Part shown: piece after piece, positions 1-38,660 of the stretch
How positions within the stretch are numbered: the first letter of the stretch is position 1
Layout of the letters: every line of letters starts with the position of its first letter
IMG/VR virus record: IMGVR_UViG_3300040801_001081
Coordinates: 1 to 38,660 of that record
Reading direction: 5' to 3' (one strand)
Length of the DNA stretch: 38,660 nt
DNA from: a virus
The notes under the pieces: model-generated
The model's database searches: none
What the model was told of the DNA's origin: nothing
What the model saw: only the letters and a program-made list of their open reading frames with translations
Translations under genes and position numbers: made by a program

Positions 1-375
1 AACATTCCAACTACCTCCACCACGCTCTCCAATCAATCGCCAGCCGCTTGCCTTTAATGAAGCCCCGCCTTCCTGTGGCAATGTGTAGGTAATCAGTCTG
101 CGGTATCCCATTGCCTTAGCTGCCCGCCAAGATGCGCCATAGAGCATCGAGCAAGCGTTTTTAGTGCCATCGGTGCAGCAGCGGTTGACTTCTAGCGTCC
201 AGCCGTTATCTAGCCGTCTTGCCACTGGCCGCCCGACGATCACGACACCGACAATCTCTTTTCCGTTTGATAAGCCAATCGAATACTTATGACCTACCAC
301 CGATTTGTGGTGCCGGTGATTGTCTGAAACAAATTGGTTTGCTTCTGCCAAAGTAATGGGAGTTAGTTCGAGCAT
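1..375 (-). CDS. XF1762-family protein (GNAT-like), 3' end cut off by window
   Basis: The reading frame starts at the ATG at 375-373 and is open to the window edge (125 codons, C-terminus missing). The pattern is that of the XF1762 family found in phages and integrated elements: residues reading HRHHKSVVGHKYSIG near 20-34, then IVGVVIVGRPVARR-like and LEVNRCCTDGTKNACSMLYG-like segments, then a YRRLITYT strand and a SLKASGWR end. The family looks like an acetyltransferase fold, but its substrate is not known to me. It overlaps the small ORF upstream by 13 bases and is last in the leftward operon on this arm. It lies wholly inside the part of the window (1-734) that has no counterpart at the other end, so it may belong to a variable cassette. 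Confidence 0.8.
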   Translation of the reverse strand, partial: MLELTPITLAEANQFVSDNHRHHKSVVGHKYSIGLSNGKEIVGVVIVGRPVARRLDNGWTLEVNRCCTDGTKNACSMLYGASWRAAKAMGYRRLITYTLPQEGGASLKASGWRLIGERGGGSWNV

Positions 376-479
376 AGATTGCTAAAGTAATCTCTTGCCT
401 GGGTTTCGTTCTCCCCGAAAGCCCTGTGCAGGCAGTCTTCTTCGTTATCCCATATTCGCCAGATCACAGCTCCGCTCAT
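363..479 (-). CDS. Small hypothetical protein (38 aa)
   Basis: This short frame is bracketed by translational-coupling signals: its ATG (479-477) overlaps the TGA of the upstream 85-aa gene as ATGA, and its TAA falls inside the start of the XF1762-family gene. The product begins MSGAVIWRIWDNEEDC and ends YFSNLCSN; it is acidic with three tryptophans. I recognise no family. It is supported by position and overlap rather than homology, and could be a chance frame. Confidence 0.5.
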   Translation of the reverse strand: MSGAVIWRIWDNEEDCLHRAFGENETQARDYFSNLCSN

Positions 480-733
480 GTCGTGGAAGCATTGCAATAG
501 AAACCTTTCCTGTTCTTGAAGCAGCACATCTTTTTTTCTTCTTCGATCTCGCTGAGTGCCTGATTAAGAAAGCCAGTAGTGAAAAAACTGCCACACTCTT
601 TTCGCATTAGGATTATTCCTAGCAGAGCCATCGACTCTGCAAGTTTCCCAGCCTTTCCACTACCAATTGCTTCTCGAATCAGGACATTTAGTTTGTTCAT
701 CTCTCTTTCCATGCTTTCGTTCTTGTTGCTCAT
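476..733 (-). CDS. Hypothetical protein (85 aa), variable-cassette gene
   Basis: ATG at 733-731 is preceded by a strong ribosome site (AGGAGAAGAGA), which lies inside the 97-bp sequence repeated at the other end of the window. The product has an N-terminal amphipathic helix-like stretch (MSNKNESMEREMNKLNVLI) and a Cys-containing C-terminal half with an EIEEEKKMCCF motif. No family recognised. At the other copy of the repeat a different 85-aa gene (38304-38561) occupies the same place, so the two appear to be alternative genes behind the same upstream gene. Confidence 0.65.
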   Translation of the reverse strand: MSNKNESMEREMNKLNVLIREAIGSGKAGKLAESMALLGIILMRKECGSFFTTGFLNQALSEIEEEKKMCCFKNRKGFYCNASTT

Positions 734-734
734 C

Positions 735-831
735 TCTCTTCTCCTGTGCCGGTAAGGAATTACCGAAACTCGAAAGGGGTTGGAGGCAACTCTTTCAAAT
801 AAACAACCTCAAGACCGTCTTCGGTTGCCTT
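735..831. repeat. 97-bp exact direct repeat, copy 1 (matches window end)
   Basis: Bases 735-831 are identical to 38564-38660, the last 97 bases of the window (offset 37,829). The left boundary is sharp: bases 734 and 38563 differ, one or two bases upstream of the start codons of two different leftward genes. The right boundary is only the window end. It covers the 3' end of the 87-aa gene and the ribosome site of the next gene. It is best explained as the closing overlap of a circular genome. Confidence 0.95.
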
Positions 832-1023
832 AAGCTCTACAACGTAACCAAGCTGTTCGGCAGCGGATACCCGTTCATACAAGTCATCAAGACTCCATCC
901 TTCGTGAAGACGTTTTTTTGGATAAAACCACATGCCTCGCTGATCACGAAACCGTATTTTATTTGCCCATTCAGTCCCAATTTCCTTAAGCCTGGTGTAA
1001 GGGTTGATTCTTTTCTCGGTCAT
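760..1023 (-). CDS. Hypothetical protein (87 aa)
   Basis: ATG at 1023-1021 follows a good ribosome site (AGGAGAAGCAGC) and overlaps the end of the upstream Cys-rich gene (stop at 1020). The product starts MTEKRINPYTRLKEIG, has a basic-aromatic middle (RGMWFYPKKRL) and an acidic C-terminal half. No domain recognised. Its last 24 codons occur again at 38589-38660. It is the last gene common to both joining arrangements of the leftward operon, with the 85-aa gene at 476-733 on one side and that at 38304-38561 on the other. Confidence 0.75.
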   Translation of the reverse strand: MTEKRINPYTRLKEIGTEWANKIRFRDQRGMWFYPKKRLHEGWSLDDLYERVSAAEQLGYVVELKATEDGLEVVYLKELPPTPFEFR

Positions 1024-1310
1024 GCTGCTTCTCCTGACTTAGAATTAAAAAGGTCTTTCTGCCTGCATGAATCCATGTAGCGATCAAAGGAAAAGGCCGC
1101 GCTTTTTTCTACCGGGTTGAAGCTCATCATCGAAGGAACAAAGCTCCCATCGCCATCGCAGATAGGACACTGCTGGCAGTAATCCGCGCAGCATGTCGGG
1201 CATGTCCAGTCGATAGTCTTGCTGCCTTCGCAAACAGGGCAGGGAATCTCGACTTGGATGGAGCATTGCTGCTCTACCCATTCGTCGTATGTCTGATGCT
1301 GCGCGGTCAT
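1020..1310 (-). CDS. Small zinc-finger-like protein with DnaJ-type Cys motifs
   Basis: The frame is open from 1409, but the region before 1336 belongs to the signal-peptide gene, so I place the start at the ATG at 1310 (96 aa, MTAQHQTYDEWVEQQC); a non-ATG start slightly upstream is possible. Residues about 24-56 carry a cluster of CxxC pairs (CPVCEGS, CPTCC, CQQCPICDGDG), the spacing seen in DnaJ-type zinc ribbons. It probably binds zinc; the partner is unknown. The C-terminal part (FNPVEKSAAFSFDRYMDS) has no recognised motif. Confidence 0.65.
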   Translation of the reverse strand: MTAQHQTYDEWVEQQCSIQVEIPCPVCEGSKTIDWTCPTCCADYCQQCPICDGDGSFVPSMMSFNPVEKSAAFSFDRYMDSCRQKDLFNSKSGEAA

Positions 1311-1335
1311 TAGAACAAGAGCTTTATGCAGTCGC

Positions 1336-1629
1336 TCATCGGCAAACCCTCTTGCTCTGCCATTTGCCGCCTTCAAAGACGCGCACAATGCGACACCGAG
1401 TAGTTCCAATCGGCGGCACAGTAGGCGGCAGAACCGGCTTCACGCTCGGGGTCTGGATCGGGCGAATTGACGGGGGCCGGATCACCGGCGGGTCATAGGT
1501 ATTCTCGCAGACCTGTTTGCGTATCGCCGGGGTTGAACTGTTGTGATCGTGATCGATCCACACCCAGCGGCAGGCGCCAAAAGCTGGCTCGGCGGCAATC
1601 AGTAGGACTAGCAATATTAGCTTTTGCAT
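1336..1629 (-). CDS. Exported proline-rich protein with signal peptide
   Basis: Residues 1-18 (MQKLILLVLLIAAEPAFG) look like a signal peptide with a cleavage site before ACRW. The mature part is a proline-rich linker (repeated PPVIRPPSIRP-type runs) ending in a Cys-bounded segment (CRIVRVFEGGKWQ...CR). The protein is therefore probably periplasmic or surface-associated in the host. It overlaps the upstream gene by 13 bases. I do not recognise a catalytic domain; a role in host envelope modification or superinfection exclusion is only a guess from its export signal. Confidence 0.65.
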   Translation of the reverse strand: MQKLILLVLLIAAEPAFGACRWVWIDHDHNSSTPAIRKQVCENTYDPPVIRPPSIRPIQTPSVKPVLPPTVPPIGTTRCRIVRVFEGGKWQSKRVCR

Positions 1630-2030
1630 GGTGGTTTCATCACTCCGTTACATCGCTGGCATTCGTAGTTGTAGAACTCGGTCAGCACTCCCTGGCACTT
1701 TCCGCAAACCCTAAAACCTCGATCACACTCAACTGAGCGCATAATCCGAGAGCCATCGCGCTTGTCTCCCAAGTAGAATATTCGGCCCTCCTGTTCCAGG
1801 CTTGCCGGTCTTGCAGTCAGGCTTGAGTAGTGGTGGTCAGGGTTGGCTGCGACTAGTTCCTTGGCCGTCAGCCCGTTCTCGCCCTGGGCCTTCACTTGCT
1901 CGAACACCAGTTCCTTCAGTTTAGCGGTATCCACTTTGTTAGCCGAAGCCTTTGACGTGGCAGGGGCGTCAGTTCTGGCGAGCTTATGCGGATCGTCAGG
2001 GGCAAACATGTCTAAGTCATCGTTGCTCAT
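1617..2030 (-). CDS. Winged-helix plus zinc-ribbon protein
   Basis: The product (137 aa) starts MSNDDLDMFAPDDPHK. Residues about 37-85 (LKELVFEQVKAQGENGLTAKEL...SSLTARPASLEQEGRIFYLG) have the helix-turn-helix-wing rhythm of winged-helix domains. Near the C-terminus two CxxC pairs (VCGKC, CQRC) form a likely zinc ribbon. A DNA-binding or regulatory role in the early operon follows from the fold, but the target is unknown. It ends 13 bases inside the signal-peptide gene and starts two bases after the stop of the gene before it. Confidence 0.7.
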   Translation of the reverse strand: MSNDDLDMFAPDDPHKLARTDAPATSKASANKVDTAKLKELVFEQVKAQGENGLTAKELVAANPDHHYSSLTARPASLEQEGRIFYLGDKRDGSRIMRSVECDRGFRVCGKCQGVLTEFYNYECQRCNGVMKPPCKS

Positions 2031-2032
2031 TG

Positions 2033-2350
2033 CTATTTAACTTGCTCTGGATTAAAGCCTACATGCTCAAGCATGCGAAGAAGCAAGTCTTCCATCGTTT
2101 CCTTCGGCTCTTCGGTTCTTTCAGGTTTTGGAATTTCCTTCGATCCGGCATTAATGAGCGTCTGCTTTTCAAGGTAAACCTTAGCTTCGACTTGCTCATA
2201 ACCGCCGCGAATAGGCTCTCCTTTCAATGGATGGATGCGCCTAGACGTTAGGGTAATTTCATAAAGCGCATCGTGCAAAGTCTCTCCGTCGAAGACATAC
2301 TCTTCGTTGGTGTCATCGGTAATGATGATCTGTAGCTTTTTACTCGGCAT
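2033..2350 (-). CDS. Hypothetical early protein (105 aa)
   Basis: The frame is open from 2473, but that part overlaps ssb. The ATG at 2350-2348 has an excellent ribosome site (GGAGAGAGCA) and is the chosen start. The product begins MPSKKLQIIITDDTNEEYVF and ends in an amphipathic acidic helix (EDLLLRMLEHVGFNPEQVK). It lies directly behind ssb with a ten-base gap and is probably co-transcribed. No family recognised. Confidence 0.65.
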   Translation of the reverse strand: MPSKKLQIIITDDTNEEYVFDGETLHDALYEITLTSRRIHPLKGEPIRGGYEQVEAKVYLEKQTLINAGSKEIPKPERTEEPKETMEDLLLRMLEHVGFNPEQVK

Positions 2351-2360
2351 TGCTCTCTCC

Positions 2361-2816
2361 TCAAAACGGGATGTCATCATCAAAATTGTCGAAGTTGCTA
2401 GGCACTTCGTTAGGGTTTCCGGCGGTGGAGCGCCCAGCATTACTGGGAGAACTGGCAGGACTGGACGCCCCACCTGACCCGGAACTGTCGAGCATCTGCA
2501 TTTCAGATGCCACTATCTCGGTCATGTACTTTGTCTGGCCGTCCTGCTCCCAGGATCGAGTTTGCAATCGGCCCTCGATGTAAATCTTGCTGCCCTTCTT
2601 GACGTACTGCTCGACGATTTCAGCCAGCCGATTGAAAAAGACTAGCCGATGCCATTCAGTCTTTTCCTGCTGGTCTCCAGTGTTCTTGTCCTTCCATGTC
2701 TCGCTGGTCGCTACAGAAAGATTGGCAACCGCGTTTCCGTTTGGCATGTAGCGGACCTCGGGGTCCTGGCCGACATTGCCCACTAAGATTACTTTGTTGA
2801 CTCCTCGTTGTGCCAT
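2361..2816 (-). CDS. ssb: Single-stranded DNA-binding protein
   Basis: 151 aa with a full bacterial-type OB fold: [17 protein letters not shown] (7-23), [23 protein letters not shown] and [12 protein letters not shown] Gly/Ser/Asn-rich linker follows, and an acidic tail ends in DDDIPF, the motif that recruits SSB-binding partners in bacteria. It coats single-stranded DNA in replication and recombination. It is in the same operon as the exonuclease and the Erf-type annealing protein, which act on the same substrate. ATG at 2816; the C-terminal tail is intact. Confidence 0.97.
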
Positions 2817-2828
2817 GTTGAATTGCTC

Positions 2829-3884
2829 CTAGTATTCGATTTTCAGGTAAGGGATGTTGCCCTCTTCAATTGCATTGATGAGAGTCTCAACAATTTCAGG
2901 GACAGCGCACTGGTCAGTGTTTTTCAAGCTGAGTTTTATCTCGGCCACCATGTTCTTGGTGATGGCTGACCTGACCGTAGCGCGAAGCTTTTTGTCAGCC
3001 TCTCGCTTCTGTCGCGCAGCTTCTTCGGCCTCGGCTTTCTCACGCGCTTCGCGCTCTGCTTTATCCTTAGCTCGCTGCTCTGCTTCCTTGGCTCGTTTTT
3101 TCGCCTCCTCGGCTTCGCGCTCGGCTTTCTTCTGCGCCGCCCTGGCGGCTTTCTCAGCGTACTCAGCGGCTTCCTTTGCGATGCGATCCTCGCGCTCTTT
3201 GCGCTCTTTTGCTTCGCGCTCTGCTTTCTCAGCGGCCTCTCGCGCAGCCTTTTCTTCCGCATCCTTCCTGTCGCGCTCGGCTTTTTCTTTGCGGAGAGCC
3301 TCCAGTTCAGCAGCCTCGGCCTCGGCTTTCTCTGCGGCAAGCAGGCGCTGCTTCAGAGTTTCAAGACCTTGAGTGGCAATCTCCATCGCCTGTTCTTCAA
3401 ACTCGTCCCAAGACTCGTCAATGGTGAAATCCGTCAGGAACTTAAGGCGATCTCTGAGCCTTTTCGAACTTTCGTCAGGAAACGCATTGATGGTCCGCTT
3501 AAGCTCTTCGATTTTCTCTTTGTGACCCGCAACCCGAGCTTCTTCTTCCTGCTCCAGCCTGTCGAGCGGCTCTTTGTGGACTTTGATCATGTCCTCCAGG
3601 CGACCAACAATACCCTTCGCCCGAGCGTCCACGGCTTTGCCGTACTTCAGAGCTTCGTCCTTTGCATCTTTACGGGTGCGCTCAACGGCAGCTTTAGATT
3701 TCCGCAGATTGTGGATGTGACTACGAGCCTCTCTGTTGCCCTTCGGAGATCGATAGTCGAACTTCAGCTTGTCATTTTGCTCTTCGAGTTCGGCCAGTTC
3801 TGCCTCGAACGGATCAAAAACTTTCAGGTTTTTAGCGTCAAACGGGACTATTTCGCCAGTCACTTCTTTTGCATGCTCACTCAT
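2829..3884 (-). CDS. Long charged coiled-coil protein of the recombination module
   Basis: I place the start at the ATG at 3884-3882 (351 aa, MSEHAKEVTGEIVPFD), which has a strong AGGAGAAAA ribosome site overlapping the end of the exonuclease gene; the frame extends 15 codons further upstream. Residues about 20-190 are helical and charged; about 190-300 is an almost uninterrupted Ala/Glu/Lys/Arg heptad-like coiled coil; the last 50 residues (ATVRSAITKNMVAEIKLSL...) look globular. Long coiled-coil proteins of this sort often sit beside phage exonuclease/annealing pairs. A role in recombination is inferred from position only. The repetitive DNA encoding the coil produces long false frames on the other strand. 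Confidence 0.75.
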   Translation of the reverse strand: MSEHAKEVTGEIVPFDAKNLKVFDPFEAELAELEEQNDKLKFDYRSPKGNREARSHIHNLRKSKAAVERTRKDAKDEALKYGKAVDARAKGIVGRLEDMIKVHKEPLDRLEQEEEARVAGHKEKIEELKRTINAFPDESSKRLRDRLKFLTDFTIDESWDEFEEQAMEIATQGLETLKQRLLAAEKAEAEAAELEALRKEKAERDRKDAEEKAAREAAEKAEREAKERKEREDRIAKEAAEYAEKAARAAQKKAEREAEEAKKRAKEAEQRAKDKAEREAREKAEAEEAARQKREADKKLRATVRSAITKNMVAEIKLSLKNTDQCAVPEIVETLINAIEEGNIPYLKIEY

Positions 3885-4638
3885 TTTCAATTTTCTCCTG
3901 CCATTCGCTGACCAGCTTCTCGAACTCAATCAGATCAGCCTGCAACGCCTCAATGTAATCGTCATCGCGCTCGACGCGCTTTCGGATAAAATCCTTGCCG
4001 GCCGCAGCCAGCGGTGGGCAGTAAAGGCACATGTCCCACCATTTGCGGTTGGTCAGCCAGAGACAGCCCTGCACCTGATCCATGATCTCGCCCCAATCGC
4101 GGTAGATCACAATGTCCCTGATCTTGGCTGGCGCCAGAAAGCACTTGTACTCGCCGCCGCCATCCTGGCCGACCAGTGAGTCGGCAGAACAGCCAAACTT
4201 GCGATCCTCGGTGTAGATAAAGCCTGCCTCTTCCACCAAGAACTCAATGTCCTGCTCATGGCGCAACCGGCAGTCTTCCTCCAATTCGCGGCCCCGGCGC
4301 ATTTGCCAAGTCTCGAAGCTTTCGTCCAGAGGGATGCCGCCAATGCGTTCTACCGCCAGACGGAAGGCGTACTCTTTGGTTGCCTCGGAGTATTCGCCTA
4401 CCTTTTCGCCATCAATAGCTCGGCTGATTACTTCGGCGCGTGGAGCAGACTTGTAGCCTGCTAGGGTTCGCGCCTGCGGTTCTGGCTTGCCTTCCAGAAT
4501 GGCGTCAACGTACTTCTGCTGCTGCTCATTCAAACCGCCCACCAGCTTGCGGACGGTGCTGAACATGCTGGCCGTGATAACGCCAGCCCGAGCCTGATGC
4601 CATTCAGGCGAACCCTGCTTGCTCTGGTCCATTTTCAT
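3877..4638 (-). CDS. YqaJ / lambda-type alkaline exonuclease
   Basis: 253 aa of the YqaJ viral recombinase family. Seen: the N-terminal signature GSPEWHQARAGVITASMF (9-26), RRGRELEE near 114-121, and the nuclease core GCSADSL (149-155) followed by GEYKC (162-166), matching the D...ExK metal-binding motif of PD-(D/E)xK nucleases (D153, E163, K165). A later LWLTNRKWWDMCLY segment is typical of the family. Such enzymes resect one strand of duplex DNA to make single-strand tails for the partner annealing protein, here the Erf-type gene just upstream, with which it overlaps as ATGA. Confidence 0.92.
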   Translation of the reverse strand: MKMDQSKQGSPEWHQARAGVITASMFSTVRKLVGGLNEQQQKYVDAILEGKPEPQARTLAGYKSAPRAEVISRAIDGEKVGEYSEATKEYAFRLAVERIGGIPLDESFETWQMRRGRELEEDCRLRHEQDIEFLVEEAGFIYTEDRKFGCSADSLVGQDGGGEYKCFLAPAKIRDIVIYRDWGEIMDQVQGCLWLTNRKWWDMCLYCPPLAAAGKDFIRKRVERDDDYIEALQADLIEFEKLVSEWQEKIENE

Positions 4639-5453
4639 GACTGCTGTTCCTCATATTTCTTGGCTGCTTCCTTGGCGTCCTTGATTAGCTTCTTCAGGGT
4701 GCTGACGGCGCCAGCAAACCGAATCTTCTGAAGATTGGCAACCGCATCCACACGCGCTAACTTGCAGAACTGCTCTGCGTTCATGCCAGCGTCAGTGTAC
4801 AGATCGACCAGAATTTCCATCTGACCCTCGTCAATCGTTTCTAGAGCCTGCTCAACAGGGCTACCACCGGCTGCGTTGCCATCGTCATCATCAGCATCCT
4901 GGCCGATAGCCACGTTGAAAATCATCTTGAGCAAGTAGCGCATGCCGTAGCTCATCGCTGACCCTGCTGCGTGGGTCTTCGTCATGACATCGCCGCCCTG
5001 GGCACCCTTCCCGTCACAAGGCATGTCGGCTCGATAGGTCTTTGAAAATCCGCTTGGGTGCGACACATAGCAAAGTACAGTGATGTGCAGATCAAGGTCA
5101 GACTTGGCGGTGTCGAAGCTTAGGCTCAGATTTTCTGAGGTGTAGACTGGCCGGCAGACGCGATCAAGCGCAGCGTAGGTTGCATACTCGCTGCTGCCGC
5201 CCTTGACGCCTTTGTTTATCGCGTCAGCGGCTACCCGTCCGATCTTAGTCTGGCAGCGGTTCAGGGCAGCGTAGAAGTCAGACTCGGCCTGCTTATTCAG
5301 AACGCGCTCCTGCATCGCCAGAAGGCGCTCCATTTTTTCAATGTCGGCGTTCGGGTCTCGCGCAACGCGCTCAATCATTTGCAGCACAGCAGTGCTTTGG
5401 CTTTCTACAGCCTGCGGCAGGCTTTCCTGCGTGGTCTGAAGTTCGTTACCCAT
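4635..5453 (-). CDS. erf: Erf-family single-strand annealing protein
   Basis: 272 aa. The middle matches the Erf superfamily: FYAALNRCQTKIGRV near 61-75, then YATYAALDRVCRPVY, LSLSFDTAKSDLDLHITVLCYV, and the diagnostic GDVMTKTHAAGSAMSYGMRY segment near 155-174. A low-complexity DADDDDGNAAGG linker leads to a C-terminal helical tail. Erf proteins form rings, bind single-stranded DNA and anneal complementary strands, and circularise terminally redundant P22-type genomes after injection. Together with the exonuclease and SSB this makes a complete phage recombination module. ATG at 5453 with a GGGAGAAC ribosome site. Confidence 0.92.
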   Translation of the reverse strand: MGNELQTTQESLPQAVESQSTAVLQMIERVARDPNADIEKMERLLAMQERVLNKQAESDFYAALNRCQTKIGRVAADAINKGVKGGSSEYATYAALDRVCRPVYTSENLSLSFDTAKSDLDLHITVLCYVSHPSGFSKTYRADMPCDGKGAQGGDVMTKTHAAGSAMSYGMRYLLKMIFNVAIGQDADDDDGNAAGGSPVEQALETIDEGQMEILVDLYTDAGMNAEQFCKLARVDAVANLQKIRFAGAVSTLKKLIKDAKEAAKKYEEQQS

Positions 5454-5865
5454 TGCTTTGTTCTCCCGCGAACTGGATCATTTGGTCTCTTTCATCGTGC
5501 GGCACTCTCACGCGGCCACCAGCGTTGTCTACTTCCACAATCTTGCTGACACCCATCAGGCGCATGTTCTTGCTCAGAAGAACGTCCTTTGGATCGTCGC
5601 GTGTGGATATCTCTTCGTGCGTCACTATCCTGCCGCCGATGTAATACATGCCGGAAGATTCAGTGACCTTGCCCTTCAGGTTTCCCTTGGACAGCTTCTT
5701 GGTCAGGAACCGGAAACCGTAGGGAAATGACTTCAGGTCATCGCCAGCAAGCTCTCGGGCCATTTCCATAGCCAGTTCAGTATCCCAGCGCGGAATTGGC
5801 TTCCTGGTGCGCTCGGGCTGGGGCATACCGGTAGATTGATAAAAATCGACGTAGTGTTTCAGCAT
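5446..5865 (-). CDS. Hypothetical protein, first gene of leftward early operon
   Basis: 139 aa, ATG at 5865 preceded by GGGAGAA. The product has an acidic N-terminal half (PRWDTELAMEMARELAGDDL), then a basic segment (FLTKKLSKGNLKGKV) and a beta-rich C-terminal half (GMYYIGGRIVTHEEI). I recognise no family. It directly follows the divergent control region and overlaps the erf gene by eight bases, so it is expressed early and probably made together with the recombination proteins. Confidence 0.7.
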   Translation of the reverse strand: MLKHYVDFYQSTGMPQPERTRKPIPRWDTELAMEMARELAGDDLKSFPYGFRFLTKKLSKGNLKGKVTESSGMYYIGGRIVTHEEISTRDDPKDVLLSKNMRLMGVSKIVEVDNAGGRVRVPHDERDQMIQFAGEQSNG

Positions 5866-5883
5866 TTCAGTTCTCCCAAACTG

Positions 5884-5912
5884 TTGTGTTCAGGAGGGAT
5901 AATAAGTAATAT
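5884..5912 (+). promoter_or_regulatory. Possible rightward promoter for the Cro-like gene
   Basis: TTGTGT (5884-5889) and TAATAT (5907-5912) are separated by 17 bases, pointing at the Cro-like gene. Transcription would start near 5919, inside the inverted repeat at 5919-5940. It overlaps the leftward promoter face to face. Supported by spacing and position only. Confidence 0.4.
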
Positions 5913-5927
5913 CGCATCCATGCACAA
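5899..5927 (-). promoter_or_regulatory. Probable leftward early promoter
   Basis: On the minus strand a TTGTGC box (5927-5922) and a TATTAT box (5904-5899) are separated by exactly 17 bases, upstream of the first gene of the leftward operon. The -35 box lies inside the 22-bp inverted repeat at 5919-5940, so a protein bound there would block this promoter. The -35 match is only three of six. Confidence 0.5.
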
Positions 5928-5940
5928 GCCCCTGTGCATG
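5919..5940. promoter_or_regulatory. Operator-like inverted repeat in divergent region
   Basis: A perfect inverted repeat, CATGCACA - six bases - TGTGCATG, lies between the divergent early genes. It covers the predicted leftward -35 box and the predicted rightward start point. This is the usual place for a Cro/CI-type operator, and the Cro-like gene is the immediate neighbour. The motif differs from the CTAG-centred palindromes at 6171-6250, so the two arrays may bind different proteins. Confidence 0.6.
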
Positions 5941-5965
5941 AAATTATAACCAAATTGGAGCGGAT

Positions 5966-6169
5966 ATGAATATTAAGCGCAGGAAAATCGGGCTTTTGAA
6001 GTACCTGAAAAGCCACACCCAGCAGGAAGTCGCTGACGCCCTTGGCTGTTCGCAAGCCTGGATCAGCCGGGTAACCAAGACCGATCCCGAGTCCAAGCTG
6101 GTGCTGATTGACGGCCAGATTCAGGAGCTTTTGTACAGCGTCCCCAAGAAAAAGCAGCGAGGCGAATAA
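5966..6169 (+). CDS. Cro-like helix-turn-helix regulator (67 aa)
   Basis: The product reads MNIKRRKIGLLKYLKSHTQQ then EVADALGCSQAWISRVTK, a clear helix-turn-helix in the first 40 residues, and ends in a basic tail KKKQRGE. Size and position (first rightward gene of a divergent pair, recombination operon leftward) match Cro-type early repressors of lambdoid and P22-like phages. ATG at 5966 follows GGAGCGG. It likely binds operators in the intergenic region. No CI-type repressor partner is visible in the window, so in this genome it may simply turn down early genes. Confidence 0.8.
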   Translation: MNIKRRKIGLLKYLKSHTQQEVADALGCSQAWISRVTKTDPESKLVLIDGQIQELLYSVPKKKQRGE

Positions 6170-6170
6170 T

Positions 6171-6250
6171 CTAGTAGCAACTAGTTGTTACTAGAAAACA
6201 GGTAACTGCTAGTTGTTACCAGAAAATTGATAACAACTAGCATCTACCAG
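6171..6250. repeat. Three 28-bp-phased CTAG-centred palindromes (operators or iterons)
   Basis: Three related imperfect palindromes with consensus GGTAACAACTAGTTGTTACC are centred on CTAG at 6181-6184, 6209-6212 and 6237-6240, exactly 28 bases apart. Copy 1 (6171-6194) is palindromic over 24 bases with one mismatched pair; copy 2 (6201-6220) has perfect GGTAAC/GTTACC arms; copy 3 is more diverged on its right half. Copies 1 and 2 are also direct repeats (CTAGTTGTTACnAGAAAA). They begin two bases after the Cro-like gene stop. They could be a repressor array or a replication-origin iteron set. Confidence 0.7.
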
Positions 6251-6298
6251 TTCGGAGCTTTACTTATTCAGAAGATGTGAGGTAAATTCTTCGGACAC

Positions 6299-6322
6299 AA
6301 AAAAGCCCCAAAAGAGGGGCTG
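6299..6322 (-). terminator. Intrinsic terminator, leftward
   Basis: On the minus strand the stem AGCCCC / GGGGCT with a six-base loop (TCTTTT) is followed directly by a run of T (bases 6305-6299). It is a clean rho-independent terminator only in the leftward direction. No leftward protein gene precedes it, which implies a non-coding transcript ending here. Confidence 0.75.
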
Positions 6323-6409
6323 ATTTGTACCGGCGACCTGGACAGGGTCTACGGTGTTGTCAACGGGAAGGTCTTTGGAGGACGAGGGATAGACAACTGC
6401 CGATTCGGT
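6299..6409 (-). ncRNA. Candidate leftward small RNA (~110 nt)
   Basis: A TATAAT box on the minus strand at 6421-6416 predicts a start near 6409, and an intrinsic terminator ends at about 6299, with no credible protein frame between them. A weak -35 (TTGCGG, 6446-6441, 19-base spacing) is the poorest part of the case. The transcript would run toward the phased palindromes and be antisense to anything read through from the Cro-like gene, so an antisense or trans-acting role is possible. I recognise no Rfam family. Confidence 0.45.
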
Positions 6410-6415
6410 GTACCG

Positions 6416-6446
6416 ATTATACACCATCAGTAGTACCTACCCGCAA
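6416..6446 (-). promoter_or_regulatory. Probable promoter of the small RNA
   Basis: Perfect TATAAT on the minus strand (6421-6416) within the context TACTGATGGTGTATAAT. A nearly identical context (TACTCATGGTGTATAAT) precedes the leftward gene at 21326-21523. The -35 is poor, so recognition would rest on the -10 region. Confidence 0.45.
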
Positions 6447-6703
6447 GCCCCCATAAGACCCCATAAGACCCCACGATACGTCATTGGACGCTATCGGACG
6501 ATACCCTTCTCTTCAGTCGCCAGACCGTCAGGTTGTGGGGGTGAGGCCGTGGAATGATGAACCGCGGAGCGGCGACACTTGTGAGCGAAAGCCCCCTTGC
6601 AAGCGATTGAGAGAAGCTTGCAGGATAGAGACCTAATTCGATACACGACCATGACGGCTCGTTATATTTTGCCCACAATGGAGGTTAGCCTTTAAGGTTT
6701 ACT
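6447..6703. other. Non-coding stretch with short repeats and a hairpin
   Basis: No credible gene. It holds a tandem CCATAAGACC pair (6451-6470), a TATCG-GA-CGATA palindrome just after it (about 6491-6502), and a hairpin at 6596-6624 (CTTGCAAGC, 11-base loop, GCTTGCAGG; nine pairs with one G-T). The next gene starts at 6704. Position between the Cro-like gene and a replication-like gene makes an origin or leader region possible, but nothing here proves it. Confidence 0.4.
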
Positions 6704-7102
6704 ATGGACTACGAAAATGGAACCGGACAACCGGCGAAGCGCCGCCGGACTAATTACCCCGAAGAGTTTGAAAGGATTTGGGAACTCTTCAGGGAGACTG
6801 AAAAGCTTGGCTTAGGCGCTCGTGGGAGCAAGCGAGAAGCCTATCTAGCCTGGAAGAAGGACCATGATGATCTGGAAACGATGGCACAGGCACTGCGAGA
6901 TCAGGCTATGGATAAACTCAGGGATCGGCGTGAGGGAAGACACTTCCCTAAATTCAAACACGCTTGCCGCTGGTTCAAGTTTCACTGCTGGGAAGACGAA
7001 GTAGTAGGAACTGACCAGCAGTTGATTGATTCGGTTTTCGATCCAGAAGATAAGCAGCGCGAAATGCTGAAATCCCTTGGTGACAGGAGTTGGGCAGAAT
7101 GA
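6704..7102 (+). CDS. Replication-protein-like (O/DnaT C-terminal-type) protein
   Basis: 132 aa. After a basic N-terminus (AKRRRTNYP) the sequence EEFERIWELFRE...GSKREAYLAWKK...ALRDQAMDKLRDRREGRHFPKF...CRWFKFHCWEDE follows the pattern of a small helical domain at the C-terminal end of many phage replication-initiation proteins. The usual N-terminal winged-helix initiator domain is absent, so the protein is a short form. It sits where O-type genes sit, just right of the Cro-like gene. A role in replication is inferred; no helicase, primase or polymerase is found in the window, so replication depends on the host. Confidence 0.55.
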   Translation: MDYENGTGQPAKRRRTNYPEEFERIWELFRETEKLGLGARGSKREAYLAWKKDHDDLETMAQALRDQAMDKLRDRREGRHFPKFKHACRWFKFHCWEDEVVGTDQQLIDSVFDPEDKQREMLKSLGDRSWAE

Positions 7103-7443
7103 AAGAGATCGACCCCGATGAAGTATTCCACCGCATCAACAATGCAGGGCAAGCTTGGGTTGAGGCTAACGCCAAAGCTCGACTGTACGAAGACACCGAG
7201 AAGTCAGAACTCAGCCAGATAACAATGGACAAGATCGCTGCCGGGGCGAGCAGCATGGCTCAGGCTGATGCGATGGCTCGGTCTGATAGTAAATATCGCG
7301 ACTTTGTGAAGGAAAAAGTCAGACTCAAACAAGAGGCTGACGAGGCGCGGGTCACCTACGATGCCGCAAAAATCTGGTGGGAAGCCCAGCGCACTGTTGC
7401 CGCTACCCTTCGCCAGGAAGGTAACATGATCAATGGGAGATAA
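7099..7443 (+). CDS. Hypothetical helical protein (114 aa)
   Basis: I choose the ATG at 7099-7101, which overlaps the stop of the previous gene as ATGA; the frame extends three codons upstream. The product (MKEIDPDEVFHRINNAG...) is rich in Ala, Lys and Glu and predicted helical throughout, with a charged KEKVRLKQEADEARVTYDAAK stretch, possibly a coiled coil. No family recognised. Its TAA (7441-7443) overlaps the first ATG of the WPTP-repeat frame. Confidence 0.65.
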   Translation: MKEIDPDEVFHRINNAGQAWVEANAKARLYEDTEKSELSQITMDKIAAGASSMAQADAMARSDSKYRDFVKEKVRLKQEADEARVTYDAAKIWWEAQRTVAATLRQEGNMINGR

Positions 7444-8638
7444 TGATGGCTTGGCTTTACATTCCATTGAGTTGTGCGCCGGCACAGGAATGCTCGGAGA
7501 AGGCGTCAGGGCTGCATTCGAATTTCTTGGATGGCAGCACCGAACTGTCTGTTACATCGAAAGGGAAGCTTTTGCCGCAGCGCAGCTTGTTGCGCTCATG
7601 GAAGCGCAATGCCTGGATGCAGCGCCTATCTGGTCTGACCTTACTACCTTCGACGGCGAAGCATGGCGGGGAAAAGTGGATTGCGTCATTGCTGGATTCC
7701 CCTGTCAGGATTTGTCAGTTGCTGGGCGGCGATCAGGGCTTGACGGAAAGCGGTCCGGGCTTTTCTTCAACGTCTGCCAGATCGCAGATGATTGCGGAGC
7801 GCGATTCCTCATTTTGGAGAACGTCCGTGGCATCACTTCTGCCACCGCCTCCGTTGTTTGCGAAGCCGAAGAATGGGAAGAACGGGCAGTTTCCAGAGTC
7901 GTGGGAGAACTGGCCGACCGCGGGTGGAATGCGGAATGGATGCATGTATCAGCGTCAGACGTGGGCGCAAGTCATGGCCGGGAGAGGTGGTTCTGTTTTG
8001 CGTGGAGAGAATTGGCAGACGCCGGGAGCAGACAGTTTCCGCAGCAGGGGCGGCGAGAGAAAGTCGGAAATGGGCCTAGACCAGCAAGTAAGGGCGCACT
8101 GGCCCACACCGAAAACCCTGACAGGCGGGGCGAACAGCAAGCGGAGTCAGAGGAATGCCGGGGGAGCGGATTTGCAAGAGAGCGTGGAGCAATGGCCAAC
8201 GCCAACGGGTCAGGACAACAATCAGGTGAAGGGGCAAGCAGCCGCAGCGGACAACCCACAGCGCGGGACAACGCTGGGCGGGGCGATCAGGCATTGGCCC
8301 ACACCGGCAGCGCACGAAGAACGTCTAGGATTTCAGGACCGATCAAGGGGAAAGAAAGGCTCACAGGAATCACTGACAACCGTTGTGATGCTGGCCGATC
8401 AAGACCCCTCTTCGCCCCTGGGCCAGCAGACGAGCGATGGCCCGAATCATCAAGCGATGTCCCTACCTCGCCCCGGCGATTGAATCCGGCGTTTGCGGGA
8501 TGGTTGATGGGCTGGCCCTGGTGGTGGACGAATCCAAAGGTGACCAACTCCGTTGCATCGGAAATGGAGTTGTTCCGCTCTCTGCTGGCGCAGCACTTGT
8601 CGAGCTTATTCGAAGAGCAAGAAAACAGGAGTAAATAG
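7433..8638 (+). CDS. C5-cytosine DNA methyltransferase, frameshifted near its C-terminus
   Basis: N-terminal catalytic motifs of C5 methyltransferases are clear: SAM site SIELCAGTGMLGEG (11-24), catalytic GFPCQDLS (Cys 91), ENVRG (129-133), GRERWF (182-187). Residues about 195-310 are the variable target-recognition region with repeated LAHTEN, MANAN, LAHTGS units. The last conserved motif (CIGNGVVPLSAGAAL) is not in this frame but in the next, at 8437-8634. Inserting one base at about 8441-8444 joins them into a 400-aa enzyme (7433-8634). As written, the frame ends at 8638 with a foreign C-terminus (NPAFAGWLMGWPWWW) belonging to the overlapping WPTP protein. Such enzymes protect phage DNA from host restriction. 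Start ATG 7433; its ribosome site (AGGAAGG) is 11 bases away. Confidence 0.85.
   Translation: MGDNDGLALHSIELCAGTGMLGEGVRAAFEFLGWQHRTVCYIEREAFAAAQLVALMEAQCLDAAPIWSDLTTFDGEAWRGKVDCVIAGFPCQDLSVAGRRSGLDGKRSGLFFNVCQIADDCGARFLILENVRGITSATASVVCEAEEWEERAVSRVVGELADRGWNAEWMHVSASDVGASHGRERWFCFAWRELADAGSRQFPQQGRREKVGNGPRPASKGALAHTENPDRRGEQQAESEECRGSGFARERGAMANANGSGQQSGEGASSRSGQPTARDNAGRGDQALAHTGSARRTSRISGPIKGKERLTGITDNRCDAGRSRPLFAPGPADERWPESSSDVPTSPRRLNPAFAGWLMGWPWWWTNPKVTNSVASEMELFRSLLAQHLSSLFEEQENRSK
7446..8483 (+). CDS. WPTP-repeat phage protein, overlapping the methyltransferase in the +1 frame
   Basis: This second frame lies wholly within the methyltransferase gene and carries a recognisable family pattern: start MAWLYIPLSCAP, then SWKRNAWMQRLSG, SWENWPTAGGMRNG, and repeated WPTP units (HWPTPKTL, QWPTPTGQD, HWPTPAAHEE). 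I recall such proteins annotated as separate hypothetical genes in other phages. GGGAG at 7435-7439 is six bases from the ATG at 7446, a better ribosome site than that of the methyltransferase. The expected C-terminus (LNPAFAGWLMGWP) lies in the neighbouring frame to 8638; restoring one base at 8441-8444 gives 397 aa. Function unknown. Whether the protein is made, or the pattern echoes the methyltransferase code, cannot be told from sequence alone. Confidence 0.6.
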   Translation: MAWLYIPLSCAPAQECSEKASGLHSNFLDGSTELSVTSKGKLLPQRSLLRSWKRNAWMQRLSGLTLLPSTAKHGGEKWIASLLDSPVRICQLLGGDQGLTESGPGFSSTSARSQMIAERDSSFWRTSVASLLPPPPLFAKPKNGKNGQFPESWENWPTAGGMRNGCMYQRQTWAQVMAGRGGSVLRGENWQTPGADSFRSRGGERKSEMGLDQQVRAHWPTPKTLTGGANSKRSQRNAGGADLQESVEQWPTPTGQDNNQVKGQAAAADNPQRGTTLGGAIRHWPTPAAHEERLGFQDRSRGKKGSQESLTTVVMLADQDPSSPLGQQTSDGPNHQAMSLPRPGD

Positions 8639-8672
8639 AATGTCCATTCACATATCAACCAAGGAGACTTTT

Positions 8673-8981
8673 ATGGCCGGGGCTGTCGAGTATACGGGGT
8701 TCTGTCCAGTTTGCTGCCGGCCAGACGCGCTGATCAAGCAGGGCTACCTGGAAGGCTTTTGTGAAAGCTGCAAACGCTACCACAATACCGAGGAGCTTCA
8801 GCGAACAGTAAAGCAGCGCAGGGAGTTGCTCGGGCTGACCCGCCGACAGATGGCTGACGAGGTAGGAGTGAAGCCAGTGACCATTGGCAACTACGAGCGC
8901 AACTGGCCTTCAAAAACGTATTGGGAACAGACAAGGCAGATGATGCTGAAAAAATTGGCCGAGGAAAATTCGGCTGAGTAA
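8673..8981 (+). CDS. Zinc-ribbon plus XRE-type helix-turn-helix protein
   Basis: The ATG at 8673 has a near-ideal ribosome site (AAGGAGA, seven bases away) and gives 102 aa; the frame extends upstream with an ATG at 8640. Two Cys pairs (FCPVC near residue 10, FCESC near 34) suggest a zinc ribbon, and residues about 45-80 (QRRELLGLTRRQMADEVGVK...TIGNYER) form an XRE-type helix-turn-helix. It is probably a transcription regulator of the middle or late genes, or of host genes; its site is not identifiable. Confidence 0.75.
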   Translation: MAGAVEYTGFCPVCCRPDALIKQGYLEGFCESCKRYHNTEELQRTVKQRRELLGLTRRQMADEVGVKPVTIGNYERNWPSKTYWEQTRQMMLKKLAEENSAE

Positions 8982-9016
8982 GACCTTACCGATAGACAAC
9001 AAAACTGGAGGACAAC

Positions 9017-9190
9017 ATGCACGTAGCAGATGCAGGAATGATATTGAAAGCCCGAGCCAACAAGCACCACCTGATCCGGTCACAGCGCCGGTTTGTGGAC
9101 AACCTGGGCAGCAAGACCTTTGCCGATCCGCTGACCCCGGCAGAGAAGAGCAGGCTCCAGCGGATCACGATTAAGCTGGCGCAGAAATGA
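9017..9190 (+). CDS. Small basic hypothetical protein (57 aa)
   Basis: ATG at 9017 has a GGAGGACAAC ribosome site; TGA at 9188-9190 overlaps the next ATG as ATGA. The product starts MHVADAGMILKARANKHH and is strongly basic (IRSQRRF, EKSRLQRITIKLAQK). It has no family I recognise. The ribosome site and the coupled overlap support it as a real gene. Confidence 0.7.
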   Translation: MHVADAGMILKARANKHHLIRSQRRFVDNLGSKTFADPLTPAEKSRLQRITIKLAQK

Positions 9191-9528
9191 CAAAAACCGC
9201 AGCGGTTAAACGCTGGGAAGAGGCTGTAAGGGAATACGGCCTCGCTGTCCCAGGCGAGGGCTGGCCTGAACTACACCACGTAGCAGGGCGTACTTATAAG
9301 CAGAACAAGATTCTAGTTGGGCCGTGGTTCATCCTGCTGCTGCCCTGGCAATACCACGGTGTATTGTCAAACGATCCTGCCAACGTCACCCACTACCCCA
9401 AGCGGTTTGTGACGAAGTTCGGCACTCAGAGAGAACTGTTTGCCAACATGGTAAACTCTTTGCAGGAAATCGGTGTTGAAGTACCATCGCCGGAAATTAT
9501 TACGGCTATCCAGGCTACCAAGTTTTGA
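9187..9528 (+). CDS. Phage protein with HH-type nuclease-like motif (113 aa)
   Basis: The product has a conserved-looking core ELHHVAGRTYKQNKILVGPW near 28-47 and a second part NVTHYPKRFVTKFGTQRELF. Proteins with a WELHHVAGR start and a G.QR..F end are common in phages next to lysis or recombination genes, and the HH motif recalls HNH-type nucleases. No full HNH signature is visible, so nuclease activity is a suggestion only. It is translationally coupled to the small gene before it (ATGA). Confidence 0.65.
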   Translation: MTKTAAVKRWEEAVREYGLAVPGEGWPELHHVAGRTYKQNKILVGPWFILLLPWQYHGVLSNDPANVTHYPKRFVTKFGTQRELFANMVNSLQEIGVEVPSPEIITAIQATKF

Positions 9529-9535
9529 GGAAGTT

Positions 9536-9901
9536 ATGTCAGGGCAAACAGCAACAGCGTCTCCTCATGAAGTCAAACAAGCGGTCGAAAAAGCCGTCAA
9601 CCCCGTTGAGGAAGGGCTTCAGGATCATATCGTTTACTGCCGACAGCAGTTTTCTCGGCAGACTGAAAGTATAGACAGGATCGAAAAGGCGCTCGAAGAG
9701 TCCTGCAAGCGGATGGAGCGCATCTCTCATGATACCGAAGAGATCATTACGACTTGGCGCGACATCAAAGGTGCGGTGAGCATCGGCGTCCACGTTCAGA
9801 AAGTCGGCCTCTGGATAGTCAAATGGCCTCTGATCGGCACAGGACTCTACGTGATTCTCCGCTACTTCATTCCTGAACTGCTCGTACCGCCTGATCAATA
9901 A
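9536..9901 (+). CDS. Membrane protein, holin candidate
   Basis: I choose the ATG at 9536, preceded by GAGGAAGTT, giving 121 aa; the open frame extends upstream into the previous gene. Residues about 1-75 are charged and helical with a coiled-coil rhythm (VEEGLQDHIVYCRQQFSRQ...IEKALEESCKRMER). The C-terminal third has one hydrophobic stretch (VGLWIVKWPLIGTGLYVILR) that would span the membrane. The stop overlaps the start of the amidase gene as TAATG. Adjacency to the endolysin suggests a holin or another lysis membrane protein; the topology, with a long soluble N-terminus, is unusual for the small classical holins. Confidence 0.6.
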   Translation: MSGQTATASPHEVKQAVEKAVNPVEEGLQDHIVYCRQQFSRQTESIDRIEKALEESCKRMERISHDTEEIITTWRDIKGAVSIGVHVQKVGLWIVKWPLIGTGLYVILRYFIPELLVPPDQ

Positions 9902-10308
9902 TGCGTCTTATCAACGAAATAATAGTCCACTGCGCGGATACCTACGCCGACATGGACATCGGCGTGGAAGAAATCCGGCGCTGGCATCTTGACCGGGGCT
10001 GGGATGACATCGGCTATCACCTTGTGATTCGCAGGGACGGCGACCCAGAGCTTGGCCGACCCATCGAGAAGCCTGGAGCGCATGCAGCAGAGCGCAACGC
10101 TAATTCCATTGGCATCTGTCTGGTAGGCGGCAGGGGCGAAGACGGAAAGCCTGACTTCAATTTCACGGCCAAGCAGATGGCGACTCTCCAGGCTGCTATC
10201 GGCATGTACAAGGTAATCCATCCAGGCATCGATTCGGTAATCGGACACCGCGATGTGTCCGACAAATCCTGTCCAGCGTTTAACATTCAGGCATTTCTCA
10301 GTGACTAG
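9901..10308 (+). CDS. N-acetylmuramoyl-L-alanine amidase (endolysin)
   Basis: 135 aa, an Amidase_2 / T7-lysozyme-type enzyme in one domain. Zinc ligands are visible: H10 in IVHCADT, H116 in IGHRDV, and C124 in KSCPAF; Y39 (GYHLVI) and K122 complete the catalytic set known from T7 lysozyme. It cleaves the amide bond between muramic acid and the peptide in peptidoglycan and frees progeny at the end of infection. There is no signal peptide, so it needs a holin for export; the membrane protein directly upstream is the candidate. Length is close to the usual 130-150 residues of this class. Confidence 0.95.
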   Translation: MRLINEIIVHCADTYADMDIGVEEIRRWHLDRGWDDIGYHLVIRRDGDPELGRPIEKPGAHAAERNANSIGICLVGGRGEDGKPDFNFTAKQMATLQAAIGMYKVIHPGIDSVIGHRDVSDKSCPAFNIQAFLSD

Positions 10309-10753
10309 ACTGACCTACCAGGAGGGCTACCGCTACGTTTTGCGCCAGCCTTACCAATTCGAGTTACCCAAAGCCTTCCCACAGGATATTCACCACATCG
10401 GCAAGTTCCTGATGATCCGCGGCAACCGGGTTACCCTAGAGATCGGCTACGCGAGTGACGGCCCCAGCGGACCTCCCTACTGGATCACTCACCTCCCCGG
10501 CGTGGGCTGGCTGTACCAAAAATCAATGCTGAAATGCTTCCTGCGTGGAGCGTTCGAGCATGACGCGCTATATCAACTGATGCGCGAAGGCATCCTGGAC
10601 AAAGGGCTGCGAAAATACGCCGACAAGGCGCTGGTGGAAACGACTCGCCAGGATGGTATGAGCAGGTTTCGCTGCGCCTGGGTCTATCGGGCCGTCAGGC
10701 TTGGCGGGGGAAAAGCAATGGAAGTTGGACGGGAGATTAAGCATGCGCCATGA
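10301..10753 (+). CDS. DUF1353-family phage protein
   Basis: The family pattern is clear: YRYVLRQPYQFELP at the start, then IGYASDGPSGPPYW and the diagnostic FLRGAFEHDALYQLMREG near 84-101, followed by a helical ADKALVETTRQDGMSRFR end. The start is probably the GTG at 10301, overlapping the amidase stop; the open frame reaches further up to 10253. DUF1353 proteins are common beside phage lysis genes, and their function is unknown. The HDALYQ motif suggests a metal-binding or enzyme-like centre, but no reaction is established. Confidence 0.85.
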   Translation: MTRLTYQEGYRYVLRQPYQFELPKAFPQDIHHIGKFLMIRGNRVTLEIGYASDGPSGPPYWITHLPGVGWLYQKSMLKCFLRGAFEHDALYQLMREGILDKGLRKYADKALVETTRQDGMSRFRCAWVYRAVRLGGGKAMEVGREIKHAP

Positions 10754-11039
10754 CAAAAATTTGACGCGAGACAGGGCCAGAATTTACGGAATTTTGACGG
10801 TTTTGGTGGTGCTGGCATTTTTGCTGACTGGGTGCGCGGAGATTGCAGCCATGCGATCCGGCATCGCTCGGTATGGCGCCAACGGTGCTGACCAGACCCT
10901 TGACACTGCTTTGTGGACTATCTGCTTCGGATCGCCTATCGGCGCAATCAATCGCCGGTTCCAGTCAGACAGCCAGCGGCAAGCCTACCTGGATCTGTGC
11001 GCTGACGAGGTTGCCGATCCCGCTATCCCCGGTGAGTGA
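10743..11039 (+). CDS. Small phage lipoprotein
   Basis: With ATG at 10743 the product is 98 aa. It has a basic N-terminus, a hydrophobic stretch (YGILTVLVVLAFL) and a lipobox LLTGC, so it should be cleaved and lipidated at the Cys near residue 31. The rest (TLDTALWTICFGSPIGAINRRFQS) resembles lipoproteins often seen in phage lysis regions. It might play the outer-membrane spanin role, but it is not proline-rich and no inner-membrane partner with a periplasmic coiled coil is evident. It overlaps the DUF1353 gene by 11 bases. Confidence 0.75.
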   Translation: MRHDKNLTRDRARIYGILTVLVVLAFLLTGCAEIAAMRSGIARYGANGADQTLDTALWTICFGSPIGAINRRFQSDSQRQAYLDLCADEVADPAIPGE

Positions 11040-11454
11040 AGCCCAGCATCAGGAGACGCTGGTCGAATGGTTCCGGCTTCAGTACCCCAAGTATTCACGC
11101 TGCATCAGGCTGTCCCTCAACGGCGTCCCGCTGCCGGCAGGGAAGGCTGCTGCCATAATCATGGCGAAGATGAAAAAGCAGGGGCTGACGCCGGACGAGG
11201 CCGACCTGTTCTTCGCGGTTCCGAACCTGGAGTATCACGGACTGTTCATCGAACTCAAAAGCCCTAGTGCCCAGAAGTCTAAGCAAAAGCCCAGACCGGG
11301 GCAGCAGGACTATCTGGACCTAATGACCGACTTGGGCTATCGAGCGGTGTGTTGCGTTGGCTTTGACGAGGCGCGGAAGGAAGTCTGCGCCTACATGCGG
11401 ACTTCTGTCAGACTTGATCGTCCGGTGGAAACCCCGCGTCAGGGTCCAGGTTGA
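11032..11454 (+). CDS. VRR-NUC domain nuclease
   Basis: The frame is open from 10843, but the GTG at 11032 (140 aa, VSEAQHQETLVEWF) overlaps the lipoprotein stop and leaves only the domain. Seen: an N-terminal helix with E and Q (HQETLVEWFRLQYP), LNGVPLPAGKAAAIIMAKMKKQG, then the active-site strands EADLFFAVP and GLFIELKSP (D and ExK), and QQDYLDLMTDLGYRAVCC. These are the VRR-NUC (PD-(D/E)xK) landmarks. Phage VRR-NUC proteins are thought to act as structure-specific nucleases such as junction resolvases. Its place at the end of the lysis region suggests use in DNA processing before packaging. Confidence 0.88.
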   Translation: MSEAQHQETLVEWFRLQYPKYSRCIRLSLNGVPLPAGKAAAIIMAKMKKQGLTPDEADLFFAVPNLEYHGLFIELKSPSAQKSKQKPRPGQQDYLDLMTDLGYRAVCCVGFDEARKEVCAYMRTSVRLDRPVETPRQGPG

Positions 11455-11496
11455 GAAGCTCTGCTAATGACTCAAGGTCTGGCTTGCTCATACCGG

Positions 11497-11706
11497 CTAT
11501 GACTGTCTCGATTTTGAGTCTAGACCGTCAAGGTCAGCCAGAATCAGCTTCTCAATGTAGTCGGCCATGCTGATTCCCTGCGGCGTCAGCACTTTATCTC
11601 GTACTCGCTTCAGGATGTCAGAGTTGAATCGGCAGTTAAGTTGGCTGTTGCGCGGGTGCTTCTTCTGCGCGTTGGTGTTGCCTTTGAGACCTTCATAGCG
11701 GGTCAT
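11497..11706 (-). CDS. Possible ribbon-helix-helix-type small protein (69 aa)
   Basis: ATG at 11706 overlaps the stop of the gene before it as ATGA. After a basic start (MTRYEGLKGNTNAQKKHPRN) comes SQLNCRFNSDILKRVRDKV...SMADYIEKLILADLDG, a strand followed by two helices as in Arc/MetJ-like DNA-binding proteins. Assignment is by pattern only. It is the last of five leftward genes driven from the promoter near 12930, and it converges with the VRR-NUC gene. Confidence 0.6.
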   Translation of the reverse strand: MTRYEGLKGNTNAQKKHPRNSQLNCRFNSDILKRVRDKVLTPQGISMADYIEKLILADLDGLDSKSRQS

Positions 11707-11912
11707 GGTAGTCGGTTCCTTTTAAGTTCTGATGAGAGGACCACGGCTAGGCCGATGCGCTCGGGGTCTTCGCCCTGAACGAACTGGCCAACCAGATCAT
11801 CCCAGCGGCCAGCCTGTACGCTCCGCGCTATTGTCTCTCGGTTTGGTGGGTAAACGGTAGGTTGCGTCTCTAACCACGAGGCAACAGCCCTGCGCTTGTC
11901 CTTGATGTCCAT
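11703..11912 (-). CDS. Hypothetical protein (69 aa)
   Basis: The product starts MDIKDKRRAVASWLETQP and continues with a possible helix-turn-helix (PPNRETIARSVQAGRWDDL). It overlaps its neighbour at 11912 by one base and the next gene by four. No family recognised. Gene overlap and normal codon use support it as real. Confidence 0.6.
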   Translation of the reverse strand: MDIKDKRRAVASWLETQPTVYPPNRETIARSVQAGRWDDLVGQFVQGEDPERIGLAVVLSSELKRNRLP

Positions 11913-12148
11913 TATGGGGAAAGGTCGAACTCATCATCAAAGGCTGAGTTGAGGTCTTCCATTGAATACGAGTCTCCCTGCTCAACAGGGGCAGACAGTA
12001 TTTCCTGCACCTCTTCGGGTAGGTCTTCGAGTTCGGCGGTATCCCAGCCATCCTCGTCCTGAAATCTGACCGTGGTTCCCAGAAGCTGGCAAGTCGCTTG
12101 CCCTCCTGAGAAACACGGGTGAGTGATTTCAATAAGCGGTGGTGCCAT
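11912..12148 (-). CDS. Acidic hypothetical protein (78 aa)
   Basis: The frame is open from 12247, but the ATG at 12148 has a GGAGGATTCTGAA ribosome site placed at the stop of the upstream gene, so this start is chosen. The product reads MAPPLIEITHPCFSGGQAT then turns strongly acidic (DTAELEDLPEEVQEIL...EDLNSAFDDEFDLSP). Small very acidic phage proteins can be DNA mimics or inhibitors of host enzymes; nothing further supports that here. Confidence 0.6.
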   Translation of the reverse strand: MAPPLIEITHPCFSGGQATCQLLGTTVRFQDEDGWDTAELEDLPEEVQEILSAPVEQGDSYSMEDLNSAFDDEFDLSP

Positions 12149-12149
12149 T

Positions 12150-12437
12150 TCAGAATCCTCCGTGGCGGCGATCCGCTGCGACAAGGTCATAGGCGGGGTT
12201 GCCGAGCAGTTGCTCTGGTTCGTCAGAGTCTTCCAGAGACCGGACATAGTCAGTTACTGCGCCAGCAACGAACTTGCCCAAGGCGTGAAGGGCATCTTCC
12301 TGTGCCGCCCCTGAAGCGTCCTTGGCGGTGATGACAAGCTCGGCAAGGCGTTCTTCATCCTTGACCGAAAGCTCCTCGTTGAGCGCCTCGCTGACGCTGT
12401 TGCAAACTGCGTGGTATCGCTGTCGAAAATTGCTCAT
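12150..12437 (-). CDS. Hypothetical helical protein (95 aa)
   Basis: ATG at 12437 with GGAGAACACC upstream. The product (MSNFRQRYHAVCNSVSEALN...) is predicted almost entirely helical and acidic. No family recognised. It follows the 125-aa gene after an 80-base gap that contains a GC hairpin. Confidence 0.6.
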   Translation of the reverse strand: MSNFRQRYHAVCNSVSEALNEELSVKDEERLAELVITAKDASGAAQEDALHALGKFVAGAVTDYVRSLEDSDEPEQLLGNPAYDLVAADRRHGGF

Positions 12438-12477
12438 GGTGTTCTCCGTTGTGATTTCAGGGTACTTCTACTGCCAA

Positions 12478-12497
12478 AGCCCCCAACGAAGGAGGCT
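12478..12497 (-). terminator. GC hairpin between two leftward genes, possible attenuator
   Basis: On the minus strand AGCCTCC - TTCGTT - GGGGGCT forms a seven-pair stem (one G-T), followed only by TTTGG, so the T-run is short. It could reduce read-through between the 125-aa gene and the genes downstream. Weak as a true terminator. Confidence 0.3.
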
Positions 12498-12517
12498 CGG
12501 CAAATTTTTCGCCAGGG

Positions 12518-12895
12518 TCAAATTGCTACGCCCTGTTCTCTGGCTAGTCGGTTGAAGTATTCGACATCGCTTTCTCCAGCGTCTCGGTTATCCCAGATGC
12601 GGAGGTTCTGGATATCGTCTGGGTGGTTGATCTCCAGCAGCGGCTCGGCCAGACAGCTTTGTGTGGCGCTGTACGCTTTGACAGGGGCGCTGACTGCGAC
12701 AGGCTTCTGTGTTGCGGTAGAACTGATGCCGTGAAGCTTCTCCACAGCAGACTTGAGGTTCTTGACCCGAGTGCGCTGTGGGCTGGTCATGGTCTGGCCC
12801 GGTCTTGATGGCTCAATCCGGCAGATTTCATTGTTAGCAGCCATGATCAAGCATGTGATTTCATTTTCGCCCAGTTCAATTTTTCTGTTGCTCAT
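12518..12895 (-). CDS. Hypothetical protein, first gene of second leftward operon
   Basis: 125 aa, ATG at 12895 with GGAGCAACACA upstream. The N-terminal half reads NRKIELGENEITCLIMAANN and then a basic TSPQRTRVKNLKSAVEKLHG. A low-complexity Ala/Val/Thr linker (60-75) leads to an acidic C-terminal half ending FNRLAREQGVAI. No family recognised. It is the first gene after a good promoter whose spacer holds a palindrome. Confidence 0.6.
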   Translation of the reverse strand: MSNRKIELGENEITCLIMAANNEICRIEPSRPGQTMTSPQRTRVKNLKSAVEKLHGISSTATQKPVAVSAPVKAYSATQSCLAEPLLEINHPDDIQNLRIWDNRDAGESDVEYFNRLAREQGVAI

Positions 12896-12928
12896 TGTGT
12901 TGCTCCGTTTGCGTTGTTGATGGTGCTA

Positions 12929-12957
12929 ATACTACAGACGTATAAACTGTACGTCAA
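12929..12957 (-). promoter_or_regulatory. Leftward promoter with embedded operator palindrome
   Basis: TTGACG (12957-12952) and TAGTAT (12934-12929) are separated by exactly 17 bases on the minus strand, upstream of the 125-aa gene. An inverted repeat GACGTA - seven bases - TACGTC (12937-12955) fills the spacer and touches the -35 box, a typical repressor site. The rest of 12896-13107 shows no gene and no convincing rightward promoter; a TAAAAT at 13009-13014 has no matching -35. Confidence 0.65.
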
Positions 12958-13107
12958 CACATTCGGATGAATTATTTTATGTGGGGGGTCAATCCCGCGC
13001 AAAGCGTGTAAAATCAATGCTTCCAGTTACCGCCTCAGTCCTCCGGTAAAGCGAAAACTGCACCGCGTTATTGTTGAGGGCAGGGGCATCTTTAACAGGA
13101 ACCCACA

Positions 13108-13653
13108 ATGGCAGAACAAACAGACACCCCAGCAGACGATCTCCAGAAAGACCGGGGGGACATCGCTACCCGGTTCCAGAAGGGCAATGACGCCTGGAAG
13201 GCCCGTAGCAAGCATGGCCGGAACCCAATCCACACCCCAGAAACCCTGCTCGAAGCCATCGCTGAGTACCTAGAATGGGTAGAGGCCCATCCGCTGTACG
13301 AGGAACAGGTCAAGGTAGTCGATAAATGCGTTGAGACAGTAGCGGTCTCCAAGCCCCGAGCCATGACCATATCTGCCTGCGCTCGGTTCTGTGGAGTGAC
13401 CTACAAGACCTGGGATCAGTGGCGTAAACATCCCGATTTCAGTGAGATCGTTGAAGAAGCGGACGAAATCATACGCGAGCAGAAGTTCGAGGGGGCCGCA
13501 GCAGGGCTATTCAACGCGAATATCATTGCCCGAGACCTTGGACTCAGGGAAGCCTCAGACAGCCGTGTGAAGCACTCAGGGGGCATAGGATTGGCCGACC
13601 TTTCTTCCATGACCGACGAAGAGTTGATGGAAATTGTTGCGGGAAAGCTCTAA
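13108..13653 (+). CDS. terS: Terminase small subunit
   Basis: 181 aa. Residues about 20-45 (RFQKGNDAWKARSKHGRNP) and TPETLLEAIAEYLEWVEAHP match the N-terminal part of P22/Sf6-like DNA-packaging proteins. The middle (ISACARFCGVTYKTWDQWRKHPDF) is the DNA-binding helix-turn-helix, and the C-terminal part (AAAGLFNANIIARDLGL) is conserved among small terminases. It recognises the packaging site and activates the large subunit. ATG at 13108 with an AGGA ribosome site. It is the first gene of the late operon and overlaps terL by 20 bases. Confidence 0.9.
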   Translation: MAEQTDTPADDLQKDRGDIATRFQKGNDAWKARSKHGRNPIHTPETLLEAIAEYLEWVEAHPLYEEQVKVVDKCVETVAVSKPRAMTISACARFCGVTYKTWDQWRKHPDFSEIVEEADEIIREQKFEGAAAGLFNANIIARDLGLREASDSRVKHSGGIGLADLSSMTDEELMEIVAGKL

Positions 13654-15316
13654 CGACGAAGCGACCAAGGTTCGGGCCGCAGCCCTGCTTGAGTTGCGCC
13701 GCCGGGAGAAGGCAGCGGTGGACGTTGTCTACGGCCTTGTAGACCCCAAGACCAAGAAGCTCGCCAAGTCGCTCTGCTGGCAGGATGGCGCCTACGCCGA
13801 AACCGACAAAGAGCCTGATGTCTATCTGCCCCTGTACATGGAGCGGGTCATCAACACCAAGGCCCGGTTCATCGTCCTCTTCGGTGGCCGTGGATCGGCT
13901 AAGTCCATCAGCGTAGGCGACTATGCCCTGGTTCAAGCCAAGGACCATAAGACCAAGGTCTACTGCCTGCGCGAGTACCAGGCATCAATCAGGAACTCTG
14001 TTCACTCGCTCCTGAAAAACGAGATCAGCCGGCTTGAGCTATCTGGATTCGATGTCACCCAGCGGTCCATATACTGCAACAACGAGGACGCCTTTGAGTT
14101 CGCCGGCCTGCTCCGCAACGTGGACTCAATCAAGTCATCCTACGGCTTTGGCCTGTTCTGGGTGGAGGAATCGCAGAACACCTCTGAAGAAAGCCTCCGC
14201 GCCCTGACCCCGACAGCCCGAGCAGCACCCAACAAAGGATTGCCCAGGTTGCCCGAGGAAGTCGAGGAAGAAGACCTCGGTGCAGATGTCTCAATGATCT
14301 TTGTCGCCAACCGGGGCAGCACCGAAGACCCGTTCGACAAGCGATTCATCGCCCCGTTCATCAGCGAAATCGAAAAGGACGGCTACTACGAGGACGACCT
14401 GCACCTCGTGATCCGCGTCAACTACGATGACAACCCGTGGTTCGAAGAGTCTGGCCTGGAGGCCGAGCGGCAGTGGGACCATGCCAACCTTCCCCGCGCC
14501 CTGTACGATCACATCTGGCTCGGCGCCCCGAACGATTCTGTAGACAGCGCCCTGATCATGGCTGAGTGGTTCGACGCCTGCATCGATGCCCACAAGCGGC
14601 TTGGCTTTGCCCCGAGGGGCCAGAAGATTGCCAGTCACGACCCCAGCGACTTGGGGCCAGATACCAAGGGCTACGCTGCTCGACATGGGCCGGTGGTCTA
14701 CGACATTCAGGAAAAGTCTGACGGTGATGTGAACGAGGGAGGCCACTGGGCGGCAGGGATTGCGATCCAGCAGGGAGTCGATGCCTTCTCCTGGGACTGC
14801 GATGGCATGGGTGTCGGACTGGCCGAGCAGAACTCCAAAGATTTCCACGGCAAGAACATCAGGCTGTCCATGTTCAGAGGGTCTGAGGGTGTAGACAATC
14901 CAGACGCTGTATACAAGCCTGCTTCTAGAGCGCCCGTTCAAAATCAACTGACAAATGACAACGCATTCAAAAACAAGAGGGCGCAATACTATTTTGCGCT
15001 GCGGGACAGGGTCTATCGGACCTACAGGTGGGTGATCCACGGCGAGTACGCTGATCCCGATGAGTGCATTAGCTTCGATTCAGAGATAGAATTACTCCCT
15101 AAACTACGGGCTGAAGTCTGCCGGATGCCAATCAAGCCAAATGGCTCTGGTCTCAATGAGCTTTACACTAAGGCCGAGATGAAGAACAAGTTCAAAATTG
15201 CTTCGCCCAACCTTGCTGACTCGGTCATGATGACAATGCGGACGCAGGGTACTCTGCCGAAGAAAGAACCCTACATCCCCAAGCCCATTAAGCCTATCGG
15301 AGGCCGACGACGATGA
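13634..15316 (+). CDS. terL: Terminase large subunit
   Basis: About 560 aa. The ATPase has Walker A GGRGSAKS (84-91) and Walker B GLFWVEES (173-180); LREYQASIRNSV is the coupling region. The nuclease half has HDPSD (335-339), SWDCDGMGVG and SPNLADSVMM, the acidic metal sites of RNase H-like terminase nucleases. Start uncertain: the frame begins at a TTG (13634) inside terS, while the first ATG is only about 16 residues before Walker A and would lose coding-like sequence. It cuts concatemers and drives DNA into the procapsid through the portal; P22-type enzymes package by the headful mechanism, consistent with a permuted genome. Confidence 0.95.
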   Translation: MLRESSNDEATKVRAAALLELRRREKAAVDVVYGLVDPKTKKLAKSLCWQDGAYAETDKEPDVYLPLYMERVINTKARFIVLFGGRGSAKSISVGDYALVQAKDHKTKVYCLREYQASIRNSVHSLLKNEISRLELSGFDVTQRSIYCNNEDAFEFAGLLRNVDSIKSSYGFGLFWVEESQNTSEESLRALTPTARAAPNKGLPRLPEEVEEEDLGADVSMIFVANRGSTEDPFDKRFIAPFISEIEKDGYYEDDLHLVIRVNYDDNPWFEESGLEAERQWDHANLPRALYDHIWLGAPNDSVDSALIMAEWFDACIDAHKRLGFAPRGQKIASHDPSDLGPDTKGYAARHGPVVYDIQEKSDGDVNEGGHWAAGIAIQQGVDAFSWDCDGMGVGLAEQNSKDFHGKNIRLSMFRGSEGVDNPDAVYKPASRAPVQNQLTNDNAFKNKRAQYYFALRDRVYRTYRWVIHGEYADPDECISFDSEIELLPKLRAEVCRMPIKPNGSGLNELYTKAEMKNKFKIASPNLADSVMMTMRTQGTLPKKEPYIPKPIKPIGGRRR

Positions 15317-15441
15317 AGAAGTCCAGCTCAGGCAACAAGATGACCAAGTCAGGCGCGAAGAAGCGCATGGCTGAGATCAAGAAGAAGCAAGCAGCGGCTC
15401 GAAAGAAGATGGCTGCTACCATGCGCAAGCGTCGATCATAG
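15313..15441 (+). CDS. Tiny lysine-rich basic protein (42 aa)
   Basis: ATG at 15313 overlaps the terL stop as ATGA; TAG at 15439-15441. The product is extremely basic: MKKSSSGNKMTKSGAKKRMA, then EIKKKQAAARKKM and a KRRS end, with about 18 Lys/Arg in 42 residues and no acidic residue except one Glu. It could bind DNA or RNA, and might be packaged. Coupling to terL and its clean start support it as a gene. No family recognised. Confidence 0.65.
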   Translation: MKKSSSGNKMTKSGAKKRMAEIKKKQAAARKKMAATMRKRRS

Positions 15442-15453
15442 AAGGCAATCTTG

Positions 15454-16428
15454 ATGGCAGGCATATTCCCTCTGGTAAGCAGGACGCAATTCAGCGATCC
15501 GTTTAAATCTCCTTCAGCGCCAGCTTCTGGTGACGCTGGTGGCGGCGCGTTGCCTCTGCCTGACTACGGCGTGGCTTTGGCTGGACTCAGCGACTCTGGC
15601 AAATCATTTCTCCTTCCTGGCGTTACCGACATCTACGGGCTTACCGGCAATCAGCGAGGCATGATTGTTGATGGCGAGATTGTAGACGCTGGCGGCACTA
15701 TTCTGATGCTTGTTGACTTCGTTGGCGGGGCTACTCTGCGAACCTATGAAATGGCAACGGCAGGGGACTTGGATACCATCTCTGTCGGCCCAACGCTCGA
15801 CATAAGCTCTGTCAATTCCGGTATCGTGACAGCAACATTTTCTGGCGATGGCTTGCAGATTCTTGGTCTGACAAGCGGCGACCTTCTTTACTCAATCCCC
15901 TTGTCTGTCGCCTATGACATTGAAACTGCTGATCTTGGGTCAGCCGCTCTTGTTGCTAATGTGCAATCCATTAGAGGCACTGCGCTTTCTTCAACTTTCG
16001 CCCCAGTTGCGACACCGGAGGGCAATCACTTTTACTTTTACGCCGTAGCGGGATCAAGCAAACGGGTGTTCATGTTCGACCTTGCAACACCGTATGAGTA
16101 TACAGATGCCTCAATGTCATTTTCGACAAGCCCTCTTGAGAGATGGCCCATCACGCAAACAGGCGCGGCCTTTGGAATAGATGTTCTTCCAGACGGCAAG
16201 TACATAGCAGAGCTTGACAGCGGCAGCACCACCAACGCTTTGAGGCGACGATCTTTACCAACGCCTTTCAGCTTGGCTGGCGGCACAGATACTCAGATTG
16301 ACATTGACGCAATAGTCCCTGCTCTTGGGTCAGGCAATGGCGGCATTGCGATTGATCCTTGGCGAAAAGTAGCCTATGTAACCAATCGAATCACAGACAC
16401 TCTTTACCAATTGGACTGGACAGGTTAA
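15454..16428 (+). CDS. Beta-propeller-like protein between terL and portal
   Basis: 324 aa from the ATG at 15454 (GAAGG eight bases upstream; a TTG one codon earlier is possible). The first 40 residues are a Ser/Ala/Gly linker. The rest is beta-rich with propeller-like phrases: DGLQILGLTSGDLLYSIPLS, HFYFYAVAGSSKRVFMFDL, VLPDGKYIAELDSGST, AIDPWRKVAYVTNRITDTLY. In P22-like phages terL and portal are normally adjacent, so this and the two small genes around it are an insertion. A virion surface or receptor role is possible; the gene at 34647-35543 is another propeller-like protein but not an obvious copy. Confidence 0.65.
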   Translation: MAGIFPLVSRTQFSDPFKSPSAPASGDAGGGALPLPDYGVALAGLSDSGKSFLLPGVTDIYGLTGNQRGMIVDGEIVDAGGTILMLVDFVGGATLRTYEMATAGDLDTISVGPTLDISSVNSGIVTATFSGDGLQILGLTSGDLLYSIPLSVAYDIETADLGSAALVANVQSIRGTALSSTFAPVATPEGNHFYFYAVAGSSKRVFMFDLATPYEYTDASMSFSTSPLERWPITQTGAAFGIDVLPDGKYIAELDSGSTTNALRRRSLPTPFSLAGGTDTQIDIDAIVPALGSGNGGIAIDPWRKVAYVTNRITDTLYQLDWTG

Positions 16429-16463
16429 TCACAAAGTAACGCATACAACACAGGACTACGAAA

Positions 16464-16718
16464 ATGAGACAACGAGAATGGATAGGAAGTTTGGCTGATG
16501 CGGCGTCTGTCGCTATCCCATTGAACATGGTATCGACTGACCGAGGCTTTCGAGTCAGCATATCATCTGGCGAGGTCGCCATTACGACCGAGGAGCCTGG
16601 ACTGACTGGCACTGTTGAGCAGAGCAGCACAACTGGCAGTCTGATCTTCGATGGCCCCTCTGACGTGGTGAATCTCACCGCAACCGGCGCTGTTGAATAC
16701 AGGGTAATAATTCTTTAG
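16464..16718 (+). CDS. Small beta-rich protein (84 aa), possible decoration protein
   Basis: ATG at 16464 with AGGACTACGAAA upstream. The product (MRQREWIGSLADAASVAIPL...) is beta-rich with many Ser/Thr/Val and no signal peptide or Cys. It ends in VEYRVIIL, three bases before the GTG where the portal frame opens. A head decoration role would suit its composition and place, but this is inference. No family recognised. Confidence 0.6.
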   Translation: MRQREWIGSLADAASVAIPLNMVSTDRGFRVSISSGEVAITTEEPGLTGTVEQSSTTGSLIFDGPSDVVNLTATGAVEYRVIIL

Positions 16719-16730
16719 TAGGTGAGCCTC

Positions 16731-18986
16731 ATGGCTGATTTAGAACTTGTCGATCTGAAGAAAATTCATGATCGAAATTTCAACGCAAATCAAGCAACTC
16801 GGGAACGAGCGGCAGACGATAGAGTCTTCGCCCGTGTGACCCAGTGGGATGACGGAATGCTTTCCGACTCTCAGCTTGGGTATCGCGGCGAGTTCAACGT
16901 GGTGCGAAAAGCCACGAGGCAGATCACTTCGGACCTGCGGTCTAACCCTGTCCAGGTGGACTTCGTCCCCCAGGATGATACGCGAGAGGACGGGGCCGAG
17001 ATTCTTGACGGCCTGTACCTGACCGATGACCGGCGCAACAGCACCCTGGAGTCCTACGACAACGCGCTGATGGAATGCGTGGACTGCGGCGTGGGCGGCT
17101 GGGAACTCTACACCGAGTACGAGACAAACAATGTCGGTGATCGCAAGCAAGTGATCCGGCGCCGGCCCCTGTACGAGGCGAACAACAACAGCTACCCAGA
17201 CGCTAACGCGAAGCGGCTGGATAAGTCTGACGCCATGAACTGGTCAATCCTGGAGCCATTCACAAAGGAAGGCTACCAGGAACTGTACAAGGACTTGGTT
17301 GGCGAAGAGACTGACGCGGCCCCGGCCAACTTCGCCAGCCCAGAGCAGAGCTACACCTTCCCCTGGTACGACAGCGGCAACGAGACGTACTACATCGCCA
17401 GGATTTACGTGAAAAGCAAGGTCAAGGACAAGGTCATGACCTTCGCTGATCCGTTTGGCGACACCGTTGTGCTGCGCGAGTCTGATCTGACTGAGCGCGA
17501 GTATAAGGGCGAGAAGGTTAACATCCTCGACGAGCTATACGAGCAGGACTACAGCCTGATCGATGAGCGCAAGATCGAGCGGTATGAGGTCAAGCAGTAC
17601 ATCGCCAGCGGCGAGAAAGTGCTGAGTGTTGAGGTTATCCCCGGCGACAAGATTCCAGTGGTCCACACCTACGGTGAACGCACGTTCGTTGAGGGCGAGG
17701 AAATCTGGGAAGGCGTTGTGCGGCTGGCAAAAGACCCCCAGCGCCTGCGTAACTTCCTGCTGTCCTACATGGCCGACATCGTCAGCCGAACTCCCCGGCC
17801 CAAGCCTATCTTCACGCAGGAACAGGTGGCTGGCTATGAGTTCATGTACGAAGAAAACGGGGCCGACAACAACTACCCCTACTACCTCCAGAATTCCACG
17901 GATGAAAACGGCAACCCTGTTGCTATGGGTCCAGTGGGCTACATGGAGTCTGCCCGAGTCCCTGCTGACTTGGACAAGTTGGCCGCGGAAACCCGCGAGG
18001 CGACAAACGATGTCGCCAACCCTGGCTTGCCCAACGAGTTTGCCGACCCTGATCTGTCTGGCTACGCGATCGAGCAGCTTCAGGCTCGGTTCGACCAGCA
18101 GTCTATTGTCTACCAGCAGAACCTGAAGTTCGCCAAACGCTGGGACGCTGCTATTTACGCCACGATGGCCGGCGCCGTCTATGACACGCCAAGAAAGGTC
18201 ACCCTGACTACCCCTGACGGCCAGCGCCAACAGGTTGAGATCATGGAGACCATCATGGACGAGGAAACCGGGGAAATGGTCACGCTGCGCGACCTGACCA
18301 ACCTGGAGTTCGATGTCTATGCCGACATCAGCCAGAGCTACACCAGCCGGAAGGAGAAGACCCGCGAAGAGCTACAGCGCATGGCTATGGAGTTCCGCGA
18401 GACCGATCCGGCGATGCATAAGGCGCTCATGTACAAGCAGCTAATGCTGACCGATGGTGTAGACCTGGATGACATCCGCGACTACGGAAACCGGCAGTTG
18501 ATCATGTCAGGCATCAAGGAACCTGAGACCGAGGAAGAAATCGCTTTCATGGAGCAGCAGGCCCAGCAAGAGCAGCCGCCGAACGCAGAAATGATTCTGG
18601 CGCAGGGAGAATTGCTGAAGGGTCAGGCCGCTATGGCGCGTGAGCAGCGCATGATGCAGGAAGGCCAGATCAAGGGCCAAGTCGAAATGGGCAAGCTTGA
18701 GAACTCCCAGAATGAGACTGCGATCAAGGCATACGAGGCCGAGACAGACCGGGCCGCGATGGAAATTGACGCAGCCGAAAAGGGAGTTGAAGCCGAACAC
18801 ACCAAGGCCAAGACCATCCAGGTTCAAACCGACACGGTTGAAAAGATTACTGATCGGTTCCGGTCACGGGTCAGCCAGCCGGCCCAACAGCAGCCTGCTC
18901 GGCAACCAGCAGCCCCGGCTCCGGTTCTTGAGTTCGACTACGATCCGCAATCAGGACAGCTTGTGAGGTCCGGTACTAATGGCTGA
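16731..18986 (+). CDS. P22-like portal protein
   Basis: 752 aa from the ATG at 16731 (AGGTGA upstream; a GTG three codons earlier is possible). P22-portal features: an N-terminal FARVTQWDDGMLSDSQLGYRG and FNVVRKATRQITSDLRSNP segment, ALMECVDCGVGGWELYTEY, and IPVVHTYGERTFVEGEE. Further on comes NFLLSYMADIVSRTPRPKPI, then a long Gln/Glu-rich C-terminal helical barrel region (AEMILAQGELLKGQAAMAREQ). The portal is the dodecameric ring at one vertex through which DNA enters and leaves. Length is close to the about 725 residues of P22 gp1. It overlaps the next gene by eight bases. Confidence 0.94.
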   Translation: MADLELVDLKKIHDRNFNANQATRERAADDRVFARVTQWDDGMLSDSQLGYRGEFNVVRKATRQITSDLRSNPVQVDFVPQDDTREDGAEILDGLYLTDDRRNSTLESYDNALMECVDCGVGGWELYTEYETNNVGDRKQVIRRRPLYEANNNSYPDANAKRLDKSDAMNWSILEPFTKEGYQELYKDLVGEETDAAPANFASPEQSYTFPWYDSGNETYYIARIYVKSKVKDKVMTFADPFGDTVVLRESDLTEREYKGEKVNILDELYEQDYSLIDERKIERYEVKQYIASGEKVLSVEVIPGDKIPVVHTYGERTFVEGEEIWEGVVRLAKDPQRLRNFLLSYMADIVSRTPRPKPIFTQEQVAGYEFMYEENGADNNYPYYLQNSTDENGNPVAMGPVGYMESARVPADLDKLAAETREATNDVANPGLPNEFADPDLSGYAIEQLQARFDQQSIVYQQNLKFAKRWDAAIYATMAGAVYDTPRKVTLTTPDGQRQQVEIMETIMDEETGEMVTLRDLTNLEFDVYADISQSYTSRKEKTREELQRMAMEFRETDPAMHKALMYKQLMLTDGVDLDDIRDYGNRQLIMSGIKEPETEEEIAFMEQQAQQEQPPNAEMILAQGELLKGQAAMAREQRMMQEGQIKGQVEMGKLENSQNETAIKAYEAETDRAAMEIDAAEKGVEAEHTKAKTIQVQTDTVEKITDRFRSRVSQPAQQQPARQPAAPAPVLEFDYDPQSGQLVRSGTNG

Positions 18987-21345
18987 ACCACTGGCAGGGC
19001 TTTCCTCTATGGCAGGCCCACCTGTAGTCCGTAGCGACTCCCCTGCGCCTACTCAGGGCGGCATCCCTATGTCCCAAACCCCTTACCGGGGCGAGCCTCG
19101 GGCAATCTTGCCTGGGCTAGACATTGAGCCATCCCAATCCCCCCAGCAGGGCATGCAGATCAAGGTGACGCTACCTGGCATGCGGAGGCCGGTGGCTATC
19201 AACATGCCCAGCCGAGAAGCCTACGACAAGTTCATGGAAAGCCCTGACATCAACATGGCGCGGCTGCTGGCCGACACGAGCGTCCAAGCGTACACCTTCA
19301 CCGATACGATCTTCGAAGGCATGACCCCGCTTGAGAAGGCGGCGATCCTGACTATGGCTGCGCCCTACGTTGGGGACGCTGTCGGCATGGCCGCTGACGC
19401 GGAAATGTACATTAAAGACCCTGACTCTCGGACGTGGATCAACGGCCTTCTGACCGTGGCAGGCACTGCGCCGGGGGCAATGAGCGCCAGCCAGTTGAGG
19501 GCACTTGACAAGCTTCGCAAGAACATTGATGCCTGGCATGGATCGCCGTACAACTTCGACAAGTTCAGCATGAGTGAGGTCGGCACTGGTGAGGGAGCGC
19601 AAGCCTACGGCCACGGCCTGTACTTTGCTGGCAACAGAAAGGTTTGAGAGGGGTATCGGCGCAAGCTTTCTGCCAACCAAACCTCACGAGACAACAGCCA
19701 AGAAATATTGAGCGATGAGGCCTGGGAAGAAATAAGCCCAATCATGCGGAAGTACGATATCCCCGGCGATATTTCTCCCTTCCAGTCACAGCCAGGAGTG
19801 ATGAGGGAGATTCTGGAGGATTACGGCGACAAGATGTCCGCAGAGGATGTCGCAAAGCTTGAGCAGTACGCTGCACCCCCAGGTTCTCTTTACAACGTGG
19901 ACCTGTTGGTCGATGAGAGTGAGCTTCTGGATTGGGACATTCCGCTCAAGGATCAGCCTGAGTCTGTCCAGAATGCCATGAAAGAAATCTGGAGCGAAGG
20001 AACTGGTCTTGAGGCGTTAACCGACGATGAGTTCTATTCCGTCATGTCGAACATTGATAGAAACGGTGTCTTTTATCCTGAAGACCAAATGGAGGAGTTT
20101 GGCTATGTCATGACAAAGGACGAAATTATTGATAGCTGGCGCGAATTTGATCCTGACATGCTGGAAGAGACTCAGGAATATTTAGCAGAACCGCTAGACA
20201 TGAACATGACAGGCGGCAGCTTGCACAGGCAGTTGGTCGCCAAGAAAGGCGGCGGCGACGTCAACAGCAATGAGGCTTCTGCCGAAATATCTGAGGAGCT
20301 AAAAAAGCGCGGGGTTCCTGGCATCAGGTACTTGGACGGCGACAGCAGACCGACAGACATAAATGACACGGCGCTGCGAAGGATTTACAGCCAGTCTGGG
20401 TCGGTTGATGAGGCTGTCAATACGATGATGCAGCGGTACAGGGGTCTTAGCGATAGCGAAGCCTCTCAATTGCGGCAGACGTTCACCGATAGGCTGAACA
20501 ATCAATCAAACAACTACGTCATTTTTGATGACAACCTGGTCGAAATCAAAACTCGAAACGGTGAGCCAGTCGCGCCACAGCAGAGAGCCGAGCAGATTGA
20601 ACTGATGCGCGGTGACTCTGTTGAGCAAGTGGCAGAGCAGGAGTTAACTGGTAAGCCAATCCCGGCGACAGATCGCGCCCCGGCTGCTGAGTTCAGCACC
20701 GTAGATAGCGCGACTCCGGTTGAACAAACCTTCACGGACTTGAACTTTGACGAGCGATTCACCCCGCGAAGGCGCAAGCCTGAAAAAGGCGGTGGCCTCA
20801 CCGGGCCGGAAGCCAAGCGCCTGGGCAGCTTCGGCGCTCAAATTGAGCCACGGCGGCTAGACATCCCCGAGCAGAGCATTGTGGACTTGGAGGGCAGGCC
20901 GTTTATCACCTCGATGTCTGACCGCACTGCTGCCGGTGGAATGCTGACGCGGGTTGGCGACACCGATCTGGAAATGCCGGTAGACCTCCGAGGAGGCCAG
21001 GACTACATGTTCGACGAACCGAACGCCGGTCAGGTGTGGGCTTCCGATCCTCGCCAGCTATCTGCCCCGGCAGGCGGCATGCAAAATGTAGGACGAGTAG
21101 ACACCCAGCGGCCAATAGTGGATCGCTCTGGTCACCCTACCTACGCGGCAGGGCTTCCTGGTGAAGGATTAGGGGTTCTCAGGGAAGACGTGGCGGCATA
21201 TCAACTGCTGCCGCAGGAGACGCTTCTGCGCGGCATAACTGACCCCAGAAGCCCCTCTGCGGAAGACTTGCGGTCCCTTCAGATGAAGCCGTTCAGCGGA
21301 ATCATCACCGAGGACATTATCCGATCTATTGTCGAACCAAAGTGA
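18979..21345 (+). pseudogene. ADP-ribosyltransferase-like polyvalent protein, interrupted by an in-frame TGA
   Basis: One frame of 789 codons is open from ATG 18979 to the TAG-type end at 21345, except for TGA at 19645-19647 (codon 223). The part before holds WHGSPYNFDKFSM (186-198) and GAQAYGHGLYFAGN (205-218), the N-terminal half of ART-type domains of phage polyvalent proteins (H187 and Y215 would be catalytic). Right after the stop the pattern continues (EGYRRKLSANQ), then SLYNVDLLVDES, VPGIRYLDGDSR and SNNYVIFDDNLVEI, the domain's C-terminal half. A further domain (ITSMSDRTAAGG, GGQDYMFD) ends it. The break is a nonsense change, not a frameshift. Such proteins may be carried in the head and injected; here adjacency to portal supports that. 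A TTG at 19708 could restart the rest, without a clear ribosome site. Confidence 0.8.
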
Positions 21346-21523
21346 GCATAGTCGGGCGAAAAGTGTCGGGGTCTATGCCCTGACCTGACAGGAACTCTTT
21401 CACCTCTGGCTCCGTTGTCTCCATGACGCCGGACATGCGGTGGCGAGTTTCGAAGCGAAGCAGGGCGTTGAACATGTCATCAGGCATGTCACGGTTTGTG
21501 TTTACGGATGCGATTAGTTTCAT
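21326..21523 (-). CDS. Moron-like leftward gene within late operon (65 aa)
   Basis: The ATG at 21523-21521 has a strong GGATGGAGG ribosome site (the frame extends ten codons further upstream). The product begins MKLIASVNTNRDMPDDMF and is predicted helical. No family recognised. It is the only leftward gene inside the 22-kb late operon, has its own TATAAT promoter, and its 3' end overlaps the end of the preceding gene by 20 bases. These are the features of a moron, a self-expressed accessory gene inserted in a virion operon. Confidence 0.7.
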   Translation of the reverse strand: MKLIASVNTNRDMPDDMFNALLRFETRHRMSGVMETTEPEVKEFLSGQGIDPDTFRPTMLTLVRQ

Positions 21524-21541
21524 GGTGAACCTCCATCCTAA

Positions 21542-21561
21542 ATTATACACCATGAGTAATA
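21542..21561 (-). promoter_or_regulatory. Promoter of the moron-like gene
   Basis: On the minus strand a perfect TATAAT (21547-21542) lies 18 bases from the chosen ATG, in the context TACTCATGGTGTATAAT. The same context with one difference precedes the small-RNA candidate at 6299-6409. No good -35 is visible. Confidence 0.5.
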
Positions 21562-21574
21562 GAGGAAAAGGAAA

Positions 21575-21622
21575 ATGGCTAAATACTGCGGAGATCGACG
21601 CAAGAAAGGCAAGGGCAAGTAG
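21575..21622 (+). CDS. Possible 15-aa basic micro-peptide
   Basis: ATG at 21575 follows AGAGGAAAAGGAAA, a good ribosome site. The frame encodes MAKYCGDRRKKGKGK then TAG. An overlapping frame from ATG 21552 (26 aa, MSNRGKGKWLNTAEI...) has no ribosome site. The position, just before the terminator and scaffold gene, is compatible with a real small cistron. Too short for homology. Confidence 0.35.
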   Translation: MAKYCGDRRKKGKGK

Positions 21623-21630
21623 CCTGAGTT

Positions 21631-21665
21631 AAACCCTCCCCTCATACGAGGCGGGGGGTTTGTTT
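21631..21665 (+). terminator. Intrinsic terminator before scaffold gene
   Basis: AAACCCTCCCC pairs with GGCGGGGGGTTT across a short loop, with one internal mismatch, followed by GTTTG. The stem is strong, the T-run moderate. It would end transcripts from the portal and ART region and lower read-through into scaffold and coat, unless antitermination operates. Confidence 0.65.
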
Positions 21666-21718
21666 GACCCTTATCGGCAGGGCATGCCGAGTTTATCGTC
21701 AACTACGAGGAAATAGTT

Positions 21719-22798
21719 ATGGCAGAGGTATTGTCACTGAAGGATTTGAAGAAGGAAAATAAGTCGGAAGGCCAGGAAAAGCCCAAGGTCGATGACGAGT
21801 ACGTCGAGGAAGGCGAAGAGCTAGAGGCCAATGCCGAAGAGCAAGCTGAAGAGCAGGCCGATGAGCCAGAGCAGGAAGCCGCTGAAGAAGGCCGGGAAGG
21901 CGATGAGGCCGACGAGGACGAAGAGTCTAGCGAGGGCGAAGAAGGCGAGGAGGAAGCCCCTGCTGAAGCCTGGATGCAGAGTGAAGACGAGTCTGAAAGC
22001 GAGGAAGCCTCTACCGGGATCGACCCGTCCGAGGCCGCGAAGATTCGGCGCAAGTACAAGGGCAAACTGAGCGAGGCCCGTGATGAGCTTGAGGCGCTGC
22101 GGCAGGAAAATGAGCAGCTAAAGCAAGGCTCGCCGCGACAAGGCCAGCCCCAGGTTCCTCCGCGCCCCCAGCGCAACCAGTTCAAGACGGACGAAGAGTT
22201 CGTTGAGAAGCTGGCAGACTGGCGATATGAAGTCAGAGAGGCCGAACGCAACACCAGCAAGATTGCCGAAGAGAACCAGCGCGTCCAGGCTGAAGACAGG
22301 CAGTACACTGAGCAGCAAGTCGAAAGTCACTATGAAAGGGCGGCAAGGCTGGCCGGCAAGGCAGGAATCTCCCCTGAGAAGTATCAGGCGGCAGATCGCC
22401 GCGTCAGGGCGGCTGTCGAGGAGCGGTTCCCAGAAATGGGAGACGATATTATCGACGAGCTAATCTCGGTCACCGGTGAAGGTTCGGAGCGGGTTTTCTA
22501 CCACCTGGGCGTCAACAGCAAGAAGCTGGACGAATTTGTTGACACTCTCGGGAAAAAGCGCGGTCTGGCTACCTCCGCATACTTGGCAAGGCTGGCCGAA
22601 CGCCTGAACGCCCCGACCAAGCGACAGAGTGGCGCTCCGGCGCCGGCAACCTCAGTGCGATCCGACAAGCAAAATTCGGCCGGCGGTGACAAGCTTCGCC
22701 GCCAGTATCGAGAAGCGCACAAAGGACGAGACACCCAGAAAGCCTGGGACATCAAGAAAAAGGCCCGAGCATCCGGCGTGGATGTTTCTGGTTGGTAG
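21719..22798 (+). CDS. Scaffolding protein
   Basis: 359 aa, ATG at 21719. The N-terminal 95 residues are very acidic and low-complexity (runs of Glu, Asp, Ala). Then comes a basic helical part (KIRRKYKGKLSEARDELEAL), a Gln/Pro linker, a FKTDEEFVEKLADWRYEVREA helix and a C-terminal basic tail (KLRRQYREAHKGRDTQKAWD...). A mostly helical, charged protein with a basic C-terminus directly before the coat gene is the arrangement of P22 gp8, which guides coat assembly and leaves the procapsid. It is followed by a strong terminator, so coat has its own promoter. Confidence 0.85.
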   Translation: MAEVLSLKDLKKENKSEGQEKPKVDDEYVEEGEELEANAEEQAEEQADEPEQEAAEEGREGDEADEDEESSEGEEGEEEAPAEAWMQSEDESESEEASTGIDPSEAAKIRRKYKGKLSEARDELEALRQENEQLKQGSPRQGQPQVPPRPQRNQFKTDEEFVEKLADWRYEVREAERNTSKIAEENQRVQAEDRQYTEQQVESHYERAARLAGKAGISPEKYQAADRRVRAAVEERFPEMGDDIIDELISVTGEGSERVFYHLGVNSKKLDEFVDTLGKKRGLATSAYLARLAERLNAPTKRQSGAPAPATSVRSDKQNSAGGDKLRRQYREAHKGRDTQKAWDIKKKARASGVDVSGW

Positions 22799-22817
22799 AA
22801 CACCGTTGTGGGTGTGT

Positions 22818-22861
22818 GGGCCGCTTCAGCCACTGTACTCCGGCTGTCGCGGCCCTTTTTT
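22818..22861 (+). terminator. Strong intrinsic terminator after scaffold gene
   Basis: GGGCCGC (22818-22824) pairs with GCGGCCC (22849-22855), with an inner AGCC/GGCT stem, and is followed at once by seven T. It separates scaffold from coat and is one of the best terminators in the window. Confidence 0.85.
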
Positions 22862-22868
22862 GTGCCTA

Positions 22869-22897
22869 TTGACGTTTCACATGAAACGCAGGACAAT
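22869..22897 (+). promoter_or_regulatory. Probable coat-gene promoter
   Basis: TTGACG (22869-22874) and GACAAT (22892-22897) are separated by exactly 17 bases, directly after the scaffold terminator. The spacer holds the palindrome at 22873-22888. Predicted start is about 155 bases before the coat start codon, leaving a leader with a CCCC/GGGG hairpin near 23003-23017. Confidence 0.55.
22873..22888. promoter_or_regulatory. parS-like palindrome in the coat promoter
   Basis: CGTTTCACATGAAACG: seven-base perfect arms around CA. Its core differs at one base from the bacterial parS core GTTTCACGTGAAAC bound by ParB. It lies in the -35 to -10 spacer. It may be an operator for a phage or host protein, or a ParB decoy. 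Confidence 0.55.
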
Positions 22898-23028
22898 TCG
22901 ACTACTGGTCCCAGCCAGGAACCTCTGGGAAGCCGAACGATCCGGCCAATGATCGGTTGACCTATCGCTCACGGCGAGTACATCCGTGAATCGTTATCTC
23001 CTCCCCGTTTTGTGGGGTAAGGGGAATT

Positions 23029-23061
23029 ATGTCTAACCGATACACTTGGAGGCCGAGATAA
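23029..23061 (+). CDS. Ten-codon minicistron overlapping coat start
   Basis: ATG at 23029 with an AAGGGG ribosome site encodes MSNRYTWRPR; its TAA (23059-23061) shares a base with the coat ATG (TAATG). Its codons include the ribosome site of the coat gene (TTGGAGG). Translation of this leader would bring ribosomes to the coat start. Supported by geometry only. Confidence 0.4.
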   Translation: MSNRYTWRPR

Positions 23062-24341
23062 TGGCTACCCTCACTACCGGCAAAATTGCCGAAGTATTGT
23101 TCGAAAACGCACTGGAAACCTTCGAGTCGCAGGAAATGCTGCTCGACAAGGTGGACTTCTTCTCTCCCGATCAGTCCGATCTGCAAAACGGCGGCAACTA
23201 CATTTGGCGCACCGTTGAGCAGCATGCTCCCGTGATCCAGGGTTTTGACGTAACTGGTTCCGAGCAGGGCATCATCGAAGAGACCTACCCGGCTGTCCTG
23301 GGTACTCCCAACAACGACATTGTGGAACTGCGGATTGATGATCTGCGTGACACTCAGTTCTGGGAGCGCCGCGGTCGCGCCTCTGGCATGCGTCAGGCAT
23401 CAGCAGTCAACAAGGCTATCGCTGACGCGATGACCATTCAGGGTTCAATGTTCTATCGCAGCAACGCCACCTCTGGTTACAACTTCGTTGCCGAGGCACA
23501 GGCTCTGATGAACGAGCGCCAGATGCCTAAAGACATGCGCTGCTTCCTCCTGAATGACCGAGACACTCTGACCTTCGCCAGCGACTTGGCAGGTCGTCAG
23601 ACTGTTCAGGGTCGCCCAGAAGAGACATGGCAGGATGGTCAGATCGGTCAAAACGTGGCTGAGTTCGACGTTTACACCGGCTCATTCCTGCCGAATCTGG
23701 CAGGCGGTGCTGACCCAGGGACTACTGTGACAGCGGATCAGAGCTTTGCTCCTGAAGCTGGCTCGGTGAATGCCACTACCGGCATCGTGACCAACGTGGA
23801 CTATCGCTCTGCGACTATCCCTGTGACTGACTCCAGCGGCTACGCTGTTGGCAACAAGGTCACTTTCAGCAACGGCGGCACTCCGGTCACGGCCCTTGGC
23901 CTGGATGACAAGACTGACACCGGTCAGGCGATGACCTTCACCATCGTGGACATTCCTGACGGCACCAGCATCACGGTCTATCCGAAGCCGATTGCGGCTG
24001 ACGATGGGAACTTGTCTGACCTGGAAAAGGCTTACGCCAACATCGACACCACCATCGACAACACAGCGACAGTTGATCGCGTGAACACCGATGCGAGTGC
24101 GAAGGCGAACCTGTTCTGGGACAAGAACTGCATCGAGGTGATGGGCGGCGAGATTCCTGCTCAACTCTTCCGCGAGTTCGCAGGCAAGCGCGTGATTTCC
24201 GAGACCATGCGAAACGGCCAGACCATGTACATGATCTACGATGGCGACATCAAGACCATGAACATGACATGGCGTCTGTTCACCTGGAACGGCATCACCG
24301 TTCGCAACCCAAGCGGCGTAGGCGTAGCAGTTACGTTCTAA
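23061..24341 (+). CDS. Major coat protein, P22 gp5 family
   Basis: 426 aa from the ATG at 23061 (the frame opens at a TTG five codons upstream, inside the ribosome site TTGGAGG). Start MATLTTGKIAEVLFENALETF is typical of P22-type coat proteins, followed by WRTVEQHAPVIQGFDVTG, FWERRGRASGMRQASAVNKA, RCFLLNDRDTLTFASDLAG and an inserted beta-rich I-domain-like region (about 215-315). The HK97 fold resumes with NLFWDKNCIEVMGGEIPAQLF and ends TWNGITVRNPSGVGVAV. It forms the capsid shell. Length matches the roughly 430 residues of P22 gp5. Confidence 0.94.
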   Translation: MATLTTGKIAEVLFENALETFESQEMLLDKVDFFSPDQSDLQNGGNYIWRTVEQHAPVIQGFDVTGSEQGIIEETYPAVLGTPNNDIVELRIDDLRDTQFWERRGRASGMRQASAVNKAIADAMTIQGSMFYRSNATSGYNFVAEAQALMNERQMPKDMRCFLLNDRDTLTFASDLAGRQTVQGRPEETWQDGQIGQNVAEFDVYTGSFLPNLAGGADPGTTVTADQSFAPEAGSVNATTGIVTNVDYRSATIPVTDSSGYAVGNKVTFSNGGTPVTALGLDDKTDTGQAMTFTIVDIPDGTSITVYPKPIAADDGNLSDLEKAYANIDTTIDNTATVDRVNTDASAKANLFWDKNCIEVMGGEIPAQLFREFAGKRVISETMRNGQTMYMIYDGDIKTMNMTWRLFTWNGITVRNPSGVGVAVTF

Positions 24342-24356
24342 ACCGACCAACTAGGG

Positions 24357-24380
24357 GAGGGGGGCTTCGGCCCCCTTTCG
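24357..24380 (+). terminator. UUCG-loop terminator after coat gene
   Basis: GGGGGC (24360-24365), loop TTCG, GCCCCC (24370-24375), followed by TTTCG. The very stable tetraloop stem sits 20 bases after the coat stop. It probably lowers expression of the tail genes relative to coat. Confidence 0.8.
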
Positions 24381-24399
24381 CTATTGCTGAGATAGAACA

Positions 24400-25140
24400 G
24401 TGACTACCAAGAACGACATCATCCAGGACGCCTATCAGGAAGTCAGAATCTCTGGCCTCACGATAAACCCTCGCCCTTCTGATGAGGTATTAGCCCTCAA
24501 CAGGCTGGAAATGTTCATGTCTGAAATGCTCAAGGCAAAGAACATGAAGTTCGGGTACAACTTCGAGACCAATCCTGACGTTAACAGTCCGACTGGGGTT
24601 GATCTGTCCCTGAAGCCGTTCATGGTCTACAACCTTGCTGTGAGGCTCATACCGGCCTTCAACAAGCAAGTTCCGCAGCAACTGATGATGTTGGCAAGGT
24701 CTTCGGCCTCCAGCGCATCAGCCATAAGCGCAAGGCAAAATACGCGGCAAGTTCAACCATCGACTCGCATGCCTGTGGGCAGCGGCAACCGATTCCGCGA
24801 TCTGTATGGTTCTAGATATTCCATTCCAGAATCGCAAGCCCCAGTTAGCTGGGCGACAAACAACATCGAGGTGGGTGAGACTCAGGACTACGAAGAAGAC
24901 TTCGAGGCATGGCTGGAAGGCAACACGATTGCCAGCTTCACTATTGCTGTCGATCCTCGTCTGACCGTAGACTCCAGCAGCAACACCAATACCCGCGTCG
25001 AGTACACCGTGACAGCCACTGGCAACAAAGCAGCCAGCCCAGAGCTTCAGTACCTTAAGTTGACCGTTACTGACTCAGCAGGCCGCGTACAAATTCGCCT
25101 GATCAACTTCGAGGTGACTACACTTCCAGAGGTTCCCTGA
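24400..25140 (+). CDS. gp4-like tail accessory / head-closure protein
   Basis: 246 aa from GTG at 24400. Residues 1-145 match the P22 gp4 family: NDIIQDAYQEVRISGLTINPR, EVLALNRLEMFMSEM, FMVYNLAVRLIPAFNKQVP. gp4 binds under the portal and closes it, and gp4 of P22 also has muralytic activity. After residue about 165 there is an extra beta-rich, Ig-like C-terminal domain (IASFTIAVDPRLTVDSSS...), making the protein about 80 residues longer than P22 gp4. Stop overlaps the gp10-like start by one base (TGATG). Confidence 0.85.
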   Translation: MTTKNDIIQDAYQEVRISGLTINPRPSDEVLALNRLEMFMSEMLKAKNMKFGYNFETNPDVNSPTGVDLSLKPFMVYNLAVRLIPAFNKQVPQQLMMLARSSASSASAISARQNTRQVQPSTRMPVGSGNRFRDLYGSRYSIPESQAPVSWATNNIEVGETQDYEEDFEAWLEGNTIASFTIAVDPRLTVDSSSNTNTRVEYTVTATGNKAASPELQYLKLTVTDSAGRVQIRLINFEVTTLPEVP

Positions 25141-26543
25141 TGCCCGAAATGACTCTCTCTTTTCTGAAGGGCGACAAAGTCGATTCCAACGTCGATTACA
25201 GGGACCAGCTTCCTGAGAACATGACCGGCATTCCCCGGCCTATTCTTGGCGTCCAAGGCTACATGCTCCAGCAGCCAGGGCTGACCAATTTTGGCACTGG
25301 CGTGGGCAATGACCGGGGCGGCGTTTGGAATGAGCGCCAGCAGGCGCACTACAGGCTCTCTGGCAACCAGTTCATCGAGGTTGATACTTCCGGTGTCAGC
25401 ACGTCCCTCGGCACGATCAACGGCATCCTGAACTGCTCCCTGCCCTATTCCTTCAACACCCAAGCAATCATCGCGGAGGGCAACTACTACCTCTACGATC
25501 CGGTGGGTGGCTTTCGCCAAGTCCTTGACCCCGAGGTCGGCAATCCGATAGACGCGATCTGGGTGGACGGCTACTACTTCTTCACCGATGGCGAGAACCT
25601 GTACCACACGAACATCCTCAACGAGGAGGAGATTGATCCGCTGACCTTCGCCACGGCTGAGTTCTCACCTGATCCGACTGTCGGCCTGGGCAAGACCACG
25701 GACAACAAGGTCATCGCCTTCAATCGGTACAGCATTGAATACTTCGTCAATCAGGCCAACGTGAACTTCGCCTTCACTCGACTGAGCCAGAGAGCGGTCA
25801 AGTACGGGCTGGTGGCGACCTACCTGAAGGCTGAGATCGGCGGCACATGGTACTTCGTCGGTGGGCCTAAAGAAGGCTCTCTGTCCGTCTACAGGCTCGA
25901 AACCGGCAGGCCGACTGAGATTGCCAGCCGGGAAATAACGCAGCTTCTGCAAGTCTACAGCGAGGCTGACCTAGCAGACGCGGTGATGGAGGCGAGGATA
26001 TACGAGGGCATTGAGGCGCTGATCATCCACCTGCCCAATGAGACCCTGTTTTTTAACCTCACCCTGGCGGCGGCTGTCGGCAAGGATCAGGCGTGGTCCA
26101 CACTGAGCAGCCCAAGCGCGAACCAGTGGAGGGCGATCCACGGAATCTACGACCAGCGCATTGACGAATGGGTCTACGGCGACCAAGTCACCAGCACTCT
26201 CGGCGCTCTGGACATGTCTGTGGCGACTCAGTACGGCGACAAGATCAGTTGCTCTCTCAACACGCCCTTTGTCTACCTAGAAACCACGTCGATTGACGAA
26301 CTGGACGTGCAGACAATCCCCGGCTTCAACACCGTGGACGATTCGACCATATTTCTATCGATGAGCTATGACGGCGTCCTGTGGGGCAACGAGGAGCCAA
26401 TCAGCAACGGCGCTCCTGGGCAGTACGGGGCGCACTGGATCGCCTACAGGCTTGGCTATGTGGATGATTTCGTCACCTTCAGGCTCCGCTGGGTGACCGA
26501 GTCGCGCATGGCCTTTTCCAGGACCACGATTATCTATGGCTGA
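25140..26543 (+). CDS. gp10-like packaged-DNA stabilisation protein (tail hub)
   Basis: 467 aa with P22 gp10-family landmarks: FLKGDKVDSNVDYRDQLPEN at the start, RPILGVQGYMLQQPGL, then repeated beta strands (AIWVDGYYFFTDGENLYHT, FNRYSIEYFVN, YLKAEIGGTWYFVGGP) and a long beta-rich C-terminal half. It binds the gp4 ring and the tailspikes and keeps packaged DNA in. Length is almost that of P22 gp10 (472). It overlaps the next gene by eight bases. Confidence 0.92.
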   Translation: MPEMTLSFLKGDKVDSNVDYRDQLPENMTGIPRPILGVQGYMLQQPGLTNFGTGVGNDRGGVWNERQQAHYRLSGNQFIEVDTSGVSTSLGTINGILNCSLPYSFNTQAIIAEGNYYLYDPVGGFRQVLDPEVGNPIDAIWVDGYYFFTDGENLYHTNILNEEEIDPLTFATAEFSPDPTVGLGKTTDNKVIAFNRYSIEYFVNQANVNFAFTRLSQRAVKYGLVATYLKAEIGGTWYFVGGPKEGSLSVYRLETGRPTEIASREITQLLQVYSEADLADAVMEARIYEGIEALIIHLPNETLFFNLTLAAAVGKDQAWSTLSSPSANQWRAIHGIYDQRIDEWVYGDQVTSTLGALDMSVATQYGDKISCSLNTPFVYLETTSIDELDVQTIPGFNTVDDSTIFLSMSYDGVLWGNEEPISNGAPGQYGAHWIAYRLGYVDDFVTFRLRWVTESRMAFSRTTIIYG

Positions 26544-26946
26544 GTTACTGACCAACCAGACCTCGCAGCTATCTGCCACTGAGGTCCGTGAATTCACGGG
26601 CTGGGATGATCCGATGATTGAGGACTACCTGTCGCTGTCGGCCCAGGTGGTTCAAATGACCAGCGAGGTCATTATCAACATCGAAACCACGTCGAACTTC
26701 AACTCCTCGATGGGCGATGTGGCTGCGCGAGTGCGAAAATTGGACCGAGAGGTCGCTGACCTGTACTCAATAGCGTCTCAGTACAAGAATCAGGCAAAAA
26801 TACGCCAAATCATGGGAAGATTAGCCGACGAGGCCGCGAATGTGTCGCTAATTTTGTCCCAAATTGGGAAAATAGAGGCTAACCATCGGCGCTCGGCCAG
26901 AAGCCGGCAAGCACAATCTCTTACAAGGGTATTTCTAGGCACATGA
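26536..26946 (+). CDS. Hypothetical helical virion-operon protein (136 aa)
   Basis: Product starts MAELLTNQTSQLSATEVREF and is predicted helical from about residue 25 on (DVAARVRKLDREVADLYSIA...), ending basic. It occupies the position of the needle or gp14 genes of P22 but I see no similarity to either. ATG overlaps gp10; the stop overlaps the next ATG. Function unknown. Confidence 0.65.
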   Translation: MAELLTNQTSQLSATEVREFTGWDDPMIEDYLSLSAQVVQMTSEVIINIETTSNFNSSMGDVAARVRKLDREVADLYSIASQYKNQAKIRQIMGRLADEAANVSLILSQIGKIEANHRRSARSRQAQSLTRVFLGT

Positions 26947-28712
26947 TCACTCTCGACACAGTAGATAAGAGCATAGAGGTGGTGCTGGATGCGGCTGTCA
27001 CCACCAACGAGCTATCTGTTGTCTCCGAATTTGTGGACATTGGATCGTCAGCCTTTGGTGTCGAGGGAATCAGTTCAGAAGACGCTGCAACCAACGGCAC
27101 GACCCCGGTAGCGGCTGTCTCGGCCCCAGCGCAAGATGTCCGGCGACAGGTCAAGGCTCTGTTTGTGACCAACACCGACACTGAGCAAGCAACCGTTACT
27201 GTTCAACTGAACAATAATTCCACAATTCGCCAGATGTTTACGGCAATTCTTTTTCCAAGCGAGACCCTGCAATACGCAGACGGCGAAGGCTGGTCTGTAG
27301 CGAACAAAAAAAAAGCCTATAAGTCCTTAGCAAACAGCACAAATGTTGCTCTCGGCGCTGCCGGTGGAGGCTCTGATGTGTTTACTGGCGCTGGTGTTCT
27401 GGCCGAGCAGCAGGTCAAGGTCACGATCCTTTTCGAAAGCCAGCCTGGTGAATTCGCCACGTTGGACATCGAGCTTTCTGATGACGGCGGCGTGACTTGG
27501 AATAAATTCCCGTTCATCGGCTACAGAATTGGCAGCGGTATCTATGAGCAGAGCTTTGCTTCGCCAGCAGGGCAAATATTACGGCCTGTCTTGACCAATC
27601 TAGGTTCGGCCATGTCATCCCTTGAGCTATCAACCTATGTCGGTGACTTCGAGGCATTTGTCGCCATACCAAATGACCAGCGGCAGGGCGTCGATTATCA
27701 GGCACTGCCAACCCGGCCCACTGAATTTGGAAACGAGGTTGTTTTAGGCAAGAGGGCAGGCTTTGAAGAGCGTCTACTCAGCGGCAGAAACTCCGACATC
27801 GACACCGGATCAACGCCTGAAGACCTGTGGAACGGAGGCGGCGTCTACACCGGCTTCCAGCCCACGGCTAATGAAGAGATTTCTGTTGTATCAAGCGATG
27901 TAAATGACACCGGCAGCGATGTAAGCAGCGGCACTGCGACAGGCGGCTCTGAGACCTCTCTCGAAGACACAGGCGCGACTTTCATCACCGATGGCGTTGC
28001 GGTAGGTGATTGCCTGGTCAATGAGACCAAGGGGAGCCACGGGATCGTGAGCAACGTGGTGAGCGAGACTGAGGTCGAAGTCTACCGCATGGAGGACTTT
28101 GACCCTATCAACATCAACACCAACGATGCAGGAAATTCTTACCGCATCGTGACCGCTACCGGCACTGGCGCGGCTCTGGTGCGAATAGACCCAATACTTG
28201 ACGAGGACTTTGTCCCGCAGACGCCTGTCTACATTACGCTCAACGGCACGACGACTGTCACCACGACTGGCGTGAATGGTTTCCGGTATTCCTTCGGCCA
28301 GATCATTATCGCTGGCAGCGCAGAGAACAACGTAGGCGAGATCACAGCGAATCAGGCAGTAACTACGGCCAACATCATGTTCGTGATGCCAGCAGGCACT
28401 GGGCAGACGGAGGTCGGCGCATTCACCGTCCCTGCTGGATTCAGGATGCTGATCAAGACCGTTCAGGTCAGCTTGGTCAGGGCTTCTGGTCTGGCTGGCA
28501 GCGGCACTGTATATCTGCAAGTTATTCCCAGAGGGGGCGCTCGCCGGACTCGCAGAGTCTTCGAGGTCAGTAACAGTTCTGGGGTAGAGCAGGAGCTTAC
28601 TGGCGGCATCATAATTCAAGAACAGACTGACGTTGTATGGCGATGCACTAATGTATCAGACAATAATTCGATCATCGAAGCTGACGCAGACTTTCTTTTA
28701 ATCAGGATATAG
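26943..28712 (+). CDS. Large beta-rich virion protein (589 aa)
   Basis: The N-terminal half contains beta-sandwich-like segments with Thr/Asn-rich loops; the middle carries the phrase DLWNGGGVYTGFQPTANEEISVV and later YITLNGTTTVTTTGVNGFRY, a module I associate with phage structural proteins that carry repeated Ig-like or fibre domains. No enzymatic motif. It follows gp10 and precedes the ejection proteins, so a tail or capsid accessory structure is likely. A run of nine A (27306-27314) encoding NKKKA lies in frame. Confidence 0.65.
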   Translation: MITLDTVDKSIEVVLDAAVTTNELSVVSEFVDIGSSAFGVEGISSEDAATNGTTPVAAVSAPAQDVRRQVKALFVTNTDTEQATVTVQLNNNSTIRQMFTAILFPSETLQYADGEGWSVANKKKAYKSLANSTNVALGAAGGGSDVFTGAGVLAEQQVKVTILFESQPGEFATLDIELSDDGGVTWNKFPFIGYRIGSGIYEQSFASPAGQILRPVLTNLGSAMSSLELSTYVGDFEAFVAIPNDQRQGVDYQALPTRPTEFGNEVVLGKRAGFEERLLSGRNSDIDTGSTPEDLWNGGGVYTGFQPTANEEISVVSSDVNDTGSDVSSGTATGGSETSLEDTGATFITDGVAVGDCLVNETKGSHGIVSNVVSETEVEVYRMEDFDPININTNDAGNSYRIVTATGTGAALVRIDPILDEDFVPQTPVYITLNGTTTVTTTGVNGFRYSFGQIIIAGSAENNVGEITANQAVTTANIMFVMPAGTGQTEVGAFTVPAGFRMLIKTVQVSLVRASGLAGSGTVYLQVIPRGGARRTRRVFEVSNSSGVEQELTGGIIIQEQTDVVWRCTNVSDNNSIIEADADFLLIRI

Positions 28713-28722
28713 GTAATTAATC

Positions 28723-29088
28723 ATGGCCGTTCGAGTGAATTTAACGGATGGAGTTCAGCAGCTTGGCGCAAGCTCGGCTGATGTCTCGCTGCACAACAAG
28801 ACAGTCCGCACAGCGATCAACGCCTTCAATCTGCGGAACACCCTTGCAACGAATGTTCAGGTGTCGATTTACGACTCGCCTGACGCGACCAGCGCCGCCG
28901 GAGAGAAGATTGCCCAGTTGACCCTTGGGCCTGCCGGGAGCCTGGACGAGACCCTCGACGTGGTTGAGGCCATTGGCCAAGCCTACGCGGCGACGATCCA
29001 GATTGTAGCGGTTGTGGACACCGCGGGTGTGTTGGCAGGCGAAGTGACTGGCAAGATCACCTACACGCAGTACACCGGCGACAGCTAG
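28723..29088 (+). CDS. Hypothetical beta-rich virion protein (121 aa)
   Basis: ATG at 28723 after GTAATTAATC. The product (MAVRVNLTDGVQQLGASSAD...) is beta-rich with Val, Thr and Ala, without Cys or Trp, as in small decoration or fibre proteins. No family recognised. Its TAG shares a base with the GTG start of the next gene. Confidence 0.6.
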   Translation: MAVRVNLTDGVQQLGASSADVSLHNKTVRTAINAFNLRNTLATNVQVSIYDSPDATSAAGEKIAQLTLGPAGSLDETLDVVEAIGQAYAATIQIVAVVDTAGVLAGEVTGKITYTQYTGDS

Positions 29089-29420
29089 TGATTAGGCACT
29101 TGTCCGGCCCCGATCTGGGAGTGCCTAGAATAGACGAATGTTTGGTATTGGAATGGTCGGACGGAGAGCATCGAGTGGTGTTATCCTATGCCCAACAGGG
29201 CAACGGTATGACAATACATTTTGCCTCGGCGCCGGACTCCCTGCGCTACGTCAAGCAGGCGCTCGAAGAGTTTTGTGGATGGATTTTCTGGGCTTACGAC
29301 TGGTGCGAAATGATCTTCGCGGTGATCGGCAAGCCTAGCGTGGAAAGGATCATCAAGAAGGTCGGGTTCGAATGGTTGACCAGGACCAATGACTACGAGA
29401 TTTATGTGAGGTTCAAATGA
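29088..29420 (+). CDS. GNAT-like virion-operon protein (110 aa)
   Basis: GTG start at 29088. The product has an acetyltransferase-like layout: LVLEWSDGEHRVVLSYAQQG, then CGWIFWAYDWCEMIFAVIGK and VERIIKKVGFEWLTRTNDYE. Small GNAT-like proteins of this kind are seen before the ejection-protein genes in many short-tailed phages. The CoA-binding loop is not clear, so activity is uncertain. It overlaps the next gene by four bases. Confidence 0.55.
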   Translation: MIRHLSGPDLGVPRIDECLVLEWSDGEHRVVLSYAQQGNGMTIHFASAPDSLRYVKQALEEFCGWIFWAYDWCEMIFAVIGKPSVERIIKKVGFEWLTRTNDYEIYVRFK

Positions 29421-30475
29421 CCGGATGGCTGAGAAATCAATTTGGCGTGGCTGATGCTGCTGAAGACGCAGCGCAGGCCGCGCAATTGCAGGCCCGTGGC
29501 TATGAGGATGCCAGCAACGCGGAAAGCATAGGCATTCAGGAAGGCGCGAACATGTCGATTGACGGCATGACGGACGCCATGAACTTCCTGCGCCAGCGTG
29601 AACAGATTCCCATGCAGATGCGCGATCAGGCGCTGGGTGGCTTGCAGCAATACTACGGCGCTGGAATTGAACCGATGATTCCAACCTCTGGGATCAAGAG
29701 CCAGGAAGAGCTTCTCATGGAAGCTCGGAAAAGCCCCATGTACAGCGCAGTGATGAGCCAGCGGGACCGGGGCGAAGAAGCCATTGCCAGAACTGCCGGT
29801 GCAACGGGCGGTTTGCGATCAGGCAATACCATTGAGGACATGGCGAACTTCAACGCGGACATTGAGAACCGCGCCCTGATGTCCGGCTATGGTGATGCGG
29901 TTGATCGAGACATTCGCCAGAACCAGCGCAATGATTTGTGGATTCAGCGAAACGACCTGGATCGACTGAATCGGATTCAGGGCATGGAAGGCATGGCTAA
30001 CTACAGCGGCTATGACCGAGACATTGCCAACCTGTACGCTGGCATGGGCGCGACCAGAGGCGGTGCAAGGGCATCCGCAGGCAGATCACAGGCCGATGCG
30101 ATACGCGGCTCTTCCGGCGCTCACAGCCAAGGCCAAGTAGCGGCCTCGCAGATACAGCAGCAGGGCAACCAGAACGCGATCAACACGATCCTCGGTGGCG
30201 TCCAGGGCTTTGTGAACGCTGGCGGCATTCCCGGTGTTGGCGCTTTGTTTTCAGACATTCGCCTGAAGGATGACATCCGGTTCATTGGCGAGGTCGGCGG
30301 TATCAATATTTACGGCTGGACTTGGAACGAAAGGGCAAAGCAGTTCGGCCTTGAAGGTGAATGCTCTGGCGTTATGGCTCATGAGGTATTCGAGAAAGAG
30401 CCTGCCGCGATCAGCGAAGAGGACGGGTTCATCAAGGTGGACTACAGCAAGATTCCGTTCGAGGAGAAGCACTGA
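29417..30475 (+). CDS. gp7-like DNA-ejection protein with S74-like C-terminal tail
   Basis: 352 aa. Residues about 1-250 are Ala/Gln/Gly-rich, low in hydrophobic core, with MNFLRQREQIPMQMRDQALGG and DRGEEAIARTAGATGGLRSGN, as in ejection proteins of P22-like phages (gp7-like in position and character). The last about 75 residues contain SDIRLKDDIRFIGEVGGINIYGWTWN...GVMAHEVFEK...DGFIKVDYSKIPF, the pattern of the intramolecular chaperone (peptidase S74) tail usually found on spikes and fibres. gp7 is injected with the DNA and helps form the transenvelope channel. The S74-like end on this protein is unexpected. Confidence 0.75.
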   Translation: MTGWLRNQFGVADAAEDAAQAAQLQARGYEDASNAESIGIQEGANMSIDGMTDAMNFLRQREQIPMQMRDQALGGLQQYYGAGIEPMIPTSGIKSQEELLMEARKSPMYSAVMSQRDRGEEAIARTAGATGGLRSGNTIEDMANFNADIENRALMSGYGDAVDRDIRQNQRNDLWIQRNDLDRLNRIQGMEGMANYSGYDRDIANLYAGMGATRGGARASAGRSQADAIRGSSGAHSQGQVAASQIQQQGNQNAINTILGGVQGFVNAGGIPGVGALFSDIRLKDDIRFIGEVGGINIYGWTWNERAKQFGLEGECSGVMAHEVFEKEPAAISEEDGFIKVDYSKIPFEEKH

Positions 30476-31707
30476 TGGTAAATCCCTACTACATCGAAAC
30501 GGCTGGCGCTGGGGTTGGATCGGCCCTGTCTGGCTTGGGCGACATTGTCGGCAAGAAGCGTGAAGAGCGCCTCGCCAAGAAGCAGGAAGAAGAAGCCGCC
30601 AACCTTGCCCGAGAGCAGTTTACCCTGCTGGATCAGGCTTACCGATCCGGCGACATGGACACCGTTCGCTCAATCGTGACTCAGTACCCGCAGTTGGGCG
30701 AAAGGCTCCAGATGGGCCTGGGATTTGAAGAGTCAATGCGTGACCGGCAGCTTGAAGACAGCACCAAAGTCCTTCAGCGCGTGATGACAGCCAACAGCCC
30801 AGAGCAGGCGCGAGACGCCCTGATCCAGCACATCGACATGCTAGAAGGTGAGGGCCGGGACTACAGCCAGTCTATGCAACTGCTGCAAGAAGTCGCCAAT
30901 CCTGAAACCTTCGAAGAGGGCAAGATTACTGCTGGTGAAATGTACGCCATGAACGATGTGGATGGCTTTACCGCTTTCAACAAGGCAATTGGCGAGGCTC
31001 CCGTTGATGGAGTAGATGTGCAGTCTTCAACTTCCCTTCCTGATGGTTCCAGCCTGCTGACCATGAAGGACGGCTCGACCCGTTTCGTTTCCCAGGGTGG
31101 AGAGGTGATTGACGATCCAGAGCAACGCGCCGAGGCCATTCGGCAGGCGTATGAGTTCGGTGTTCAAACTCGCGCAGATACTGCCGCCGCCGAAGCTGGC
31201 GCTCGGTCTGGTGTTGAGTTCATCAATACGGGTCTTGAGACCCTTGCCAGAAACCGCGAAGCAATGGGCGTCTATGACGAGGTCATTGAAGCTATTGATG
31301 CTGGGGCAGACACTGGCTACGTTGCTTCACGTCTCCCTGCAATGAACAACGCCACAAGGCAGTTGAGAAACGCCGGCAGGCGACTTGGTCTTAACGTGAT
31401 CGCTGGCGCAACCTTCGGCGCACTGAGCGAAGGCGAAATGAACCTTGCCATGTCCACGGCGCTGCCGGAAAACATGCAGGAAGAAGAGTTGAGAGAGTGG
31501 GCAATGGCCAAGAAAGCGGCCCAGATGAAACTGAACGACCAGCTTGAGCAAGCCATGATCTACATCAACCAAGGCAACACTCCTGGTGATTGGCTTGAAG
31601 AACAGGCTCGGCTGCGAGAAATCCGTAAGACTCAGGACTACGGCGATCTGACCGATGCAGAGATTGAAGAACTTCAGCGTCTACAAAGCGAACTTGGAAT
31701 AAATTAG
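30475..31707 (+). CDS. gp20-like DNA-ejection protein
   Basis: 410 aa. A Gly/Ala-rich N-terminus (AGAGVGSALSGLGDIVGKK), then a long Glu/Gln/Ala-rich helical body (VLQRVMTANSPEQARDAL...) and an acidic C-terminal end. No Cys. Composition, length and position between the gp7-like and gp16-like genes match P22 gp20, one of three proteins ejected ahead of DNA. ATG at 30475 overlaps the stop of the previous gene. Confidence 0.7.
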   Translation: MVNPYYIETAGAGVGSALSGLGDIVGKKREERLAKKQEEEAANLAREQFTLLDQAYRSGDMDTVRSIVTQYPQLGERLQMGLGFEESMRDRQLEDSTKVLQRVMTANSPEQARDALIQHIDMLEGEGRDYSQSMQLLQEVANPETFEEGKITAGEMYAMNDVDGFTAFNKAIGEAPVDGVDVQSSTSLPDGSSLLTMKDGSTRFVSQGGEVIDDPEQRAEAIRQAYEFGVQTRADTAAAEAGARSGVEFINTGLETLARNREAMGVYDEVIEAIDAGADTGYVASRLPAMNNATRQLRNAGRRLGLNVIAGATFGALSEGEMNLAMSTALPENMQEEELREWAMAKKAAQMKLNDQLEQAMIYINQGNTPGDWLEEQARLREIRKTQDYGDLTDAEIEELQRLQSELGIN

Positions 31708-31709
31708 CG

Positions 31710-33587
31710 ATGGACCCTCAAGACCAGGAAAAGCAGGAAACGCCTAGTGAGCGGCTAGAACGCCTTCGCAAGCTTGCTCGACTGAAAGAGCTTCGTGAGA
31801 AGGCCGCTGGCGGCGCTCCTGTCCCTTCTATGCAGTCAGAGGGCGCAGACCCCGACTACTTCGGATCGGGCGTCATAGAGCCTGCCAGGGCGATGGGCGA
31901 GGGCTTGTTGCGGGAAATCTACGGCGGCTGGTCTGGCCTGTTTGCCGCTGCCGGCGGGGGCGCTGAGGCCGGGGCAGAACAGGTTGAGTCAGTCCGAGAG
32001 GGCAACTTCCAGCCAAGAACCGAATCAGGACAGCGAAACATGCAGGCGCTTGGCGATCTGGCTGAGTTCAGCCTGGATGCCGCTCGGTTTCCTGTCGCTG
32101 TTGCCCAGGGTGTTGCTACGGCAGCTACGGAAGGTCCAGAAGCGGGGAATCAAGCAATTGAAGGTGTCATGGAGAGAGGCGTTAGTCAGACTCTTGGTAA
32201 TGAAGTGCTTGAGCGTACTGGTTCTCCTGCTCTTGCCGCCGCTGCTCACACTCTTCCAGAGGCAATGGGCCTATACGGAGGCCGCAGGGCTTTTCTTAGC
32301 GATCCTGTTCAAGAGGCTGGTGATGCCATTGTAGATACCGCGACCTCCGTCCTGCCGCCTGTGAGGCGTCGAAACGAGCTAATACAGCAGGGTTCCACTG
32401 ATGCCAGGACGGTTGGCTATCGAGGCGAAGAGCCTCGCGTCACCCTGTCTGGCTCACAGACGCCAGAACTGCCTGCCCCTGATGGCACTCCAGAATTCAC
32501 CCAGCAAGGTGCGCGTTACAACCGCATATCCCGTGATCCGGTGCAGCGCGAAGCTGTGCGGCAGGGATTCAGGCCGGGAATCGTCACCATGATCCGCGAG
32601 TCGGCCCCGGCTGATCGCGCAGGCTTCGAGCAGATGCTGGGCGTAATGGATGACGTAATCTACAACCCGGCAAACTCGATTGACGTGAGGCCGACAGACA
32701 TTGTTGGTGACGCGGTCATGGATCGCTACAACTACGTTCGGCAAGTGAACCAGGAAGCTGCTCAAGAACTCAACGCGGCTGTCGAGGGACTGAAGCGACC
32801 CGTCCCAGAAAACATGGTCGATGTGGCTCCTCCGGTGAATCGTTTTCTGGAAAACCTCAATGAGGCCGGGATAGGCGTCAACGATGACCTTAGCCTGAAC
32901 TTCGACGGCTCTATGCTTGAGGGAACAAACCCCAGGGTGACTCAGGCACAGACGATCCTGAATGACGTTGTGAAGCGAATGAGGGACACAAATGTCCCCA
33001 CGGCCTATGATGTTCACCGGCTCAAAAAGTACATTGACGAAATGGTCGAGTTCGGAAAGTCCGAGGGCGGCGTCCTGGGTCAGGCAGAAAACATACTCAA
33101 GGAACTTCGGGCTGGCCTGAATGAGTCCATTGCCAGCCGGATCGAGCCTTACCGAGAAGCGAACCAGAAATACTCTGAAACAATTTCGGCGCTGAATGAC
33201 TTTGAAAAGGTCGCAGGCCCTTCTATTGACTTGAGCGCGGCTGGCTCTGGCTCGGCGGCGGGGCAGATCATGCGCGGCTTGATGTCCAACAACAGAAGCA
33301 GGGTAGCTCTGCGAAACAACATGCAGCAGTTGGAAGACGTTGCTGCCAGCTACGGCGGTTCCTTCGACAACTCGATCAGCAACCTGGCGCTGTTTGCCGA
33401 CGAGCTTGATGCCATATTCGGCCCTGTTGCTCGAACAAGCTTCGGAGGCCAAATCTCACAGCAAGTGCCTACGTCTTCTACTGGGCTGCTGACTCGCGGC
33501 GTCGATTATGCCTACGACAAGCTGCGCGGCGTCAACGAAGAGACAAGGCTAGAGGCCATGCGCGAACTATTACGGAGCTTTGAATAA
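31710..33587 (+). CDS. gp16-like DNA-ejection protein
   Basis: 625 aa. Starts with a charged helix (ERLERLRKLARLKELREKAAG), followed by Gly/Ala-rich possible membrane-active stretches (GGWSGLFAAAGGGAEAG, SPALAAAAHTLPEAMG), then a long helical body (AQTILNDVVKRMRD, LKKYIDEMVEFGKSEGG). Matches P22 gp16 in length (609) and place. gp16 is ejected first and makes the inner membrane permeable for DNA. Ends sharing a base with the tailspike start. Confidence 0.7.
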   Translation: MDPQDQEKQETPSERLERLRKLARLKELREKAAGGAPVPSMQSEGADPDYFGSGVIEPARAMGEGLLREIYGGWSGLFAAAGGGAEAGAEQVESVREGNFQPRTESGQRNMQALGDLAEFSLDAARFPVAVAQGVATAATEGPEAGNQAIEGVMERGVSQTLGNEVLERTGSPALAAAAHTLPEAMGLYGGRRAFLSDPVQEAGDAIVDTATSVLPPVRRRNELIQQGSTDARTVGYRGEEPRVTLSGSQTPELPAPDGTPEFTQQGARYNRISRDPVQREAVRQGFRPGIVTMIRESAPADRAGFEQMLGVMDDVIYNPANSIDVRPTDIVGDAVMDRYNYVRQVNQEAAQELNAAVEGLKRPVPENMVDVAPPVNRFLENLNEAGIGVNDDLSLNFDGSMLEGTNPRVTQAQTILNDVVKRMRDTNVPTAYDVHRLKKYIDEMVEFGKSEGGVLGQAENILKELRAGLNESIASRIEPYREANQKYSETISALNDFEKVAGPSIDLSAAGSGSAAGQIMRGLMSNNRSRVALRNNMQQLEDVAASYGGSFDNSISNLALFADELDAIFGPVARTSFGGQISQQVPTSSTGLLTRGVDYAYDKLRGVNEETRLEAMRELLRSFE

Positions 33588-34462
33588 TGCCTGAAGTCAA
33601 ACAGCCTACACCCAGCTTTCCCCTATCGACAGGGTTCGGCATTGCCTCTCTGGGGCAAGTCTACATTGGCGAGGTGGACCAAGACCCCACGGTCCTTGGT
33701 AACCGGATCAACGTGATTGTAATCGACACCGATGGCTCTGAGGTCAACATCCCTCCTGCCTCGCAACCGTTCGTTCTGAACTCCGCTGGCCTGTTCACTT
33801 ACAACGGGTCTGTGGTGCAGTTGCGAACCAGCCAGAACTACTCAATCTCGGTCTTCAACTCTTCAGGGGTGTTGCAGTATTACTTCCCTGATGCGGCAGT
33901 GACCGATGACGTTGCGACTTCGGTGATCTCACTGACCCCGGTTCCAACACCGGCAACCATTCCCTCGCAGGGTCAGGTTTACTCCAAGACAGTCGGCGGT
34001 GGTGTCGAACTGTTCTACCAGGACGCAGTCGGAAACGAAATCCAACTGACGCTCGGTGGCGCACTCAATATCAGTTTGCCCAATGACAACGTGGGCGTGA
34101 ACTCTCTGTTCGCCAATTACTATCAAGGCAAGGTAGTCGAACTGGTTAGTGATGCTGGGACTGTTGAGCTTGACTGGAGAGCAGGCCAGTTTTTCACGCT
34201 GACTCTGACCGAAGATACTACCCTGACCTTTTCCAACCTGCCGGCCATCGGTGAGGGCATTGGACAAACGATCATGATCGCCCTTCAGGACGCGGGAAAC
34301 TTCGTCAGTTCGTTCGACGCTGGTACTGGCTACACCGTCTTCTTGAGGGCTATTGACAACCCGCTCACGCCTACCCTGGACGGCCTAGACATCTACATCA
34401 TCACGGTCTACCAGGAAGCCAAGGTGTTGACTGTACCGCTTTACGACTTCGGAGCAGCCTGA
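33587..34462 (+). CDS. Tailspike with P22-type head-binding domain
   Basis: 291 aa. Residues about 15-110 match the head-binding domain of P22 gp9: GFGIASLGQVYIGEVDQDP, INVIVIDTDGSEVNIPPA, LNSAGLFTYNGSVVQL, YSISVFNSSGVLQYY. The remaining 180 residues are beta-rich (LDWRAGQFFTLTLTEDTTLTF) and short: the long right-handed beta-helix endorhamnosidase of gp9 is missing. Receptor recognition may therefore be done by the propeller-like protein that follows in the same operon. It attaches to the gp4/gp10 hub. Confidence 0.85.
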   Translation: MPEVKQPTPSFPLSTGFGIASLGQVYIGEVDQDPTVLGNRINVIVIDTDGSEVNIPPASQPFVLNSAGLFTYNGSVVQLRTSQNYSISVFNSSGVLQYYFPDAAVTDDVATSVISLTPVPTPATIPSQGQVYSKTVGGGVELFYQDAVGNEIQLTLGGALNISLPNDNVGVNSLFANYYQGKVVELVSDAGTVELDWRAGQFFTLTLTEDTTLTFSNLPAIGEGIGQTIMIALQDAGNFVSSFDAGTGYTVFLRAIDNPLTPTLDGLDIYIITVYQEAKVLTVPLYDFGAA

Positions 34463-34650
34463 TGATTCGATACAAAGAGAAAACAACTGAGGAGTTGATG
34501 AGCGGCCCAGAGGTTCGGCGCCGCTACTCTTCGCACGACGGCAAGATCATAATGTGGCCGACAAATCACTTGTCCTGGTCAGATGCTGCGCTTGAACGCG
34601 TCAATCTTGAGCGCGTCGAAGTACCCAGCGAGGATGAGCAGCCACAATGA
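34462..34650 (+). CDS. Small protein between tailspike genes (62 aa)
   Basis: ATG at 34462 overlaps the tailspike stop; stop overlaps the next ATG as ATGA. Starts MIRYKEKTTEELMSGPEV. Charged and predicted helical at the N-terminus. Its tight coupling on both sides suggests a helper or chaperone for the spike proteins; no family recognised. Confidence 0.6.
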   Translation: MIRYKEKTTEELMSGPEVRRRYSSHDGKIIMWPTNHLSWSDAALERVNLERVEVPSEDEQPQ

Positions 34651-35543
34651 GTACAGGCGGTCTGTTGCAACTCAAGTCGGCGGCTGCGCGAAGCTCTGGC
34701 CCAGACGCTCCAGACCTAGTGGTGGTGGCCGGGGGTAATGTCCAGGCTTACGACATCGACGGAACTACATTCAACACTGTTGGAAATAGTTCTTCCGTCA
34801 TGGGCGGGACCATCACACAGACTAACCTTCTTGCAATTTCTGCGCTTGATGACACATCTATCGCTGTCTGCAACCGCGACACAAGCGCGAATTGGGACTT
34901 GGTCAAATTTGAGTTTGACGGCACTGACTGGAATCAGGTCGGCAACCGATTAGAGGTTCCTGGTGTAGGGGCAACCAACAAGTTTGTAGCCGCTATGGGT
35001 CCAGATGCCTGCGTCACTTTGGACGATGGCAACAACATGCGCTGGTATGAGTTCGACGGGACCGATTGGGCGCAAGTAGGCAACACGTTTACTGGCGTCA
35101 ACGGCGAAGCTGCCTGCGCCTTGTCACAAACCCGAGTTGCGGTGGCAAGGACAAATACGCTGACAGTTTACGATTGGGACGGGACAGATTTCAGTTCAGT
35201 TGCCAGCGTATTCACGGCTGCTACGCTTCGAGCAGTAACGGCCTTGGACGAAGACACGATCATGACCATCAGGGCCGGTGGCTCTAATTTGCTGCTTGCT
35301 TATGAACTGTCTGGAGGAACACTATCTAATGTTGCCAATACCTCTGTTCCGTCAGGAGCCTTCCACGGCCTTGCGGCCATAGCTCCTAGTGACTTTGTCT
35401 ATGCTAACTTCGCTGCCGGTACTTTGCAGATTTACGATTGGGACGGAGCATCCTGGACTACTTTGGGGTCGGCATTCTCTAAAGCAGTAAGCGAGGGACA
35501 GCCCATTTGCTCTTGCTCTTACCGGCTCAACTCTGCTCCGTAA
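34647..35543 (+). CDS. Six-repeat beta-propeller protein, likely receptor-binding spike
   Basis: 298 aa with six copies of a roughly 48-residue repeat ending in a strand-turn-strand of the type YDWDGTDFSSVAS: VQAYDIDGTTFNTVGN, VKFEFDGTDWNQVGN, RWYEFDGTDWAQVGN, TVYDWDGTDFSSVAS, LAYELSGGTLSNVAN, QIYDWDGASWTTLGS. Six such units make a closed six-bladed propeller. As last gene of the late operon, behind a truncated tailspike, it is a good candidate for the receptor-binding part. No catalytic residues recognised. It ends 14 bases from a convergent gene; no terminator is seen between them. Confidence 0.75.
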   Translation: MSTGGLLQLKSAAARSSGPDAPDLVVVAGGNVQAYDIDGTTFNTVGNSSSVMGGTITQTNLLAISALDDTSIAVCNRDTSANWDLVKFEFDGTDWNQVGNRLEVPGVGATNKFVAAMGPDACVTLDDGNNMRWYEFDGTDWAQVGNTFTGVNGEAACALSQTRVAVARTNTLTVYDWDGTDFSSVASVFTAATLRAVTALDEDTIMTIRAGGSNLLLAYELSGGTLSNVANTSVPSGAFHGLAAIAPSDFVYANFAAGTLQIYDWDGASWTTLGSAFSKAVSEGQPICSCSYRLNSAP

Positions 35544-35557
35544 GTGAACGACTCTTT

Positions 35558-35845
35558 TTAACTGCTTGGCCCGTTGTCGTGGTTGATCGGCAGCACCACT
35601 TCATTTATCAAATACTCTGCGTAATTGCGCCAATTGTTTCTGTCGTACTCGGCCTCTTCCTTTGTTCTGTGAAGAGCGCCGGCACTATGCCATATGTTGC
35701 TTCCTGGCCATCTGTAAAGTAGCTGATAGAATTTGGCATGCTTTGGCATTTCTTCTGTCGTTGATTCGACTGTCTTCATTGGCTTTTCTCCTTCTCCCAC
35801 CATCCACAGGCCCATGCGCTGCCAGTAGGTTAATTGGTCAGTCAT
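35558..35845 (-). CDS. Hypothetical protein (95 aa), end of leftward array
   Basis: ATG at 35845 overlaps the YopX-like gene by eight bases. A second ATG at 35779 has a stronger ribosome site (GGAGAAAAGCC), giving a 73-aa form from MKTVESTTEEMPKHAK. The product contains aromatic residues (FYQLLYRWPGSNIWH) and an acidic-basic helix (TKEEAEYDRNNWRNYAEYL). No family recognised. In the circular map it is the last gene of the whole leftward operon. Confidence 0.65.
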   Translation of the reverse strand: MTDQLTYWQRMGLWMVGEGEKPMKTVESTTEEMPKHAKFYQLLYRWPGSNIWHSAGALHRTKEEAEYDRNNWRNYAEYLINEVVLPINHDNGPSS

Positions 35846-36206
35846 TCAGCAGTTCTGGGTCTTCATGCTGATTACCAATGACCTCGGCATCTAAAAGCTC
35901 GATAGCCTCTGACAGAAGGCACTCTGCTGGCTTGTGTCCCTTGGTATCAACATAGAACGCACCGTCTTTGAAAAAAACAGGCCCGGTGACGCTTATTGGA
36001 GGTATTCCAAAACTTCCGCGCAGAATATCCCCCTCACAAATCTCTTTGCCGTTCTTGTCCTTGAGGCCGGTGTATTGCATAGCAACATGCGTTTCGCCAG
36101 TGGTAGATTCTATTTCGCCTGAGCCGATTGCAATTGCAACAGTAGTGGCTTTTTCCTCCATTATTCTTGCGTTGGCATTCCAAAGCCTAAACTTAATCTC
36201 TCTCAC
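35838..36206 (-). CDS. YopX-family protein
   Basis: The GTG at 36206-36204 has an ideal ribosome site (GGAGG, six bases) and gives 122 aa; the open frame reaches much further upstream but there overlaps another gene. REIKFRLWNANARIMEEK at the start and MQYTGLKDKNGKEICEGDIL in the middle are the family hallmarks, followed by beta strands and LDAEVIGNQHEDPEL at the end. YopX proteins are common in phages of many hosts; their function is unknown. It overlaps the DUF551-like gene by 14 bases. Confidence 0.88.
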   Translation of the reverse strand: MREIKFRLWNANARIMEEKATTVAIAIGSGEIESTTGETHVAMQYTGLKDKNGKEICEGDILRGSFGIPPISVTGPVFFKDGAFYVDTKGHKPAECLLSEAIELLDAEVIGNQHEDPELLND

Positions 36207-36624
36207 TCTTAACCTCCATAGCAGGGATGGGCATCCAGTGGGAAATCGGCAAATGTGGCACGTACATGTGCGTAATGTCACCAAACTCATCGGCGCACTC
36301 ATACCAGCCCTCGGGCCAATAGTAGGTGTCTGTTTCTTCGTCGTAATCAGGAAAAAGGTCTTCCGAGTCTGAATCGTGCTCTTCGGTTTTTTTATGCACA
36401 TAGCAGCCCCTTATTATTCTGGGCTTCCCGTTTGGGTTGGTGTATTTCAGCAAAACTTTCTGCCAATGCTTAGGCTTTTCTCTCACACTCACCCATCTGT
36501 GCGCTTCGATGAAGGCTTTGCAGTCTTTAAGAATAGCTATTCCCAAGACTGTTTCAGAGCCTTTCCAGCTAAGAGCTTCAGCCTTGCTAACCATTTGGTC
36601 TATTCTTTCAATCAAATCACTCAT
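36193..36624 (-). CDS. DUF551-like protein
   Basis: 143 aa from the ATG at 36624 (frame opens seven codons earlier). HRWVSVREKPKHWQKVLLKY begins the DUF551 pattern and HLPISHWMPIPAME near the C-terminus completes it, with an acidic DYDEETDTYYWPEGWYE stretch between. The N-terminal 45 residues are a helix (DLIERIDQMVSKAEAL). DUF551 proteins occur in phage accessory regions; function unknown. ATG overlaps the small gene upstream by eight bases. Confidence 0.8.
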   Translation of the reverse strand: MSDLIERIDQMVSKAEALSWKGSETVLGIAILKDCKAFIEAHRWVSVREKPKHWQKVLLKYTNPNGKPRIIRGCYVHKKTEEHDSDSEDLFPDYDEETDTYYWPEGWYECADEFGDITHMYVPHLPISHWMPIPAMEVKSERD

Positions 36625-36778
36625 TGGCCGTCTCCAGAGCCTCAAGCTCAGCTAACGCATCACTAAACTGGACAGCAACAACATCCCCACCAAGCGCCTT
36701 GCTGCTGGCTGATATTGCAGGCAGTTCTGCGCCTTCATCGAACTCAATCACGATTGTCATTCGCTTTTTCTCAGTCAT
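36617..36778 (-). CDS. Small hypothetical protein (53 aa)
   Basis: Frame from ATG 36778-36776 to TGA 36619-36617. Starts MTEKKRMTIVIEFDEGAEL and ends ALAELEALETANE. Both ends overlap neighbours (ATGA with the Lar-like gene, eight bases with DUF551-like), the same packing as the rest of the array. Beta then helix predicted. No family recognised. Confidence 0.6.
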   Translation of the reverse strand: MTEKKRMTIVIEFDEGAELPAISASSKALGGDVVAVQFSDALAELEALETANE

Positions 36779-37014
36779 TCACTCTCTCCCGTCTCTGCCA
36801 GCAGTTGTTGGGCGCGGGGCATTTGGTTCCATGCATGCGCTACTAGCCTTTCATAATCCTCCTCCCCTTCTTCGTGATAAGCGACATTTGCCTCAACAGT
36901 CCACATGTGACAGCAGTCACCATAGACAACGACATATTGGCCATACGTTAATTCGTCAGTTTTAATTAGCTTGGCTGGAACTTGCCCGCATGGGCATGGC
37001 AGTAGCTTGCTCAT
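36775..37014 (-). CDS. Lar-like restriction-alleviation-type zinc protein
   Basis: 79 aa: LLPCPCGQVPAKL near the start, YVVVYGDCCHMW in the middle and LVAHAWNQMPRA near the end follow the Lar/phage zinc-ribbon pattern (CPxCG ... C..C ... A..WN.R). Lar of Rac prophage alleviates type I restriction. Similarity covers the Cys and WN motifs only, so the restriction role is inferred; many phage proteins of this pattern are uncharacterised. Confidence 0.75.
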   Translation of the reverse strand: MSKLLPCPCGQVPAKLIKTDELTYGQYVVVYGDCCHMWTVEANVAYHEEGEEDYERLVAHAWNQMPRAQQLLAETGESE

Positions 37015-37049
37015 GCTTTTCCCTCCTGCTTGTACTTGGCGATTAGGGG

Positions 37050-37373
37050 TTAAATTCTTTTTCTGGCTTGGCCGCCCTGCTCAATAACAGACTGGGCGTT
37101 ACGAAGCGTCGATCTTGCGGCAGCAACAAGGTCCAGGATTGTGTCGTCTGCCGACCTCAAAGCCTCCACCAATTCCGCTATGGCTTCGCGTTGGGATTGG
37201 ATGGTAGATTCTGCTAATTGAGTTGCTTTTTTCGCGGGAGCGTCGAGAGTATACGCGCTCGGAAAGCAGTGATCGTTTAGGCAGACGTCGTTACCATTCG
37301 GGCGACGCTCTCTAGACTTTACTGGCGCGTCACACCTTGGGCAGTATCCGTAATACTTTTTATGTTTACTCAC
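37050..37373 (-). CDS. Zinc-ribbon plus coiled-coil protein (107 aa)
   Basis: GTG at 37373 with GGAGAAGAGA upstream. N-terminal CPRC (11-14) and CLNDHC (31-36) can bind zinc; residues 60-100 are a helical heptad-like stretch (STIQSQREAIAELVEALRSA...). No family recognised. Gap to the next upstream gene (37374-37483) shows no credible gene. Confidence 0.6.
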   Translation of the reverse strand: MSKHKKYYGYCPRCDAPVKSRERRPNGNDVCLNDHCFPSAYTLDAPAKKATQLAESTIQSQREAIAELVEALRSADDTILDLVAAARSTLRNAQSVIEQGGQARKRI

Positions 37374-37483
37374 TCTCTTCTCCTATAGGGTGGGGCGGCG
37401 TCATATCACTCATAGACCCGCAGACGCTACGTTGATCTGGCCCATGCTCGCCCCATAATTTTTCCTCTGCCCGTTAGGGTGGG

Positions 37484-37672
37484 TTACTGTCCTGTATAAG
37501 TCAGCGCGTCGGCTTTGCCGGTAAACACCAGCCAAGCGCAGTAGCAGCGGTGACGGAAGGATGGATAGCCCAATGGCCTCACAACAACCCAGCGGCCATC
37601 AGGCAGTCCGGCTTGTTCTTGCTTCGCTGAACTGCAAAGCTCATCCGCGTTTCTCAGTGCGGGGTATTTCAT
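37484..37672 (-). CDS. Conserved-looking phage protein (62 aa)
   Basis: ATG at 37672 overlaps the stop upstream as ATGA (a GTG two codons earlier also possible). MKYPALRNADELCSSAKQEQ, then LPDGRWVVVRPLGYPSF and AWLVFTGKADALTY. I recall proteins of this kind (LRNAEELC, GRWVPARPLGF, AWLVFTGKAD) in other phages and prophages of Gram-negative bacteria; function unknown. Confidence 0.75.
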   Translation of the reverse strand: MKYPALRNADELCSSAKQEQAGLPDGRWVVVRPLGYPSFRHRCYCAWLVFTGKADALTYTGQ

Positions 37673-37938
37673 TCCCACTTCCTCTCATGTTGTCCAGCTA
37701 GTGCTGGGTTAGTTTCTGTGCGGTTTTTTTCGCTTTCGCGTCTATCTACGGGCCAACTAATCCAGATTATATTTTCGCTTGATCTGTAAGCTCTGCCGCC
37801 TTGAGAGTTGGTAGCAAAATGCTCCCAGCGCTCTCCGGTGTCCGGACACACGCCGCGATTCCAAATCGCTTTCTCGCTGCAATAACCCCACAAGCCCCAA
37901 AAGAAACCTAAAAACGTTATACAAACCAGAATCGTCAT
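37669..37938 (-). CDS. Small single-pass membrane protein (89 aa)
   Basis: I choose the ATG at 37938, which overlaps the stop of the gene upstream as ATGA. The first 20 residues (MTILVCITFLGFFWGLWGYC) form a membrane anchor or signal peptide; the rest is soluble and charged, with NRGVCPDTGERWEHFAT. Possibly periplasmic, anchored by its N-terminus. A role in superinfection exclusion would be typical of such genes but is not shown. Confidence 0.65.
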   Translation of the reverse strand: MTILVCITFLGFFWGLWGYCSEKAIWNRGVCPDTGERWEHFATNSQGGRAYRSSENIIWISWPVDRRESEKNRTETNPALAGQHERKWE

Positions 37939-38252
37939 CTTTCGTCTCTTAGGTCGCAGAGTTTCCAACATAAAAGCTCGAAATCCCTGCCGTCACGCTT
38001 CATTATCTCCAGCGCCTTGTCCCCGTCTTTAACAGATTCGATAATCACGCTAAGCGGGACGGAGCCGTGGCCGCAGCAGCTTCCGCCAGTCCATACTCTG
38101 TTCCGCCATAGCTCTTTAACTAGCTCGGCGATACAAGCATCAATGCACACCTTTCTTGCGGGGGCGTCCCAATCAAAGTAGTCGTTAGGATCAAGAACTA
38201 CCTCCGGCGTTTCTCCGGTTCGCTTGTTGTACGAATGGCAATTGCAACTCAT
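37935..38252 (-). CDS. Cys-rich phage protein with CCGHG motif (105 aa)
   Basis: ATG at 38252 with AAGGAGAAAAC upstream. Cys residues: MSCNCHS, VCIDACIAELV, GGSCCGHGSVPLSVI, LLCWKLCDL. The TGGSCCGHG...V.SVI pattern recurs in small phage proteins I have seen; spacing suggests metal binding. Function unknown. Confidence 0.7.
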   Translation of the reverse strand: MSCNCHSYNKRTGETPEVVLDPNDYFDWDAPARKVCIDACIAELVKELWRNRVWTGGSCCGHGSVPLSVIIESVKDGDKALEIMKRDGRDFELLCWKLCDLRDER

Positions 38253-38303
38253 GTTTTCTCCTTAGTGCCGGTAATCCGCGTTCTCGGAATTAGTATTTCT
38301 GGA

Positions 38304-38561
38304 TCAAATGGAAAGCTCTTTGCCGCGAAGCTGCGCGCTTCCCACCGCGCAATGCGGCTCGCTGAGAGAAACAATCAATTCTTCTGGATATGCAACCAAA
38401 TTATCTGCCTGTTCTACTGTTTCAATGGCCTCTAACTCGGTAAATCGATGCGCTCTGTTCACATCAAGCGTGTAGCCCCTGTGATCCTGCGCCCACCAGA
38501 CAAGGCTGTTGCCAACGAAGCCTCGCGTTTTGTCGTGAATTAAATAGATTTTCTTGCTCAA
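38304..38561 (-). CDS. Hypothetical protein (85 aa), alternative gene at the repeat junction
   Basis: TTG start at 38561-38559, preceded by the same AGGAGAAGAGA as the gene at 476-733. The product starts MSKKIYLIHDKTRGFVG, is beta-helical in pattern (WWAQDHRGYTLDVNRAHRF) and unlike its counterpart after the first few codons. No family recognised. In the circular arrangement it directly follows the 87-aa gene. Confidence 0.6.
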   Translation of the reverse strand: MSKKIYLIHDKTRGFVGNSLVWWAQDHRGYTLDVNRAHRFTELEAIETVEQADNLVAYPEELIVSLSEPHCAVGSAQLRGKELSI

Positions 38562-38563
38562 TT

Positions 38564-38660
38564 TCTCTTCTCCTGTGCCGGTAAGGAATTACCGAAACTC
38601 GAAAGGGGTTGGAGGCAACTCTTTCAAATAAACAACCTCAAGACCGTCTTCGGTTGCCTT
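38564..38660. repeat. 97-bp exact direct repeat, copy 2 (window end)
   Basis: Identical to 735-831, and cut off by the end of the window. It shows where the sequence closes on itself. Confidence 0.95.
38589..38660 (-). CDS. Partial second copy of the 87-aa gene (last 23 codons)
   Basis: Encodes KATEDGLEVVYLKELPPTPF and FEFR-type end, identical to the C-terminus of the gene at 760-1023, with the rest beyond the window. It is most likely the same gene read again across the circular join. Confidence 0.85.
   Translation of the reverse strand, partial: KATEDGLEVVYLKELPPTPFEFR

Follow-up and report, generated by a model that had tools for sequence, protein, structure and literature searches.

The window analysed was the complete IMG/VR virus record IMGVR_UViG_3300040801_001081 (38,660 nt), and two long open reading frames (ORFs) were found on the plus strand over almost the same DNA, offset by +1. 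The frame 0 ORF (7433-8638, +, 401 aa) was predicted to encode the catalytic chain of a C5 methyltransferase, with profile matches to PF00145 (E 1.3e-26) and phrog_29583 (E 5.8e-102). The frame +1 ORF (7446-8483, +, 345 aa, or 346 aa from the alternative ATG at 7443) was predicted to encode a second protein, here named the WPTP protein, which was identified from its relatives and from selection tests and had phrog_1008 (E 7.8e-10) as its sole match. Both families are named DNA methyltransferase and are annotated separately; phrog_29583 covers the frame 0 protein and phrog_1008 covers the WPTP modules, motif IX and motif X, and their annotation does not name them as two frames of one gene. Predicted ribosome-binding sites, read from the sequence, were AGGAAGG at 7415-7421 for the ATG at 7433 and GGGAG at 7435-7439 for the ATG at 7446, six bases before that start. 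The first-pass annotation of this DNA had described both frames, the second ribosome site and the motifs FPCQ, ENV and RER, all of which were recovered, and the separate searches that it had proposed for the two translations gave the different family matches listed above.

Catalytic motifs I, IV (PCQ), VI (ENV) and VIII were present at 7433-8040, with FPCQ at about 7697, ENV at about 7817 and RER at about 7979, all in frame 0. The order in the frame 0 ORF was motifs I-VIII, a low-complexity LAHT/MANA filler, an FAPGP mark (8411) and a tail, LNPAFAGWLMGWP, from 8480, which in relatives is part of the WPTP protein. The core of the +1 protein (7899-7965, +), SWENWPTAGGMRNG, overlapped the methyltransferase segment ELADRGWNAEW before motif VIII and was conserved across families at z 24.6 against a methyltransferase-synonymous null. 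Four modules followed in the +1 frame on the plus strand. Module 1 (8013-8099; WQTPGADSFRSRGG...MGLDQQV) opened with WQTP at 8013 and resembled a module in locus L005. Modules 2 (8100-8192; WPTPKTLTGGANSKR...) and 4 (8295-8400, end approximate; WPTPAAHEERLG...) opened with WPTP at 8100 and 8295 and were delimited from sequence and clade comparison, and module 3 (8193-8294; WPTPTGQDNNQVKGQAAAADNPQRGTTLGGA), with WPTP at 8193, was of a type common to Escherichia phage ev129 (L002) and Klebsiella phage PIN1 (L003). The MAWLYIP start, SWENWPTAGG and the three WPTP units noted earlier were all found in the +1 frame, together with a fourth unit, the WQTP at 8013, and the LAHT, MANA and LAHT repeats of frame 0 were indeed the same bases as the WPTP units.

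The 3' end of this copy differed from that of its clade relatives. The distance from FAPGP to LNP was 69 bases in this virus and 70 in most clade relatives showing both marks, where LNP lies +1 to FAPGP, so the ends of both frames were displaced together by a one-base length change in the interval 8426-8480 (+). Motif IX (8480-8536, +; LNPAFAGWLMGWPWWWTNP), placed by analogy with locus L132, was in frame 0 here and is in +1 in most clade relatives. Motif X (RCIGNGVVPLSAGAALVELI, 8551-8610, with RCIGNGVVP at 8551) was in a third-frame ORF (8437-8634, +) that matched phrog_29583 positions 402-462 (E 2.6e-17). Motifs IX and X were accordingly not together in one chain with motifs I-VIII, either in relatives (IX in +1, X in frame 0) or in this virus (IX in frame 0, X in the third frame). 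The one-base difference may be a real frame displacement or an assembly error, and since it displaces the last 150 bases, this copy may be inactive or misassembled. Both ORFs exist as first described, but their tails are displaced in this copy. About 10 of the 52 clade loci likewise had a frame displacement before motif X. These displacements, affecting about one fifth of the clade loci (L004, L019, L021, L035, L036, L040, L045, L063, L071 and others), lay between the modules and motif X, with motif IX always one frame on from FAPGP.

Relatives and selection on the two frames

The 119 related loci came from WPTP searches and from querying viral contigs with the methyltransferase frame, a query that applied no selection for the WPTP frame. 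In most of these loci, an open +1 frame of about 250-560 codons ran over the methyltransferase, while the +2 frame was rarely open for more than 170. Among clade loci the +1 frame was open over the methyltransferase in nearly all, and routine interruption of the WPTP frame by stops in homologous methyltransferases was not the pattern found. Acidovorax phage Alfacinha3 had both frames open at full length, and the overlapping pair was also present in Escherichia phage ev129 and Klebsiella phage PIN1 and on plasmids of Acinetobacter baumannii, Leptospira interrogans and Bacteroides fragilis (L163, L164 and L165). Spread beyond Pseudomonadota and Actinomycetota rests on few plasmid and phage records, and E. 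coli population data gave two partial matches only.

Annotation of these records was uneven. In the records of Alfacinha3 (L001, 1204-2370) and Alfacinha1 (L166, 1204-2337), the WPTP frame bears the label 'cytosine-specific methyltransferase' and the true methyltransferase frame has no annotation, and on the three plasmids the methyltransferase frame alone is annotated. The first-pass view that WPTP proteins occur as stand-alone genes in other phages was not upheld, as those examined among public phage records share their DNA with a methyltransferase frame and are simply annotated alone. In L046 (3014-5233), the WPTP ORF continues into a downstream ParB-type-like ORF, giving a 740-residue frame.

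Stop codons were counted against shuffles of synonymous methyltransferase codons, which preserve composition and codon use. Over 92 methyltransferase loci, the +1 frame contained 150 stops against 485 expected, part of the 150 coming from stretches past frame displacements, as in this virus. The +2 frame of the same loci contained 1131 against 1209 expected. Nine ordinary C5 methyltransferases from genomes of the host families showed no depletion (120 stops in +1 against 124.5 expected), and the depletion in the overlapping loci held at GC 0.43-0.50. Near motifs VI and VIII, conservation of the +1 frame across families stood above the methyltransferase-synonymous null by z 12 and z 25, respectively; the corresponding +2 values in this test were 5.5 and 9.4, which is a measure of shared descent and coupling.

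Over motifs I-VIII, 14 independent pairs showed 0.60 changes per site at sites silent in both frames (a small class of 43 sites) and 0.27 at sites silent in the methyltransferase only (Fisher P 6e-6), while a control frame gave 0.34 against 0.27 (P 0.15). Suppressed synonymous variation in the overlap, a check set beforehand, was thereby observed. In the module region, dN/dS was 0.23 for the WPTP frame and 1.56 for the methyltransferase frame, with modules grouped by WPTP-frame similarity, a grouping that favours the WPTP frame. When modules were paired by DNA alone, amino acid identity was 0.80 in the WPTP frame and 0.61 in the methyltransferase frame, and with this DNA-only grouping divergence at WPTP codon positions 1, 2 and 3 was 0.11, 0.14 and 0.33. 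The reverse test over the modules, with WPTP-synonymous shuffles in 44 loci chosen with frame 0 open, showed no frame 0 stop against 123 expected; the third frame contained 238 stops against 236 expected. Of the clade loci, 42 had FAPGP in frame 0, and none of them had a frame 0 stop from motif IV to that mark. Neighbouring ORFs were also considered as controls and were contaminated by spurious ORFs in high-GC DNA; they were dropped, together with N-terminal codon-position divergence, for the shuffle, overlap dN/dS and ordinary-methyltransferase tests.

Both frames are under selection, because +1 stops are depleted, the WPTP frame has a dN/dS of 0.23 and frame 0 has no stop where 123 were expected. 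At the level of sequence, constraint falls on both proteins over motifs I-VIII and, in the module region, on the WPTP protein, while frame 0 there just stays open. The suggestion that one long gene codes in two frames, for a methyltransferase and an overprinted partner, was thus supported by stop depletion and selection tests, and both frames are probably translated. The further claim of two conserved proteins stood over motifs I-VIII and did not extend to the repeat region, in which the WPTP frame was conserved and the methyltransferase frame was open filler.

Candidate recognition modules and comparison with known enzymes

In 47 of 48 loci, the WPTP start lay at most 13 bases from a methyltransferase-frame start codon, and 14 loci had an overlapping NTGA-RTG start pair. 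The order of the WPTP protein was a start, a core over motifs VI-VIII (FWRTS, TWPRxGxMRNG), one to six modules and LNPxFxxWLMGxPxxW. The modules were about 30 residues long (range about 25-40) and opened W/L-P-T-P. All 207 modules extracted in the clade were in the +1 frame and none in frame 0, and at least 22 module types were each present in at least three loci. The WPTP proteins of Alfacinha1 and Alfacinha3 (L166 and L001) were nearly identical save for one whole module that was swapped.

In the mycobacteriophage protein Deb65 gp64, a single frame carried motifs I-VIII followed by four LPTP modules and then motif IX (EWMMGWPAGW) and motif X, and 17 mycobacteriophage-type loci had later modules in frame 0. 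Within L128-L156, which are of mycobacteriophage type, most had the first one or two modules in +1 and later ones in frame 0, and in L141, L147 and L148 all later parts were in +1. In other actinophages the enzyme was split between a pair of overlapping genes, each annotated as DNA methylase, and the modules, motif IX and motif X were in the +1 gene (L106, L096, L118, DrYang gp77/78 and Phanphagia gp65/66).

C5 methyltransferases read DNA via a variable region between motifs VIII and IX (PMC3404938). In the loci studied here several candidate recognition units (one to six) lay between these two motifs, the arrangement that characterises multispecific methyltransferases. The WPTP units form a repertoire of modules exchanged as cassettes and lie, with motif IX after them, exactly at the place of the target-recognition region.

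Structure prediction for the WPTP protein with AlphaFold gave a mean pLDDT of 50, higher only around motif IX, and was too uncertain for a fold search. The modules were unstructured in the model of the single-chain L132 protein too (pLDDT about 25-35). The L132 model aligned end to end with M.HhaI (Z 23, 232 residues), and this supports the assignment of motifs IX and X. Searches of the WPTP protein against PDB sequences gave chance matches only, and no family was found for it in Pfam and NCBIfam.

In M.EcoHK31I, too, the small chain is read from an alternative frame lying within the gene for the large chain. This enzyme is naturally split into two polypeptides, the larger with motifs I-VIII and X and the smaller with motif IX (Lee, Kam and Shaw 1995, cited in PMC3404938). 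The division of motifs matches that of intact clade relatives such as L001 and L010, but not that of this virus with its displaced ends. The predicted target-recognition domain of M.EcoHK31I is in the larger chain (PMC3404938), whereas the candidate recognition modules described here are in the +1 chain; a multi-module array exchanged between phages, a near full-length overlap and an occurrence in at least four phyla also set the present loci apart. In the split enzyme M.AquI, motifs I-VIII are in one chain and the distal variable region, IX and X in the other (PMC3404938), a division like that of the actinophage loci L106, L096, L118, L123 and L124. Those loci differ from M.AquI in their long +1 overlap and module array, and the clade of this virus differs in keeping motif X in frame 0.

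In Bacillus phages, multispecific C5 methyltransferases have several target-recognition domains arrayed along a single polypeptide (PMC12707154, citing Trautner et al. 1996). They resemble the present loci by arrangement, in that known or candidate recognition units follow one another from motif VIII to motif IX of a temperate-phage methyltransferase, but they are single chains in one frame, whereas the array here is in a second frame. As in known overprinted phage and viral genes, same-strand overlapping frames are under dual constraint. No description of an overprinted C5 methyltransferase was found in the open-access literature.

Interpretation of the overlapping frames

We consider it probable that the locus encodes a two-chain C5 methyltransferase, its catalytic chain read in frame 0 and its specificity chain in frame +1. 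Frame 0 would yield the catalytic chain with motifs I-VIII, plus motif X in intact relatives, and frame +1, starting a few bases from the other start, would yield the WPTP chain with exchangeable target-recognition modules followed by motif IX. The two chains would associate, and the WPTP chain would supply the small DNA-reading domain that the catalytic chain is without. Each module, judging from its position, may read one DNA sequence, and phage DNA methylated at the sequences set by the modules would be protected from host restriction.

An alternative that we regard as unlikely is that both frames are translated and the WPTP protein is an independent overprinted phage protein, for example a restriction inhibitor or a methyltransferase regulator. 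All the dual-coding evidence fits this, and the WPTP protein is without an assigned fold or a Pfam or NCBIfam family. The modules, however, lie exactly between motifs VIII and IX, bring motif IX along and are in frame within mycobacteriophage methyltransferases, and the catalytic frame has filler alone where its recognition region should be.

It is less likely still that a fused enzyme is made by programmed ribosomal frameshifting, with a start in frame 0 and a +1 shift after motif VIII into the modules and motif IX. Such a product would suit the actinophage loci in which motifs I-VIII occupy one ORF and everything from the modules to motif X an overlapping one in +1. In the clade of this virus, the +1 frame has its own start codon and stays open and conserved from the beginning of the methyltransferase, features that a shift after motif VIII does not need. 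Reading motif X in frame 0 would moreover take a second shift.

The WPTP frame could also be an unexpressed echo or reservoir, whose out-of-frame modules are kept since indels occasionally bring them into frame 0; mycobacteriophage modules are partly +1 and partly frame 0, and frame displacements are common. This appears very improbable given that 207 of 207 clade modules are in +1 with a dN/dS of 0.23, that the +1 protein is constrained over the module-free motifs I-VIII as well, and that the overlap is present in lower-GC plasmids of Acinetobacter, Leptospira and Bacteroides. A chance artefact of codon bias in high-GC DNA, where stops are rarer in every frame, is refuted by the synonymous shuffles, by a third frame and ordinary methyltransferases that behave as expected and by the persistence of the pattern at GC 0.43-0.50, and can practically be dismissed.

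For the two-chain enzyme, a suggested evolutionary path begins with a single chain that a change of frame after motif VIII divided in two; the +1 ORF would then have grown backwards across motifs I-VIII until it had a start of its own. With somewhat less assurance than for the enzyme itself, we favour on balance the view that such C5 methyltransferases form a large class occurring widely in phages and plasmids, among Pseudomonadota, Actinomycetota, Spirochaetota and Bacteroidota, in which catalytic and specificity chains would occupy two frames and targets would be changed by swapping short cassettes that have to remain open in both frames.

To our knowledge, long same-strand dual-coding genes have rarely been established in double-stranded DNA phages and bacteria. 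The overlap described here covers several hundred codons in at least four phyla and is statistically testable from public genomes, where records are at present mis-annotated, with one frame or the other named methyltransferase and its partner omitted. If the WPTP chain sets the target, its modules would form a natural modular code for methylation specificity, readable by comparing module content with methylomes, and would explain how phages could gather protection against several restriction enzymes.

Follow-up and report, generated by a model that had tools for sequence, protein, structure and literature searches.

Two overlapping reading frames on the same strand, at positions 7433-8638 of the window (the whole 38,660-nucleotide stretch of the IMG/VR virus record IMGVR_UViG_3300040801_001081), probably form a dual-frame cassette encoding a split phage C5 cytosine methyltransferase, and the window copy is broken at 8438-8445. 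Frame f (alpha) reads as a C5 cytosine methyltransferase, and frame f+1 (beta) as a WPTP-repeat protein. In the proposed organization, alpha would contribute the large domain with motifs I-VIII and X, and beta the WPTP modules and motif IX, which lie in one chain with the rest in single-chain relatives. The two frames would start near each other and end together, and their products, translated from one message, would assemble into one methyltransferase. The initial annotation had described one missing base that breaks two overlapping genes, without connecting the two. Both genes appear to be parts of one split enzyme, a C5 methyltransferase, and the single missing base is accordingly predicted to deprive alpha of motif X and beta of motif IX. 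The coordinates of the cassette are given in Table 1.

Table 1. Features of the two-frame cassette in the window (frame numbers are the coordinate modulo 3)
Feature	Position	Strand	Basis
Alpha front: predicted large domain with motifs I-VIII (frame 2), followed by a weakly conserved middle	7433..8440	+	PF00145, motifs, profile match
Beta front and three WPTP modules (frame 0, alpha +1); the ORF as written stops at 8483	7443..8440	+	phrog_1008, E 8e-10
Lesion, both frames short by one base	8437..8445	+	Comparison with relatives
Beta tail, now in frame 2 and fused to the alpha front; motif IX-like LNPAFAGWLMGWP at 8480-8518	8444..8638	+	Motif IX homology of single-chain enzymes
Alpha tail containing motif X (GNGVVP, 8560-8577), displaced to frame 1	8446..8634	+	phrog_29583, E 2.6e-17
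Chimeric ORF of 401 aa as written: alpha front and beta tail	7433..8638	+	ORF reading

Methyltransferase motifs IV (PCQ), VI (ENV), and VIII were located in frame 2 of the window, at 7691, 7814, and 7961, respectively, and CIGNGVVPLSAGAAL with the motif X sequence GNGVVP (from 8560) was located in frame 1, which bears out the earlier observation that the methyltransferase tail is one base out of the frame of its front. The C-terminus of the WPTP protein is displaced by the same amount, as also proposed, with WPTP motifs at 8100, 8193, and 8295 in frame 0 and the tail LNPAFAGWLMGWP in frame 2 at 8480. PF00145 matched the alpha frame with an E-value of 1.3e-26, and the motifs used as criteria for this family (IV, VI, VIII, IX, and X) are all present at the locus but in no single intact chain. 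The start codons are ATG 7433 for alpha and ATG 7443 and 7446 for beta. As written, alpha would keep motifs I-VIII and run into the beta tail, gaining motif IX and losing motif X, whereas beta would end without motif IX. Motif X would be stranded in the third frame, where the alpha tail falls inside an ORF of 65 aa from ATG 8437. With both parts truncated in this way, the window cassette is expected to be inactive.

The conservation of alpha runs to TGG 8438-8440 (the W of DERW) and restarts at CGA 8443-8445 (the R of RIIKRCP), one base short, and the frame of beta changes across the same bases (8438-8445) and by the same step. The lesion is located past the last WPTP module and before motif IX. 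LNPAF and GNGVVP are 80 nt apart in the window, as they are in 6/6 relatives of the set L001-L011 in which both motifs were found (L001, L002, L004, L005, L006, and L008), indicating that the frame change lies upstream of motif IX. This frame comparison confirms that one indel accounts for both breaks. The proposed restored lengths of 400 and 397 aa also fit, the second being 397 or 398 aa by choice of start. No other lesion was found in either window gene, and apart from the break each frame stays open as far as its expected end; with just one lesion in the cassette, the break would be recent or an error. The sequence AGCGATGnCCC occurs at 8433-8443 and again at 8453-8463, forming a near-direct repeat (period, 20 bases) across the lesion.

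Relatives of the cassette were collected by keeping the best 80 of 288, of 600, of 597, and of 598 confirmed loci, and all 62 loci of one further search. In the first 11 relatives (two Acidovorax phages and nine IMG/VR contigs), motifs IV-VIII and GNGVVP were in f, and WPTP and LNPAF were in f+1, wherever found. Profiles of both frames placed the WPTP frame at alpha +1 in 113/113 clusters (154 gene copies), of which 96 are neither shifted nor broken (contig ends make some of them partial), 13 are shifted, 3 have alpha interrupted by a stop, and 1 has beta interrupted by a stop. After the profiles were broadened and further loci added, 253/334 non-redundant clusters had motifs I-VIII and X in f and motif IX in f+1, the remainder being 19 single-chain clusters with X and IX both in f, 10 clusters in which f+1 holds both motifs, 18 shifted clusters, and 34 incomplete ones; owing to the best-80 selection these cluster shares are not population rates, and the set drawn from 288 was ranked by similarity to whole beta and is thereby biased against broken copies. 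Beta runs in frame +1 across nearly the whole length of alpha in the relatives, and both ORFs are open from front to end in 244 of the 253 clusters. Both genes are thus intact in most relatives, and none was seen with the break of the window.

Three related clusters have alpha cut by a stop mid-gene and beta open for ~510 aa (L064 2937-4527, L067 466-2022, and L068 2937-4527). Motifs IX and X were found together in +1 in L175, L177, L179-L182, L184, L186, L188, and L189, retrieved with a mycobacteriophage query. Two public annotations correspond to the beta frame, namely Alfacinha3 gp46, annotated as 'cytosine-specific methyltransferase' (L001 1498-2664), and XAI96804.1 of Synechococcus phage Ssp-JY39, annotated as 'hypothetical' (L158 1406-2521). 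The catalytic alpha frame is missing from the listed features of both records, and annotation of such loci may retain just one frame, as with the beta frame of Alfacinha3 gp46. No near-identical contig was found for the window locus, and an exact search with a 31-base pattern matched nothing. The 27 loci of portal relatives, many of them short, yielded one weak methyltransferase match (L425), the search of genome contigs one relative, and the plasmid search one weak DNA match. One more match, L427, came from 399 genomes belonging to the same order as L013's genome; it had no match on the strand read, was left unclassified, and enters no count.

The coding status of beta was assessed against synonymous shuffles of alpha. 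In 245 genes, f+1 contained 0.47 stops per gene in the front and 0.31 in the rest, compared to 2.62 and 1.66 after shuffling, whereas f+2 contained 5.24 and 7.72, compared to 5.90 and 7.11; the depletion of stops is therefore specific to f+1. In 134 genes that were not part of the training set, the profile score of f+1 was 133 bits for the front and 82 bits for the rest, against 91 and 3 bits in the shuffles, and it exceeded all 20 shuffles in 130/134 genes (front) and 133/134 genes (rest). The reverse shuffle test gave 134 and 133 of 134 genes, with related genes taken as independent in this test as in the stop and shuffle counts above. Since shuffles still reach 91 of the 133 bits, much of the beta front, but not all of it, is a shadow of alpha. 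As judged by these tests, beta is under selection. Twin starts, with both frames initiated at most 5 nt apart, were present in 160/245 genes, compared to 11, 0, and 6 of the 245 genes at three control points inside the gene. Twin starts of the AUGUG form are able to initiate both frames in Escherichia coli (PMC9841429).

The beta profile aligned with single-chain actinophage methyltransferases over the PTP modules (middle) and motif IX (hhalign probability 98.7, E 2.6e-16), the matching elements of beta being its WPTP modules and LNPAFxxWLMGWP. The alpha profile aligned with the front of the same enzymes (probability 100, E 4e-47). With beta and alpha matching the middle plus motif IX and the front of one enzyme, the pair reads as a split methyltransferase. 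In gp72 of Mycobacterium phage Tweety, for example, a single chain contains the large domain and an LLPTP module together with motif IX (RLAAAFPEWMMGWPAGWV) and motif X (GNGVVPQQAA), and frame +1 of this gene contains many stops. A structure model of the single-chain L165 superimposed on M.HhaI over residues 2 to 384 (Z 22.8, 237 residues, rmsd 3.7). The beta model was poor (mean pLDDT 58) and had no structural match in the PDB, and the PTP stretch of the single-chain model was of low confidence, so that a target-recognition fold is not shown by these models. Against PDB sequences, the beta profile found no DNA methyltransferase, only weak unrelated rows. The WPTP frame might instead encode an independent protein that is no methyltransferase subunit, as its length, nearly that of alpha, and the selection signal of its own in the front would allow, and the overlap with alpha is uninformative on assembly. 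However, single-chain methyltransferases have the beta modules and motif IX in line, and of 370 loci with a WPTP motif-IX match, only 5 were listed without an alpha front, 4 of which start no more than 3 bases from the locus end while the fifth is the window's own copy (L012), a script omission. An independent protein is thus unlikely.

The preferred reading, a split methyltransferase, has partial counterparts among known systems. In 1995, Lee reportedly found the small polypeptide of M.EcoHK31I to be encoded within the gene for the large one but in a different frame, and beta is similarly coded in another frame within alpha. In M.EcoHK31I, the larger polypeptide contains motifs I-VIII and X and the smaller one only motif IX (PMC3404938), and the same split is found in the 253 clusters above. 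In contrast, the predicted target recognition domain of M.EcoHK31I is placed in the larger subunit (PMC3404938), whereas here the modules preceding motif IX are in beta. Beta also differs in having about the length of alpha and a start beside that of alpha, and the window copy is broken: its motif IX shares a frame with motifs I-VIII and its motif X is separate, so the M.EcoHK31I-type layout is missing from the window as written because of the lesion. M.AquI is likewise a split enzyme, and the 10 clusters with motifs IX and X in +1 have its motif layout (PMC3404938), but motif X stays with alpha in the window family. The single-chain actinophage enzymes such as Tweety gp72 share the large domain, the PTP modules, and motifs IX and X with the pair but have everything in one frame. 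Poly-G phase-variable methyltransferase genes such as modH are, as far as known, single-frame N6-adenine genes. Their tract length sets the frame, as may happen in the relatives here and unlike in the window, and the difference is that here one tract lies within two overlapping genes. Phage methylases with the ShiLan domain also have a second gene in another frame, an out-of-frame HNH, although this gene is a mobile homing endonuclease insertion and does not belong to the methyltransferase itself (PMC11855218). In the literature searched, with subscription papers mostly outside it, we found no report of a two-frame split-methyltransferase arrangement in phages. If both frames are indeed parts of one enzyme, such a long same-strand overlap would be an unusual and testable case of dual coding.

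The initial annotation had offered a sequencing error, an inactivating mutation, or a recoding site as explanations of the break. Its single indel and its expectation of intact relatives were upheld, and the recoding site was not. A programmed -1 frameshift would join the parts and rescue both proteins at once, and a shift within 8389-8634, where the third frame is open, would join alpha. However, as the initial annotation had also noted for the classical type, no slippery heptamer (XXXYYYZ) is present in 8380-8475, the point of the shift is not conserved, and every shifted relative is broken elsewhere, with breaks scattered and in both directions. Recoding in the window was therefore rejected, and we regard a programmed frameshift as extremely improbable. 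Phase variation at the window's own site was also rejected, as the break contains no simple repeat. Within the window gene, no homopolymer run of at least 6 was found, the longest being G5 at 8160, and the break itself has only GG and CCC. The lesion would thus be a sporadic deletion or an assembly error, and we consider error and true mutation about equally probable.

A sequencing or assembly error in the IMG/VR contig, with both genes intact in the real phage, has close to an even chance of being the cause. The cassette has no second lesion, and the site is no homopolymer. Among the clusters of the dual and shifted classes that have no G or C run of at least 7, 4/241 are shifted, a rate compatible with rare errors. 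A comparison of 20 other window ORFs with PHROGs revealed no comparable break, the 7/20 that had no match being of little information. The window also encodes P22-like podovirus structural proteins at 13108-34462 (terminase, portal, scaffold, major head, head closure Hc3, and tail spike). The portal, scaffold, major head, and head-closure proteins match most of their profiles, suggesting that the contig is not generally noisy. With the rest of the contig looking sound, however, the error rate must be low, and other phages are broken in the same gene, including L019, L135, and L272, which we take from their identifiers to be isolate genomes. A true and recent inactivating mutation in the phage or a prophage is credible at somewhat below even. 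Loss recurs in relatives (18/334 clusters shifted and, in 3/113, alpha cut by a stop with beta open), and the near-direct repeat across the site might have aided a slip, but no second copy of the locus was found. The shifted form might also be functional as a three-piece enzyme made of the alpha front with motif IX, the beta modules, and the 65 aa motif X peptide. Every piece is still in an open frame, and detached parts of C5 methyltransferases can complement each other (PMC3404938). This form is very unlikely, as translation of motif X would have to begin separately at 8437, where no clear ribosome site was seen by eye, and the arrangement at this point is repeated in no relative.

Double breaks like that of the window recur in relatives, mostly at G or C homopolymers that are absent from the window, a pattern that the initial annotation had missed. 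One shift moves both genes in 18/334 clusters, the window included, and in both directions. Runs of G or C of at least 7 were found in 14/18 shifted clusters, at or near the break, compared to 16/253 intact clusters (Fisher p 4e-12), which is an association of tract with shift rather than an enrichment of tracts as such. GC-rich DNA not infrequently contains long G runs. These proportions suggest homopolymer switching, although simple slippage or sequencing error in homopolymers would fit the association as well. Among the 48 tree rows of the clade nearest the window, G7-G10 was present at the shift point in 11/12 shifted genes, compared to runs in 4/36 intact genes (Fisher p 6.5e-7). The runs of this clade usually follow the last WPTP module and precede motif IX, with an earlier position in L019. 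Shifted rows make up 12/48 of this clade versus 0/57 elsewhere in the tree, figures that bear the sampling bias against broken copies. One cluster, L055, is shifted near its front; it is counted in the 13 of 113, was left out of the tree for its short length, and does not figure in the 18.

Between identical flanks, a tract of G8 is in frame (L114 3857) and a tract of G9 is shifted (L125 3968). Within the same module, the tracts of L114, L099, and L119 are in frame, those of L125 and L122 are at +1, those of L135 and L133 at -1, and that of L130 at +2; the run of L130 was taken from the first tract scan, as its region was cut short in the second. We tentatively propose that one G tract before motif IX co-switches both split-methyltransferase genes in a phage group. 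A slip of this tract by one base would make motifs IX and X leave their proper chains together, giving two reversible 'swapped' states in addition to the active one, and the window would be a member without a tract, broken differently. If the tract is a switch, one slip would toggle two phage methyltransferase subunits, with a possible bearing on how the marks that phages place on their own DNA against host restriction are varied. The window lesion is minor alone, and the cassette and the possible homopolymer switch in its relatives are of more interest.

Later searches added shifted clusters outside that tree, namely L327, L272, L316, L307, L275, and L230. The shifted clusters without a run of at least 7 are the window, L327, L272, and L275, the last having a G6 away from the break. 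Long runs at or near the break were observed in the other-clade shifted genes L316 (G15 at 2933), L230 (C12 at 2769), and L307 (C7 at 3173).
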